DNA of 64,000 nt. Origin: Arctopsyche grandis (Eukaryota > Arthropoda > Insecta > Trichoptera > Hydropsychidae). The notes under the pieces were generated by a model. It saw nothing but the letters and a program-made list of their open reading frames with translations, was not told the origin of the DNA and made no database searches. The position numbers and the translations under genes are program-made. The stretch is from positions 36,563,691 to 36,627,690 of the forward strand of contig NC_135357.1 in NCBI RefSeq assembly GCF_051622035.1. The letters are read 5' to 3'. Positions 1-64,000 of this stretch are shown here, piece by piece. Each line of letters starts with the position of its first letter. The stretch's first letter is position 1.

Positions 1-321
1 CCAACTTGCACCAGCTGCAGAGGCCCTCACGTTTCCAGCTACAGAGGCTGCCCTTCAAATCCCAACAACAAAAGCAGGAAGAACTCCTGCCAACCCCGAA
101 ACCCCAACCCCTCCCACCCCCAACCAACGAAGACCAACGTACCGCAATATAGACACGAAAACTCAAATTTCCCTCCCCTAACCCCTCCCACCCAACAACC
201 CAACATCAACACTAGCTGGAACCCAAACCAAGACCTTTCAAATCGGATGAGCAAAATCGAACAGTCCATTGACTCGATAAATGCCATCCTGCTCATGCTC
301 ACCCACCAACATAAAAAATGA
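1..321 (+). CDS. LINE-A ORF1 (Gag-like), C-terminal 106 residues
   Basis: Frame 1 is open from the window edge to a TGA at 319-321. It begins inside a C-terminal zinc-knuckle region (CTSCRGPH), followed by a low-complexity tail rich in Asn, Pro, Thr and Gln. In LINEs of this type ORF1 is an RNA-binding protein that coats the element RNA. The stop overlaps the ORF2 start as ATGA (A of the ATG at 318, TGA at 319-321), an arrangement used for termination-reinitiation coupling in other non-LTR elements. The rest of ORF1 can be seen in the other copies at 26.3-27.1 kb, 38.1-38.8 kb and 40.4-43.2 kb. Confidence 0.8.
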   Translation, partial: PTCTSCRGPHVSSYRGCPSNPNNKSRKNSCQPRNPNPSHPQPTKTNVPQYRHENSNFPPLTPPTQQPNINTSWNPNQDLSNRMSKIEQSIDSINAILLMLTHQHKK

Positions 322-3011
322 CTTGCTACCTCAAGATCGTTTACTGGAACGCCTGCAGCATACTCAGCAAGCGTGTCGAATTCGAGCAATTCTTGCTCCA
401 ACACTCCATTGATATCGCACTAGTAAACGAAACTTGGCTCAAACCTGGCAATCGACTAAACTTCCCAAACTACACCACATACAGAAACGACAGAATAGGC
501 AAAGCCGCCGGCGGCACTGCCATATTCATCAAACACACAATTCAACACAACTTGGCCCCGCGGCCGATCACCACAGGGATAGAACTGACGTCGGTAGAAG
601 TTTGGACTAACACTGGCACCCCACTCATCCTCCACGCAGTATACAACCCACCAAAACAACACTTACTCACCACAGACTTGGACAAAATATTCAACACCAA
701 CAAAGCCACCATTGCCGCAGGCGACCTTAACGCCAAACATTCCAGATGGAACAGTCAAGCCACTAACAATAATGGAAAAATTCTTTTAAGTTACTCCCAA
801 CTTTCAAACCCAAAAGTTTCCGTCACGGCCCCAGACGAACCCACAAGAATCCCCATTAACTTCAAAGGCAGACCCGATATCTTAGACATCGTTCTAACTC
901 AAAATTTTCCGGGCGCGCAGTCCCTGACTGTAGTAAATGATCTTTCTTCCGACCATCACCCGGTCATACTAGAACTCACCAACACACCCGTAACTATAAA
1001 CCCCATCCTCCGAAGTACCATATCTTGGGAGAAATTCTCAACTCTCCTTCATCACACCGTCACTTACCCCCACTCAATTCACACCACCCAAGAAATAGAC
1101 TCCGCTATTAACATACTCACGGATGAAATACAGTCAGCCTTAGACGCCAGCACCACCACCACACCCCACTCCCCTTTGCACCCGCAAGCTTTACCCCCCG
1201 ACATTCGCGATCTTATTCGCCTTAAGAATAGAGCTAGGAAGGCATTCCAAAGGTACAAGGACCCAATCCTCAAACAGCGAATGAACAGACTTCAACAAGA
1301 CGTTAAAAATGCCTTGTGGCAACTACGAAACGACAACTGGGATACCAAACTCAGAGCGCTAGAAGACGGACATAACGGTTTCTGGAAACTGTCAAAAATC
1401 TTCAGAAGCAACGGCAACAGGATCGACAGGATCAAAGTTGGAGATAAGTTCGTCTACTCCACCGCCGATAAAGCGGAAGCCCTAGCCGACAGTCTCCAGG
1501 ACCAATTCTCTCTCTCAAACTTCAACCTGCAAAGTGACTTTTGCCAAATGGTTGAAAGCTCCGTCAACAGCTACCTCGAAAACCCAGCCCCAGTACCCAT
1601 TGTCGCCACTTCGCCGCTTGAAGTCCTAAACATCATCAAAACTATCGCCGCCAAAAAGGCCCCTGGCCCTGACGGAATTTCCAACAAAGCTCTAAAAGAA
1701 TTCCCTCAAAAAGCCATCGCTGCACTCACGGCAATACTAAATGCCACCAACAGAATCTGCTACTTTCCGAGTCAATGGAAACTCGCCAATGTCATTCTCA
1801 TCAGAAAACCCTACTCGAACCCCTCCCTCGCAACAAGTTACCGACCCATCAGCTTGCTATCCTCACTGAGTAAGATCCTGGAACGGATCTTAATCTCAAA
1901 TCTCAACAGCGAAATCGCAAATATTGACCTTCTTCCCAAAACACAATTTGGCTTCAGACCCCAACACTCTGCCGTTCACCAGATTCACAGAGTTGTTGAA
2001 ACCGTTATAGACGGTTTCGACCACAACATGTCTACTGGAGCAATCTTCCTAGACATTTCCAAAGCCTTCGATAAAGTCTGGCACTCTGGCCTCCTTTACA
2101 AAATGATTGCCGCCAACATCACCCCCCACTCAATACGTTCTATCGCATCCTTCCTAAGAGAAAGGAGATTTCAGGTCAAACTCAAGGACCGCATATCAAC
2201 TCAGCGAGGCATCTCCGCTGGGGTACCCCAAGGCTCCATCCTCGGCCCCACGCTATTCAACCTTTACACACACGACATACCCACTCCTACACATAGGTAC
2301 ACAAACATCGCACAGTACGCCGACGACACGGCCATCTTAGCGAGCTCCGTCGGCCCCAAGGGAGTCTCGCTCGCCCTCCAGAAGTACTCGGACCAACTGG
2401 TAGCGTGGTACGATAAATGGCTGATGAAAATCAACCCGGATAAAAGTCAGGCAATATTCTTCTCCAGACGTAAAAAACGGTGCAAACCAGCCAAGCCAGT
2501 CATTATAAACGACAAACCAGTCAACTGGACCACGTCTACCCGCTACCTGGGGGTAATAATCGACCGCAAATTAACCTGGAGACCCCACATCACTAACGCG
2601 GTGCGTAAAGCTAGGGCAGTTGCGTCAAAGCTTTACCCACTATGCAAACCAAACAGCAAGCTCTCGCTTAAAAACAAGTGCTTGCTGTATAAATCCATCA
2701 TCCGCCCACAAATCACGTACGCGAGCCCCGTGTGGGCTCACACTACCATCTCCAACAGATCCATACTCAGACTACAGACAATTCAAAACAAATTCTTGCG
2801 TGCCACGGGCAACTACGACTGGTACACAAGAAACACTATAATTCACAATGACCTAAGCATTGACTACCTCGACAAACACGTACACAAACTTGCCGTGAAC
2901 TACTTCAAGTCTCTCGGCAAAATAGACAATCCCCTGATCAATTCCCTCAGTGTGACCAAACTCACGTCCAACCAAAGACCCATCGACATTCTGAAGATGG
3001 GTATAGGCTAA
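318..3011 (+). CDS. LINE-A ORF2: endonuclease-reverse transcriptase, 897 aa
   Basis: The protein is full length for a Jockey-clade ORF2. Residues 1-220 form an APE-like endonuclease: N-terminal YWNACSI, catalytic-type NETWL, AGDLNAKHSRW and SSDHHPV motifs. The reverse transcriptase follows, with KKAPGPDGISNKAL, QFGFRPQHSAVHQ, FLDISKAFDKVWH, GVPQGSILGP and the active site YADDTAIL, then a thumb/C-terminal region ending KMGIG. Such proteins nick the target and prime reverse transcription from the nicked DNA. No stop or frameshift is seen. The start at 318 is chosen because it overlaps the ORF1 stop. Many other copies in the window are broken versions of this protein. Confidence 0.93.
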   Translation: MTCYLKIVYWNACSILSKRVEFEQFLLQHSIDIALVNETWLKPGNRLNFPNYTTYRNDRIGKAAGGTAIFIKHTIQHNLAPRPITTGIELTSVEVWTNTGTPLILHAVYNPPKQHLLTTDLDKIFNTNKATIAAGDLNAKHSRWNSQATNNNGKILLSYSQLSNPKVSVTAPDEPTRIPINFKGRPDILDIVLTQNFPGAQSLTVVNDLSSDHHPVILELTNTPVTINPILRSTISWEKFSTLLHHTVTYPHSIHTTQEIDSAINILTDEIQSALDASTTTTPHSPLHPQALPPDIRDLIRLKNRARKAFQRYKDPILKQRMNRLQQDVKNALWQLRNDNWDTKLRALEDGHNGFWKLSKIFRSNGNRIDRIKVGDKFVYSTADKAEALADSLQDQFSLSNFNLQSDFCQMVESSVNSYLENPAPVPIVATSPLEVLNIIKTIAAKKAPGPDGISNKALKEFPQKAIAALTAILNATNRICYFPSQWKLANVILIRKPYSNPSLATSYRPISLLSSLSKILERILISNLNSEIANIDLLPKTQFGFRPQHSAVHQIHRVVETVIDGFDHNMSTGAIFLDISKAFDKVWHSGLLYKMIAANITPHSIRSIASFLRERRFQVKLKDRISTQRGISAGVPQGSILGPTLFNLYTHDIPTPTHRYTNIAQYADDTAILASSVGPKGVSLALQKYSDQLVAWYDKWLMKINPDKSQAIFFSRRKKRCKPAKPVIINDKPVNWTTSTRYLGVIIDRKLTWRPHITNAVRKARAVASKLYPLCKPNSKLSLKNKCLLYKSIIRPQITYASPVWAHTTISNRSILRLQTIQNKFLRATGNYDWYTRNTIIHNDLSIDYLDKHVHKLAVNYFKSLGKIDNPLINSLSVTKLTSNQRPIDILKMGIG

Positions 3012-3233
3012 AATAGCACCCAATTTAATTAACCAGACTCAACCACCTCCAAACGGTCCATACCCGTTAACCACCCACTAACACACTAACCCCGACAGTA
3101 TCCCACAGATGTTGCACTAATTTTGCTTAGTGTTCCAGATCGACAAACACCCCACAAGCGAGCAGCCGCCAGCCCGCACCACAAACATCACCGAGAGTCC
3201 GATCCCATACAACACGTTCGATGGATAGGTTAA

Positions 3234-3304
3234 GGGAGTGGCACTCCCTATAAACTATCGTTAAAACGCAGCCACAACTACTGCCACAAAGAAGCCACAA
3301 AGAA
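3234..3304 (+). repeat. LINE-A 3' end: hairpin and terminal GCCACAAAGAA repeats
   Basis: GGGAGTG (3234-3240) and CACTCCC (3242-3248) form an inverted repeat near the 3' end. The element then ends with two tandem GCCACAAAGAA units at 3283-3293 and 3294-3304. The copy at 14098 has one unit. Short 3' tandem repeats instead of poly(A) are known in some LINE families; the assignment here rests on the two copies. Confidence 0.65.
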
Positions 3305-3773
<469 letters not shown>

Positions 3774-3852
3774 ACGCATCGCCGTACAACGAAAAAGAAG
3801 CCCGTCGTCTTTGGATTGTCGAGCCGATTAATTCATCCACCGATCTACAAAA

Positions 3853-3868
3853 GGCCCTTTTCAGGGCT
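3853..3868 (+). terminator. Histone mRNA 3' stem-loop
   Basis: GGCCCT, loop TTTC, AGGGCT form the conserved 6-bp stem and 4-nt loop bound by SLBP for histone mRNA 3' processing, preceded by the usual A-rich bases. The outermost pair is G-U because the last stem base is T rather than C. It lies 80 bp after the H2A stop codon. No clear purine-rich histone downstream element was recognised. Confidence 0.93.
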
Positions 3869-3889
3869 ACCACCTGCTATATTTTCGGT

Positions 3890-4571
3890 TGTAGTGGACC
3901 TAGTTACATGCATTTTTTTTAGACGTTAAAAAAAAAAGAAATCTCAATTCAAAAGATTGCTGACATGTTTTTACTATTAGGTTGATATTATTCACGAAGG
4001 AGAGGAGCTTAACATGACATGACGTCTTTGCGCGTTGTAATCGGTTGTCATTTATCGGAGGGATTCGATTTCTATTTCCCACCAGACAACAATCCACGAA
4101 TTGGATACGAAATCCACTTTTGCCATGGCTTTATGTGTATCAGTTCATTTGAAAGACAAATTAATTGATCTGATTACAAATCAAGAATTAAAAAAAGTGT
4201 TTTGAATTCCCAAATTCACTTGCGACCTTTTGGATCGAATCGAAAGCAGAATTCCCAGATCTTTAAGAACATGCACTGCCTCTCACACCATTTGCATTAA
4301 CCTGCCTTTGCGAGACTGGTTTATCAACCATGACTAATTGAGACAGTATGGTAATAGTGTGAATATTCATGATCCATTACGTGTGCCATTGTCTTCGATA
4401 AAACCACGACTGGATAAGTTATCTGATAACAACAAACAAGCTCATGTCTCATCAGTTTTGTTTTGTCTCATCTTTGTCTAAGTACATATGTACATATATA
4501 CATATTGTACTTCTTTGAATTCAACAAAATAAATTTTACTATTTATATTAAATATTATCTTATTTGTTATA
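3890..4571. other. Non-coding DNA downstream of H2A
   Basis: This AT-rich stretch has no coding frame I can support. It contains ATG/ATA-rich microsatellite bases near 4480-4510. I see no other histone gene or RNA gene in it. Confidence 0.6.
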
Positions 4572-5013
4572 GGGGCCGTTCAAGTATTACGCAAGCACTA
4601 TAGGGGGGTGGGGGGGGTCTTATTTTTGATGACGTGGGGGGTGGGGGGGTCGAGATGGTGATTATTTTTTTTTACACATTGGCAACCCATACATTGTCTA
4701 TGATTGAAAACCAAACACATTCGGGGATTCCCACAAATAATGAATACGTTTAGGTACTCGCTTAGAAGCGAGTGGGGGAATTACCGCGCGCTACTCACTT
4801 GTCAAAATTTCTTCCGTCAATCTATTGTTTCGTTTCGGTACGATTGACAACAAAAAAAAAAACAGAAAACATTAAAATAAAAATGCATATAGTTACCAAT
4901 GTTTACGTAAGCATGGGAGAGGGGGGGTAAGAGCTTTGCTTAAGTTGCTGACAAGGGGGAGGAGGGGGTAAATAATTGTAATAAATCTGCTTACGTAATA
5001 CTTAAACGGCCCC
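4572..5013. mobile_element. 442-bp MITE with terminal inverted repeats
   Basis: The ends are inverted repeats: GGGGCCGTTCAAGTATTACG at the left matches the complement of the right end (GGGGCCGTTTAAGTATTACG) and continues to about 24 of 27 bases. The trinucleotide ATA flanks both ends (4569-4571 and 5014-5016), a possible 3-bp target duplication. The interior has long G runs and no coding capacity. Superfamily is not determined. Confidence 0.8.
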
Positions 5014-5764
5014 ATACAAGTTTTCACTCATTTATTTATTTTATTTTAAAAGGAAAACCAGCAGTCTTAAATCAAAACAGAACAAATAATAAAAACAGAA
5101 CAATAATAAAAACAAAAATTGGCATAAATTGCATAAGGGATAAATTATATAATGTGGCTTAAATCACTAGTTTTGGTTATGATCGAAACTTTGGATGTAT
5201 CGTTCTTTTTTATGTGAATTTTACCATGTTTAATCCAAGTGTACTGATAGTTTGTTTCTTTGGCCGTTTCCTTTGTAATAGTGAGTGGTTGTTTGGAGGC
5301 TGGTGTGAGGTGGTCATCGACATAAATTCTGTGGGACTTGTCTTCAAAACCAAATATACAGGATAGCGATAGTCCCTTTTGGGTTCGTGCTGACTAAGGC
5401 TTCCAATCCCGGGATTCCGCTGTTTTCTGGTACCGTGAATCCCGGTGCTGAAACTAGTATGAGTACCGGGATTACGGTTCTGGCAGAAATTTATTTAAAA
5501 ATATTATTTTTACAAAAATAATATGGAAAAAAACATAAAACAACATTATATATAGGGTTGCCATAATTGTCAAGCATTGTTACGGGACATTTAAGTGCTA
5601 CATCAATAAAACATGGAAAAGTAAATTAGTCTTTTAGACCAATTGTATTTTAACGATGATTTAACTTTTTTAATTAAATCGTTTTCCTCTTTTACATAAT
5701 GATAAAATTGGGCGCAAGTCATTTTAAAATTATATTGGCAAACTAAAATTGCCTCAACTGTCAG
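5014..5764. other. AT-rich non-coding DNA
   Basis: No gene is supported here. An imperfect inverted and GC-richer patch near 5395-5480 (repeats of CCCGGGATT type) may be a decayed repeat. Confidence 0.5.
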
Positions 5765-6705
5765 TAGAGGTTGTGATTTCTCGACTTTTTTTGAGTCTCG
5801 AGATTCGAGAATCTCCTTTTCTCGGAATATTTGAATCTCGAGATTTGAGAATCTTATTTTCTCGAAATATTTGAATCTCGAGAATTCGAGATTTTCTTTT
5901 TTTGTTTCTCGAGATTCTCGAGAAAGTATAATTTTTTTTTTTAATATAGTGAATTGATTTTTTTAGCATATAAACTTGACAACAAGAAGGCATGAAAAGA
6001 AAATAAAAATATACAAAAGTAATTTAAAATAGTAAAAATAGCAATATGTAAAAAATAATTTTATAAAAATAATTTTATATAAAATTTTAAAAATTCCCAG
6101 TGTTGCTACCAGGCTTTGCCCGTGTTTTTGTGACCGGACAAATAATAAAAATACTGACCATATATAAATATTAAAATACTGACTAATAAATTGATTAATA
6201 TCTAAGGAACAAATACTCGAATAAATAAATAAGAAATCAAAAATCTTTGCGGGGTCATATTGTCAGTGAAAATTTTCACTAGCCTTTTTCGTGATATCAT
6301 AACCGAATACTTTCGTATATATGTATGTAGGTACTAGTGACTAGAACTTAAAAATGGTGCGATTTCGTTGTAACATGTGTATATATGATGACCGAATAAT
6401 AACTTACTGGACAAATAATAAAAATACTGACCATCTATACATATTACAATACTTCACAAAATTATTTACGAGTTAAGTATACAAATCAGTCAGTTTATTC
6501 AGTAAAAACATGTAGTGATAGATTAAGAATATTCTCGATATTTTCGAGATTCTAATAAACGATTTCTCGAGATACGAGTATCTCGAATTTTCATAATAAA
6601 ATATTCTCGAGAAATGAGAATCTCGAAATTTTGCAATAAAATATTCTCGAGAAACTAGAATCAAAATTTCTCGAGAAATCTCGAGACGAGATTTCCCAAC
6701 CTCTA
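5765..6705. mobile_element. Non-autonomous hAT-like element with CTCGAGA-rich ends
   Basis: TAGAGGTTG begins the element at 5765 and its complement ends it at 6705; about 16 of the first 19 bases match. Flanking octamers (5757-5764 and 6706-6713) share 5 of 8 bases, consistent with a decayed 8-bp hAT duplication. Both subterminal regions (5775-5930, 6530-6695) carry many degenerate copies of the palindrome CTCGAGA, which in DNA transposons can be transposase-binding repeats. No transposase is encoded; the centre is AT-rich. Confidence 0.6.
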
Positions 6706-6781
6706 ATTGTGGGCTGGAATGGCAAATATATACTCACATAGTTTTATTAAACATGACTTCTGTTCAATATGCTTGGTATAT

Positions 6782-7272
6782 CTAAAAAACTTCAGCCATT
6801 TCTCTTCCATACGTCAATTTCAGCGTTGTCTCCCAGTTTTCGTTGGTATTATTTTTATTTAAATAATCTTTTAAATATACGAACTGGTTGAAAAGAAGCT
6901 CATTGTTTCCAACATCGATGTTCCTTACTTGCAAATATTCAACGTTTCGTTCTATTTCCCCCCATTCAGGAACTTGCTTGAGAGTCATCCAATCGAAAGC
7001 ATTAAATTTTTTGAATGATTGGGACCACTTATCAATGTATTCCACAGCAGTGTTAAAGAAATCGACAGTCTTTTTTTCGAAACTTTCCACTTTGGCACTG
7101 TTTCCAGAATCAAGCTTTAAGAGATTCAAGATTTTTTTTGTCGTCATTCCAATAAAATTGGATTTTTTTCTCTCGATCATATGTCGTTTTGTCTCTTCTA
7201 ATAAAGACTTTACTTCCAGGACTGTGATGTTTGATTTTTCTATTTTTTTTAATGTGAAATTCAAATATTCTC
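6782..7272 (-). pseudogene. hAT transposase fragment
   Basis: About 160 residues on the minus strand resemble the central helical part of a hAT-type transposase (FFNTAVEYIDKWSQSF, FDWMTLKQVPEWGEIE, FNQFVYLKDYL). The catalytic residues and dimerisation domain are not present. The 5' side is cut by the LINE-A fragment that starts at 7273. The family call is from remembered family pattern only. Confidence 0.55.
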
Positions 7273-7809
7273 CAGACGTAAAAATCGGTGCAAACCAGCC
7301 AAGCCAGTCATTATAAACGACCAACCAGTCAACTAGACACCCGCTACCTGGGGGTAATAATCGACCGCAAATTAACCTGGAGACCCCACATCACTAACGC
7401 GGTGCGTAGAGCTAGGGCAGTTGCGTCAAAGCTTTACCCACTATGCAAACCCAACAGCAAGCTCTCACTTAAAAACAAGTGCTTGCTGTATAAATCTATC
7501 ATCCGCCCACAAATCACGTATGCGAGCCCCGTGTGGGCTCACACTACCATCTCCAACAGATCCATACTCAAACTACAGACAGTTCAAAACAAATTCTTGC
7601 GTGCCGCGGGCAACTACGACTGGTACACAAGAAACACTATAACTCACAATGACCTAAACATTGACTACCTTGACAAACACGTACACAAACTTGCCGTAAA
7701 CTACTTCAAGTCTCTCGGCAAGATAGACAACCCTCTGATAAATTTCCTCAGTGAGACCAAACTCACGATCAATCAAAGGCCCATCAACATCTTGAAGATG
7801 GGTATAGGC
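7273..7809 (+). pseudogene. LINE-A fragment, 3' part of ORF2
   Basis: The sequence matches LINE-A copy 1 from about 2460 to 3009, covering the reverse-transcriptase thumb through the ORF2 stop region. It is 5'-truncated, and its 3' end is cut off at GGTATAGGC, where a hAT element begins. A small deletion lies near 7332. An open frame that appears to run from here into the hAT is accidental. Confidence 0.88.
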
Positions 7810-9230
7810 CAGGGGTCGGCAACCTGCGGCTCGCGAACCACATGCGGCTCTTTGGATGTGAAGCTGCGGCTCTTTAGTTCCATACGCAAATATTATTTAT
7901 TTTCGAAAGACACGGCACAAGTTGCTTTTTTTGTCAGGTATATGTCATCCCAAGGTCCAAAAGAAGAACTTCTAGGATTGTTACCGCTCTCGGGACAAAC
8001 TAGAGGGGAAGATATAGCGAATGCCGTGCAAAAATGCCTTGAAGACAATAAGATCGATTTAAATAAAATCGTTTCAATAGCAACTGATGGAGCCAGAAGT
8101 ATGACAGGAAAAAATAAAGGGGCAACAACGATTCTTCAGAGCAAAATAAACCACGAAATTCTTACGTTTCACTGCATAATACACCAAGAAGCGCTTTGTG
8201 CCCAAACATTTCCGGCCGAAATAGTTGAGGTCATGAATTTGGTAATCAAGATTGTTAACAGAATCTTGTCAAAAGCACTCTACCATCGTTAATTTAAAGA
8301 ATTCTTAAATGAAATGGAGACACAGTATTCCGACCTCCTTCTTCACAATAATGTGCGATGGCTTTCCAAAGGTAAGGTGTTATAACGTTTTGCTTTGTGC
8401 TTGAATGAAATAAATACATTCCTAAATGAAAAAGGCATTAATCACCCTGAATTAGAGAACGACAAATGGTTGCAAAAATTTTACTTTATGGTGGTTATCA
8501 CAGCGAAATTAAATGAACTGAATCTAAAACTGCAAGAAAAGGGAAATGTTTTGGTAGAAGAATTGGTTTGTTTTGAAGAAAAATTAATTAATTTTGCAGA
8601 AGATATTCGGAGCGGTAAATTACTTCATTTTCAATTTCTAAAGCAATATCGCGATAAAACCAGTGCAACTGTTGACACAAATTACTTCAGCACAGTTATA
8701 AAAAAAATTAAAGATGAATTTTCTGACAGATTTCAGCAATTCAAAACCAACAAAACCACTCTAGCATTCATAGTAAATCCTCTCAACACAAATAGTAACG
8801 AAACCCACATTGAGCCATTTGGAATTGATACTGGATCTCTAGAAATGCAATTGATCGATTTAAAAAGTAAAACTTTGTGGAGTGAAAAATTTACAGAGTT
8901 GAAAAGCAAGTTGGAAGAGTTGGAGGTCCAGAAATGTACATATATACGTAACGCAACAAAAGTGGACAGCTTTAAAAGAAATGCCGCTAGTTGAGGCACT
9001 TATATTCGACGCATGGAATAGTCTTCCAGATTGCTACAGTGAGGTGAAGAAGTTGGCATTTGGAGTACTGACTATACGGATTGACATATTCGTGCGAGCA
9101 AGCGTTCTCTTGCATGAATATAATTAAAAGTAAAATAAGAAGCCAACTAACAAATGAAAATTTAGAGTCGTGTTTGAAACTTAAAACAACAAGTTATGAG
9201 CCAAATTTATCCAAACTTTCTAAAAACATG
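7810..9230 (+). pseudogene. hAT element with GTF2IRD2-like transposase, internally deleted
   Basis: The left end CAGGGGTCGGCAACCTGCGG has the form of a hAT terminal inverted repeat; the second, GCGGCTCTTT-rich part follows. It inserted in LINE-A, and 7802-7809 (GTATAGGC) is the expected duplicated octamer. After about 100 bp the sequence passes straight into the middle of the transposase (IATDGARSMTGKNKG, TFHCIIHQEALCA), so the BED finger and first catalytic region are deleted. A TAA at about 8290 and frameshifts near 8385 and 9070 disrupt the rest. Remains of the C-terminal dimerisation domain run to about 9220. The right end is lost to Gypsy-1. Confidence 0.8.
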
Positions 9231-9461
9231 TGTAACGTGGGGTGAAGTGGGTGGCTTTGACTGAACAGGGAAAGACCAGCAGAGATGGGAGTCTAAAGGA
9301 AACGACAGTTCTCAGAGAAAGCTGTGGTCCGACTCGACTTCCGAAGGAAAGGGCGCTTCTTTTATAGCTGAGAAAGTAGCGGTACTTTCTCCCACTCCCC
9401 AGCATCCGAGGGCGGGGGTAGTTTCCCCCCCACTCCTTCGGCTGCGGGGGCGTACGTTACA
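9231..9461 (-). repeat. Gypsy-1 3' LTR, 231 bp, with TATA box
   Basis: The LTR begins TGTAACGT and ends ACGTTACA, a perfect inverted 8-mer. TATAAAAG lies at 9359-9366 (minus strand); a start site about 30 bp further would fall near 9336. It is the only full-length LTR of this family here and is the reference for the truncated LTRs at 14001-14097 and 63207. Confidence 0.9.
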
Positions 9462-9476
9462 CTGCCCTCTCCTTCA
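9462..9476 (-). other. Gypsy-1 polypurine tract
   Basis: On the minus strand GAAGGAGAGGGCAG lies directly before the 3' LTR. Purine tracts in this position prime plus-strand DNA synthesis in LTR retrotransposons. Confidence 0.8.
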
Positions 9477-9585
9477 GGATCGGTCGTCTCGAGCGATTTA
9501 TTAATGTACAAAAGCATATACAAACAAATACAAGGAAATACAATAAATAAACAAATACAAGGAAATACAATACGGGGTTTTAATT

Positions 9586-12500
9586 TTAGATCGGATCCGG
9601 TGTTGCGAGGTATCGCGCTAATCTGTTGACGTGCACCACCAGATACCGGGAGTTCCCTGTTTCCCGGCGGATCCGATAGACCACGTCGCTGATCCTCTTA
9701 ATAATCCGGAACGGACCTTCCCAAGGGGGCTGGAGTTTAAGGGTGCGACCGGGCTTCTTGGCTGGGTTGTGCAACCAAACGCGATCGCCCTCTTCGTATC
9801 GTGGTTCCCAGATCCTCCCGTCGTAAGCCGCTTTCATTCTTTTATGCGTCTTCTGGAGGTGTTTCCGAGCGAATTTGTGCGTTTCCGCCATCCCTTCTAT
9901 GAGATTTTGGACGTATTTGTGGGCTGATTGCTCGGGTATACTGTCCGGGGGTCCGCCGTAAATAAGTTGGGGCGGAAGGCGCATTTCCCTGCCGAACATC
10001 ATCAGGGCTGGCGACTCTCCTGTCGCGTCGTGTGGGGTTGAGCGGTAAGCCATGAGGAACGGGGACAGCATCGTGTCCCAGTCTCGTTCTGCCTCCTCGT
10101 CGTAGTAGGACAGGAATTTCCGGAGGTATCCAAGTAGAGTGCGGTTTAACCTCTCGATCATCCCGTCCGACTGAGGGTGGTAAGGGGTCGTCCGAGTTTT
10201 GCAGATGCCCAATTTATCCAGCGTTTCGGCAAAGACTCGGGCTTCAAAATTACGGCCTTGATCGGAGTGCAGTTCTCGAGGTGTGCCCAGTTTGGCGAAG
10301 ACATGGGTTACTAGGGCTTCCGCTACCGTTTCCGCCTCTTGGTCCGGTAAGGGAATGGCTTCTGGCCACTTTGTGAAGTAATCAGCGGCCACTAGCACGT
10401 AACGGTTCCCCCTATTGGTAACCGGTAGTGGTCCCAATATGTCGATCGCCATTCGGTCCATCGGTGCCCCTGACACGTATTGCCGCATGGCCGCCCTGTT
10501 CCTCGTATGTGGTCCGTTTTGCGCTGCACACCTGGGGCATTTTTCGCACCATTTTATAACGTCGGGGCGGCATGTTGGCCAGTAGTATCGGCGGCGGACA
10601 TTCTTTAGCGTTTTATTGACGCCGAAGTGTCCGCCAGTCGGGGAACTGTGCATCTCCCATAGGATTTCATTTGTGTGGCTCTCGGGAATGACCAATTGCA
10701 GGATCTGACGCTCGCCGTTTGGGCTTTCCCATCGCCGGAAGAGCTGACCCTGGTCGACAGTTAGTGCGTCCCACTGGGCCCATAGAATCCGAACTTCGGG
10801 TTCTTCTGCCGAAACTTCTTCCCACAGTGGTCGTCTCCCGGACTCTTTCCAGGCGATGAAGCGTGAGATTGTGGAGTCGGTGGCCTGGGGACTTTGTGGG
10901 TTCCCTAGAGTGACGAGTTTAGCTTCGGGTGCTATTTGCTCACTCTCTATTTTCGCGCATTTCGGGCAGTCTGGGTCACATGGACGTCTAGAGAGGGCGT
11001 CGGCGTTGCCGTGTTTCTTCCCTGCTCGATGCTGTACGTCCATGTGGTACTGTCCCAGTCGTTGCAACCAGCGGGCCCATTGACCTTCAGGTTTTCTGAA
11101 GCTGCGGAGCCACGTCAGTGCGGCGTGATCGGTTCGGAGTGTGAAGGGGCTTCCGTACAGGTAGTGGTGGAAGTGCTCTACTGCGTCGACGATGGCGAGC
11201 AGCTCTTTCCGGGTGACGCAGTAGTTCCGTTCCGGTGCCTTCAAGGTGCGACTATAGTACCCGATCACCTTCTCCTCGCCGTCTTGAACTTGGGAGAGCA
11301 CGGCTCCGATGGCATGTTGACTGGCATCCGCGTCCAGAATATAGATTCCCTCAGGTCGGGGGAATGCCATTGTTTCCGCATCTGTCAGAGCGTTTTTGAG
11401 GGCATTGAAGGCATGCTCGCAGTCTTGGTCCCACGTGAAGACTGTTTTCTCCTCCGTGAGACGATGCAGTGGTTTCGCCGTTTGCGCAAACCCTTGCACA
11501 AACCTCCGGTAATAGGTGCAGAGGCCTAAGAAGCTGCGGAGTTGTGCCTTCGATTTGGGGGTGGGCCACTCTCTCACGGCTTTTGTCTTCTCTGGATCCG
11601 TGCAGACGCCGTGGGAGCTGATTTTATGGCCAAGGAAGCAGACCTCATTCCTAAACAGCTGGCACTTCCGCGTATTTACTTTGAGTCCGACCGCAAGTAG
11701 GCGTTTGAGGACCGTCTGGATGTGTTCCAAGTGGGCCTCCGGGGTCGGACTAAATATTATGATGTCGTCGAGGTATACCAAGGTTGATCCGGTCAGGTCG
11801 CCGAGAATGTCTTCCATTAGCCGGGAGAATGTGGCAGGCGCGTTGCAGAGGCCGAAAGGCATAACACGGAATTGGAACAGACCAAATTCAGTGGTAAAGG
11901 CGGTTTTTGGTCGGTCTTTCTCTTCGACTGGGACTTGCCAAAAACCACTCTGCAGGTCCAACGTCGAGAAGAATTTGGCGCCCGCGAGTCTGTCCAGGAC
12001 GTCGTCCATTCGTGGCATCGGGAACGAGTCTTTCGTTGTCACGGCGTTTAACCGACGATAGTCAACGCAGAGGCGCAACTCGCCGGTCTTTTTCGTGACC
12101 AATACGATGGGGGAGGCCCAGGGACCGGCTGCTGGTTCGATTATTTGTCTTGTCAACAAGTCGTTGATGAGGGACCGTACCTCTGTCTTCTTGTGCAGCG
12201 GTATTCTGCGAGGGGCCTGTTTGATGGGGGCGGCGTCGCCGCTATTTATTCGATGGCTCCCTTTATGGACTTGGCTTAAGTCCCGTTCGCTTTGGGCGAA
12301 GGCTTGTCGATGCTGGAGGAGGGAGTTGACGATCGTCGACCGTTTTCCAGGTGGTAGGTCGATGATAGCAGCGTCCAGTTGGCGGGGCAGGTCGTCTTGT
12401 CGCTTTCCGTTCAGTTCGTGTCTTTTTATTTCCTGACACGAATGGACTGAACTTACTGGTCGATGGGGCGCAATGTCGTTCCGGAAAGTGACCCTTGTCG

Positions 12501-12993
12501 TGGTTCCTCCCAGTTCGACGATCGTATTGAGGTGGCGCAGGAGATCCATCCCCATGATGACCTCTGAGGAGAAATCAGTGACGGCAAATTTCCATCTCGC
12601 TTGTGTGCCTTTAATTGCCAACGTAGTCTCGGCCCATACGTAGATCGCTACGTGTCGACCGTCTGCGACTCGTATTCTTTCACTTTTGTGGTTCACCCTT
12701 TTTCTATGTTCGCGGGGAATTTTGGCGAACAGTTTGCTGGAGATAACGGAGACGCTTGCCCCGGTATCCAACAGTACCCTACATGGTACTCCTCCGATCT
12801 CGCCTTCGGTGTCTAATACGAAAGGTGAGTCGCCGACGCTCCCTAACACTGAGATGGGCTTTTCTTCGTCTTCGATGATCAGTCCTGCCCGTGTGGAACT
12901 GACCATTATTCTTTTCCCGACTGGGATCGCACCTCTTCCTCGTCGGAGGCGTTCTCGACTGCCCGTACCTTCGGACAGTTCCGCCCGCGACAT
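9586..12993 (-). CDS. pol: Gypsy-1 pol: protease, reverse transcriptase, RNase H, integrase
   Basis: The open frame has 1135 codons, but its first ~27 lie inside gag and are probably not used. Translation most likely enters at 12912 by -1 frameshifting. Domains in order: aspartic protease with DTGAS near residue 76; RT with YLDDIIIF near 410; RNase H with LDADASQHA and TDHAALTWL; integrase with an HHCC zinc module (GGHFGVNK, WCEKCPRC) and catalytic motifs AIDILGP, LHSDQGRNFE and DGMIERLNR. The C-terminus has a barrel-like segment (WEGPFRIIKRI). All key residues I can check are present and there is no stop, so it may be functional. Confidence 0.93.
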   Translation of the reverse strand: MSRAELSEGTGSRERLRRGRGAIPVGKRIMVSSTRAGLIIEDEEKPISVLGSVGDSPFVLDTEGEIGGVPCRVLLDTGASVSVISSKLFAKIPREHRKRVNHKSERIRVADGRHVAIYVWAETTLAIKGTQARWKFAVTDFSSEVIMGMDLLRHLNTIVELGGTTTRVTFRNDIAPHRPVSSVHSCQEIKRHELNGKRQDDLPRQLDAAIIDLPPGKRSTIVNSLLQHRQAFAQSERDLSQVHKGSHRINSGDAAPIKQAPRRIPLHKKTEVRSLINDLLTRQIIEPAAGPWASPIVLVTKKTGELRLCVDYRRLNAVTTKDSFPMPRMDDVLDRLAGAKFFSTLDLQSGFWQVPVEEKDRPKTAFTTEFGLFQFRVMPFGLCNAPATFSRLMEDILGDLTGSTLVYLDDIIIFSPTPEAHLEHIQTVLKRLLAVGLKVNTRKCQLFRNEVCFLGHKISSHGVCTDPEKTKAVREWPTPKSKAQLRSFLGLCTYYRRFVQGFAQTAKPLHRLTEEKTVFTWDQDCEHAFNALKNALTDAETMAFPRPEGIYILDADASQHAIGAVLSQVQDGEEKVIGYYSRTLKAPERNYCVTRKELLAIVDAVEHFHHYLYGSPFTLRTDHAALTWLRSFRKPEGQWARWLQRLGQYHMDVQHRAGKKHGNADALSRRPCDPDCPKCAKIESEQIAPEAKLVTLGNPQSPQATDSTISRFIAWKESGRRPLWEEVSAEEPEVRILWAQWDALTVDQGQLFRRWESPNGERQILQLVIPESHTNEILWEMHSSPTGGHFGVNKTLKNVRRRYYWPTCRPDVIKWCEKCPRCAAQNGPHTRNRAAMRQYVSGAPMDRMAIDILGPLPVTNRGNRYVLVAADYFTKWPEAIPLPDQEAETVAEALVTHVFAKLGTPRELHSDQGRNFEARVFAETLDKLGICKTRTTPYHPQSDGMIERLNRTLLGYLRKFLSYYDEEAERDWDTMLSPFLMAYRSTPHDATGESPALMMFGREMRLPPQLIYGGPPDSIPEQSAHKYVQNLIEGMAETHKFARKHLQKTHKRMKAAYDGRIWEPRYEEGDRVWLHNPAKKPGRTLKLQPPWEGPFRIIKRISDVVYRIRRETGNSRYLVVHVNRLARYLATPDPI

Positions 12994-13946
12994 TGTGGGC
13001 TTCCGCAGTTTCGGCAGTTCCTTTGCCCTTGCCAGGGCGGTCTGTTGCCGTTACGGCCCTCCGCTTGCCAGGGAGGTCTGTGACCGTTACGGCCCTCTGC
13101 TTGCCAGGGAGGTCTGCTGGCGTTTCGAGCTGCGGTATTGAAGTGAGGCTGGTGGTCTTGGGCTGGTCTGTTGGCCGCCCCCCTCCCTTGACTCCTCAGC
13201 CGTTTCGCATCCCTCGCGTGTTTTGCGAGCCGTAACAGCTCCTGCAGTGGGGTCTTCGGATCTGCGGTGAAGACGGCAGCGCGGATATCCTCGTCGTGAA
13301 ACGACAATATGAGGAGTATCTTGTCTAGGACGTCCAACGGGATAGGCTCTGGAAAGGCCTCCATCCTTTTTCGACGGATGTCCGCGAACCGAGCTTCTAT
13401 GTCGTCGTTGTTGCGGATCGACGGGGAAATTAGGTCACGGAATGCGTCGTACGGGTGTGGCGAAGATTTGAAACGCTTCACCAGCCTCTCCCTCAGCTCC
13501 TCGTACGCTTCGTACGCTTCTTTCGGTACTTCGTCGATGAGGAATATTCTCGCTTGACCTCGTAGAGCGAGAATGAGTGAGTTTGCCGTCGGTTCGCAGC
13601 GTAGGGCTCGTGACACGATTTCAAATTCGCGGATGAATCGTTCTACGTCGCCCGTTCCGTCGAAAACAGGAAGCTCGGTCGGTTGCTTGTGGATGGTGCT
13701 TCCTAGCATGGGGTCGGTGACAGGTCGTGGAGTAGCGTCGTTTCTGCATACTGATGACGAGGGACTCAGTGTGCTCGCCGGAACCGCTGGGACCCTCGTT
13801 GAAGGGCTTGCCGGAATCGCTGGCGTGCGTGTTGTGGTGTCCCTCTCGAGAAGCGCGACGAGTCGCGCCATCTGCTCCTCCAGACGTTCCACACGTGATG
13901 GTTCGTCCAACTGGTGAGGAGATGCCTGTCTCCTTTTTGGGGGCAT
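12906..13946 (-). CDS. gag: Gypsy-1 gag, 346 aa
   Basis: The ATG at 13946 follows the PBS by about 40 bp. The protein has a basic N-terminus, a short coiled-coil stretch (VERLEEQMARLVALLERD), a central capsid-like region (ELPVFDGTGDVERFIREFE) and a zinc knuckle at the C-terminus. The knuckle is CRNCGSPQCRGRNC, i.e. CX2CX4CX4C with Cys where most gag knuckles have His. Just before it are about three imperfect PPWQAEGRNG-type repeats encoded by a 36-bp tandem repeat (about 13035-13115). Gag forms the particle that packages element RNA. Its last 88 bp overlap pol. Confidence 0.9.
   Translation of the reverse strand: MPPKRRQASPHQLDEPSRVERLEEQMARLVALLERDTTTRTPAIPASPSTRVPAVPASTLSPSSSVCRNDATPRPVTDPMLGSTIHKQPTELPVFDGTGDVERFIREFEIVSRALRCEPTANSLILALRGQARIFLIDEVPKEAYEAYEELRERLVKRFKSSPHPYDAFRDLISPSIRNNDDIEARFADIRRKRMEAFPEPIPLDVLDKILLILSFHDEDIRAAVFTADPKTPLQELLRLAKHARDAKRLRSQGRGAANRPAQDHQPHFNTAARNASRPPWQAEGRNGHRPPWQAEGRNGNRPPWQGQRNCRNCGSPQCRGRNCPKVRAVENASDEEEVRSQSGKE
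12912..12918 (-). promoter_or_regulatory. Candidate -1 ribosomal frameshift site GGGAAAA at the gag/pol junction
   Basis: On the minus strand the gag frame reads TCG GGA AAA GAA TAA. The heptamer G GGA AAA fits X XXY YYZ in the gag frame and lies one codon before the gag stop at 12906-12908. A one-base backward slip leads straight into the open pol frame. No stem or pseudoknot was predicted downstream. Confidence 0.75.
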
Positions 13947-13985
13947 CTTTGCGTGGTGTATTCCTTTTGCGGCTTAGGTCAAACA

Positions 13986-13999
13986 CTTCTGACACCAGT
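13986..13999 (-). other. Gypsy-1 primer-binding site, tRNA-Leu type
   Basis: Minus strand TGGTGTCAGAAGTG starts one base after the LTR end. It is complementary to the 3' end of a eukaryotic tRNA-Leu (…TGACACCA). The match is 14 nt here and 18 nt in Gypsy-3. Confidence 0.75.
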
Positions 14000-14000
14000 G

Positions 14001-14097
14001 TAATGTGGGGGTGAAGTGGGTGGCTTTGACTGAACAGGGAAAGACCAGCAGAGATGGGAGTCCAAAGGAAACGACAGTTCTCAAAGGAAGCTGTGGT
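14001..14097 (-). repeat. Gypsy-1 5' LTR, R-U5 part only
   Basis: The sequence matches the 3' LTR from its inner end to the motif ACCACAGC. The U3 and TATA box are absent. The truncation point is about 8 bp downstream of the predicted start site, and the next base is the 3' end of a LINE-A copy in the same orientation. Confidence 0.9.
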
Positions 14098-15132
14098 CTT
14101 CTTTGTGGCTGCGTTTTATCGATAGTTTATAGGGTAGTGACACTCCCTTAACCTATCTATCTAACGTGTTATATGGGATCGGACTCTCGGTGATGTTTGT
14201 GGTGCGGGCTGGCGGCTGCTCGCTTGTGGAGTGTTTGTCAATCTGGAACACTAAGCAAAATTAGTGCATCATCTGTGGGATACTGTCGGGGTTAGTGTGT
14301 TAGTGGGTGGTTAACGGGTATGGACCGTTTGGAGGTGGTTGATTCTGGTTAGTTAAATGGATGCTAATTTTAGCCTTTACCCATCTTCAGAATGTCGATG
14401 GGCCTTTGGTTAAATATTAGTTTAGTCTTGCTGAGGGAATTTATTAAGGGATTGTCTACCTTGCCGAGAGACTTGAAATAGTTTACGGCAAGTTTGTGTA
14501 CGTGTTTGTCAAGGTAGTCAATGTTTAGGTTATTGTGAATTATAGTGTTTCTTGTGTACCAGTTGTAGTTGCCCGCGGCACGCAAGAATTTGTTTTGTAC
14601 TGTCTGTAGTCTGAGTATGGATCTGTTGGAGATGGTAGTGTGAGCCCACACGGGGCTCGCGTACGTGATTTGTGGGCGCATGATGAATTTAAACAGCAAG
14701 CACTTGTTTTAAAGCGAGAGCTTGCTGTTTGGTTTGCATAGTGGGTAAAGCTTTGACGCAACTGCCCTAGCTCTACGCACCGCGTTAGTGATGTGGGGTT
14801 TCCAGGTTAATTTGCGGTCGATTATTACCCCCAGGTAACGGGTAGACGTGGTCCAGTTGACTGGGTGGTCGTTTATAATGACTGGCTTGGCTGGTTTGCA
14901 CCGATTTTTACGTCTGGAGAAGAATATTGCCTGACTTTTGTCCGGGTTGATTTTCATCAGCCATTTATCGTATCACGCTACTAGTTGGTCCGAGTACTTT
15001 TGGAGGGCGAGCGAGAATCCCTTGGGGCCGACGGAGCTCGCTAAGATGGCAGTGTCATCGGCATACTGTGCGATGTTTGTGTACCTATGTGTAGGAGTGG
15101 GTATGTCGTGTGTGTACAGGTTGAATAGCGTG
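14098..15132 (-). pseudogene. LINE-A copy 2, 3' half (RT C-terminus and 3' UTR)
   Basis: The minus strand carries the complete LINE-A 3' UTR (14098-14372), ending in one GCCACAAAGAA unit next to the Gypsy-1 LTR, and ORF2 back to the YADD region. ORF2 has a frameshift near 14709 (a deletion in the AAAACAAG run) and an altered codon near 14975. At 15133 it is interrupted by LINE-B and resumes at 19660. Confidence 0.9.
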
Positions 15133-15158
15133 ATCCAATAAACAGAATAAAAGTGGAA

Positions 15159-16301
15159 ATGGACATGCTCGTGGAGTTTGTGTCAAACGTCAAAAACACG
15201 AAGGAAAACATTAAAACCCAAATTAGCCTAGTAAGCAGATTAGTGACAAGCCTAGCCGAGGAAGAGCAGAAAAAGAATAAAATCAACAAAACTGCATCTA
15301 AAGCTTCCGACGCGAGCACGGCGACAGAGACGACAGAGAAAAACACTCAGACCGAGACCGAAGAGTGGAAGACCCAACGGAAACAGCAGCGGAAGCAAAA
15401 GTGGAAGCCCCAGAAGCCGCTACAGAAGCAACAGGAACAGGAGCAAGCGCAACAGGAAGAAAAACAGCAGCAGCGCCCACAGCCGTATCCACAGCCGCAG
15501 ACGCAGCAGCAACGACAACAACAAAACAAGGTCCAGCAGAAAAAACCCAAACTGACTATACCGCGCCCAAAAACCGAAGCGATAACACTGAAGCGAAGCG
15601 AAAGTAATAACAACACGTACGCGGATATTCTCAAAAAAATAAGAACCACCGTAGACATCGCTGCAACTGGATGCCAGGTGGACCGCATCAGAAAAACCCG
15701 GAACGGTATGATCCTAATGGAACTGGAAAGGAACGGCGGCAACCCCACAACGCTAGCAGACGCCATTAAAACAGCACTAGGTGACGACACAACGGTCAGG
15801 AGATTAACGACGATGGTGAAGATAGAGGTGCGGGACCTGGATGAAGGAGAAGAGCGCCAAGATGTGATGGACGCCCTCAAACCAGTACTGGGAACGCTTA
15901 CAGTCGAGGAGGCTGAAGTGGTCAGCCTATTCAACACTTACAACGGAACAAGAGTCGCAGTTGTAAAGATGGCAAGCGACAAAGCACGTACAATCCTAAA
16001 AAAAGGTAAACTTCGCGTAGGATGGGTAAACTGCCGCGTACGACAGCACATAGAAGCGGTCCGCTGTTACAAGTGCCAGGAGTACGGACACTTGGCAGCC
16101 ACCTGCAGCGGAAGTGACAGGTCCCAACTGTGTCGCCGATGTGGTAAAGGAGGCCACATAGCGGCCAAATGCGAGAACAGTCTGTGCTGCATTGTCTGCA
16201 AAGACCGCGGCACGGACACACAGCACATGGCAGGGACACCCAAGTGTCCTGCATACAAAACCGAACTGGAGAGACAGAGGAAGGGGAAGACACAAACATA
16301 A
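15159..16301 (+). CDS. LINE-B ORF1, Gag-like RNA-binding protein, about 380 aa
   Basis: ATG at 15159 is preferred over an upstream GTG at 15153. The N-terminal 130 residues are charged and low complexity, with long Lys/Gln/Glu stretches. A central region (about 150-290) precedes three zinc knuckles: CYKCQEYGHLAATC, CRRCGKGGHIAAKC, and a third atypical CIVC…H…C. This is the usual ORF1 layout of R1/SART/TRAS-type elements. The stop TAA at 16299-16301 shares its last A with the ORF2 ATG, forming TAATG. Confidence 0.9.
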   Translation: MDMLVEFVSNVKNTKENIKTQISLVSRLVTSLAEEEQKKNKINKTASKASDASTATETTEKNTQTETEEWKTQRKQQRKQKWKPQKPLQKQQEQEQAQQEEKQQQRPQPYPQPQTQQQRQQQNKVQQKKPKLTIPRPKTEAITLKRSESNNNTYADILKKIRTTVDIAATGCQVDRIRKTRNGMILMELERNGGNPTTLADAIKTALGDDTTVRRLTTMVKIEVRDLDEGEERQDVMDALKPVLGTLTVEEAEVVSLFNTYNGTRVAVVKMASDKARTILKKGKLRVGWVNCRVRQHIEAVRCYKCQEYGHLAATCSGSDRSQLCRRCGKGGHIAAKCENSLCCIVCKDRGTDTQHMAGTPKCPAYKTELERQRKGKTQT

Positions 16302-19300
16302 TGGCTGCAAATGGAAAAATAAGAGTCCTCCAGGTAAACCTTAACCATTGCAGGGCTGCGCAGGACCTCCTCCTGCAGACCATCTATGAGAAAAAAATTG
16401 ACATCACAATAATAAGCGAACAACATCGCCCATTAAATGGAGATTGGTTCGCCGACACAACCCAGCGCTCGGCGATCTACATCTCACGCGGAAGCGGGAT
16501 AATCACAGAGGCAGGAACACCACAGGTAGGTGCAGTCTGGGTTCGGGTGCGGGGCGTGCGGTTCTACAGCTGTTACTGTTCGCCGAACGCCTCGGTCTCG
16601 GACTTCGTACTGTTTTTGCACGAATTGGAGGCGAGCGTCAGCAGGAGCACAGGACGAGTGGTCGTTGCCGGAGACTTCAATGCAAAGTCTACAGAGTGGG
16701 AATCACCTATCACCGATGAGCGCGGTCGCCTACTAGCTGACACAATGGCCAGACTAAACCTGCATGTCCTGAACACCGGAAGTGCAAATACCTTCGTCAG
16801 AGGAAGCACTGGCTCCATAGTCGACGTCGCTTTCGCGGACGAGGACACCATTGGCCGCATTACCAACTGGGAGGTGCTCAGCGACACAACACTAAGCGAC
16901 CACCAATACATCTCATACGAGCTAAGAGACACAAGAACGACCGATTCGACCCCGCATAAGACCGAGCCGACAAGGTGGGCCGTCGGCAAGCTAGACACTA
17001 AAACGTGCGAAGAGACGCTCAAGTTCGAGTGTGGCCGTATTCAAGATACCACAACTGGAACAGAACTTTGCAAAGAGACAACGGCAGCGATCACTCGGGC
17101 TTGCGAGGCCTCGATGCCGAAGAAGGGTGGAGTGGGACGGAAACCACAATATTGGTGGAACGACGAAATTGCAGAGCTGCGAAGAACCTGCACAAGAAAA
17201 CGAAGAGAGCACTGTCGGACTGAACGAAGACACAGATCAGGCCACGAAGACGACCAAACGGCCATCGAAACCGCAAGCGAAGCCCACAAAGAAGCAAGAA
17301 GAGCAGTCACCTACGCAATCAGGAGGAGTAAAAAGTTGATGTGGGAACAACTCATAGCGACGGTGGACCTGGACCCATGGGGCCAAGCGTATCGTATGGT
17401 CCGTGGTAAGCTGTCCGGCCACCGCCAAATTCCCTTCTTAAACAGAGATGGAAATTTGGAAACGATAGTTTCACACCTTTTCCCTACACACAAAGAGACG
17501 ACACCACAAGCGTGGATCATAGAGCCCGAAGACATCCCAGAGTTTACACTGGGTGAACTATACTCGGCAACAAAACGGCTGTCCACTGACAAATCACCTG
17601 GACCTGACGGAATACCGAATGAAATTCTCCGCATATCGGCTAAAGTCTGCCCGAAAACATTGCTGCGGACATTCAACAGCTGCCTCAAGAGCGGAGAATT
17701 CCCAAAAATATGGAAAAGGCAGAAACTCGTGCTCATACCCAAGGGCAACAAACCACCGGAGGAGCCGTCGTCATACCGGCCACTGTGCATGTTGGACGGA
17801 TTGGGCAAACTCCTCGAGCGCCTCATATTACAGAGAGTAGCGAAGACGACGGAGACGGAAGGCGGGTTATGTTCGCAGCAATACGGGTTCAGACCCGGTC
17901 GGTCCACGGTAGACGCAATAGCCGAGGTCATAAAGACAATAAAAGACGCTCATAGTGGAACATTAAAAACGAGCAGTCACTGCATAATGGTGACACTGGA
18001 CGTTAAAAATGCTTTCAATTCTGCCAGATGGGATAAAATAATGTCGGCTCTATCGGAGCTCGGTGGAATACCAGACTACCTTGTAAGAATAATAGGAAGT
18101 TACCTGTCGGAGAGGGTTCTGATCACAAGACTGGCAGAACGCAAGATCTCCTCTGGTGTTCCACAGGGCTCTGTCATGGGACCAACATTATGGAACATAA
18201 TGTACGACTCACTTCTTAAATTAAGACTTCCAGGAGGAGCGAAGCTGGTGGGTTTTGCAGACGACGTAGCTATCATTGTTGTGGCTAGGAAAATAACGGA
18301 CCTCGAGACCGCCACAAACGACACTCTCGACCTGGTGAACGACTGGATGACGGAAGCCGGACTACAGCTTGCACCACAAAAAACCGAGGCGGTTTTGTTC
18401 ACCAGAAAAAGAAAAATCGAACCCCCGAAAATCACCATTTCGGGATACGACGTGAGACTAAAAAGGTATTTGACTTATCTTGGAATAATTCTAGATGACA
18501 AATTAACCTTTAAGAAACAAGCTGAGCATGCCGCGGAGAAAGCGGCAAGAGCTGTCAACAACATCGGACGACTAATGCCCAACATCGGAGGGCCCAAACC
18601 ATGCCGAAGAAAACTACTCAACAGCGTAGTGCACTCGGTGATCCTATACGGTGCACCAATATGGGCGCCCAGCATGGCAGTGGAGAGAACCAGGAAATAC
18701 CTCGCAAGAGTACAACGCAGGGGCGTACTGAGAATCGTATCGGCATATACAACAGTATCCGAGTGCGCAGTACTGGTTATTGCTGGAGTACCACCCATCG
18801 ACCTACTGGCACATGAAAGAAAGAAGGTATACGAGGGAAGAAAGGAGGGAACGAAAAAAGTAAGAGCGACGGCACGGGCGGAGCTCATGACGGAATGGCA
18901 GGTCCGCTGGGACGGCGCAGACAAAGGTAGATGGACACATCGACTGATCCCATCAATCGCAGCCTGGACAAGGAGGAAAAGCGCAAAACCGGACTACCAC
19001 ACAACCCAGCTACTAACCAGCCATGGGTGTTTCGGAGCATTCCTCAACCGCATCGGAAAGGAAACGACAGCAGGATGTCACCACTGTGCATCAATCAGAG
19101 ATGACGCAGAACATACACTCCTCGTATGCCCTGCATGGGAATCTGAAAGAGCGACACTCGAAGAAAGCACCCCGGTCAACACTGAAGACATAGCACAGAA
19201 CATCACTAAAGACGTAGCCTCTTGGGAAGCATTCGCAGAGTTCGCAAGGAGCGTCATGAAGCAGAAGGAGGAGGCCGAACGGCTAAGGAAAGCGGAAAGA

Positions 19301-19321
19301 CTTATAGAAGGAAATGAATAG
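16301..19321 (+). CDS. LINE-B ORF2: endonuclease-reverse transcriptase, 1006 aa
   Basis: Translation is taken from the ATG at 16301 in the TAATG overlap, the same signal reported for termination-reinitiation in the R1-clade element SART1. Residues 1-220 are an APE-type endonuclease (QVNLNHCRAAQDLL, VAGDFNAKSTEW, LSDHQYISYE). The RT has SPGPDGIPNE, QYGFRPGRSTVDA, VTLDVKNAFNSARW, GVPQGSVMGPT and the active site FADDVAII. The C-terminal zinc motif CHHCASIRDDAEHTLLVC (CX2CX8HX4C) matches the R1 pattern. No disruption is seen, so the protein is probably active. Earlier in-frame codons to 16169 overlap ORF1. Confidence 0.95.
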   Translation: MAANGKIRVLQVNLNHCRAAQDLLLQTIYEKKIDITIISEQHRPLNGDWFADTTQRSAIYISRGSGIITEAGTPQVGAVWVRVRGVRFYSCYCSPNASVSDFVLFLHELEASVSRSTGRVVVAGDFNAKSTEWESPITDERGRLLADTMARLNLHVLNTGSANTFVRGSTGSIVDVAFADEDTIGRITNWEVLSDTTLSDHQYISYELRDTRTTDSTPHKTEPTRWAVGKLDTKTCEETLKFECGRIQDTTTGTELCKETTAAITRACEASMPKKGGVGRKPQYWWNDEIAELRRTCTRKRREHCRTERRHRSGHEDDQTAIETASEAHKEARRAVTYAIRRSKKLMWEQLIATVDLDPWGQAYRMVRGKLSGHRQIPFLNRDGNLETIVSHLFPTHKETTPQAWIIEPEDIPEFTLGELYSATKRLSTDKSPGPDGIPNEILRISAKVCPKTLLRTFNSCLKSGEFPKIWKRQKLVLIPKGNKPPEEPSSYRPLCMLDGLGKLLERLILQRVAKTTETEGGLCSQQYGFRPGRSTVDAIAEVIKTIKDAHSGTLKTSSHCIMVTLDVKNAFNSARWDKIMSALSELGGIPDYLVRIIGSYLSERVLITRLAERKISSGVPQGSVMGPTLWNIMYDSLLKLRLPGGAKLVGFADDVAIIVVARKITDLETATNDTLDLVNDWMTEAGLQLAPQKTEAVLFTRKRKIEPPKITISGYDVRLKRYLTYLGIILDDKLTFKKQAEHAAEKAARAVNNIGRLMPNIGGPKPCRRKLLNSVVHSVILYGAPIWAPSMAVERTRKYLARVQRRGVLRIVSAYTTVSECAVLVIAGVPPIDLLAHERKKVYEGRKEGTKKVRATARAELMTEWQVRWDGADKGRWTHRLIPSIAAWTRRKSAKPDYHTTQLLTSHGCFGAFLNRIGKETTAGCHHCASIRDDAEHTLLVCPAWESERATLEESTPVNTEDIAQNITKDVASWEAFAEFARSVMKQKEEAERLRKAERLIEGNE

Positions 19322-19563
19322 ATGTCAACCCATAGATATAGATATACTATTACCAGCCTATGATTAATACTGCAAATGAATGTTTTCAGGAAACAGAAAC
19401 CAAGCGGGTCAACTAGATGAACTGGAAAGGAGGGATCCGCACAAAAAGGAGAAGCCAACAAGGACGAAATCAGCCCCTGCGGAAGCAATCCACCAACGAG
19501 TGGGGTCCCCAAAGGGGTGAGGTGAGTCGGGGGAGTTTTTTAGTCAGTAAAAATCTGACACTT

Positions 19564-19585
19564 CCCTCTAGTGCGGACTAGAGGG
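19564..19585 (+). other. LINE-B 3' UTR hairpin
   Basis: CCCTCTAGT, loop GCGG, ACTAGAGGG form a perfect 9-bp stem 35 nt before the poly(A) tract. Such 3' structures can be recognised by the element's own reverse transcriptase. Confidence 0.7.
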
Positions 19586-19620
19586 AGTCTTATTGAAGAT
19601 TTTCTCCTCCCACGCATAGG

Positions 19621-19659
<39 letters not shown>
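19621..19659 (+). repeat. LINE-B poly(A) tail, 39 A
   Basis: An unbroken run of 39 A ends LINE-B and is followed at once by the right target duplication. Confidence 0.95.
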
Positions 19660-19661
<2 letters not shown>

Positions 19662-20510
19662 TTGAATAGCGTGGGGCCGAGGATGGAGCCTTGGGGTACC
19701 CCAGCGGAGATGCCTCGCTGGGTTGATTTGTCCTTGAGTTTGACCTGAAATTTCCTTTCTCTTAGGAAGGATGCGATAGATCGTATTGAGTGGGGGGTGA
19801 TGTTGGCAGCAATCATTTTGTTAAGGAGGCCAGAGTGTCAAACTTTATCGAAGGCTTTGGAAATTTCTAGGAAGATTGCTCCAGTAGACATGTTGCGGTC
19901 GAAGCCGTCTATTACGGTTTCAACGACTCTGTGAATCTGGTGAACGGCGGAATGTTGGGGTCTAAAGCCAAATTGTGTTTAAGGTCGCCTGCGGCAATGG
20001 TGGCTTTGTTGGTTGGGGGGGGGGGTGTGGGGTTTTGGGGTTGGCGGGTGCTTTTCTTGCTCTTGTTGTTGGGGTTAAGAATGCAGCCTCTATAGCTGGA
20101 AACGTGTGCACCATTAACTAGTGCAGACTGGGGTAGTAATATTTGAGTAATACTGGATGGTCAAGTGTGAGCCTGCGCATTTAATGCATAGGGGGTTAAT
20201 GTGACAGTTATAGGAGCCGTGTCCGAAGCCCTGGCAGCGGTGACGCTGGGGTACAGTGTCTCCGCGATTCAAACTTCAGATTCAAACTTCAGATTTCGGC
20301 TCATGAGTTTACGGTAAACGGTTGGGTAGTCAGAGGGCTTTCTGAGGAAAACCGGGGCTACCTTGGGTTTGGCTTTCTTTTTATTTTGAAGGTACGTCGG
20401 TTCTCCTCCTGCATAGTCAACTAGCTCGTCTTGGCCGCCTTCTGCAGTTCCTCTCTTTCTGAGTAGAATAGATTGACTGCCTCCTCGTTAAGAAGCTCTT
20501 CGATCTTCAC
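19660..20510 (-). pseudogene. LINE-A copy 2, 5' half with internal deletions
   Basis: This continues the minus-strand LINE-A after LINE-B. RT sequence runs to about 19980 and then jumps to an early endonuclease segment (AAGGTCGCCTGCGGCAATGG, equivalent to about 700-725 of copy 1). A second jump near 20015 leads to the ORF1 C-terminal tail, then ORF1 knuckles and the KAKPKVAPVFLRK region near 20340-20380. From about 20395 to 20510 an acidic helical frame (IEELLNEEAVNLFY) may be the ORF1 N-terminus or foreign. Stops and frameshifts are frequent. Confidence 0.75.
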
Positions 20511-20511
20511 G

Positions 20512-20850
20512 TCATCTTAATGCCTCATTTTTGTGTCAGTTAACAACTCAAATGGTGTTGTAGAGATGCTCCGTTGATAGGTGCTATTGAGATATCGCTG
20601 CACCCTTTCCACATGGAGATACAACTTAATTGGAACCTCAATGCTGCGTTTGGTCAGAACGGGTATAATTGTTCGATTCACCCGTTCTACTTGTCCGTTT
20701 CCACGCGGCACCCCCGTGGTTTTATCCTCCCGGCAATAGTCCTCGAACTCTTGGTTCGTAAATGCGGTTCCGCGATCGGTGATGAACCTCTTCGGGTTCC
20801 CGACGAGGTTTTGCAGGTTCCTGATTTTACTTAAGGTCTCAGCCGATGTA
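20512..20850 (-). pseudogene. Ty3/gypsy integrase fragment, Gypsy-4-like
   Basis: The minus strand encodes FITDRGTAFTN and, after a small gap, GVPRGNGQVERVNRTI and RSISTTPFELLT, matching the integrase core of Gypsy-4 at 31 kb. The second catalytic Asp and the Glu regions are visible. It is a short broken remnant. Confidence 0.8.
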
Positions 20851-20971
20851 ACCGTTTTTTTGGATTATTATCTGGTTTTGGCGGAGGGAAATAATGGAGC
20901 GCACATGCCGCACCACTACATCATGCACGATTGTATTATACCTACTTTTACATTGTTGAAAAAAATAACTT

Positions 20972-21220
20972 TGTAATGAACGGATTTACGCGCGTCTTTA
21001 TGCAGAGGGGCGTGATACGTCGTTATTCTTCCAAGAGTCGAGTTACGTAGAAACGTGGACTAACCTTGGGATAGTTATATATGTGTATATAGTCGGGGAG
21101 GTTCCTGACTGCAAGTCGTCTGCGTTGATATGGTGTTTGACGCGTTAAAGTAACTGGTGCCAACCTAAAGATTACTACCGCTACCAACTGAAGGGACACT
21201 CGGGAGAACGTCGCGTTACA
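20972..21220 (-). repeat. Gypsy-2 3' LTR with 213-bp deletion
   Basis: It shares both ends with the 462-bp 5' LTR (TGTAATGAACGG … CGCGTTACA) but lacks the segment equivalent to about 25732-25945. The two-base sequence TA is common to both breakpoints. Confidence 0.9.
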
Positions 21221-21453
21221 TCCTCCCCCTCGAGTTCAGAGGGCAAGCGTCCGGTCTCTGAACTCGGATAGCGCCGAAGCCTAGCATTGTGCAACGGGCT
21301 TCGTACGAGGTCTTCCTCTGCGTCGCTTCGGCACGACCGGTGCCGGAACGTCAGCCTCCCTGGCCAGGTAGGGCGTCAGTTCCTTGACGTGGTATTTCCC
21401 CACCGTCTCCATGGGAGAGTCGATAGAGGACAAAAGAAAGGTAGTGGGACTCA

Positions 21454-24214
21454 TCATCTTGCTGATCCTATATGGTCCATCGCGTACGGGGGCGAACTTA
21501 GCGCTCCGCCCCTTTTGACGTGACTGAGGATGTGGGTACGCAGCAACACCAGGTCACCGAGTTGGTAACTGGGGTGGGGCCTCCGGGTTTGACCGGCATA
21601 CCGCTTGCTGTGGTCTTGCCGCTTCTCAATGGTTTCCTTGGCTTGTATCAAATCGTCGGCCAAGTTTTTCAAGTATGGCGTGATCTGGGGAACGTAATTA
21701 TCCGCGGCCAGCAACGCGCGCAGGTCATGGTGTACGTCCAGAGGCGACCGTAGCTCTCGGGCAAACTTGAGGTATGCAGGGGATTGGTTGGTTGCTTGCG
21801 TGATTGCACAATTCATTGCGAATCGGATGGAGGGCAAAGCGTGCGGCCAATGGGAATGCTGGTTCTTCACCAACATCGCGAGCTGAACCTTAAGGTCGCG
21901 GTTCCTCCTCTCCGCTGGGTTTCCTTCCGGGTGATATAGCGGCAGCAAGTTCTGTTTCTTTTTTAACACTTTAACACTTTTTTAACACAAGATTTCTTCT
22001 ATTAACACTTTTGCGCACGCCTCCGCGGTTGCGACTGGGAGTGCGAACAGTTCGACCCACTTACTGGCCACGTCCTCTACCAGAAAAATCCAGCGCTCCC
22101 CCTGCTTGCCGGCAGGTAACGGACCGAAAAGGTCGATGGCTAGCACTTCAAAACGCTGAGCAGGTACGGGGGTTTGTAGTAGTCCGGTAGGTTTCAGGTT
22201 ATCCGGTTTGTACCGTTGACATTCCACGCAGGTGCGGACGTAATCAGCGATGTACTTCCGCATTCCCGGAAAGTAATACCGCTGTTGCACCTTGCTGATG
22301 GTTCTCGCGGTTCCGGTGTGTCCATCTGTAGGTGCGTCATGCAGCTCCTTCATTATTGTTCCGCGCATATTGACCGGCACCACTAGTTGAGGCTCCTCCA
22401 CTTCTGTATCGGGGTTGAGACGATAGAGAACGCCTTGAGTCAGCAGGTAACCCTTCTCCGTCCATCGGATTGTGGTCGCCGGGTCAATGTTCTCCATATC
22501 CCGAATGATCTTGGCAACTTCTGGGTCAGCTAGTTGTTCGGAGCGCAGGTCCGTGGCTCCTTGGCGCGGCAGGTCCAACGCGATTGCGCAAATTCCACAG
22601 GAATCGGTCGTAGTGGGGTCGCAATTTGGACGACTTAACGTGTCCGCTACTACGTTCGCCTTCCCCGGTGTATATTCGTACCGGAGATCGATCGTACCAG
22701 GCGACCCGTCGGGGACTTGAGCGTCATCAGCCACCGCAATGGTTGGTAATCGCTGCCGACGACGACCGTATGTCCGTCGATGTAGCCGCGAAATTTCTCC
22801 ACGGACCACACCACGGCGAGAGCCTCTCTCTCTGTGGTGGAGTAGTTTCGTTCAGCGGGAATCAATAAGCGGCTCGCGTATTCGATGGGTCGCTCTTCAA
22901 TTCCCTCTCCTTGCAGTAGGACGGCTCCTAGTGCGTAATTACTGGCATCGGTTCGTAAAACGAACGGCTGTGAGTAGTCTGCTTGAGCTAACACAGGTGC
23001 GTGAGTTAACTGGTCCTTCAGTGTCTCGAACGCTTGCTGCTGCGCCGCACCCCACAAAAAGGGTCGATCCTTCGTCAATTGCGTAAGGGGTTGCGCAATG
23101 GCCGAGAACCCGTCGATGAACTTCCTGAACCACAAACACGTTTGCAGGAAGGTTCGCAGGTGTTTGATATTCGTCGGTGGCGGCATTTTCTTAATGGCTT
23201 CTACCTTTTCCGGGTCCGGGCGTATTCCTTCCGCCGAGATTATGTGTCCCAGGAACTTCACCTGTTCTCGCACGAACACGCACTTCTCACGATTCGCACG
23301 TAAATTAAAATGTCTCAGGCGCTCGAAGACGGCCTGCAGATCGTCCAAATGTTGCGTTAAAGTTTCGGACACGTCGAGTAGATCGTCCAGGTACGCCAAC
23401 AGCAAAACGTCGCGCTTCAGACCGGTCCGGAACCGGTCAATCAATCGCTGAAAGGTGGCCGGCGCGTTCTTCGACCCAAAGGGCATGCGGGTAAAACGGT
23501 AAGTGCCATACGGGGTGGTGAATGCCGTTTTGTCTCGATCGGCCTCCGCCACTTTCACCTGCCAGTATCCCGCCTTCAAGTCGATGGTGCTCAGGTAGCA
23601 GCCCTTTCTGGTTGACTGCACCAACTCGTCGATAAAGGGGAGGGGGTAGCTGTCTGTTCTGGTGATGGCGTTAATTGGCGTTAGTCCACGCAAAACCGGA
23701 CGGATCCGTCCTTCTTGGGGATCAGCACTACGGGCGACGTCCATGCGGAGTCGCATTCTTCAGCGATGCCGTCGACCAGCATTTTGTCTAGCTCCGCTTT
23801 CAGGATCTGTTTCTTTGCGGGCGTGAGACGGTACGGTGGAACAGAGATGGTGGCGCTCGTTCCGGTGTCAATGGTATGCGTCGCATATTCCGTGGGTGCT
23901 CCCCCTGGCATGAAAATGTCTTCATGCTGATGAACTGTGGCCTCTAACGATGAACGCTCGTCCGGGCTTAGCACAGCTCCTTCGTCGTCTCGGAGATGGC
24001 TGACGGCGGCACATTTCACGTCGGTGCGTCCGTGTTCGTACTCCATGGGGTAGTGGGTCGTTGGGTCACGTCCAAATCCCCACGTGCCATGTTCGTAGTC
24101 CATGAGAAGTCCTGCAGCCCTCACGAAGTCCATGCCCAGCAAGGTTTCTCCATTTCGGGCATCCGGGAATATCATGAAGGTTGTTGGGATTGTGCGATGT
24201 TTCAGCGACACCTG
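21454..24214 (-). pseudogene. pol: Gypsy-2 pol (RT, RNase H, integrase), multiply disrupted
   Basis: RT motifs GYWQVKVAE, RMPFGSKNAPATFQRLI and AYLDDLL are clear at 23.3-23.6 kb; RNase H follows (LRTDASNYALGAV). Frame changes occur near 23700 and 22740. Integrase has its zinc module (GHTGTARTI, CVECQRY) and the first catalytic motif (AIDLFGPL). Around 21970 about 35 residues, including the region of the second catalytic Asp, are missing and are replaced by three TTAACACTTT-like repeats. A TAA at 24215-24217 separates pol from gag-protease. Confidence 0.85.
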
Positions 24215-25553
24215 TTACTCGGCGAGAATCATCTTCCGGGGTCCGCGAACTCCATCGGCCAATTGGATGAGCATCTCTGAAGTATGGAGCGCCTGTCCCT
24301 GTTGGATCAGCCATTGATGTACTCGGGAACTCGCGACGCTTCGACTGGCCCCGCTGTCGATGACGGTTCGTATCCGCTGGTTTCCGACGTATACGAATAA
24401 GACTTGCCGATTGGTTGGTTCCGGTATCTGGCGTGGAAACGTCGCCAGGGCGATGGTTGACAACGCGGCCCCGGTCTTCGTCTTGCACGTGGGACAATTG
24501 CTCTTCATCACACCTGGAGCCCCGCACCCGTAGCACGCGATCTGTCTCGTCTGTGCCCCATTCTTCTTCCGACATTCTTCAACCGAATGTCCTCGGTTAT
24601 GGCAGAACGAACACGTTGGTCGAAATCGCGGCCTTTGTTCACCCATTCGTTCCTTTCTCGCGAATGTTCGGTCACTTCCGGTCGCGGGCCTCTCCTTTGT
24701 GTCCGGCGCGGGTCTCGAACGGTGTGGAATGTCGTGGGTCGCCTTTGTTCTTGTTTCAGGTACCCCCGTTGGCATCTCCGCCTCCATCTCTGCGATGGTG
24801 CGTGCGCGGAGAATCAATTCTTGGAAGTTTGAAACTCCATCTCGGCTCAGACGGGTTCGTAAGAAGGGAGACAATAGGCCGTATACTATATCTAGCTGCA
24901 TCTCTTCGGGAATGCTGTACGGCATTTTCGCGAACAACGCGCGTTTTTGATTGATGAAGAGGTCCGTTGATTCTCCTTCCTGTTGTCTCGTAGCGCTTAT
25001 TTCGAGAAACAGTCGGTAAGCTGGTCTACGTTCGCCGTAGCTGCTTCGTAGCGCCTCTAGCGCCATGGACCAGGTGGGGATGGAAGGTTTCATACCAACC
25101 CACCAAATCGCTGCGTCTTTATCGAGTAGCATAGGCAAACCTCGAAGCGCGTCCTCGTCTGGGATTCGGCAACAGTGTTTATATGTCTCAATGGCATCAA
25201 TGAAAGCTTCTACTGATTCCGATGAGTCGCCAGCAAATCGAGATTTGCAACTCACGAAATTTTCCGCCGCGACCGGGGCAGGTGAAATGACGGGGGGGGG
25301 GAACAGATGCGGTTCGGGAAGCTATAAGCTGCTCCATCATCAGCTTCATCATTTCCAACAGCATTGCGCCGTCTACTGGAACTGGTGATGGGGGAGTCGA
25401 CTGAACTTCCGGTGGGGAAGTCGACTGACCTTCCGGTGGGGAAGTCGATTGTGAAGACGACGCTTCTGGGTCTACGTCCCCCGCGGAGCGTAGATTGTAC
25501 GCTGCGGCCATCTTCGCGATGAGTCGTGAATGGACAAGCGACTTGCTCATCAT
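24215..25553 (-). pseudogene. gag: Gypsy-2 gag-protease
   Basis: The start ATG at 25553 is close to the PBS. The N-terminal part is rich in SPPEGQSTSPP-type repeats. A frameshift near 25290 lies in a run of ten G. The main part has a capsid-like region, two zinc motifs (CSFCHNRGHSVEEC and CYGCGAPGVMKSNC, the second with Met in place of His) and then a protease with DSGASRSVASS in the same frame, so gag and protease are fused. A TAA ends the frame at 24215. Confidence 0.82.
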
Positions 25554-25554
25554 G

Positions 25555-25572
25555 CCCACTCGTTGGGTGCCA
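25555..25572 (-). other. Gypsy-2 primer-binding site
   Basis: Minus strand TGGCACCCAACGAGTGGG starts one base after the 5' LTR. It resembles tRNA-Lys-type primer sites but is not exact; the primer tRNA is uncertain. Confidence 0.55.
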
Positions 25573-25573
25573 A

Positions 25574-26035
25574 TGTAATGAACGGATTTACGCGCGTCTT
25601 TATGCAGAGGGGCGTGATACGTCGTTATTCTTCCAAGAGTCGAGTTACGTAGAAACGTGGACTAACCTTGGGATAGTTATATATGTGTATATAGTCGGGG
25701 AGGTTCCTGACTGCAAGTCGTCTGCGTTGATAACAGCTTCCTGGCTCCGGAAGCTGGCTCTGCGGTCGGGTCACAGCAGCGGGAGGGGGGAGGCAGGAGA
25801 CAAACTCCGTACTGCCTCGTGTGGACACAAGATGGCGATCTCTGGGCGTCTCTGAAGACGCTCGGCGGAGATGCTGGAGGTAGGTCCTTCCCGGATGGCG
25901 GCGGGCTGTCGAGAGAGCGCGTCTCGATACTTTTCGAGAGGGGTATGGTGTTTGGCGCGGTAAAGTAACTGGTGCCAACCTAAAGATTACTACCGCTACC
26001 AACTGAAGGGACACTCGGGAGAACGTCGCGTTACA
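25574..26035 (-). repeat. Gypsy-2 5' LTR, 462 bp
   Basis: TGTAATG…CGTTACA termini. A TATATAACTATCC-like TATA region lies near 25675-25695 on the minus strand. Full-length reference for the deleted 3' LTR. Confidence 0.9.
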
Positions 26036-26271
26036 ACTTACATTTTTTTTATATTACTTATGTTTTGGGAACTTTGTAACCACCGTGTATGAAAAAGCAA
26101 AGATACGTCCTCCTAAGTCGAACGCCGAAGCGAAACTAATGACCACTGCATGTATATACACTAATAATGTCACCCAGGTCGCTCGTTTCTTGAACAGACT
26201 CTACGTGGAACCGGGCTAACAGGTACGTCAAATTCCTTGACCTTTAAAGCGGGCTTAGATTAATAGCAGAG
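26036..26271. other. Unassigned flank of Gypsy-2
   Basis: About 235 bp without a recognisable gene or element. Confidence 0.4.
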
Positions 26272-27100
26272 TCTATATCTTGGGCGGTGTGAATCGAGTG
26301 GGGGTAAGTGACGGTACGTGAGGGCCGCTGCAGCTGGTGCAAACTGGGATGGAGGTTGTTGATTCACAATTAGCGGTCAAATGGGGTCTTGCACATTTGA
26401 TGCACGGGGGGCGACATTGCAGTTGTAGGAGCCATGTCCAAAGCCTTGGCAGCGATGGCACTATGGTAGAGTGTCACCACAACGAAGTGATTCGATGCGA
26501 ACCAGTTGGCCGAAGATGCTGGAGAGATTGAACAACTTCTTCCCTTCTTCGTCGCGTGCGGTCTCGACAGTGAACATGGGCATGTTGCGCTTGTCACGTC
26601 GTGATTTCATGACGGTGGCTTTAGTGGCTTTGTAGCCAAGACTGGGCAACTCGACGAGGACTTCTGATTAGTTGGGGTTAATGCCTGTAATTCTTAGAGA
26701 GGTTTGTCTTCAGTTAGAGGGTGGGCATAGAACTGAAACTTTTCGTTTTGGAGCAGTTCGGTGATTTTACGGTAATCATCAACGGTGAAAGGTGAGATTT
26801 TTACTCTGTTTTCCGAGTAGATGGCTATAAATTTATAATCACCTTGGTTAAGTTTCCGTTTTTACCACCTTGTAGTCCGATGTCGACCTTAGGAAGATTA
26901 GAGCAACTTTTGCTTTGTGGCCATTTTGTGAAAGAACATCCGAAACGGTGTTTCTGGATCATCGACTGTTTCTGCGTCATATTTCACGCCAGGTTTCCCA
27001 GTTGGGCTGCTCGGTCAGCTGCGCGCTAGCGCTAGTTTCATTGTCACTACTACGACTACCACGCTTTACACTACCCATCTTGTGGGTGGGTTTATTTGTT
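26272..27100 (-). pseudogene. LINE-A fragment: ORF1 with a short piece of ORF2
   Basis: The minus strand shows the ORF1 start near 27077 (MGSVKRGSRSSDNE), a disrupted N-terminal part, the RNA-binding core (KSRRDKRNMPMFTVE) and the zinc knuckles (CIKCARPHLTANC, CTSCSGPH). Directly after CTSCSGPH the sequence jumps to ORF2 position ~1050 (LTPTRFTPP in the shifted frame), deleting the ORF1 tail and most of the endonuclease. Confidence 0.82.
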
Positions 27101-27138
27101 GTGTTACTTGTAACTTGTCACTTCTCACTGTCACTATG

Positions 27139-27169
27139 TTTATTTAGCTGTTGCCAACAGCTAAATAAA
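27139..27169. repeat. 14-bp perfect hairpin
   Basis: TTTATTTAGCTGTT and AACAGCTAAATAAA are perfect complements around the loop GCC. It lies just upstream of the LINE-A ORF1 start (minus strand). Function unknown. Confidence 0.75.
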
Positions 27170-27224
27170 TTAATGTTTAATTGGGCGAGATTGTGGCTTA
27201 TTCCTTTCAAATATATTTCTAGGC

Positions 27225-27740
27225 TTTGCCTATCCGACCAAACAGCTGTAATGCTTTTAATTGTCTGCTAGTAGAATATACTGCAAACGCCATTTTCGCC
27301 CTAATATTCCCGAATTTGATTCTGCAATGAGCTTCTCTGTCTCCGCTAGAAGACCTTGTAGGTATTTTAAAAATTTCCATAAGTTTGGATACTGAGCTCC
27401 GATCGAATGCAACAGTTTCAAATGGAAGCCTTCGACCTCGTTGTGCGTTTTTCCGTAATGCTCCAATATACGACTCCTCACGGTCCATAGTTAAATTGGA
27501 GTAACGCGCGGTTCGCGTCGTACATCTGCTATTCTGCTAGTCTTCCCATTTCGAAGTACATCAATAAATCTTCAATTTTTTCTTGAACATCAATTTCTAG
27601 AAGCCAAAACCATGGTTGAAAAATTCCTAGGAGTTCTTCCCAACAATTGATAACTTCTTCGGGCGGAACAAACGCCAATGCGGCTATCATTTTGAATTTT
27701 ATCCTATTGTCTATCTTCTTCTGCATGTGCCATGTCCTCC
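27225..27740 (-). pseudogene. MULE transposase fragment (same family as 49.66-51.06 kb)
   Basis: Two minus-strand pieces, IKFKMIAALAFVPPEEVIN and HYGKTHNEVEGFHLKL with SIGAQYPNLWKFLKYLQGL, match the C-terminal half of the FLYWCH-type MULE transposase at 50.5-51.05 kb. A frameshift and stop separate them. The catalytic part is missing. Confidence 0.8.
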
Positions 27741-27744
27741 TAGA

Positions 27745-28500
27745 ACGTCGGCAACTAGATGTCCCATTCGTACTTTATCAATGGCTGCTCGGGTGCTGAG
27801 GCCGTACCACTGCCGAAGATTCCCCTGATTTTCCCCTGGATTATAAGGCGTAGGAGATCGTATTTTTCATTTCGCATCACATGTCCGAAGTATTCCAATT
27901 TACGCCTTTTCACACTTTTTAGCACTTCGACATGTTTTCACATCAGGGCAAGCACCTCGGCATTGGTACGACGCGCCATCCATGAGATTCTCAGCATCCT
28001 TCTGTATGTCCACATCTCAAATGCCTCTAGTTTCTTACATGTGGCATTCGTCAGGATCCATGCTTCTGTTCCATACAGAAGGATTCTGAAAACGTAGCAT
28101 CGTAAAAGTCTCAGTCGGAGTGCTATACTGAGATCACGTGTGGTTCGGATTTTTTTCAATTTCAAGAATGTAGCTCTTGCTTGCTCCACTCTAACGCGAA
28201 TTTCCTTTCAACTTTCACACGTTTCACCCAGATAGCACCCAAGATATCTAAAACCATCCACTCTCTCCACCACGCTGTTATTGATCTGTAAATGAGAGCT
28301 GACCGTATTGTGCGCTGACTTGCTGAATATCATCCGTTTGGTATTCAGCTTTTTTGTATTCAGCTTCAACCTCGCCCTAGAGCTATGCACAACAACTGCG
28401 TCCAGTATTGCCTGTAAGTCGTTGAAGTTCGTGGTCAGTAGTACTGTATCATTCGCGTACCGAATGTTATTAATTACTGTGCCATTTATTGTAATTCAGG
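27745..28500 (-). pseudogene. RTE-like LINE fragment, C-terminal part of RT
   Basis: The minus strand encodes NKTKRMIFSK-type and FRYLGCYLGE motifs, then QARATFLKLKKI, LRLLRCYVFRILLYGTEAW and EAFEMWTYRRMLRISWM, and a degraded continuation (KLEYFGHVMRNEKYDLLRLI). This is the C-terminal region of RTE/BovB-type endonuclease-reverse transcriptases. Stops are present near 28205 and elsewhere; the catalytic core is absent. Confidence 0.8.
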
Positions 28501-28510
28501 AGTAAGATCT

Positions 28511-29100
28511 TGACCAGCCGACAATTTCAGTTTGTTAGAACCATAAATCAAGCTCACGCATTCCCTGGGTTCTGGAACGCTTGCGTTTTCCAAAATTCAC
28601 CACACACACTTAACCACACGTAATAATTATCAATGACAGTAGCAAAAAATTCGCAATTAATTTATACCATAACATTCCTTCAAGCCGCTATTATGGAATT
28701 TTTTTATTGTAACCTACCTATGAATCATACCACTTTGAATACACCGATTCTTTTCTGATTTCTGAAGTCATGAACGAAGTCACTCATTGAGTTTCGAATG
28801 AGTGACCGCTTAGAATCACGCGTATCTTACATAGTTATTCGTGTAATTATGTTAATTTTAGTCTTATAAAAATGGATCAGCTATGATGATTATTTTTCTT
28901 GAAGAGGAGATAGAACGAAACGCCAACTTTCATAACAACTAAGAAAATAAAGGCTTGTAATTTTTTGTTCTCGGTTATATCGAAAGTCCACCTTTGATCT
29001 CGATTCCTATTTGATTTTTTTTTATTTTGATTGACGTGAGATAAGATTTTGAGAATGGCACTGTTAAATTTGTGCACCCCCGTGCAACTTTAAGGCCACG
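28511..29100. other. AT-rich DNA without recognised gene
   Basis: No coding frame or repeat can be supported here beyond AT-rich, microsatellite-like sequence. Confidence 0.5.
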
Positions 29101-29150
29101 GACGTTGGTGACTGATTTTCATCATCAACGGGTCGTCGATTAGCCACCGA

Positions 29151-29334
29151 ATGCTGCCGCCGGGGTGTGCTGAAGATCTTCAGGAGATGAGAATCGCTAC
29201 TCCCTTTTATTTTTACAACTATACCGAGGACGGGTTGGCTATGATCTTCCCGGGCCCGGTGTTTCAGGTGGGAGATTTAGTGGTCCATCTCAACGCCTCA
29301 AATCTTAATCTCGACCTTCACTTCATTGGAATCG
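29151..29334 (+). CDS. Possible host exon, function unknown
   Basis: A GC-richer patch (about 29090-29340) in AT-rich DNA contains an open frame starting MLPPGCAEDLQEM and running through FYFYNYTEDGLAMIFPGP and VGDLVVHLNAS to a good splice-donor match, CG|GTGGGT, at 29335. After that point the translation becomes AT-biased and low complexity, as expected for an intron. I do not recognise the protein. It could be a first exon, an internal exon with the acceptor upstream, or an unknown repeat. Confidence 0.35.
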
Positions 29335-29783
29335 GTGGGTATCGGAATAAATTAAATCTATATACGTATTTTTTATTCAGCAATCGGTCATGGATGAAAT
29401 CGAATGAACAAAAATGTTTGATAGTTGATGTATCGTTTATTTTTGCTATATTTTTTGGGATTTTGAATAATAAAATTCATATCATGTATTCATTATTGAG
29501 TGTTTTTTTTTTACTTCTTCTATTTTCATTTCGGAAAATGTAACTTGTATTCATAGTGGTCGAAATTTTTATATACGTATTGTAAGTAATTTCGTGAAAA
29601 TATTTTATAATTATATCAATTTTACCGATATATTTTTTTTAAGCATGTTTTTATCTTGATCATAAGTTTACTTTTTGGAAGCATCGTTAAAGCTGCTTGA
29701 TGGTTTACAAACTTCTGTGTAGTGAAAGCTGTGTGCAGTGAATTTTTGGTCGGTCAGTATTTTAGCTTTTGATAATATGTATA

Positions 29784-29944
29784 TGGGATCCAGGAATGTG
29801 TGCGGGAGGATATTCAAAATCAAAGTAGACGGAAATCGCTTTATTGTCTGTTTCGTCACTCTCGCTCGGCGCGAGTGGCGAGTGACGCCACGCCTCGAGC
29901 CTGCCAACTTAAAATATTCTCATTCTCATTCATACCAACCTACA
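29784..29944 (-). repeat. Gypsy-4 3' LTR, 161 bp
   Basis: Minus strand TGTAGGTTGG…GGATCCCA. It differs from the 5' LTR only at a T/G within the CACTCTCGCTCGG / CACGCTCGCTCGG segment. Confidence 0.9.
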
Positions 29945-30704
29945 CGGCCAATCCTGCTCACATATTCGTCCTCGAATATCCGTCTCCTTCCATTCTATAC
30001 AATCATCTTACATTCTTTTAAACAAGCTTTCAATCGTCCCAATTACAATTTACATCACAACTACAATCATCATCACAACTACATTTCAATACACTTATAC
30101 ATCAATTATTTTATAATTTACATAACAATTATAATTATAACAAATTAATCGTTACACATTTCACTACAAATCAATTTTTACATTTCAACACAATTCAATC
30201 TTCAATAAAGTTACACATAAATCATCATAATTAAAGTTTACACAAATCATCACAATTACAATTTAAAATTATTTCAAGCAATACAAAACAGAAAGGTATC
30301 ACAATTACAATTTAAAATTATTACAAGCAATACAAAATATTAAAATCAATACCTTTACAATGACAAGTTAAATCTTTACATCGGAAACAATCACATCTTA
30401 AAGCATTACTAGAATTACAATTCAACACAGTTATCTTATATTCTTCTAAGCATGTAACCAAATTTAACCATTATTCAATATACAAAGCACTTCCCAGAAA
30501 ATACTAGAATAAGCGATAAAACAATTAAGGCTTAACTAAAAACCCCTCCGGGTATTCCACTTCTATAATTCACTAACGCACACTTCACTTCCATCGGTAC
30601 AACTTAAAACATAGTCTTAAATAACATAAAACATTCTTCGTATCTCGGCCATACTTCAACTTATCTTATATCTCTAAAACTTATCTCTATATAACAGCTT
30701 CGAA
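29945..30704. other. Gypsy-4 non-coding region between pol and 3' LTR
   Basis: About 760 bp of A/C-rich (window strand) low-complexity DNA with a roughly 49-bp tandem unit near 30251 and 30300 (CACAATTACAATTTAAAATT). No env-like frame is seen. Confidence 0.7.
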
Positions 30705-31631
30705 TTACATTTCTTTCGACCACGGCTTCATGTACTCAGCACAAGAGGAGGTGAGTTGCGGCCCTTCGAATGTACCGACCTTCCGGACTCCATATCGTTC
30801 ATGTGCTTTAACCCGAGTGACCTCATATGGGCCTAGGTAGTTTCTATATAGCTTCAATCCCGTTCCAAACTGGGTCCTCTTGATCGCCACCAAGTCACCA
30901 ACGGCGTATGTCCGCGCCTGTTTCCGTGTTCTATTGTAGGTTCTCCGGTTTTCATCCTGCACATGCAGCAATTGTCTTCTACCAGCGTCCCTTAGATGGT
31001 CTCGATTTTGAACAAATTCTTCGATCGCTTCTTCTTCCAACAGTTTTCGCAATCTCAATTCTTCTTTAGACTTCATCTGGACTCCAGTCATCAACTCGAA
31101 AGGAGTCATCCCGATGCTGCGATGAAGTGTGGAATTTAAAACCCTTTGTGCGGCGTCGACATGTTTATACCAGGCTTTTGGTGCCTCAACACTAACCTTG
31201 GATAAAATGGAAATAACAGTGCGGTGAACCCTCTCCACCTGACCATTTCCTCTTGGAACTCCAGTGGTGATAAGTGTATGTTCGATCCCTTCTTCGGTAC
31301 AATAATTTTCAAAATCCTTTGACGTAAAAGCCGTTCCTCGGTCACTGATAATGCGCGATGGATTCCCGAACGTTCTCTGCTGTATCATTAATTTATCCAA
31401 CACTTCTTTTGTCGTTGTCGTCTTAGTCGGATACAGCCACGTGAATTTAGTAAAACCGTCGATGATTGCTAGTATGTAATTATAGCTCTTTGCTGTCGAC
31501 GGTAATGGCCCCAGATGATCAATGTGATATGTTCCCAAGGGACTTTCTCCCTTAGATATCGGATGTAGTAATCCCTCCTGCTTTCCCAACTTCTTGTTGG
31601 CCAGTATACATGGAACGCAATTTTTATACAA
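30705..31631 (-). CDS. pol: Gypsy-4 integrase (downstream part of pol)
   Basis: Starts in the zinc module (CVPCILANKKLG) and has the catalytic motifs YHIDHLGPL, IISDRGTAF and GQVERVHRT, plus a C-terminal chromodomain-free tail with TYAVGDLVAIKRTQ. It lies in a different frame from the RT because of a one-base change in an A run near 31630. The first part of the zinc module (GHFAVKKVEDV) is in the upstream frame. Otherwise intact. Confidence 0.88.
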   Translation of the reverse strand: MYKNCVPCILANKKLGKQEGLLHPISKGESPLGTYHIDHLGPLPSTAKSYNYILAIIDGFTKFTWLYPTKTTTTKEVLDKLMIQQRTFGNPSRIISDRGTAFTSKDFENYCTEEGIEHTLITTGVPRGNGQVERVHRTVISILSKVSVEAPKAWYKHVDAAQRVLNSTLHRSIGMTPFELMTGVQMKSKEELRLRKLLEEEAIEEFVQNRDHLRDAGRRQLLHVQDENRRTYNRTRKQARTYAVGDLVAIKRTQFGTGLKLYRNYLGPYEVTRVKAHERYGVRKVGTFEGPQLTSSCAEYMKPWSKEM

Positions 31632-33214
31632 GTTTCGATCTTGTCTTTCAATTTCGGGATATAAAATTCCCTTTGTATGACATCTTCTACTTTCTTCACT
31701 GCGAAATGACCGACATTATGTGCGTTCTTAATAATCTCCTTCTGCATGACTTCTGGTACGCAAATTAATTCTTTGCCATCGGTGTATTTGTATATAATGT
31801 CGTTCCTAAGAAAGTAAGACTCATGCGGCACGTTGCTTTCTTTGAGTATTTCTCGAATGGTCACGAGGTGTTCGTCCTCCTGCTGCGCCACTTTCAAACG
31901 TGCGGTGACTCCGTTATTTGTGATGCACAATACCGGGAATCGGCTCAGAGCATCTACATGTTTCATACGCTCTCCCGGTCTATGTTCCATTTCATAATCG
32001 TATTCTCCCAGCGCCATTGCCCACCTGGTGATGCGGGCTGATAAAACTCTTTTCTCCATCGTCATGGTAAAAGCTGAACAGTCAGTGACAATTTTAAATT
32101 TCATGCCCAATAAATAAATCCTGAACTTTGCCACAGCTTCGATGACAGCCAATACTTCCAATTCGTAGCTACTGTACTTTTCTTCGGCGGGAGACGTTTT
32201 CTTGCTCCAAAAGTATACAGGGTGCAATTTTCCATCACCGTCAGACTCCTGCAATAGTACCGCTCCATACCCGATTTGACTTGCATCCGTGTGGAGCTCG
32301 ATTCTACACCCCTGTTTAAATAAACGAAGAACTGGTTCGTTAGTCAAATGTTCCTTCAATGTTTTAAAAGCTTCCTCTTCTTTCTCCTCGAATTTGAAAA
32401 TTACTCCTGTACGTAGCAAGTCACTGATGGGTTTAGCAACAGTAGAGTATTTCGGGATAAACTTTCTAAAATAGCCAGTCAATCCTAAAAAGCTCTGCAC
32501 TTGTTTAGCCGTTGTTGGTACCGGAAACCTCCTTACAGCTGAGGTTTTCTCTGGCGAGGGTTTTATGGTTCCGTTTGTTATAATATAGCCTAGAAATTGT
32601 ACCCGTCGCATAAGGAACTGACATTTCTTCCAATTGATCTCCAGCCCATATCTCTTAGCAGTATCAATTACCATCTCGAGCCTCTGCATTCCTTCTTGTT
32701 CATCAGGAGCCGGAATAATGATATCGTCCATGTAAGTTAGAGCAATGCCCCGACAAGTTAGCGATCGGAATATGCGGTTAATAATGCGCTGGAATACTGA
32801 TGGTGAGTTACATAGTCCAAATGGTACCTTTGTAAATTCATATTGCCCCTCGTGCGTTACGAATGATGTGTATTTCCGGCTGTCTTCTTCGATATCCACA
32901 TGGAAAAATCCATTCTTTAGATCTATCGTACTAAACACTCTCGCATTTTGAAGTTGATCGAGCTGATCCTCAATCAGGGGCAGTGGATATCTATCCTTTA
33001 TGATTTCACGGTTGAGTCGTCGATAATCTATGCAAACTCGAGCCGTGTTGTCCTTCTTCCGCACTAGTATTACGGGACTCGCAAAGTCCGAGCAGCTTGG
33101 TCTGACTATTCCTTGCTGAATCCATTTATTCACCTGTCCTTCTACTTCTGCCCTTTCAGCGAACGGAAGTCGTCTTGGATGTTGGTATATCGGTTTTTTC
33201 CGATTGTAAAACAA
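31632..33214 (-). CDS. pol: Gypsy-4 reverse transcriptase and RNase H
   Basis: RT motifs include ASPVILVRKKDN, STIDLKNGFFHVDI, KVPFGLCNSPSVFQRII and the active site YMDDIIIP. RNase H has LHTDASQIGYGAV and VTDCSAF. The open frame continues to 31469 past the break but loses homology. At its start it overlaps the gag-protease frame by 59 bp; a one-base difference in an A6 run near 33190 separates the two frames, so the original pol may have been one long gag-pol frame or may use +1 shifting. Confidence 0.88.
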
Positions 33215-34580
33215 TCGTCATCTTGATGTTTGTGGTTTCTGTCTTCTCAGGTTTGTACGTCTTGATTAGGTGTTTGATCCTGTCCTTGGCATCTCTGTCG
33301 CTCACATGTGCCAGATCCACTTCTGAGGTTGCGGCTATTTGCAGGTTTCTAAAACAATTACTAAATCTACAACGGGTGGTGCTATCAGGGTTCGGTTTTT
33401 TGAAGAATTTTACTTTGTTGCCATCAATGCACATAAGGACAGATTCTGTGATGGGGCTACCCAACAGGACGGCTCCCGGGATACTTTTATCGTCCATCAC
33501 GTGGAATTCCGCCATGAATTTGACGTCATCAGCAATGATTTCGGCAGCGAACCTCCCTTTCGTTGAAGCCTCACCCCCGATACCGCTCACTTTTATGGCT
33601 AGTGTTCTGTTTATTCGGACTCCGAGTCGTCGAGCTGTGGAATCAGTAATAACATTAATTTGGCTACCAGTATCTATTATTGCAGTTAAAGGGACTTTGT
33701 TAATACTGACTTCCTTTTCGACGTTCGGGTTCCTATCCTCCTTCATAGTCAATACGGTCTTTGTTTTGGTACCTTTGCATTGAGCTGATAAGTGCCCAAA
33801 CTCGTTGCAATTGAAACAGCGAGTTCCTCTTTTCTTGAATCTGCAGTCGGCTGATAAGTGTCCACGTCCTCCGCAATTGTAACATTGTGGTCTCTCTCTT
33901 TCTCGGTTTTCACGGTTTCTTACGGGCCCCGCCACCCTGGGTTCGTCGTCCTCTCTAATTTTCTCGCACTGCGTAACTCGCGTCTTCAGCTCCTTGATTG
34001 TACCGGCCCCGCTCAGCGTCATTTTTTCATACTTATCAAACCCAAGTCCACCAATTATGTACGCGATAATCGCCTCTTCCTCAATAAAACTACACTTGGC
34101 TGCAATCCCCTTCATCCTGTAAATATAGCTTAAACTGTCTTCCGATCTTCCCCTTTTCTCCAATCTTAGCTCCCGGTGCACGTCCGCACTATTCACCTGA
34201 TGGCCAAACTCTCTGGTCAATCGTTCTTTTAGTATCGCCCACGTGAATATGCCCGTTTCCGAGTCCAAGAAGTCCTTGGCAGTTCCTTCACACAGCATCC
34301 GCCCATACACCAACTGTTGTGTCTCCGTCCAGCCGAGGGTTTGCTTGTGCTCTTCAAGGCACGATGCGATAGGGCTATTTCTGCCGTTATATTTCGGCAG
34401 ACCGAAGCCAACCTCCAGATCTCGGAAATTTAAGTGTGTTGCTTCTCTCGTCATCGTCGTCGTCTTGTTCGTCGTTGGCGTCGTTGTCTTGTTCGTCGTC
34501 GTTGGCGTCGTCGGCGTCGCTTGGCGTGGTCGTGACGTCGCCCAGTTTGTCGACCGCCGCGTCCGCGCTCTCGATGTCAT
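33156..34580 (-). CDS. gag: Gypsy-4 gag-protease, 474 aa
   Basis: A Thr/Asn-rich N-terminus comes from a TCG/GTT-rich microsatellite (34440-34530). A capsid-like domain (VYGRMLCEGTAKDFLDSE, LTREFGH) precedes two canonical CCHC knuckles, CYNCGGRGHLSADC and CFNCNEFGHLSAQC. A protease follows with IDTGSQINVITD. Gag and protease are fused in one frame. The N-terminal start may lie further in than 34580, since the first residues are low complexity. Confidence 0.88.
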   Translation of the reverse strand: MTSRARTRRSTNWATSRPRQATPTTPTTTNKTTTPTTNKTTTMTREATHLNFRDLEVGFGLPKYNGRNSPIASCLEEHKQTLGWTETQQLVYGRMLCEGTAKDFLDSETGIFTWAILKERLTREFGHQVNSADVHRELRLEKRGRSEDSLSYIYRMKGIAAKCSFIEEEAIIAYIIGGLGFDKYEKMTLSGAGTIKELKTRVTQCEKIREDDEPRVAGPVRNRENRERERPQCYNCGGRGHLSADCRFKKRGTRCFNCNEFGHLSAQCKGTKTKTVLTMKEDRNPNVEKEVSINKVPLTAIIDTGSQINVITDSTARRLGVRINRTLAIKVSGIGGEASTKGRFAAEIIADDVKFMAEFHVMDDKSIPGAVLLGSPITESVLMCIDGNKVKFFKKPNPDSTTRCRFSNCFRNLQIAATSEVDLAHVSDRDAKDRIKHLIKTYKPEKTETTNIKMTIVLQSEKTDIPTSKTTSVR

Positions 34581-34632
34581 ATCGTGTCCTAACCTCAGTT
34601 CTGATCCTGGTCCCGGACGATGCCCCCAAATA

Positions 34633-34793
34633 TGGGATCCAGGAATGTGTGCGGGAGGATATTCAAAATCAAAGTAGACGGAAATCGCTTTATTGTCTGT
34701 TTCGTCACGCTCGCTCGGCGCGAGTGGCGAGTGACGCCACGCCTCGAGCCTGCCAACTTAAAATATTCTCATTCTCATTCATACCAACCTACA
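34633..34793 (-). repeat. Gypsy-4 5' LTR, 161 bp
   Basis: Nearly identical to the 3' LTR. The PBS side reads TATTTGGGGGCATCG on the minus strand; no confident tRNA match. Confidence 0.9.
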
Positions 34794-34869
34794 TGTATAT
34801 TTGAAATTTCTTTATTATCATAGTTATTGTTGCCGGTATCAATGATGTCAATAATATTACAATAATAAC

Positions 34870-36958
34870 AGGTCACAATTTGGACGACTTAACGTGTCGG
34901 CTACTACGTTCGCCTTCCCCGGTGTATACTCGTACCGGATATCAAACGCGTACCGGATATCAAGTGCCCAACGTACCAGGCGACCCGTCGGGGACTTCAG
35001 CGCCATCAGCCACCGCAATGGTTGGTGATCGCATGTCCGTCGATGTAGCCGCGAAATTTCTCCACGGACCACACCACGGCGAGAGTCTCTCTCTCTGTTG
35101 TGGAGTAGTTGCGTTCAGCGGGAATCAATATGCGGCTCGCGTATTCGATGGGTCGCTCTTCACTTCCCTGTCCTTGTAATAGGACGGCTCCTAATGCATA
35201 ATTGCTGACATCGGTTCGTAAAATGAACGGCTGTGAGTAGTCTGCTTGAGCTAACACAGGTGCGCGAGTTAACTGGTCCTTCAGCGTCTCAAACGCTCGC
35301 CTCTGCGCCTCATCCCAGAAAAAAGGTTGCCCGTCGATAAACTTCCTGAACCACGAGCACGTTTGTAGAAAGGTTCACAGGTGTTTAATATTCGTTGGTG
35401 GCGGCATTTTCTCAATGGCTTCCACCTTTTCCCGGTCCGGGCGTATTCCTTCCGCCGAGATTATGTGTCCCAGGAACTTTTCTCGCATGAACACGCACTT
35501 CTCCCGATTCGCACGTTAGTTGAACTGTCTCAGGCGCTCGAAGACTGCCTGTAGATCGTCCAAGTGTTGCGTCAAAGTTTCTGACACGACGAGTAGATCG
35601 TCTAAATACGCTAACAATAACACGTCGCGCTTCAGACCGGTCCGGAACCGGTCAATCAACCGCTGAAAGGTGGCCGGCGCGTTCTTCAGCCCAAAGGTCA
35701 TGCGGCTAAAACGGTAGGTGCCATACGGGGGTGGTGACCGCCGTCTTGTCCCGATCGGCCTCCGCCACTTTGACCTCCCAGTAACCCGCCTTCAAGTCGA
35801 TGGTGCTCAGGTAGCAGTCACTACACTAACACGTCGATCAATGGGAGGGGGTAGCTGTTCTTTCTGGTGATGGCGTCAATGCGCCGATAGTCCACGCATA
35901 ACGTACTGATCCGTTCTTGGGAATCAGCACTACGGGCGACGTCCGTGCGGAATCGCATTCTTCAACGATGCCGTCGACCAGCATCTTGTCTAGCTCCGCT
36001 TTCAGGATCTTTGCGGGCGTGAGACTGTACGGTGGAACAGAGATGGGGGCGCTCATGGGGTGCTCCCCCTGGCATGAAAATGTCTTCATGCATGACGACC
36101 GCTCGCCCGGGCTTAGCACAGCTCCTTCGTCGGCACATTTCACGTCGGTGCGGCCGTGTTCGTACTCCATGGGGTAGTGGGTCGTTGGGTCAGGTCCAAG
36201 CCCCCATCTTCGTAGTCCATGAGAAGTCCTGCGGCCCTCACGAAGTCCATGCCCAGCAAGGTTTCGCCATTGCGGGTATCCGGGAATATCATGAAGGTAG
36301 TAGGTATCGTGCGATGTTTCAGCGACACCTGTAACTCGGCAGGAATCATCTTCCGGGGCCTGCGAACTCCATCGGCCAATTGAATGAGCATCTCTGATGT
36401 ATGGAGCGCCTGCCCCTGCTAGATCAGCCATTAGTGTACCCGGGAACTCGCAACGTTTCGACTGGCCCCACTGTCGATGACGGTTCGTATCCGCTGGTTT
36501 CCGACGTATACAAACAAAACTTGCCGATTGGTTGGTTCCGGTATCAGGCGCGGAGTCGTAGCCAGGGCTACGGTTGACAACGCGGCCCCGTTCATCTTCT
36601 TGCATGTGGGACAATTGATCTTCAACACACCTGGAGCCCCACAACCGCAGCACGCGATCTGCGATCTCGTCTGCGCCCCATTCCTTTTCCGACATTTTTA
36701 AACCGTATGTCCTCGGTTTTGGCAGAAAGAACATGTCGGCCGATGTTGCGCACTTGGTTCACCAATTCTTTCCTTTCTCTGGAATGTTCGGTGCCTTCCG
36801 GTCGTGGGATCGCTCTCCTTTGTGTTCGGCGTGGGTCCATCGGCTATTATTGAGCGTTTTGGAATGTCGTTGGGTGCCATTGTTACGCATTCGGGTACTT
36901 CCACTCGCATTTCTTCTATTGTCCGTGCGCGTAGGCTCAGTTCCGAGAAGCTTTCTAC
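34870..36958 (-). pseudogene. Gypsy-2 relative, decayed gag-to-RNase H fragment
   Basis: The minus strand matches Gypsy-2 from the gag C-terminus through protease (DSGASRNVASS), RT (QRLIDRFRTGLKRDVLL with YLDDLLVVS) and RNase H. It has many small deletions and frameshifts (for example near 35400, 35730, 36060 and 36210) and no LTRs. It is joined directly to a LINE-A fragment at 36959. Confidence 0.88.
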
Positions 36959-38800
36959 CTGGTGTCAACGACTCTGTGAATCTGGTGAACGGCAGAATGT
37001 TGGGGTCTAAAGCCAAATTGTGTTTTGGGAAGAAGGTCAATTTTTGTGATCTTGCTGTTGAGATTTGAGATTAAGATCCGTTCCAGGATCTTACTCAATG
37101 AGGATAGCAGGCTGATGGGCCGGTAACTTGTTGAGGGGTTCGAGTAGGATTTTCTGATGAGAATGACATTGGCGAGTTTCCATTAACTCGGAAAATAGCA
37201 GATACTGTTGGTGGCATTTAGTATTGCTGTGAGTGCAGCGATGGCTTTTTGAGGGAGTTCTTTTAGAGCTTTGTTGGAAATTCCGTCAGGGCCAGGGGCC
37301 TTTTTGGCGGCGATGGTTTTGATGATGTTTAGGACTTCAAGCGGCGAAGTGGCGACAATGGGTACTAGGGCTGGGTTTTTGAGGTAGCTATTGACGGAGC
37401 TTTCAACCATTTGGCAAAAGTCGCTTTGCAGGTTAGAGTTTGAGAGAGAAAATTGGTCCTGGAGACTGTCAGCTAGGGCTTCCGCTTTATCGGCGGTGGA
37501 GTAGACAAACTTGTCTCCAACTTTGATCCTGTCGATCTTATTGCCGTTGCTTCTGAAGATTTTTGACAGTTTCCAGAAGCCGTTATGTCCATCTTCTAGC
37601 GCTCTGAGTTTGGTATCCCAGTTGTCGTTTCGTAGTTGCCACAAGGCGTTTTTAACGTCTTGTTGAAGTCTGTTCATTCGCTGTTTGAGGATTGGGTCCT
37701 TGTTCCTTTGGAATGCCTTCGTAGCTCTATTCTTAAGGCGAATAAGATCGCGAATGTCGGGGAGTAAAGCTTGCGGGTGCAGGGGAGAGTGGGGTTTGGT
37801 GGTGGTGCTGGCGTCTAAGGCTGACTGTATTTCATCAGTGAGTATGTTAATAGCGGAGTCTATTTCTAAGGTGGTGTGAATCGAGTGGGGGTAAGTGACG
37901 GTGTGATGAAGGAGAGTTGAGAATTTCTCCCAAGATATGGTACTGCGGTGGATGGGGTTTATAGTTACGGGGGTGTTGGCGAGTTCTAGTATGCCCGGGT
38001 GATGGTCGGAAGAGAGATCATTTACTACAGTCAAGGACTGCGCACCTGGAAAATTTTGAGTTAGAACGTTGTCTAAGATATCAGGTCTGCCTTTGAAGTT
38101 AATGGGGATTCTTGTGGGTTCATCTGGGGCTGTGACGGAGACTTTTGGGTTTGAGAGTTGGGAATAACGTTGGGAAGGGCAGCCTCTGTAGCTGGAAACG
38201 TGAGGCCCTCTGCAGCTGGTGCAGGTTGGAGTGCAGGTTGTTGACACACAGTCAGTGGTCAAATGGGGTCCTGCACATTTGATGCATAGGGGGGGGGCGA
38301 CATTGCAGTTGTAGGAGCCATGTCCAAAGCCTTGGCAGCGGTGGCACTGCGGTACAGTGTCACCACGACGAAGTGATTCGATGCGAACCAGTTGGCCGAA
38401 GATGCTGGAGAGGTTGAACAATTTCTTCCCCTCTTCGTCGCGTGTGGTCTCGATTGTGAACATGGGCATGTTGCGCTTGTCACGTCGTGATTTCATGACG
38501 GTGGCTTTACTGGCTTTATAGCCAAGACTGCCCAACTCGGCGAGGACTTCTGATTCGGAGTAGTTGGGGTTAATGCCTCTAATGACTAGTTTGAGCGGTT
38601 TGTCTTCCGTTAGAGGGTGGGCATAAAACTGAAATTTTTCCGCTTGAAGCAATTTGGTGATTTTACTGTAATCATCGATGGTGAGAGGTGAGATTTTTAC
38701 TCTGTTTTCAGAGTAGACGGCTGTGAATTTGTAGTCACGTTGGTTTAGTTTCCTTTGAACTACCTTGTAGTCCGATGGCAACCTATGGAAGATTGGAGCA
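36959..38800 (-). pseudogene. LINE-A fragment with in-frame ORF1-ORF2 deletion chimera
   Basis: From 38781 the minus strand encodes the ORF1 RNA-binding core (QRDYKFTAVYSENRVKISP, KSRRDKRNMPMF) and three zinc knuckles. After CTSCRGPHVSSYRGC it passes in frame into ORF2 at RYSQLSNPK, removing about 735 bp (ORF1 tail and the N-terminal endonuclease). The chimeric frame continues for 532 codons through APGPDGISNKAL and ends at a CAA-to-TAA change at 37183. RT remains continue to 36959. It is a relic, not a gene. Confidence 0.88.
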
Positions 38801-38879
38801 ACTCAACAACCTCACACTTGTTTAGCACATGGGCTTCACAGAGTTGCCGAAACAGTTTGAGATAGTTATGAAAATGTTT

Positions 38880-39950
38880 CATAATTTCATAAAAAACCAA
38901 ATTTCATTTTCGAAGAAAAATTACCAATTGTACCTTTTCTGCCAGAGACAGTGATTACTAGATTGGGCGTTTGGCTTCAGGCTGCATTCTACTACGCGAA
39001 ACATTTTGATAAAATAATGCCAGGATGCTATCTCTATATTAAATGCACAAAGAGTTTTTGCGGATCCAAATATTAAAAGGGATTCAATGGATATTAAGAA
39101 AAATTATTCCAAATTGCCAATTACCATTCAAATGTTAGAAAAGCGCAATTAAAAACTTCACAAATCCCTAGACATAATAAATAAATTAACTTTATCAATT
39201 GAAACACTATCTGGAAACATCAGGTATAAAGTTAAGGATAAATTAAAGAGCGATTTGGAGAAAAATCCGGGATTTAAGAGGGCTGTACACCCAAAACCTT
39301 AATTTTGTTGCCGTTCCTTTCTTCGATATATGTATATATTGAGTGAATGTATATACTGAGTGAATGCGACATTATATATCAATATATATATATTGAGTGA
39401 ATGCGACAGTTGTGCTTCGACCAGATAAAACGTATTTAAATCAAGGTTTCATATTCTCCTATTTTCTCCTCCGAAACTAGACCAATTTAAAAAAAAAATC
39501 ATCATCGGTATGTGAAAGATATTTTCTGTGTAACTATGCGCGTATTTTAAAATCGACCGTTAAATATGCACACTGGACTCTTTTCGTGGGTGTAAAAAAG
39601 AGGCGATTTTATAGATGTTTGGCGGCTCCTTGCTCCTATAAAAAATTACTAATCAAAAAAATAAAACGATAGATGCAACCCAATGGTAGAGATCCATAGC
39701 ATATTAAAAAATAATTTCTCTAGTGCCATAATTGAGGAAGGGAGAAGTCTAATACGTTTGTATGGACAAGGCGCTGGTGTCCAGCCCTTTTAAGACCATA
39801 AACAACATATCAAATCATCTAAAATTAAAAAAAATTATTTGCTCTAAAACTGAAAATATTAATACAATACGACATTTTACATATTTTAAGTATTCATTCA
39901 CAACGTCAGTCGATGTCGAACGATCGTTTTCATTTAAAATGGATTTATAA
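38880..39950 (+). pseudogene. Highly decayed hAT transposase
   Basis: Plus-strand traces include GVWLQAAFYYAKHFDK, LPITIQMLEKRN and, at 39880-39930, FTTSVDVERSFS, the hallmark of the hAT C-terminal dimerisation domain. The frame is broken many times. No ends were recognised. Confidence 0.55.
39320..39412. repeat. Tandem repeat of TATATATTGAGTGAATG type
   Basis: Three imperfect copies of a unit ending TATTGAGTGAATGCGAC separated by TA runs, inside the hAT remnant. Confidence 0.7.
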
Positions 39951-40029
39951 TAATAGGCATCGACGCCTGAAAATACAATATTTAGAACAAAATTTAATAG
40001 TGTTTTACGAAAACAGTTCTGTATTATAT

Positions 40030-40207
40030 TGTACAGTTATTAAGAGAGACGCCCGTAGACCGATGACGTCATGGTGACGCCGACCAATGGTGAAGTCGGG
40101 CGTTGCGGCCAATGGCTGCGCCAGACTCCTCCACCAATGACTGTAATGTAATATGTGTATGCGCTGAGCGCTGATTATTTATAAATATGGTGCGCTCTCG
40201 AACGGTT
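40030..40207 (+). promoter_or_regulatory. Gypsy-3-family LTR U3 with TATA box, directly upstream of LINE-A 5' end
   Basis: From TGTACAGTTATTAAGAGAGA to GCGCTCTCGAACGG this matches the U3 of the Gypsy-3 LTR, including two CCAAT motifs and TATAAATA at 40180. ATAT precedes it (40026-40029), the same target as Gypsy-3. Homology stops about 27-30 bp after the TATA box, where transcription should start, and LINE-A sequence follows at about 40211. The rest of the LTR is not present. Confidence 0.82.
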
Positions 40208-41035
40208 CCCTGAACGGTCGTGCTCCGCAAAAACCAGCCGTGTCGCCGCAACAGCTACCTGCGCCGGTCATACTGTCGCAACCGCCAGAACCCAAAACAT
40301 CAACCGAGTCGTCACAGCTACACATTCTAGCTGACGCCACTACTCGCTACCGGCATCAACCATGTCGGTAGCGACGTCGACGGACAGCGAAGGGAGCTCC
40401 CGGAGGAGCTCCGACAGTGAATGACAGCTCCAACAGAACAAAGGCTGTCATAAAAAACCTCTGAGCTCAAAACAATGAGCTGAAGGAGCGACTCTCCTTC
40501 CTCAAAAGTGCTTTCGTGGAAGCACGAGACGCCTATACGGCAAACCGTTTGGCCTTCGATGCCGACCGAGCGGCTTTCGTAGCCGACAGGGAGGCATTAC
40601 TTAAACGGCTGAAGGAGAAGGAGACTCCAACAAAAAAGCAGACCGAGAAGTCTGCCAAAGCCACGCCCCCCCCCCCCCCCTACACCTCCAGCAATGGTGA
40701 AGAAGCGCCGTCTAGAGTCTTCTATCCCCCAGCCGGTACCACGTAGCACCACGCCCCCACCCCGCCCCGCTTCACCCGTGCAAGTGGAGAGCCCGGGGAA
40801 AAGAGACAAAGGTAAGTCCACACATTCAAACTCCTCACTAAGTCGAGGAGAAGTCTCGCCCAGTTGGCATCAGGCGAATTGATGCCAACACACAACGCCG
40901 ACTTTCACTACTCAACACGCCAACGCCAATAACAACACACACCCGCTCAACACCACTCACTCAATTGACAGCTCCTAGCGCTTTATCCTCAACCCCCCCC
41001 CCCACCCGCTCAATCCCCGCCCCACCTAGCGACGG
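40208..41035 (+). pseudogene. LINE-A 5' end, copy A (5' UTR and ORF1 N-terminus)
   Basis: The common 5' sequence TGAACGGTCGTGCTCCGCAA starts at 40211. ORF1 begins at the ATG near 40362 (MSVATSTDSEGSSRRSSDSE) and is broken at once by a frameshift. It then encodes coiled-coil and DRAAFVADREALL-type repeats and a Pro-rich stretch with a run of about 16 C. The C-rich region near 40980-41030 leads into copy B. Confidence 0.75.
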
Positions 41036-42290
41036 TAGCTAGGTAGCGACGTCGACGGATAGCGAAGGGAGCTCCCGGAGAAGCTCCGACAGTGTAAGCA
41101 ATAGTGACCGCCAGCAATGACAGCTCCGACAGAATTAAGGCTGTCATCAAAAATCTCAGAGCCCAAAACAAGGCGCTGAAGAAGCAACTCTCCTCCCTCG
41201 AGAGTGCTTTCGAGGAAGCACGAGCTGCCTATACGGCAGACCGCTTGGCCTTCGTTACCGACCGAGCAGCTTTCGTAGCCGACAGAGCTGCATTACTACA
41301 ACAGCTGAAGGACAAGGAGACTCCAGCAAAACAACAGACCGAGAAGTCTGCCACAGCCACGCCCCCCCCACCCCCCTACACCTCCAGCAATGGTGAAGAC
41401 GCGCCGTCTAGAGTCTTCTATCCCGCAGCCGGTACTACGTAGCACCACGCCCCGTTTCACCCATGCAAGTGGAGAGCCCGGGGAAAAGAGACAAAGGTAA
41501 GTCCACACCTACCCCACACATTCAAACTCCTCACGAAGTCGAGGAGAAGTCTCGCTGAGTTGGCATCAGGCGAATTGATGCCAACACACAACGCCGACTT
41601 TCACTATTCAACACGCCAACGCCAACAACAACACACACCCGCTCAACACCACTCACTCAATTGACAGCCCCTAGCGCATTATCCTCTACCCCCCCCCCAC
41701 CCCCTCAATCCCCGCCCCACCTACAACTCGTGCTGCAACCCCCGCATCACCGGCAACTCGCCCCGCCCCATCAAGTTCGAGCGCAGCCCCCAGAGCAGCT
41801 CCAAATGCCACAAACGCCAAACCCAAGGTAGCCCCGGTTTTCCTCAAAAAACCCTATGACTACCCAACCGTTTACCACAAACTCATGAACCGAAATCTGA
41901 AATTTGAATCTGTCTACAACAGTAGCACCGCCAAAATCACCCCCCTTACCATTGCCGATTACCGAGCCATTACGAAATTTCTTGAAACAGAGAAGTTTCA
42001 GTTCTACGCCCATCCCCTAAGAGGATAAACCTCTAAAAATTGTCATTCGAGGCACTAATCCCAGCTTCACTGAAACTGAAGTCCTGGAAAAAATAATTCG
42101 CCTTGGCTACAAAGCCACTAAAGCCACCGTCATGAAATCTCGACGTAACAAGTGTAACATGCCCATGTTTACGGTTGAAACCACGCGCGATGTAGAGGGG
42201 ATAAAACTGTTCGACATCTCCAGCATCTTCGGACAACAGGTTTGTACTGAATCGCTCCGTCGCGGAGACACTGTACCCCAGTGTCACCGC
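41036..42290 (+). pseudogene. LINE-A ORF1, copy B, partial tandem duplication
   Basis: The unit restarts at GTAGCGACGTCGACGG (41044), 676 bp after the same motif in copy A. It has an open coiled-coil segment at 41104-41442 (IKAVIKNLRAQNKALKKQL, then AFVTDRAAFVADRAALL), a Pro-rich linker, and the ORF1 core (KVAPVFLKKPYDYPTVYH, KITPLTIADYRAITKFL, KSRRNKCNMPMFTVE) with frameshifts near 41450 and 42027. It ends inside the first zinc knuckle (CHRY) where a TATA-bearing segment begins. Confidence 0.78.
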
Positions 42291-42337
42291 TACTTTCTTC
42301 GGGTATAAAAGGAGCGCGCTTTCCTTCGGAAGTCGAG
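42291..42337 (+). promoter_or_regulatory. Gypsy-1-LTR-like core promoter upstream of LINE-A copy C
   Basis: ACTTTCTTCGGGTATAAAAG and the following GGAGCGCGCTTTCC/TTCGGAAGTCGAG closely match the Gypsy-1 LTR from about -45 to the predicted start. TATAAAA lies at 42304. Similarity ends at GTCGAG. LINE-A 5' sequence starts at 42368, about 34 bp after the predicted start. Confidence 0.7.
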
Positions 42338-43200
42338 CCATTCGATTCTCGCCCACGCACTTGCAAGTGAACGGTCGTGCTCCGCAACCACCAGCCGTGT
42401 CGCCACAACAGCTACCTGCTCCTTACTGTTGCAACCGCCATAACCCAAAACATCAGCCGAGTCTTCACATCAACACATTCTAGCGGACGTCACTACTCGC
42501 TACCGACATCAACCATGTCGATAGCGACGTCGACGGACAGCGAAGGGAGCTCCCGGAGGAGCTCCGATAGTGAAAGCAACATTGACGCCAGCAATGACAG
42601 CTCTAACAGAAGAAAGGCTGTCATCAAGGTAAGTAGCTAGGTAACAAGCCCAAAATAAGGAGCTGAAGGAGCGACTCCCCTCCCTCGAGAGTGCTTTCAA
42701 GTAAAGCACGAGATGTCTATGCCGCAGACCGTCTGGCCTTCGTTACCGACCGAGCGGCATTCCGGCGAGGTATTACTCCGACTGCTGAAGGAGAAGGAGA
42801 CTCCTCCGTTCCACTCCGCTCCGCTTCTCCCATGCAAGTGGAGAGCGAGGTGAATAAAAGTAAATCTACACCACACAACCACAATTAAATTCTCGAAGAG
42901 AAATCTCGCGCAGTTGGCATCAGGCGAATTGATGCTAACGCACAACGTCAATTTCCACGACTTTCACTGCTTAACATGCCAACGCCAACAACAACACACA
43001 CCCGCTCAACTCCACTCACTCAGTTGACAGCCCCTAGCGCTTAATCCTCAACCTCCCACACCCCCTATATCCCCGCCACACCAACACCTCCTGTCGCAAT
43101 CCCAGCATCACAGGCCACTCGCCCCGCCCCATCAATTTCGAGCCCCCCAGAGCAGCTCCAGATGCCCCAAACGTCAAACCCAAAGTAACCCCGCTTCTCT
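42338..43200 (+). pseudogene. LINE-A 5' end, copy C
   Basis: TGAACGGTCGTGCTCCGCAA starts at 42368; the ORF1 ATG near 42514 gives MSIATSTDSEGSSRRSSDSE, open for about 40 codons to a stop in GTAAGTAGCTAG. Later parts match copies A and B with deletions. It fades out near 43200 in the Pro-rich linker. Confidence 0.72.
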
Positions 43201-44571
43201 TCGAAAAGTCACGTTTTTTTTTTAGTTAAAGACCGCAAAAGCCAAAAAATCGCGCATTTTTTTAAACGCTCATATCTCAAACGATCACCAACCGACAAAA
43301 ATCAATATCATATTCGAATTCAGTGGGTCAAAGTTAGTAAAGATTGGTTAGTCTTCACTCTAGTAACTAAAAAACGTGATTTTTTGTGGCTCAGTGTAAT
43401 TTTCAACAATATCCATAGAACGGGAGATGTTTAAAATTGCTTTTAAAAAGCTAATTTTTTCGAGAATTGCCTCTGCGAATCGTAAACGATGTAATAATTT
43501 AATTATGGGAAGAGCCGAAAAAAATTATTCGAGCTCCGCGAACGAATTTGAGTATGCGCTTTTTTTCGTGAACGTATTTCATCATTGAAAAAAAATATAA
43601 TCATGAAAACTTTGAGAATCGCTGCTAGAAACATATTTTGTAATTATGTATAACTAATACATTGTTGAGAAAATTGAGAATAGGGTGTGAATTTATCCAA
43701 TTGATAAAACTAAAATATAACATTTAAAAGAGAAAAAAGTGTGTCCATTTGAAAACAAACTAAAAGCACTGCGCGAAATATTCAATCGATCATTTTTCTT
43801 TTATATTATTTTGGAGAATATGTAGGTACATATGATTTGTCATCTTACAATTATTTTTTGTGAAAAGGTGCTACACATGTATTTATAAAAGTACGTTTAA
43901 TATAAAATTCCAGCAAATATAATATAATATAGCGAAAAAAATTAATAGTATGATTCGTGTTGTTACGAAATATTGGTAAAACTGAAACGAAAAATAAAGC
44001 GGTATAAAGCATATGTATGTAGGTAGAATATTTGTCAGTGCATCGGAAATTCCTATAACGGAGACGGTCGCGGTCGTTCCTTGCAAAACGCAGAGTTTAC
44101 GTAAGCTTGGCGTCCACTTGGCGTCGCCTAGTTGACGGTCGCCTAGTCGACGGTCGCCCAATTGACGCAGGGCCCAAATGACGCAGTGCCCACCAGTCTC
44201 GTCGCCCAGTTGACGCAGTGGCGAGTAAAACCGGTCGACCGATCGTCCTGGTCGCCCAATCGTCACGTACCGTACGCTACGTACGTGCTTACTCATCGAA
44301 GTTCATACAGAGGTTCGAGTAGCGTATTTTTTATGAATGACATTTTGGGTTCCTTTCTTTTTAAACGATGCACAGTATCCTATTGTATTAGTCTACAAAA
44401 CATTTTGTGCAGTATTGTTCATACAAATATTTTAAAACCCAATTGAGTGTAAAAGCACACTTCGTGTCCGAAATCCGGTCAGCAGAGACGTTTGCTTCCT
44501 TCCGAAAAAAAAATGTTTTTGAAGATTGAATCGATGATATTTTTTTATCCTGAATTTCTACGGTATTTCCC
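43201..44571. other. Non-coding DNA between LINE-A and the Tc1 fragment
   Basis: No gene is supported. The stretch is AT-rich except for the minisatellite at 44110-44225. Confidence 0.5.
44110..44225. repeat. GC-rich minisatellite, unit about 15 bp (GTCGCCCAATTGACG)
   Basis: Variants GTCGCCTAGTTGACG, GTCGCCTAGTCGACG, GTCGCCCAATTGACG, CAGGGCCCAAATGACG and GTCGCCCAGTTGACG follow one another. Each contains a near-palindromic core. It stands out against AT-rich surroundings. Confidence 0.75.
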
Positions 44572-45290
44572 AAGTAAGTTAAAGTGTTTATACTTTTAAA
44601 ATAAATTTATTATTAGTTTAAAATTGCTTGTAAAACTCCCCCTCTTTGTTGTTTTTGTTTTTAGATGGTGGGGAATAAAGATTTATCGAAAGAGAAAATC
44701 AGCAGTGTTGTGGCATTATTAAAGACTGGACAGTTTTCTCTTTGGTCTATTGCCAAAAAAGAGGAGATTAGTCATGGTTATGTGCATAAAATCAGTATCA
44801 GACTGAAAAATAATGATTACCCCACCGTCACCCGGCGGACGAATTGTCGTGACATTCGAAAATTCAGTCCACGAATTGATCGAAAAATCGTCGGGGTCGT
44901 AAACAGTGATCGGTTCATTACAGCAAAAGGAATAAAATCTTTGGGGGAAGCAAATATTAATATTTCGGTCAGTACGATCCGATGCCGCCTCTCCGAAGCT
45001 GGGTTAAAAAGTCGACGACCAGTAAAAAAACCACTTTTAACCCAAAAAATGCGAAAAGCGAGACTAAATTGGGCGAAACTTCATCAACACTTCACCCTTG
45101 ACGATTGGAAAGAGGTAATTTAATTGAAATTAAATTATTTGCTTAATTTTTTTGAATGAATTGAATTAATCGATGTTTTTAACATTTTTAAGGTTAACTT
45201 CTTTGACGAGTCGACAATTCATTTGATGAAACCGACTCAACAATACGTAAGCAGGCGAGTCGGCAAACGGTATAATGAGTAGAGGTAGGA
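44572..45290 (+). pseudogene. Tc1/mariner transposase fragment with apparent introns
   Basis: The frame from ATG 44665 encodes two helix-turn-helix segments of the Tc1 type (KEKISSVVALLKTGQFSLW; ISVSTIRCRLSEAGL) and LDDWKE. A 78-nt AT-rich segment, 45115-45192, with GTAATT at its start and TTTTTAAG at its end, interrupts the frame; removing it leads into NFFDESTIHLM, which carries the first catalytic Asp. Another acceptor-like TTTTTGTTTTTAG lies just before the ATG and a donor match CAA|GTAAGT at 44572. The protein is lost after VGKRYNE at 45280, before the second Asp and the Glu. Confidence 0.72.
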
Positions 45291-45412
45291 CCGGAAACGC
45301 GCCGTCTATTGTTCCATTATTGTAAATGCTTTGTAAAAAAGGTTCGGCAAGCCTTTAACAATGCATTTACAACATGTGAACAATGTACAGCGCGCTTTGG
45401 GTCCACTCTTTG
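45283..45412. mobile_element. 130-bp insertion flanked by 11-bp direct repeats
   Basis: ATAATGAGTAG occurs at 45272-45282 and 45413-45423. The enclosed 130 bp begin AGGTAGGACCGGAAACG. Target duplications of this length suggest a SINE or LINE-mobilised insert, but no Pol III boxes or tail are obvious. It disrupts the Tc1 fragment. Confidence 0.45.
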
Positions 45413-46991
45413 ATAATGAGTAGTGGGCGGATAAGCAAAGGGCCGTCATGAAAAAAATAGTTACTTTACGAGAGCTGAACTGGTTTTTATGCTTCTCAAA
45501 ATATTATAAAATATTATTTGTTTTACGGAAAGTTTCCCTTTGCAACGAAAATATTTGCTAAGAATTTATTTCAAAGGGATCAAAAATGACAAACTATAGC
45601 GTCATAATTTATATAATGACAGTCTCGAAAGTTTTATTTTTGCCTTTTGTCGGCATCCGGTTCATCCGGCGTCTTAAAAGCTTTATTTTATGACGGTTGT
45701 ATGTAGTTTTAGTTAAAACGTCCGGTCCATTGCTAAAAATATGTAGAAAATATGTAGTTGTTAAATATATTATATACATTGTTAAAAATATGTAGAAAAG
45801 AAAATTAATAATATTACCCTCGCTAGTTTTTTTAAATCGCTAAAGATTTCTGAAACGGCGTTCCAAGTTCTCATTATTTCTTCTTCTGCATTTTTATTAA
45901 TCATGTTCGTTAATCGATCACTTTCAATTATTTCCAAATCATTTCTCAAATCAACAAATTTTTATTTCCATATCGAACTCGATTGGAATTGCATTTGGAT
46001 GACTTCCAGATTTAGCCATTCGAAAATCTCCAAATTGAGGCCATCTGCTGATAGTGTGTCTGGATATAAAATAAATTTTGATGTCTTTTCAAATGTCCTG
46101 AATTGGTTGAATCTTGAAGAAAACTCGTTGATTACACTGTTCGACACGAAAAATGGTTCAGAGACGAAATATGACTTTTCTTATAGATCTATGCCCACTA
46201 AATACGAATCTGGTAATAAAAAATATTGATTGGCTCGAGATTCGGAGATGTATGTATTTTTTAAATCGCGCGATTTTTCTATATCTTGGTGTTGTTCGGT
46301 CGATGTCTCAAAATCTGTCAATTTTCTGTTCAAAAAGAATATTGGAATCTACATATAGTCGGGTATTTTATCTTTCATTTGTAGTACTTTTTAGCTTTCA
46401 AATCTCTTTAAGTAGTCGTCCAGTTCAAATCAAAACTCAAAAATACGTATTTTCAACATTTTTTATTACCAGCTTCGTGTTCACTGGGCATAGATAGATC
46501 TATAAGAAAAGTCATATCTCGTCTCTGAACCAAAAAAAAAGTCATTTGTCGAACAGTGCTATCGACAAGAAATTCTCGTTTTAATTTTATTTGGTCTGAC
46601 TAAACCACGACTTAACCATCGCACATTGCTGTACGATGTAAAAGTAAACCATTATACATTTAGTTCACCTCATTTAATAATCCTAAAAAATTTCGTTTGT
46701 TTAATCCGCGTGCAGATATCAGATTAATTTTGACTAATTTTGTTACAAGAGTCATAACATCTTCCACTGACTTAAATTTGTGCTTTGCGCATAAAACTTG
46801 CTGGTGTAGAAAAAATTCTACATACATACATATAATGCAATGAAAGCTCATAACAGAATGTCCAACACGTTCAGTATATATGTATATACATATAAATTGA
46901 TAAATCCATTTTCCTCTCCAGTCATACTGCGAGCACTATCTGTCGTTACAATTTTGGAAAGATCTATTTCTCTTTCAGTGAGTGCTTTTTT

Positions 46992-47089
46992 TACATACCT
47001 CCTTTACGTTTCACATGGCTTTCGTGTCAGTGGTCATTTTTACATACCTCCTTTTCGTTTCACATGGCTTTCGTGTCAGTGGTCATTTT
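46992..47089. repeat. Two tandem copies of a 49-bp unit
   Basis: TACATACCTCCTTTACGTTT starts at 46992 and recurs as TACATACCTCCTTTTCGTTT at 47041; the units are nearly identical through GTCAGTGGTCATTTT. Confidence 0.88.
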
Positions 47090-47875
47090 TATCTCTTTTC
47101 CGATCGTTTTCATACTTTGCCCTATTGCTCATTTTGGTCATCAATATACGTAAATGTATCGTCTGCCATTACGTTGGAGATAAAGTATCGTATACAATGC
47201 GTAACAAATATCCAGAATCTCGGATACGGTGACGTTTATGACGGTACGTAAGGCTACCATAATCTATCTTCAACCTTTTCGCCTTGATATGCTATTTCAG
47301 ATTTTAATTGTTTAAACGCCTATAATTCACTGTATATTTTATAAAATTTGCCCTATAGGTTCTCGTTATCTCTAATATTTAAATATTTATAGTTTTAACT
47401 CTCATATGTATATATAAATTTCAAATTTAGCGTCTAGCTTCATGTAATGTAATACACGATATATATTGATTTTTAGCCAAATATGTCAAATCTGACATTT
47501 CACTTTATATCTCTTCAGTCGGTTTTATCTGCGAGATAAGTATTCAATAAGAAGTTATGTTGTATCTAATTGTTAATATGATTTACAATAAGCTTACATA
47601 CATTTAGTTTTTTACAATAAGCTTACATACATACATCACATACAATTATTTTTAGTTATCAGCTGATTTAATTTATCTGATGATTGAAAAGTTAATTTCT
47701 GTAAATACATCACTCATTGATAATCTATTCTTAAAGCAAATCATTAAAGCAATCTTAGTATTAATAACCTATTCTTAACTGCATAAATGAGTATACATAT
47801 GTATCTCCGGCTGCAACTCATAACCTCAAATTTAATTGTTCCAAAACAAACTTTCTAACCATACAAGTTACATAC

Positions 47876-48273
47876 ATAAATGTATATAAACAAATAATGT
47901 ACTAAAATATAATAAATAATTAAATAAATATATAATAAATTAAATACAATTAATTTATTAAAATAAAAAGGCAATTTAAACAATATTTCAACAACAAATG
48001 TACAAATGTGTGGGATTAAAATTTCAATCAAAATGATTTCAATGATTGGGGTTTCAATCAAAAAGATTTCAATGATTGGGGTTTCAATCAAAATTATGAT
48101 CCCGGCTTAAACTAATGTAATTAAATATATTACTAAGAGGTATGGGCCGCTTTTAGATCATCACATACATACCAAGGCCTTTTTATTTTAATAAATTAAT
48201 TGTATTTAATTTATTATATATTTATTTAATTATTTATTATATTTTAGTACATTATTTGTTTATATACATTTAT
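47876..48273. mobile_element. AT-rich element with 97-bp perfect inverted repeats
   Basis: Positions 47876-47972 and 48177-48273 are exact inverted copies by eye (ATAAATGTATATAAACAAAT … AAATAAAAAGGC). The 204-bp centre holds two to three copies of GATTTCAATGATTGGGG with TTTCAATCAAAA. Further partial copies of the right arm follow at 48290-48400. It may be a foldback-type MITE; no target duplication was identified. Confidence 0.75.
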
Positions 48274-49034
48274 TTTACTTGACTTTTTTTTACTAAAGTT
48301 TTTTATATACATTTATTTTTTATATTTTAGTACATTATTTTTTATATACATTTATTTTGTTACATGAGTTTTTTTACTAAAGTTTTTTATAAACATTTAT
48401 TTTTTTTTACAACTGCATTGCAAATATCTACTTTCATCAAGACAAAGAGAAATTAAATCGGAAGACTTTATATCTACATTTTGCTTTATCTAGATATTGT
48501 ATGTGTGAGATACATTTTTGGCCATTTCTATGATTTCATCTTTCACCGTATTTCTAGCAAAATCAAGGCATATCTTTTATTCTTTGAATCACTTTTTCCT
48601 TGTTTTCAAAATCTTTAAAGAGATTGGGAACATATTTTAGCCATGCTTCTTTCATATTTAGCCATATTCTTCATCGCCGAATGGTTTTCCGTGTTTAGCG
48701 ATTTTGTTAGAGGCATCAAAACTAGCAGTAGTTATATTTGAACGACCGCTGATAAATCTCATTAAGGATGTTAATTGCAAATTTTTATTTTTATTTGCCC
48801 GAGCAATAAATTCTTTTTGTTCTTCCTTACTTTTTTCAAGGAGAGATTTATGATATTTATGGTCTCAAAATGCCGTTTAACTGACGAAGTTCTGCATACA
48901 ACTGTCCCAGAACATAAAACACATACTGCTTTTTCGAATTTGTTAATCATGCCATACTCTTCAGTCCACCAACTTTAGAAGTGTTTGCGGTTCGTTTCTG
49001 TTCCTTTTTGTATTTCCACCAGCCATATTAAATA

Positions 49035-49650
49035 AAACTTAATCAAAAATCTAATTAACTTTTGACGTGACAGCGTCTTTTAATGTCACAAATAATTTTA
49101 ATTATGCTTTAATTAAATTTATTTTATAGTTCACACATTAAGCAAAAGTTCGAGCAAAAACCAAGCACAGCTCATTTTATCACATCGTTTTTTGGTGGAA
49201 AATTATTCAAAGGCGATGTTGTTCTTTTTCACTTGTGTCTGAAACGGCGTATCATTGTACATATATGTACATATGTATACATATATACACATGGTCAATG
49301 TTAACCACTCTACTATCAGCGAGATGTTAGAACTCGTAAATAGCTTCACAGTAAAGTTAACTAAAACCAACCTTATAAATTTAAGTTATGTTTAGCGTTC
49401 ATTATTTCAATTATAGATTCATTTTTAAAACCTAAAAAAACAATAAGAATAATATCTATTTTTCATTTTGTCAAAAATCTTGGTTATTAGTGTAGATTAT
49501 CTACGAGGGAAAAAATAATAAAATAGCGCAAACTCGTAGGCGCGCGCGATATTTGCCAAAAATTGGCTCGATCAGCCTTAAGGGGAAATAATACAATTTA
49601 GTACAATTATTTATAATTTATTTATTTCTTTATACAGATACAGAATATGA
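49035..49650. other. AT-rich DNA with ATATGTAC microsatellite
   Basis: A palindromic TACATATATGTACATATGTA tract lies near 49257-49290. No coding frame is supported. Confidence 0.6.
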
Positions 49651-49659
49651 CATTTGAAA

Positions 49660-51056
49660 GGACGCAAAAGAATGGATTTTTATTAATATGCGATGGATTC
49701 TGCTACACGCGCCATCTATAGGGTATAGATACTGAAACGGAGTATTGGGTTTGCGAAAACCGAAAAATATGCAATGGACGTGCAATCACAAAATCTAACA
49801 GACGCGAGTTTCGGCAAACTAAGGAGCACAGCCACTTGCCTGATAGGCTAAGGCGTGAGATACGCCAAATTCAAGGCTTTATGCAGCAAGCGGCATCGAA
49901 CGCTATCGGTGCCAGCACCACCACTAGCATAGTGCAAAGATCGTTAATGACTGATGCAGCCAAGGCAAGATTGTCTTCGATAAATCATTTGAAGAGAAAT
50001 GTCCAAAGGCAGAGGAATAAAGCACAAGTACCACTTCCTCTGCCAATAACAAGGAGCGACATACATAGATGTACCTACAGAGTATCAAATAACAGGTAGC
50101 ACAACTACACCGGAGCAATTTTTATTTTGGGATTCAGGCTCTGGTTCTGAAGAAATAATTTTAATGTTCACAACGACAAAGAATTTAGAATTTTTAAAAA
50201 GTTGCCAGAGCATACTAATGGACGGTACATTCAAAACCGCTCCACCACTATTCACGCAGCTATATTCTATACATGGCACGCGACTGGAGGGCCCTGACCA
50301 AAAGCCGGGGACGGCTGTTCCCTTAATATTTTGTCTGCTCTCAGATAAAAGTGGAACAACATATAATAGACTTTTCAGTCAATTAAAAATGATTATTCAA
50401 GATTGGGAACCTAATAGGGTAATGATGGATTTCGAGAGGGCAGCCATCAATGCCGTTCAAAACCAATAACCAAATGCGCAAGTAACGGGTTGCTTTTTTC
50501 ATCTGTCCCAAAGTACCTACAGAAAAATCCAGGAATTGGGATTATCTGAATTTTACGATAACCAAGAAAATGCAATTAAATTTAAAATGGTATTGGCATT
50601 AGCATTTGTTCCTCCAGAAAATGTAGTCGAAAGCTAGGAGGAACTCCTCCAAATTCTCAACCCATGGTTATTGGCACAAGAACGAGAAATCCAACAGAAG
50701 GTCGATGATTTCCTCATGTATTTTGATATCAATTACATTGGGAAAATCATAGCGAATGTCAGACGTGAACCTCGGGTAGCTTCCATAGACATATGGAATG
50801 TTTGAGACCGAATATTACATAATTATGGAAAAACGGACAACGAAGTGGAAGGCTTCCATATGAAAGTTGGCTATACAATTGGAGCCAAATTTCCAAACCT
50901 GTGGAAGTTCTTGAAATCCCATCAAGGTCTCCAAGCCGAGACCGAGAAGTTAGTACAAGAACTAAACTCCGGAGTTGTGGGAAGACAACAGCGGCCGCAA
51001 TACGTACGATTGGCAGAGAGGATACAAAACGTCACAGCCAATTGGGCTAATCGATA
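49660..51056 (+). pseudogene. FLYWCH-type MULE transposase, nearly complete but interrupted
   Basis: The N-terminus has a FLYWCH zinc domain (FERTQKNGFLLICDG, EYWVCENRKICNGRAI, KEHSHL), broken by a stop near 49720. The catalytic region shows LMDGTFKTAPPLFTQLYSIHG (first Asp), VMMDFERAAINA (second Asp) and GCFFHLSQSTYRKIQ. The C-terminal part has VEGFHMKVGYTIGAKFPNLW. Stops occur at 50467 (TAA), 50636 (TAG) and 50803 (TGA). A partial paralogue lies at 27.2-27.7 kb. Confidence 0.85.
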
Positions 51057-51149
51057 AAGTTTGGAGACATACCTAAGAGGAATATCGTATAATTTTTAAA
51101 CACGTTAGTTTTTATTCTAAAATATTATTTCGTTAAAATTTTGTATATT

Positions 51150-52437
51150 AAAATTTTTTGTATATTCCCGAATTAAAAAACCTAATACATAAAAAAAAAA
51201 GTGTGCACAAATTATTCAAAATTTATAACTCTACACACATATATATTGAATTCAAAAAACTAAGAGCTTTGTGTAAACTACATATATCCAAATGTTTTAA
51301 ACTTTATATTAAAAAAACAGAATCATTCATTGATTCCAATTCCAAATATTTTTGGTCATTTACTAAAGAATTAAACAACAATAAAACATATATACCAGAA
51401 AACATTCAACTTAACGGTAAATTTGTTGACAATACTAATGATTCAGTCAATCATTTTGCTGATTTTTTCAAATCGATCTATGTCAAAAACAACAACAATA
51501 ATTCTAATTATAGCATTGTAAATAATAATGTCCTGATTTCACCTTTACATTCTATAAATATATCTATTCAAAAATTGATTAACAAAATAAATGCCTAAGA
51601 TATATCTAAATCTGCGGGTCCTGACAACATACCCCCAATTTTTATCAAGAATTGTGCCAATGTATTAACTTATCCTCTTTTTAATCTCTTTAATCAATCT
51701 ATTTCCACTGGTATATTTCCCAATTCTTGGAAGTCTGGCTATTTAATGCCTCTCCATAAAAATGGGGATAAACATAATGTAATGAACTATAGAGCCATCT
51801 GTCAACTATCAACTATTCCAAAACTTTTTGAAAGTTTAGTATTAGACGAATTTATTCCTTTCATTAATAACATTATTATTCCACAACAACATGGTTTTAC
51901 TTCTGGTAGATCTACCTTATCCAATTTATTATTATATGAAAATTTTATTTCTAGTGCCTTATCTGTTAAATTGCAAGTTGACTCAATTTACACTGATTTC
52001 AGTAAAGCATTTGACAAAGTTGATATTGAGATTTTATTATATAAACTAAACAGTATCGGAATCAGCGGTGTATTACTAAACTGGTTTCGGAGCTATTTGT
52101 CCAATAGATCATTATTAGTTAAAATCGGCCATTCTAAATCTTACTCCTTTAATCCAACTAGTGGCGTTCCCCAAGGATCTCACATGGGACCAGTCCTATT
52201 CAATATTTTTATAAATGATATTATAAATATATTTAATGATGTTAAAGTGATCTTATTTGCAGATGATTTAAAAATATTTAAATGTATAAAAGACACTAAC
52301 GATTGTGCTACTTTACAAACTAATTTAAACTCATTAAACGATTGGTGTTCTTTTAATAAATTATATTTAAACATTAAGAAGTGTTCTGTTGTCAGGTTCA
52401 GTAGGTCAAATAACAAAATTATTTATAATTATCATAT
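51150..52437 (+). pseudogene. LINE-C, segment 1: RT up to the Gypsy-3 insertion
   Basis: The AT-rich frame starts in the linker between endonuclease and RT (5'-truncated), and includes KYFWSFTKELNN, SAGPDNIPPIFI, QQHGFTSGRSTLSN, YTDFSKAFDKVDI, SGVPQGSHMGPVLF and the active site FADDLKIF. A TAA near 51596-51598 splits it. At 52438 an LTR interrupts it. A Jockey/CR1-type clade is likely. Confidence 0.88.
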
Positions 52438-52715
52438 TGTAACGTTACATAGAGAGACGCCCCGTAGACCGGTGACGTCATGGTGACGCCGACCAATGGT
52501 GGAGTCGGGCGTTGCGACCAAAGGCTGCACCCGACTCCTTGACCAATGATAATACGTGTATGCGCTGAGTGCTCTATGATATAAGAATGGTACGCTCTCG
52601 ATCGGTGGCATTCGGATCCTGACCTCCACCGGACGAGCAGCAATAAAGACCTGGAACCTGCCTGCGTGTTTTCGTGTACCTCGACCTGACTCCACTTACC
52701 TTTGAATACTCTTCA
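52438..52715 (+). repeat. Solo LTR of the Gypsy-3 family, plus orientation
   Basis: TGTAACGTTACATAGAGAGA…ACTCTTCA, 278 bp. It is the same family as the Gypsy-3 LTRs but more diverged and 11 bp shorter, and lies in the opposite orientation. ATAT flanks it on both sides (52434-52437, 52716-52719). Confidence 0.9.
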
Positions 52716-52719
52716 ATAT

Positions 52720-53008
52720 TGAAGAGTATTCAAGGGTAAGTGGAGTCAGGTCGAGGTACAAGAAAACACGCAGGCAGGTTCCAGGTCTTTATTGCTGCTC
52801 GTCCGGTGGAGGTCAGGTTCCGAATGCCACCGTTCGAGAGCGCACCATACTTATAAATATTCAGCGCTCAGCGCATGCACGTTATGACCCGTATAGTCAT
52901 TGGTCAAGGAGTCGGGTGTAGCCATTGGCCGCAACGCCCGACTCCACCATTGGTCGGCGCCACCATGACGTCACCGGTCTACGGGGCGTCTCTCTATGTA
53001 ACGTTACA
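52720..53008 (-). repeat. Gypsy-3 3' LTR, 289 bp
   Basis: TGTAACGTTACA…TACTCTTCA on the minus strand, with TTTATAAGTATGG as TATA region near 52850 and two CCAAT motifs upstream. It forms a long palindrome with the solo LTR across the 4-bp spacer. Confidence 0.93.
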
Positions 53009-53032
53009 TAACCCCCTTCTTAAGAGAGATCG
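53009..53032 (-). other. Gypsy-3 polypurine tract
   Basis: Minus strand TTAAGAAGGGGGTTA precedes the 3' LTR. Confidence 0.65.
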
Positions 53033-53092
53033 TCCCAAACGACTCATTAATTTACACTTAAACAATTACACAATAGTTACATACAATTACAG

Positions 53093-56000
53093 TCAATATT
53101 CGACGGCCTTATACCTTGCGAGTCTATCCAGGTGCACCACCATTAATCGGTTTGAGCCGTCGAATTCCCTGCGTATCCTATACACTACGTCACTATGGTG
53201 TACGGTCCTTCCCACAGCGATTGCAGCTTTGGTGAAATCCCTGGAGTCTTGGCAGGGTTGTACAGCCATACTCGGTCACCTGTTTCGTACGCCGGTTCGG
53301 TTCTGCGGACGTCGTATCGCGTCTTCATACGGCTATTCTGCATCCGGAGGTGGGCTCTGGCGAACCGATGTACCTTGGCCATGTCTTCGGTCAACTTCGT
53401 GGTATATCGGTGTGGATCCTGAGGTTCGCTGTCTGGTGGAGGGCCCCCATATAGTAGGTCCGCCGGCATGCGCAGTTCTCGTCCGTACATCATGGCTGCT
53501 GGTGATGCTCCTGTCGCATCGTGTTGGGCCGCTCTATATGCCATGAGGAAGTGCGGAACCAGCGTGTCCCAGTCGTCCTGCTCGTCGTTGACGAACTTCG
53601 TCAAGTGCGCCCGCATGGTTCGATTGAGTCGCTCGACCATCGGACTGAGGTCGGTATGGTGTTGTTCTCGTTTTGTGTACGCCCAGCCGGTCCAGTGCCT
53701 GACGGAACAACTTCGACTCGAAGTTTCGTCCCTGGTCAGAGTGCAGCTCGTTCGGGACGCCTAGCCGCGTGAACACTTGTTCTACCAGGGCGTCTGCTAC
53801 GGTCTCTGCCTCCTGGTTCGGTAGTGAAATCGCTTCCGGCCACTTCGTGAAGTAGTCCATGGCCACCAGTATGTATCGGTTTCCTCGTTCGGTGGCCGGG
53901 AGTGGACCCAGAATGTCGACTGCCATTCGTTGTAGTGGCGTCCCCGAAAGGTACGGTTGAAGTGCCCCGCGATTCCTTCGGTGTGGTCCGTTGTGGGCCC
54001 CGCACTGTGCGCATCGTTCGCACCACTGGGTGACGTCGATTCGACACGTCGGCCAGTAATATTTTTGGCGCACGTTTCGGTACGTTTTATTGATACCGAA
54101 GTGGCCCCCCGTGGGCGCGTTGTGCATCTCCCACATGATTTCGGGTATCTTCTCAGTCGGCACCACCAGCTGCTTTGTGTGACGTGTTCCCGCGGTGTTC
54201 TCCCATCTCCGGTACAGCTTACCGCCTTCCACCTCCAATGCGTCCCATTGGGTCCACAGTATTTTCAGTTCCTGCTCCTCAGCAGATACTGTTTTCCACG
54301 GTGGTCTCGTTCCGGCGTTCTTCCACTCGACGATTTTGTCGATCGTCGAGTTTGTCATCTCGTTGGGCAAGATCCCTACGAGGGCTACTCGTGCTTCCGG
54401 TTCTGCGGGTTCTACTGGTTCCGTTCGGGCCGAGTCGTTTTCTTGATCGGTTGTCTCTGCGCGTGAGCATTTGGGACACTCTTCCGTACACGGCCTTCGC
54501 GATAGTGCGTCCGCGTTCCCGTGCTTTATCCCCGGTCGATGAATGATGGTCACGTTGTACTGGCCCAGAATTTCCAGCCACCTCGCCAACTGGCCCTCCG
54601 GTCTTTTGAAGTTCTTCAGCCACGTTAACGCTGAGTGGTCGGTTCGTAACGTGAACTTCGAGCCCGATAGGTAGTGGTGGAAGTGTTGAATGGCTTTAAT
54701 TGCCGCCAATAGTTCTTTTCGGGTCACGCAATAGTTTTGTTCGGGTTTGTTCATTGTCCGGCTGAAATACCCGATCACTTTCTCCACCCCCCCTTGAACT
54801 TGAGACAAAACTGCACCGATGCTATGTTGACTGGCGTCGGTGTCCAACACATATCGCTCTCCCGGCTGGGGATACGACATAATTGGCGTGGTAGTCAGCG
54901 CTTCTTTCAACTTTTCGAACGCTTGTTCGCACGTCGGTGTCCACTTGAACTCGCGCCCTTTTTCCGTTAGCTGATGGAGTGGTTTCGCGATCTCGGCGAA
55001 ATTGCGCACAAATTTTCGGTAGTACGTGGCCAGTCCCAGGAAGCTGCGCATTTGGGTTTGTGTTTTCGGAGTCGTCCAGTCCCGCACGGTTTGGACTTTC
55101 TTCGGATCTGTCGAAATTCCTTCGGCTGACACTCGGTGTCCCAGAAATTCGACCTCGAGGCAGCACAATCGACACTTGTCTGCATTCAATTTAAGGCCGG
55201 CTGCCTGTATCCGTTCGAACACATTGTTTAAATGCACCAAGTGTTCGTCTTTTTGTTCGTCAAGTTTTGCTGTGCACGATAATGTCGTCTAGATACACGA
55301 GGACATTGCTTATGTCACCGACCACTTTTGTCATTAACCGTACGAACGTCGCTGGCGCGTTACACAACCCGAATGGCATCACTTTGAACTGAAACAGACC
55401 GAACTCTGTTACGAACGCTGTCTTCTCGCGGTCTTCCGGGGCGACCGGTACCTGCCAGAATCCGCTCTGCAGATCCAGTGTGCTGAAGTAGCTCGCTCCG
55501 TTCAACTGGTCGAAAGTGTCGTCGATCCTCGGGATGGGGTGTGAGTCTATTTTGGTGACGGTGTTCAGTTTCCGGTAGTCCACGCACATCCTTAGCGACC
55601 CGTCCTTTTTGGCGACCGGAACTACCGGTTACGCCCACGGCCCGTGCCCCGGTTCTATCGCGCCCTGCTTCAGTAAGTCGTCGATCATAGCGCGTACTTC
55701 CTCTTTCCGTGCTAGCGGTATCCTTCTCGGCGGCTGTTTCATCGGCTTCGCGTCTCCCACGTCGATGGTGTGGACCGCCTTGGTGGTCCTTCCTTGGTCC
55801 TTCTCGTCCCGGGCGAACGCTTTCCGATTTTCCCGAATCATGGTCTCGAGGCGCCGTTTCTCTTCTGGCAGAATATCGGCCCTCTCGAGTAACGCCGTGA
55901 TCTTCGGGTGGGGTACTTCCCCGCGGATGCTCTTGACAGCAGGTGCGTTTTTCTTCCCTTTCTCGCGTTGCACGCCCCTGATGATACACTTCTCCTCTCC

Positions 56001-56396
56001 GCCCAACTCGAACGTAGCTCGGACATGTCTCAGTGCGTCCAGTCCCAACAATATGGGATCCTGGATATCCGCCACCGCTACGTTCCACGGAAACTTTTCG
56101 CCCTGCAGATTAAGAGTCACCCGTATCCATCGGTGGATCTTGATGGTTTGGCCCGCCGCTTGCCGCGCTCTGCTGTAATGGCCCTTCACGACGGTGTAAT
56201 CTTTAGGAGAGATCTTCGCGAACAGTTCCGGGTTGATCACCGTGATGCACGCCCCGGTGTCCCCCACCATTCGACACGGCACGCCTCCGATCTCTCCTTT
56301 CACGACAAACGAGCCGGCCGTGCCGCTGCCGTCCAGTTTGTTCACTGTTTTGTGTTTTGCGTGCACCGGTGATCGGTCTGACCCGTAACAGGCCGA
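53093..56396 (-). pseudogene. pol: Gypsy-3 pol, interrupted
   Basis: Protease (GDTGACITVINPELF) is at about 56270; RT with DLQSGFWQVPVA and YLDDIIVHS at 55.3-55.5 kb; RNase H with LDTDASQHSIGAV; integrase with GGHFGINK, WCERCAQCGAHNG, AVDILGPL and LHSDQGRNFES. Lesions: TAA at about 55629 just before the RT block, frameshifts near 55250, 53640 and 53185. The last frame (VVYRIRRE) ends at 53093. The protease lies in the gag frame beyond the gag TGA, not in the -1 frame. Confidence 0.9.
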
Positions 56397-57554
56397 TCAC
56401 TGCTCGTTTCCCGAAGCCGCCTCCTCCTCGTCGTCTTCATCCTCGTCGTTCGTTGGCTCCAGCTTCCGGACCCTCTTCTTGCGGCACAACCGGCTAATGT
56501 GTCCCGTTTGTCCGCAGTTCCAACACGTTGGAGTGGTAGTGGCTGGTCGCGCTGTCTGGTCTGATGACACCCATCGTGGGGGTCGCACGGCCGGTCGAGA
56601 TGGTCTGAACGCTCCCGCGTCGGGACGTACTGTTCTCGACGTTGGTTGTGCCGACCGTTGTTCCTTCGCTTCGAAGATGACGGCTTGTCGTGTTGCGTCG
56701 GCTCTGGTTATCACGTCCGCTGTAGTCGGGGTGATCCGGAGCGCGCCAAGTTTGGCCCGTAGACTGGGGTACGTGAAGGAGTTCGCCGCTATGCACACGG
56801 TCATGCGTTCGACTGCTTCGGCGTTTGTGTGGACGCCCTCCAGCATGTCTTCGCAGAGGGCTCGTATCGCGTCTACGTGGTCCGCGGCTGGTTCTTCCGC
56901 ACTCCATCTTCTCTGTTCCGCTGCCGCATGGCATGCAATCGGTGTGCCCTGTCGTCTGAAGCGTTGGGCCAGCTCTTCCGTCAAGTCGTCGTAGCTCAGC
57001 GTCGATGGCAGCTGACTGGCGAAAATGGCGGCCGCACCTCGGAGTTGGCAGCACAGTCGGTCCTCCAGGTTCGTCGTCTCCTTGTTCAGCCGTGCAGCAA
57101 ACTCGAAGTGGTTGAGGAAGTCCTTCCACCGTTCAGTACCGTCGAACGTGGTGTAGTCGTACCGGTGGGAATGTTGCCGCACCCCGTACGTGTCTCGCTG
57201 TGTGGTCCGCCTGTCCTCGTAACATACCTCTGATCTCCTCGGTGGTTCTGGATGTACGTCGGCTTTCGGCTGCGTTGGTGTCGCAGACTTCTCCCAGGAC
57301 TGCAAAAACGTGGCGAAGGTGTTTTGCAGGGACTGGACCTGCTCTTGGCAGCTCGCCATTCCCTGGCTTAGCTCCTTGTAGCTCGGCTCCGGTGTCCTTG
57401 GCACCCGGCTCCTCGACACCCGGCTCCTCTGCTCCTCCCGTCTCCGTCCTCCGTTGCTCAGCTCCCCAGGGCTTTGTTCTCGATTCGGCTCCATTTCTTC
57501 CGGCAGCGATGAAGACCCCGAATCCGCACCTTTGTGGCTCCTTGTCTCAACCAT
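56397..57554 (-). CDS. gag: Gypsy-3 gag, 385 aa
   Basis: ATG at 57554 lies close to the PBS. A charged N-terminus leads to a helical region (LSQGMASCQEQVQSLQNTF), a capsid-like region (YDYTTFDGTERWKDFLNHFE), and one canonical CCHC knuckle, CWNCGQTGHISRLC. The C-terminus is acidic (TNDEDEDDEEEAA). The frame is intact. GGGAAAC lies near the end at 56406-56412, in the same relative place as the Gypsy-1 slip site. Confidence 0.9.
   Translation of the reverse strand: MVETRSHKGADSGSSSLPEEMEPNREQSPGELSNGGRRREEQRSRVSRSRVPRTPEPSYKELSQGMASCQEQVQSLQNTFATFLQSWEKSATPTQPKADVHPEPPRRSEVCYEDRRTTQRDTYGVRQHSHRYDYTTFDGTERWKDFLNHFEFAARLNKETTNLEDRLCCQLRGAAAIFASQLPSTLSYDDLTEELAQRFRRQGTPIACHAAAEQRRWSAEEPAADHVDAIRALCEDMLEGVHTNAEAVERMTVCIAANSFTYPSLRAKLGALRITPTTADVITRADATRQAVIFEAKEQRSAQPTSRTVRPDAGAFRPSRPAVRPPRWVSSDQTARPATTTPTCWNCGQTGHISRLCRKKRVRKLEPTNDEDEDDEEEAASGNEQ
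56406..56412 (-). promoter_or_regulatory. GGGAAAC heptamer before the Gypsy-3 gag stop
   Basis: The gag frame reads TCG GGA AAC GAG CAG TGA, placing G GGA AAC in X XXY YYZ register. The -1 frame is open to 56203, but the protease is now in the zero frame, so a one-base indel must have occurred between about 56330 and 56400 if the slip was ancestral. Confidence 0.6.
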
Positions 57555-57558
57555 GTAG

Positions 57559-57576
57559 ATCCCACTTCTGACACCA
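57559..57576 (-). other. Gypsy-3 primer-binding site, tRNA-Leu type, 18 nt
   Basis: Minus strand TGGTGTCAGAAGTGGGAT, one base after the LTR, complements the 3' end of tRNA-Leu (ATCCCACTTCTGACACCA). Confidence 0.8.
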
Positions 57577-57577
57577 G

Positions 57578-57866
57578 TGAAGAGTATTCAAGGGTAAGTG
57601 GAGTCAGGTCGAGGTACAAGAAAACACGCAGGCAGGTTCCAGGTCTTTATTGCTGCTCGTCCGGTGGAGGTCAGGTTCCGAATGCCACCGTTCGAGAGCG
57701 CACCATACTTATAAATATTCAGCGCTCAGCGCATGCACGTTATGACCCGTATAGTCATTGGTCAAGGAGTCGGGTGTAGCCATTGGCCGCAACGCCCGAC
57801 TCCACCATTGGTCGGCGCCACCATGACGTCACCGGTCTACGGGGCGTCTCTCTATGTAACGTTACA
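57578..57866 (-). repeat. Gypsy-3 5' LTR, 289 bp
   Basis: No difference from the 3' LTR was found by eye. ATAT follows at 57867-57870. Confidence 0.93.
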
Positions 57867-57870
57867 ATAT

Positions 57871-58248
57871 AAATAATGAATCATTACCATCATCATCGCT
57901 AATTAAAGATCTAGGAGTTATTTTTGACGAAAAATTAACTTTTAATTGTCATATAAATTTTATCACAAAAAATGCCATCAAAACACTTGGTTTCTTAATA
58001 AGAAATAGTACTCACTTCAAAAATGTAAATACGATTAAAATTTTATACACCACTCTGGTTAGAAACCAATTAGAGTACAATTCTACCATTTGGTCTCCTT
58101 ATTTAATGAAACAAATTAACATAATAGAGTCAGTGCAAATAAAGTTCATTAGATTCATCAAATTTAAATTTTTTAAAAGTCATAATCATTATGTCAGTGA
58201 CGTTATTATTTATAGGAAACTTAATTTGCTAAAATTATATGACAGAAG
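57871..58248 (+). pseudogene. LINE-C, segment 2: RT thumb region
   Basis: The LINE-C frame resumes after Gypsy-3 (LIKDLGVIFDEKLTFNCHINF, TLVRNQLEYNSTIWSPYL) and runs to YDR, where LINE-D is inserted. Confidence 0.88.
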
Positions 58249-58377
58249 TTGGGTTCTTGTCGTGATCGTGTACAGACGTTGATTACGTGTGTGGCGATTT
58301 GGGCAACGAAATTGTAACAATTAAAAAATTAAAAATAAATTTGTAATATATAATTATGTGTACGTTCTAAGTGTATA

Positions 58378-59460
58378 ATGATGGCATCAGAACGCATAAG
58401 TGAAGTAATAACAATTGAAAAAAAAATTATGGACATTTTGACCACAAAAACTAACAGTATATCAAACGACAATAAGTCATTTTTAATTACATCAGTAAAA
58501 AAATTAGTTGAATATATTTGTGAAAATGAAAATAATGATAAGGAACAATTTTTGGATGTAATATGTGAATTAAGAAGTGAATTTAAAAATTTGAAAAACA
58601 ATATACAAAAAGACATAAATATACTAAAAACTAACAGTGAATTAAACATTTTAAAAAGTGTAAATAAAAATGATAACAATTTAAGTTATGCAAATGCACT
58701 TAAAAAAAATAATAATGACGTAACAATAATTGTTCCGAAAAAAATTCAAGATACGGACAAAACAAAAAATGAGTGCAAAAATTTAATAAAACCAAAGGAA
58801 CTAAAAATAGGAATACAAGGGGTTAAAAAAATCGGTAAAGGGGGCATTGCTGTAACGTGTAACAGTGCACAGGATAGTATTAAATTAATAAAAGAAGTAG
58901 AAAATAAATTAGGGGAGAATTATAATGTTAAAAGAGGGGAATTAAAAAATCCCAAAATTAAAATTGTAGATATGTCGGAGGAACTTACAAGTGAACAGTT
59001 GGCTGAGTGTTTGATGAATCAAAATCAAGAAGTTATAAATGATGGTGAACTGAAGGTGTTAAAAATATGGAAAAGTAGAAAAAATAATAAATATAATGCG
59101 ATAGTGGAAGTAGATTGCAATACATTTAAAAGATTTATTGAAGATGGAAAAGTAAATATAAATTGGGATAGATGTAGGGTTTTTGAAGAAATTAATATTC
59201 TAAGATGTCTAAATTGTTACGGATTTAATCACAAAGCGGTGGATTGTAGAAACAAGGTGACATGTGCGAAATGTGGAGAAGAAGGGCACAAAAGCGAGGG
59301 ATGTAACAATAAAATAATAAAATGTAATAATTGCTTTAAAAGTAATAATAAATTAAAATTAAATTTGAACACAAATCACGGACCGTTGGACACTAAGTGC
59401 AGTGTATATAAAAGAAATATAGAATTAATGAGAAATAGAATTAAGTATAATAATATATAG
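58378..59460 (+). CDS. LINE-D ORF1, 360 aa, Gag-like
   Basis: The N-terminal 110 residues are helical and charged (ITTKTNSISNDNKSF, then LRSEFKNLKNNIQKDINIL), a likely coiled coil. A central RRM-like part (GKGGIAVTCNSAQDSIKLI, IKIVDMSEELTSEQLAECL) precedes zinc knuckles CLNCYGFNHKAVDC and CAKCGEEGHKSEGC, then a third CNNC…H…C. The protein should bind element RNA. It ends at UAG 59458-59460, with CAACCA next; the frame continues without another stop into ORF2. Confidence 0.92.
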   Translation: MMASERISEVITIEKKIMDILTTKTNSISNDNKSFLITSVKKLVEYICENENNDKEQFLDVICELRSEFKNLKNNIQKDINILKTNSELNILKSVNKNDNNLSYANALKKNNNDVTIIVPKKIQDTDKTKNECKNLIKPKELKIGIQGVKKIGKGGIAVTCNSAQDSIKLIKEVENKLGENYNVKRGELKNPKIKIVDMSEELTSEQLAECLMNQNQEVINDGELKVLKIWKSRKNNKYNAIVEVDCNTFKRFIEDGKVNINWDRCRVFEEINILRCLNCYGFNHKAVDCRNKVTCAKCGEEGHKSEGCNNKIIKCNNCFKSNNKLKLNLNTNHGPLDTKCSVYKRNIELMRNRIKYNNI

Positions 59461-59466
59461 CAACCA
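59458..59466 (+). promoter_or_regulatory. Candidate stop-codon readthrough site UAG-CAA-CCA
   Basis: The ORF1 stop UAG is followed by CAACCA, an exact fit to the CARYYA context that promotes readthrough in tobamoviruses and some cellular genes. The downstream frame is the endonuclease-RT frame and has no AUG until well inside the endonuclease. Confidence 0.7.
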
Positions 59467-62289
59467 CCAAAAGGTATCGGTATAAATGTACAAAGTTTTT
59501 TTGCTCACAAGGATGAGGTTTGGAGTTTAACTGTAAGTCAAAAACCATTATTTATAGGTTTAAGTGAAACGCATGTAACTAGTGATTTTGAAGATTTTGA
59601 GCTGAATATAGATGGATATTGTGTTTTGAGATGTGACTCTAATTCTAGACATACGGGTGGGGTACTATTGTATTTAAGGGATGATTTAAGTTACGGTAAT
59701 GTAATAGTTAATAAGGTTGATGGTGAGTTTTGGACAATTGGTGTGGATCTGCTTGTGAATGGAGTTACTGTGTTTTTGCTAGTAATTTACCGCTCTCCGA
59801 ATGGTAGAAGTGGAAGATTTCTTAAATTTTTAGAAGAATTGAGTGAAAGAAGTATAGATGTGAGTAAAAATATAATTATGTTTGGGGACTGGAATTTTAA
59901 TTGGTTACAGACAGAAGAATTTTATGTAAAAAAGTTGAGAAATTGGGTAAATGAATTGGGTTTTAAACAAAAAGTGACGGAAGCAACGAGAGTGAATAAT
60001 TTATCAAGCTCTCTCATTGATTTGGTTATAACAAATATAATGGATCTGCGGTGTGAGGTGAAAGATGTACCGAAAATAGGAGACCATTCTATTGTCAACA
60101 TGTTTTTGGGACAGCGGTTTAGTAACGGAGGACTTAAAAATATACAGGTGACTGAAAGAGAAAACATTGATTATCAATTGATGAATGAATTGTTAAAGGA
60201 GTGTGTATGGGGAAAGGATGGTGATAGTGTGAATGAAATGTGGGAGATAATGTATCGTAATATAACATATTCTAAAAGTAAATGCGTAAAAACCACAAGA
60301 ATCATGCATAAGCATAAGCTGAAACCTTGGTTTACCAAGGAAGTAAAGGAAAGCTTAGTTGATAAGAATGTTAGTTATAAAAGATATAAAATTATTAAGG
60401 CTATGGATGGAATCCAATTAGAAAAGGCTTGGTTAGAGTATAAAAGAAAGAGGAATAAATGTGTGAATGTTTTACGTAATGCGAAGAGGGATTGGCATGA
60501 AAGAAATATTGATGGTGCAAAAAAAGATCCCACAAAAATGTGGCGAATAATTAAAACTTTGATTTCCGGGGGAAAAAATGTTTCTTTGAATGAATTAGAA
60601 GTCGAGGGAGTAGTATATAATGATAAAGAGGATATGGTTGAAAGATTGAATGAGTTTTACATCAATAGTGTGAATGATATAGTTAATTCAATACAAATAA
60701 GGCATAATAGTGTGAATGATGATATTAATTTGGGTTTAAATAAGTTTGAAAGGTTTAAATTAGTGGAAATGGGGGGATTAAATGGTGTATTGAAGGGCAT
60801 GAAATCAGTTTCTAGTATGGATGGATTGACTCTAGATATTTTAATCAACACTTGGGACATGGTTGGACCTCAGTTACTGAAATTAATAAATGAATCGTTA
60901 GAAGTGGGATCCGTCCCGGATGCATGGAAGGTGTCTACTATTGTACCGGTACCAAAGGTTACTGGCACACATAAAGCCAGTGAAATGAGGCCCATCAATA
61001 TGTTACCAATTGTTGAGAAGATGCTGGAGGAAATCGTTATGATTCAATTGAAAGAGTTCATTAGTATAAATGATTGTTTGGTTGTGGAACAGTCTGGATT
61101 TAGAGTGAAACATTCAACAGAAACCGCTATCCAGTTGGTGGTTTCTGATTGGATGGAGACGATGGATGAATCTAGCATGGTTGTTGGAGCAGTTTTTCTA
61201 GATTTTAAGCGAGCGTTCGAGACAGTAGATAGGAATATTTTATTACAAAAATTATATAAGTTAGGAATAAATGGTATAGTATTAAAGTGGCTTCAATCAT
61301 ACTTAAATAATAGAAGGCAAAGAGTAAAAATTGATAAGGTGTTATCCTCTGAATTTGTAACACCTCATGGAGTGCCGCAAGGGTCCAAATTGGGACCCTT
61401 ATTATTTATATTATATATAAACGATATTGTTAAGGTAATTAAGATGTGTAAAATACATTTGTTTGCAGATGATACATTGATATATATAATTGGAAAGAAT
61501 GTTGATGTAATGTCTGAGATTTTAAATATAGAATTAAATTATGTGAATGACTGGTTGTGTGAAAATAAATTAAAGTTGAATGTGAATAAAACAAAAATGA
61601 TGTGGTTGAATGGTAAAAATAAAAATATATTGAATGAAATTAGAATTGATGATAAGTTAATTGAAAAAGTTGAAAATATAAAATACTTAGGTGTATACAT
61701 AGATTCAGGACTAAATTTTAAAATGCACGCTGACTATATAATAAAAAAAATGGCTAGAAAAGTTGGTGTATTATGTAGATTAAGAAATATTTTAAGTAAA
61801 AAAAGTAAAATTTTAGTGTTTAATTCAATTGTCTTGCCACATGTGGTTTATTGTGCCACTGTGCTTAATTTGTTTAGTGGCCAAGATTTAGAAAAAATGC
61901 AAAAAATACAGAATAAAGCTATGAGAGCTATTTTGAATGTGAGTAGATTTAAGAGTATTGGAAGTATGTTAGATGAATTAGGATGGATGAGTATTAGAAT
62001 TAGTCTAAATATTAGTACATTGTCTTTTGTTTATAAGTTAGATCATAAGTTATTACCTAAGTATTTTGATGATTATATAATAAGGAATAGAGATAAACAT
62101 AGTTTTTATACTAGAAATAAGGACAAACTAGTTGTAAGTAGAGTAAGAAAGAATAAGACGGCTGGGGGTGTTTTTCACAGGGGTGTGCTCATGTATAATG
62201 CCCTCCCTGAGTGCGTCAGGTCTGCTAAAAACATGGATGCATTCCTGCGAGGTGCAAAGAGACACCTCTGTGAGGGACAGTACATATAA
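59461..62289 (+). CDS. LINE-D ORF2: endonuclease-reverse transcriptase, 942 codons after the UAG
   Basis: The endonuclease begins within about ten codons of the UAG (INVQSFFAHKDEVWSL, GLSETHV) and continues with TGGVLLYLRDDL, IMFGDWNFNWL and IGDHSIVNMF. RT motifs are PINMLPIVEKMLEEI, QSGFRVKHSTETAIQ, VFLDFKRAFETVDR, GVPQGSKLGPLLF and the active site FADDTLIY; the C-terminal part has LPHVVYCATVLNLFSG. No AUG occurs in frame until about 59878, inside the catalytic domain, so initiation at an internal AUG would give a defective enzyme. Translation is best explained as an ORF1-ORF2 readthrough product. Confidence 0.92.
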   Translation, partial: QPPKGIGINVQSFFAHKDEVWSLTVSQKPLFIGLSETHVTSDFEDFELNIDGYCVLRCDSNSRHTGGVLLYLRDDLSYGNVIVNKVDGEFWTIGVDLLVNGVTVFLLVIYRSPNGRSGRFLKFLEELSERSIDVSKNIIMFGDWNFNWLQTEEFYVKKLRNWVNELGFKQKVTEATRVNNLSSSLIDLVITNIMDLRCEVKDVPKIGDHSIVNMFLGQRFSNGGLKNIQVTERENIDYQLMNELLKECVWGKDGDSVNEMWEIMYRNITYSKSKCVKTTRIMHKHKLKPWFTKEVKESLVDKNVSYKRYKIIKAMDGIQLEKAWLEYKRKRNKCVNVLRNAKRDWHERNIDGAKKDPTKMWRIIKTLISGGKNVSLNELEVEGVVYNDKEDMVERLNEFYINSVNDIVNSIQIRHNSVNDDINLGLNKFERFKLVEMGGLNGVLKGMKSVSSMDGLTLDILINTWDMVGPQLLKLINESLEVGSVPDAWKVSTIVPVPKVTGTHKASEMRPINMLPIVEKMLEEIVMIQLKEFISINDCLVVEQSGFRVKHSTETAIQLVVSDWMETMDESSMVVGAVFLDFKRAFETVDRNILLQKLYKLGINGIVLKWLQSYLNNRRQRVKIDKVLSSEFVTPHGVPQGSKLGPLLFILYINDIVKVIKMCKIHLFADDTLIYIIGKNVDVMSEILNIELNYVNDWLCENKLKLNVNKTKMMWLNGKNKNILNEIRIDDKLIEKVENIKYLGVYIDSGLNFKMHADYIIKKMARKVGVLCRLRNILSKKSKILVFNSIVLPHVVYCATVLNLFSGQDLEKMQKIQNKAMRAILNVSRFKSIGSMLDELGWMSIRISLNISTLSFVYKLDHKLLPKYFDDYIIRNRDKHSFYTRNKDKLVVSRVRKNKTAGGVFHRGVLMYNALPECVRSAKNMDAFLRGAKRHLCEGQYI

Positions 62290-62385
62290 GTTAATTATAA
62301 ATTTTAGAGTTAAGTATAATAATTAAGATGTATTTTTAAATTAGCTTGATAGCTAAAATATATATAAATAAATAAATAAATAAAT

Positions 62386-62815
62386 AGAAGGAAAATTAAC
62401 GATATTTCAGTTCTGTGTGGTCTTCTTAATGGCACTATTAAATGCTCTGACTTGGTGAGTTTAGTGTGCTTCCATGTGCCGGGTAGATCAATTAGATGTA
62501 ACCATCTTTTTGATATGCCCAGGTTTACCACTAATTACTCATTGAACTCAGCTATGTTGAGACTGCACAGAGTTGGAAACGATTTGTCCATGGTCGATTT
62601 ATTCATTGTTAGTAAATATAACATGAAATCTATTTTATTTAAATATTTTTTTAATATAATGTAATTTATTTTGTAGTATATGAATGTATGTGTATTTTTC
62701 TTTTATATTTCATTTTAATTTTTTTTTTTTTTCTTTTTCTTTCTCTATTTCCAACATGTAAAATGGTCAATTTTTTCTTGACCGTAAAATAAAATAAATA
62801 AATAAATATAAAATA
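62386..62815 (+). pseudogene. LINE-C, segment 3: C-terminus, 3' UTR and tail
   Basis: After LINE-D the frame resumes (RRKINDISVLCGLLNG, FHVPGRSIRCNHLF) and ends at 62664. The 3' UTR has a GGTCAA/TTGACC hairpin (62765-62783) and ends in AAATAAATAAATAAAT-type repeats near 62815. Confidence 0.88.
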
Positions 62816-63206
62816 ATAAATAACATTCATTTTCAGGTGCGTACACAGGATATTTTTCTCGCGGCAGTCAAGTCAAGAGCGAACAGGGTTCTAGTTTATA
62901 TATCTAGTCACATACTTATGTATATTATAATAGGAAAAATATTAAATTCCTTTTAATGTACATATGTATCTACATTATTTAAATACTGTCTTTTTAAAAT
63001 TTAAAGCTTCCTCTTATTATCGATATTCCATCAAATGCACAACTTTTTGCTTATTTATTTCTTATTATTTAAGAATGTATAAATTAAGACATAATATAAT
63101 CAAATTTTTCAAATTACATCAATATTTTTTATACAGCGGTAGCTGTTGATAAGCAATTATATTATAACTAAATTTGTCACTGATGTTAGGTATTTTAAAT
63201 TTTAAA
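62816..63206. other. AT-rich DNA without recognised gene
   Basis: No feature supported. It directly precedes the R-start of the Gypsy-1 relative. Confidence 0.5.
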
Positions 63207-64000
63207 GTCGAGTCGGACCACAGCTGTCTCTGAGAACTGTCGTTTCCTTTGGACTCCCATCTCTGCTGGTCTTTCCCTGTTCAGTCAAAGCCACCCACTT
63301 CACCCCCACGTTACACTGGTGTCAGAAGTGTTTGACCTGAGCCGCAAAAGGAATACACCACGCAAAGATGCCCCCAAAAAGGAGACAGGCATCTCCTCAC
63401 CAGTTGGACGAACCATCACGTGTGGAACGACTGGAGGAGCAGATGGCGCGACTCGTCGCGCTTCTCGAGAGGGACACCACAACACGCACGCCAGCGATTC
63501 CGGCAAGCCCTTCAACGAGGGTCCCAGCAGTTCCGGCGAGCACACTGAGTCCCTCGTCATCAGTATGCAGAAATGACGCTACTCCACGACCTGTCACCGA
63601 CCCCATGCTAGGAAGCACCATCCACAAGAAACCGACCGAGCTTCCTGTTTTGACGGAACGGATTCATTCGCGAATTTGAAATCGTGTCACGAGCCCTACG
63701 CTGCGAACCGACGGCAAACTCACTCATTCTCGCTCTACGAGGTCAAGCGAGAATATTCCTCATCGATGAAGTACCAAAAGAAGCGTACGAGGAGCTGAGG
63801 GAGAGGCTGGTGAAGCGGTTCAAATCTTCGCCACATCCGTACGACGCATTCCGTGACCTAATTTCCCCGTCGATCCGCAACAACGACGACATAGAAGCTC
63901 GGTTCGCGGACATCCGTCGAAAAAGGATGGAGGCCTTTCCAGAGCCTATCCCGTTGGACGTCCTGGAAAAGATACTCCTCATATTGTCATTTCACGACGA
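63207..64000 (+). pseudogene. Gypsy-1-family element starting at R: R-U5, PBS and gag
   Basis: Similarity to the Gypsy-1 LTR begins at AAGTCGAGTCGGACC, near the predicted transcription start, with no U3 or TATA upstream. R-U5 runs to the TTACA at about 63314, followed by the tRNA-Leu-type PBS. Gag starts at 63368 and matches Gypsy-1 gag, but a one-base and a 12-15-base deletion near 63650 shift the frame; gag similarity continues to the window edge. A 9-bp duplicate present in Gypsy-1 gag (EAYEAYEEL) is single here. Confidence 0.85.

Follow-up and report, generated by a model that had tools for sequence, protein, structure and literature searches.

The two ORFs of LINE-D, a full-length LINE copy in the 64,000-nucleotide stretch of the Arctopsyche grandis genome analyzed here (the window), are very probably expressed as an ORF1-ORF2 fusion by programmed readthrough of a UAG codon, in a manner resembling Gag/Gag-Pol. 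This reading rests on sequence comparison. ORF1 and ORF2 share one frame with no AUG to start the second, and the UAG together with the downstream motif CARYYA is conserved across copies and several families. The features of the window copy are collected in Table 1.

Table 1. Features of the LINE-D copy, numbered from the first nucleotide of the window.
Feature	Position	Strand	Remarks
5' copy, target-site duplication AGAAG	58244..58248	.	With the flanks joined, the older LINE fragment regains a 206-codon frame
Full-length LINE copy (LINE-D), 4,137 bp	58249..62385	+	Insertion boundaries; 40 genomic copies (window's included) aligned to LINE-D
ORF1, 359 aa + stop	58381..59460	+	Extra ATG at 58378 in the window copy
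Two putative CCHC zinc knuckles in ORF1, each C-x2-C-x4-H-x4-C	59206..59304	+	Invariant columns, alignment A4
UAG stop between ORF1 and ORF2	59458..59460	+	TAG in 77/77 copies read
CAACCA, matching CARYYA (type I readthrough context)	59461..59466	+	Type I definition from PMC11166343 (available text)
ORF2, 942 aa + stop	59461..62289	+	No internal stop; in-frame AUG first at codon 140
APE-type endonuclease domain	59461..60123	+	Structure model, Foldseek; first strand residues 4-9, Asn9 codon 59485-59487
First in-frame ATG of ORF2, codon 140	59878..59880	+	Within the endonuclease
Reverse transcriptase domain RVT_1	60976..61701	+	Pfam E 4.4e-33
3' UTR, (AAAT)n tail at end	62290..62385	+	
3' copy, target-site duplication AGAAG	62386..62390	.	

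LINE-D displays the hallmarks of a LINE insertion, namely AGAAG on both sides, an (AAAT)n tail and an empty site in frame. Of the 40 fetched copies, 28 have an ORF1 of 359 aa that begins at the second ATG (58381 in the window); the extra methionine at 58378 is peculiar to the window copy among those fetched. The CCHC knuckles were identified by eye, with Pfam returning no CCHC match for the window copy, and a PHD domain is present in the relative P0126. An ORF1 with CCHC knuckles, accompanied by a PHD domain in some members, is typical of the Jockey superfamily clade (CR1, L2, Daphne, Crack, Jockey and others), to which LINE-D may belong. In alignment A4, the end points of 10 out of 11 ORF1s of relatives differ by no more than a few residues. 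ORF2 holds both an endonuclease and a reverse transcriptase, as is characteristic of LINEs with an APE-type endonuclease. Its Pfam endonuclease matches fall slightly below curated cut-offs; the top Foldseek matches of a structural model of residues 1-230 (mean pLDDT 92) are to the LINE-1 endonuclease (E 1.4e-14). ORF2 residue 9 is an asparagine, invariant in the 20 rows of alignment A5 and aligned with the Asn of the equivalent N-terminal motif in the solved human LINE-1 ORF2p.

The original prediction that ORF1 (58378-59460), the UAG at 59458, CAACCA and ORF2 (59461-62289, open) lie in one frame is exact, as is the match of 59461-59466 to CARYYA. The chance of such a match, put at about 1 in 500, is 1/512 for uniform bases and 0.0013 given the base composition of the element. 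The endonuclease does begin within ten codons of the UAG: its first strand in the model starts at residue 4, and Asn is residue 9. The first in-frame ATG is codon 140, at 59878 as anticipated, 131 codons beyond the endonuclease Asn. The available text of PMC11166343 defines the type I readthrough context as UAG-CARYYA. LINE-D has the sequence features of this signal, i.e., UAG, CARYYA directly 3' of it and an open extension without an early AUG. CARYYA follows 3 of the 1,281 TAGs on both strands of the window, and TAGCARYYA was found three times over 64 kb versus 2.84 expected. Since the motif itself is not rare, what gives it weight is precisely where it lies and that relatives have it too. 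Folding of the 100 nt after the LINE-D stop was no better than that of shuffled sequences (z 0.26, with pseudoknots outside the model), and a stimulating structure 3' of the stop was unsupported at the six junctions examined. The bases after the UAG are CAACCACC and lack the purine-rich octanucleotide of type III signals.

The junction was searched for in the window's genome in a way that would equally accept a sense codon (1,235 candidates, 125 scored). TAG is present in all 109 junction-spanning matches and is the sole stop in 95 of them (for 77 of the 109, the DNA itself was read). The original prediction called for comparing the retention of UAG and CAACCA with third-position drift. Among the copies read as DNA, TAG occupies the junction in 77/77 and CARYYA follows in 75/77; the two exceptions, CGACCA and CACCCA, both occur in copies with extra stops. 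These 77 comprise 40 copies picked by 100% identity over 401 nt, whose agreement at the junction (window's copy included) is by construction, and 37 more diverged or odd rows of the 109. A second query, the stop-free P0003, yielded exactly one TAG in 43/43 scored matches (12,355 candidates), which are LINE-D copies, many of them already in the 109-match set. All 16 further matches that start past the junction were fetched: TAGCARYYA is present in 11 (all TAGCAACCA) and five are truncated. The UAG-bearing form has multiplied recently, as follows from the identity of 40/40 scored copies over 401 nt and from the presence of ORF1 of at least 355 aa plus ORF2 of at least 940 aa in 28 of the 40. Substitutions are biased to the third position in both ORFs, the sums over copies at codon positions 1, 2 and 3 being 148, 94 and 518 for ORF1 and 27, 98 and 212 for ORF2. 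The agreement among LINE-D copies carries little where they are young, as many are, and the weight lies on a few older lineages.

Among these, L107 (90% DNA identity) and L102 and L118 (83-85%) have CAATCA after the TAG, which changes Pro to Ser while retaining CARYYA. The older subfamilies (83-90% DNA identity) are mostly decayed, with extra stops in L102 and L118. CAACTA is found in L092, a decayed copy of LINE-D itself. The C/T exchanges in the hexamer remain within Y of CARYYA. In L001 (38% protein identity), the junction is TAGCAACTA, that is, UAG-CAACUA, with Pro replaced by Leu. L001 and the window are alike at 8 of 9 junction nucleotides versus 13/30 and 11/30 in the flanks; the linkers of L001 and LINE-D differ while the stop and motif persist. 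In L001 the endonuclease Asn is replaced by His, and this copy may thus be inactive. Related copies with an AUG-initiated ORF2 would speak against readthrough. In L001 no AUG precedes the position of the endonuclease Asn, and none of the translated subfamily junctions showed one. In a tree of 29 rows, LINE-D and L001 fall into one group (100/100), separate from the coral-like group. P0003 (46% identity) runs from ORF1 into ORF2 in a single frame, as given by its source; either some members of the clade lack the stop, or the caller of P0003 read through one.

Leaky contexts are also found in distant in-frame LINEs and are absent from the out-of-frame ones checked. Four coral-like LINEs have an in-frame ORF1-UGA-ORF2 arrangement, with UGA-CUA in three and UGA-CUC in one, and none of the four has an AUG before the endonuclease Asn. 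L008 and L009 (UGA-CAAACC) were left out of the core argument as ambiguous, their endonuclease Asn being closely preceded by Met codons 38-39. Five other LINE families of the window's genome, used as controls, lack any such motif and have an ORF2 that is out of frame; in the controls L011 and L015, ORF2 is likewise out of frame and an AUG precedes the endonuclease. TAG-CARYYA or TGA-CTA stands at the stop before the putative ORF2 in none of 19 control loci, hand-picked for differing frame lengths from 150 scored matches. In 14 of them (five families), at least 150 codons are open in another frame, called ORF1 solely from its location; the remaining five (L129-L133), which are shorter, truncated or misread, make weak controls. 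Eight members of a 16-locus set (L002-L007, L014, L016) were not used for the junction, being decayed, single ORFs or without a readable ORF1-ORF2 junction. Viral contigs, searched with the ORF2 protein, alignment A1 and the coral alignment A3, yielded no relatives, nor did a first scan of genome contigs; phage and plasmid collections contained distant reverse transcriptases only.

Reinitiation after termination, or internal initiation, would produce a separate ORF2 protein by restarting downstream of the UAG at an AUG or near-cognate codon. Such coupling is described for LINEs, including SART1 (UAAUG) and mammalian L1, in the available text of PMC5972666. Another LINE in the window overlaps the ORF1 stop and ORF2 start as TAATG (16299-16303), and ORF2 of LINE-D has near-cognate ATC and ATA at codons 6 and 8. 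We nevertheless consider this route improbable, since its first AUG lies past Asn9 and it leaves the shared frame and the retention of CARYYA unexplained. It is further disfavored by ORF2 predictions in the protein database, 69 of 154 informative ones beginning only beyond the Asn position, although contig ends may be part of the cause. Of 182 proteins, 171 were placed and 11 ORF1 proteins left out, one source contributing its best 120 of 221. Asn is included in 85, whereas 69 start past it but still inside the endonuclease, 15 start farther on and two are special cases. The callers are unnamed, and entries starting with L or V suggest that non-ATG starts were allowed. Gene finders that halt at UAG or UGA, or that start ORF2 at the first start codon, may miss the start of the endonuclease.

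A-to-I editing, which turns UAG into a Trp codon in hepatitis delta virus, would yield an identical fusion without readthrough, and UGG is one such step from both UAG and UGA. Editing is nonetheless highly unlikely: it offers no reason for CARYYA after UAG or CUA after UGA, and the junction has no local structure beyond that of shuffles. Equally little probability attaches to ribosome bypassing, previously considered for LINEs (PMC5009743, available text), or to splicing out of the stop, given that the ORFs already abut in one frame and that linkers vary in sequence and length while stop and motif stay. That one copy of a fused ORF simply acquired a nonsense mutation, a reading favored by the single-frame relative P0003, is practically eliminated by the TAG in 77/77 copies read and 109/109 spanning matches, by the common end point of the relatives' ORF1s and by the TAG of L001.

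Under programmed readthrough, normal termination at the UAG would yield the ORF1 protein, while a minority of ribosomes, influenced by the adjoining CARYYA, would decode it as an amino acid. The endonuclease-reverse transcriptase would then arise solely as a C-terminal extension of ORF1, in a product of ~1,302 residues (359 + 1 + 942). Readthrough would set the ratio of ORF1 to ORF1-ORF2, like that of retroviral Gag to Gag-Pol, and the fusion may carry the enzyme into ORF1 particles. Ribosomal readthrough and its efficiency, the inserted residue and the role of the fusion as the working enzyme are what we infer. It is likely that readthrough is a widespread and long-lived route to ORF2 in two distant animal LINE groups, through UAG-CARYYA in the LINE-D/L001 clade and UGA-CUA in the coral type. 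If so, ORF1 and ORF2 behave as Gag and Gag-Pol, and freshly jumped LINE copies are natural records of leaky stop contexts.

How LINEs make scant ORF2 protein is a standing question, usually answered by reinitiation or frame overlap, and stop-codon readthrough is best known from viruses. The recently amplified LINE-D, with its enzyme seemingly reachable only through a virus-type leaky UAG, would be a clean test case, in which the fusion, the ORF1 to ORF2 ratio and the effect on jumping are measurable by altering three to nine reporter bases. Like SART1-type elements, LINE-D carries both ORFs on one RNA; in SART1 an AUG overlaps the stop (UAAUG), whereas LINE-D has no AUG near the stop and a shared frame. 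The original prediction knew of no established LINE family with this stop context. Our literature search found no animal LINE described with ORF1-ORF2 readthrough; for LINEs at large, the statement needs qualifying: Paramecium LINE group 3 has ORF1 and ORF2 in one frame, and its authors suggested readthrough (PMC5405496, available text). That group differs from LINE-D in belonging to a ciliate, and the same text gives neither CARYYA nor a copy-level test. As in gammaretroviral Gag-Pol, LINE-D has a UAG between structural and enzyme ORFs in one frame. MuLV-type (type III) signals combine a purine-rich octanucleotide with a compact pseudoknot (PMC11166343, available text). LINE-D has CARYYA instead, with no unusual structure found, and the elements are unrelated. 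The type II signal UGA-CUA, a textbook leaky context known from OPRL1, AQP4 and MAPK10, has its counterpart not in LINE-D but at the junction of three of the four coral-like LINEs, where, unlike in those genes or in viruses, it sits in a retroelement. LINE-D resembles the type I context (UAG-CAR-YYA) of the tobacco mosaic virus type, with which it agrees in stop codon, position, all six following bases and an in-frame extension without an early AUG; unlike a plant RNA virus, it is a LINE with many chromosomal copies.

Re-reading of the window matches exactly the original prediction that ORF1, a TAG, the hexamer CAACCA and ORF2 of the full-length LINE copy LINE-D lie in one frame. When the sequences on either side of LINE-D are joined with a single AGAAG, the older LINE fragment split by it regains a 206-codon frame. 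ORF2 carries an endonuclease and a reverse transcriptase. The predicted model of its residues 1-230 (mean pLDDT 92) has its first strand beginning at residue 4, and its best structural matches are LINE-1 endonuclease structures. Asn9 of ORF2 is invariant in a 20-row alignment, and its counterpart in an alignment with human LINE-1 ORF2p is also an Asn in this motif. Since the first in-frame AUG of ORF2 is codon 140, an AUG start past the stop would cost most of the endonuclease. Reinitiation after the UAG would have to proceed without a start codon.

Features of the window bearing on the analysis
Feature	Positions	Strand	Remarks
LINE-D, full-length LINE copy	58249-62385	+	AGAAG at both flanks, (AAAT)n at end
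TAG between ORF1 and ORF2 of LINE-D	59458-59460		followed by CAACCA
Older LINE fragment split by LINE-D	57901-58248 and 62386-62665		frame whole once flanks are joined
Other LINE, ORF1 stop/ORF2 start	16299-16303		ORF1 stop overlaps ORF2 AUG as TAATG

A 401-nt junction stretch searched against the 475.7-Mb assembly holding the window gave 143 first-look candidates, 40 of which were scored; all 40, window copy included, are 100% identical. Over up to 4.1 kb the aligned parts of these copies, some of them truncated, share 98.6-100% identity with the window copy, and 28 of the 40 retain an ORF1 of at least 355 aa and an ORF2 of at least 940 aa. Outside the query stretch, substitutions at codon positions 1/2/3 number 148/94/518 in ORF1 and 27/98/212 in ORF2, summed over copies so that a single inherited change is counted many times. 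This codon-position bias points to protein-level selection on both frames at a time when the UAG was in place. The agreement among young LINE-D copies itself proves little. Several near-equal-scoring matches spaced 20-60 kb apart, on contig C2 (39.20-39.34 Mb), C23 and C24, have the look of segmental duplications, not of independent insertions.

A distant relative with 38% protein identity to LINE-D, L001, is a contig of 4.6 kb from a soil bacterial bin; its content marks it as a stray LINE of eukaryotic origin. Its ORF1 stop is TAG, followed by CAACTA and an ORF2 in the same frame. Compared with the window, eight of nine bases are equal at the stop and hexamer, versus 13/30 upstream and 11/30 downstream; it has His at the endonuclease Asn position. 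L001 served as a query with Gln in place of its UAG, a design in which a sense codon would score no lower than a stop. This search of the LINE-D genome gave 1,235 candidates, of which 125 were scored and 109 cross the junction. On the question whether most copies have a sense codon, the prediction held: at least one TAG is present in 109/109 junction-spanning scored matches, and it is the sole stop in 95. A fused metagenomic relative, P0003, gave 43 scored matches with exactly one TAG in each. The single frame joining its ORF1 tail and ORF2, as its source gives it, reflects either loss of the stop or reading through by the gene caller.

All 40 identical copies belong to these 109 matches, and 37 further ones were read as DNA. 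TAG stands at the junction in 37/37, followed by CAACCA (31), CAATCA (3), CAACTA, CGACCA or CACCCA (one each); the last three copies all carry further stops. The CAATCA loci are older subfamilies, L107 at 90% and L102 and L118 at 83-85% DNA identity, the latter two decayed and with a longer linker ahead of the endonuclease. In L079, a further family (70% DNA identity over 368 aligned bases), TAGCAACCA precedes the endonuclease and ORF1 is not recognisable. A chance nonsense mutation as the source of the UAG was ruled out.

Of 11 ORF1s compared, ten stop no more than a few residues from where the window ORF1 stops, the exception being a gene model, P0127. Among the 171 ORF2-type proteins listed by protein searches, 85 include the Asn position, 69 start after it within the endonuclease, 15 start later and two are special; late starts may come partly from gene-caller choice or contig ends. 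L001-L016 are stray eukaryotic-type LINE contigs in bacterial and archaeal genome bins of GTDB. The LINE-D reverse transcriptase has a match (E 4e-15) in an unannotated part of an Alicyclobacillus plasmid record (NZ_CP104070.1 17190-24476), a better one than those to the group II intron RTs listed for other plasmids.

LINEs of another group occur on contigs in Poribacteria bins labelled Plut, which we take to be the coral Porites lutea. Three of them (L010, L012 and L013; mutual identity 39-50%) have ORF1-UGA-CUA-ORF2 in frame and a fourth, L139, has UGA-CUC; none of these four has an AUG ahead of the endonuclease Asn. Described classes of leaky stop include UAG-CARYYA, called type I, and UGA with CGG or CUA, called type II (PMC11166343). 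CARYYA placed behind the OPRL1 UGA stop gave ~15% readthrough in human cells (PMC4132726).

The TAATG element of the window is a useful internal control; its overlap is the same arrangement as that of SART1, of the termination-reinitiation type (PMC5972666). L011 and L015, two stray contigs, have ORF2 out of frame and with an AUG. Nineteen loci were picked by hand from other LINE families in the same genome, and neither TAG-CARYYA nor TGA-CTA was found at the stop before ORF2 (0/19); at 14 of these, from five families, a long frame in a different phase occupies the expected place of ORF1, the other five being weak controls. As far as checked, leaky contexts therefore go with a frame common to ORF1 and ORF2. 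Three loci of other families in this genome (L119, L123 and L126) have ORF2 in the +1 frame, overlapping the upstream frame by 62-104 nt, with no AUG ahead of the endonuclease motif; their sequences make them candidates for ribosomal frameshifting.

Programmed readthrough of the UAG, which would yield an ORF1-ORF2 fusion, is the simplest account suggested by these sequences. The CARYYA argument draws on about five lineages (LINE-D, L107, L102/L118, L079 and L001) and the UGA-CUA argument on three, not all of them independent and some known from decayed copies only. RNA editing would account for the stop, but it leaves the hexamer unexplained.

No animal LINE described with a UAG-CARYYA context was found in open-licence PubMed Central text; an earlier mention in Repbase notes or a subscription paper is possible. 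Of the two nearest papers, a survey of 448 Jockey-superfamily ORF1s does not treat readthrough context in its accessible part (PMC4120745). The other concerns a group of Paramecium LINEs for which readthrough was suggested by the authors (PMC5405496).
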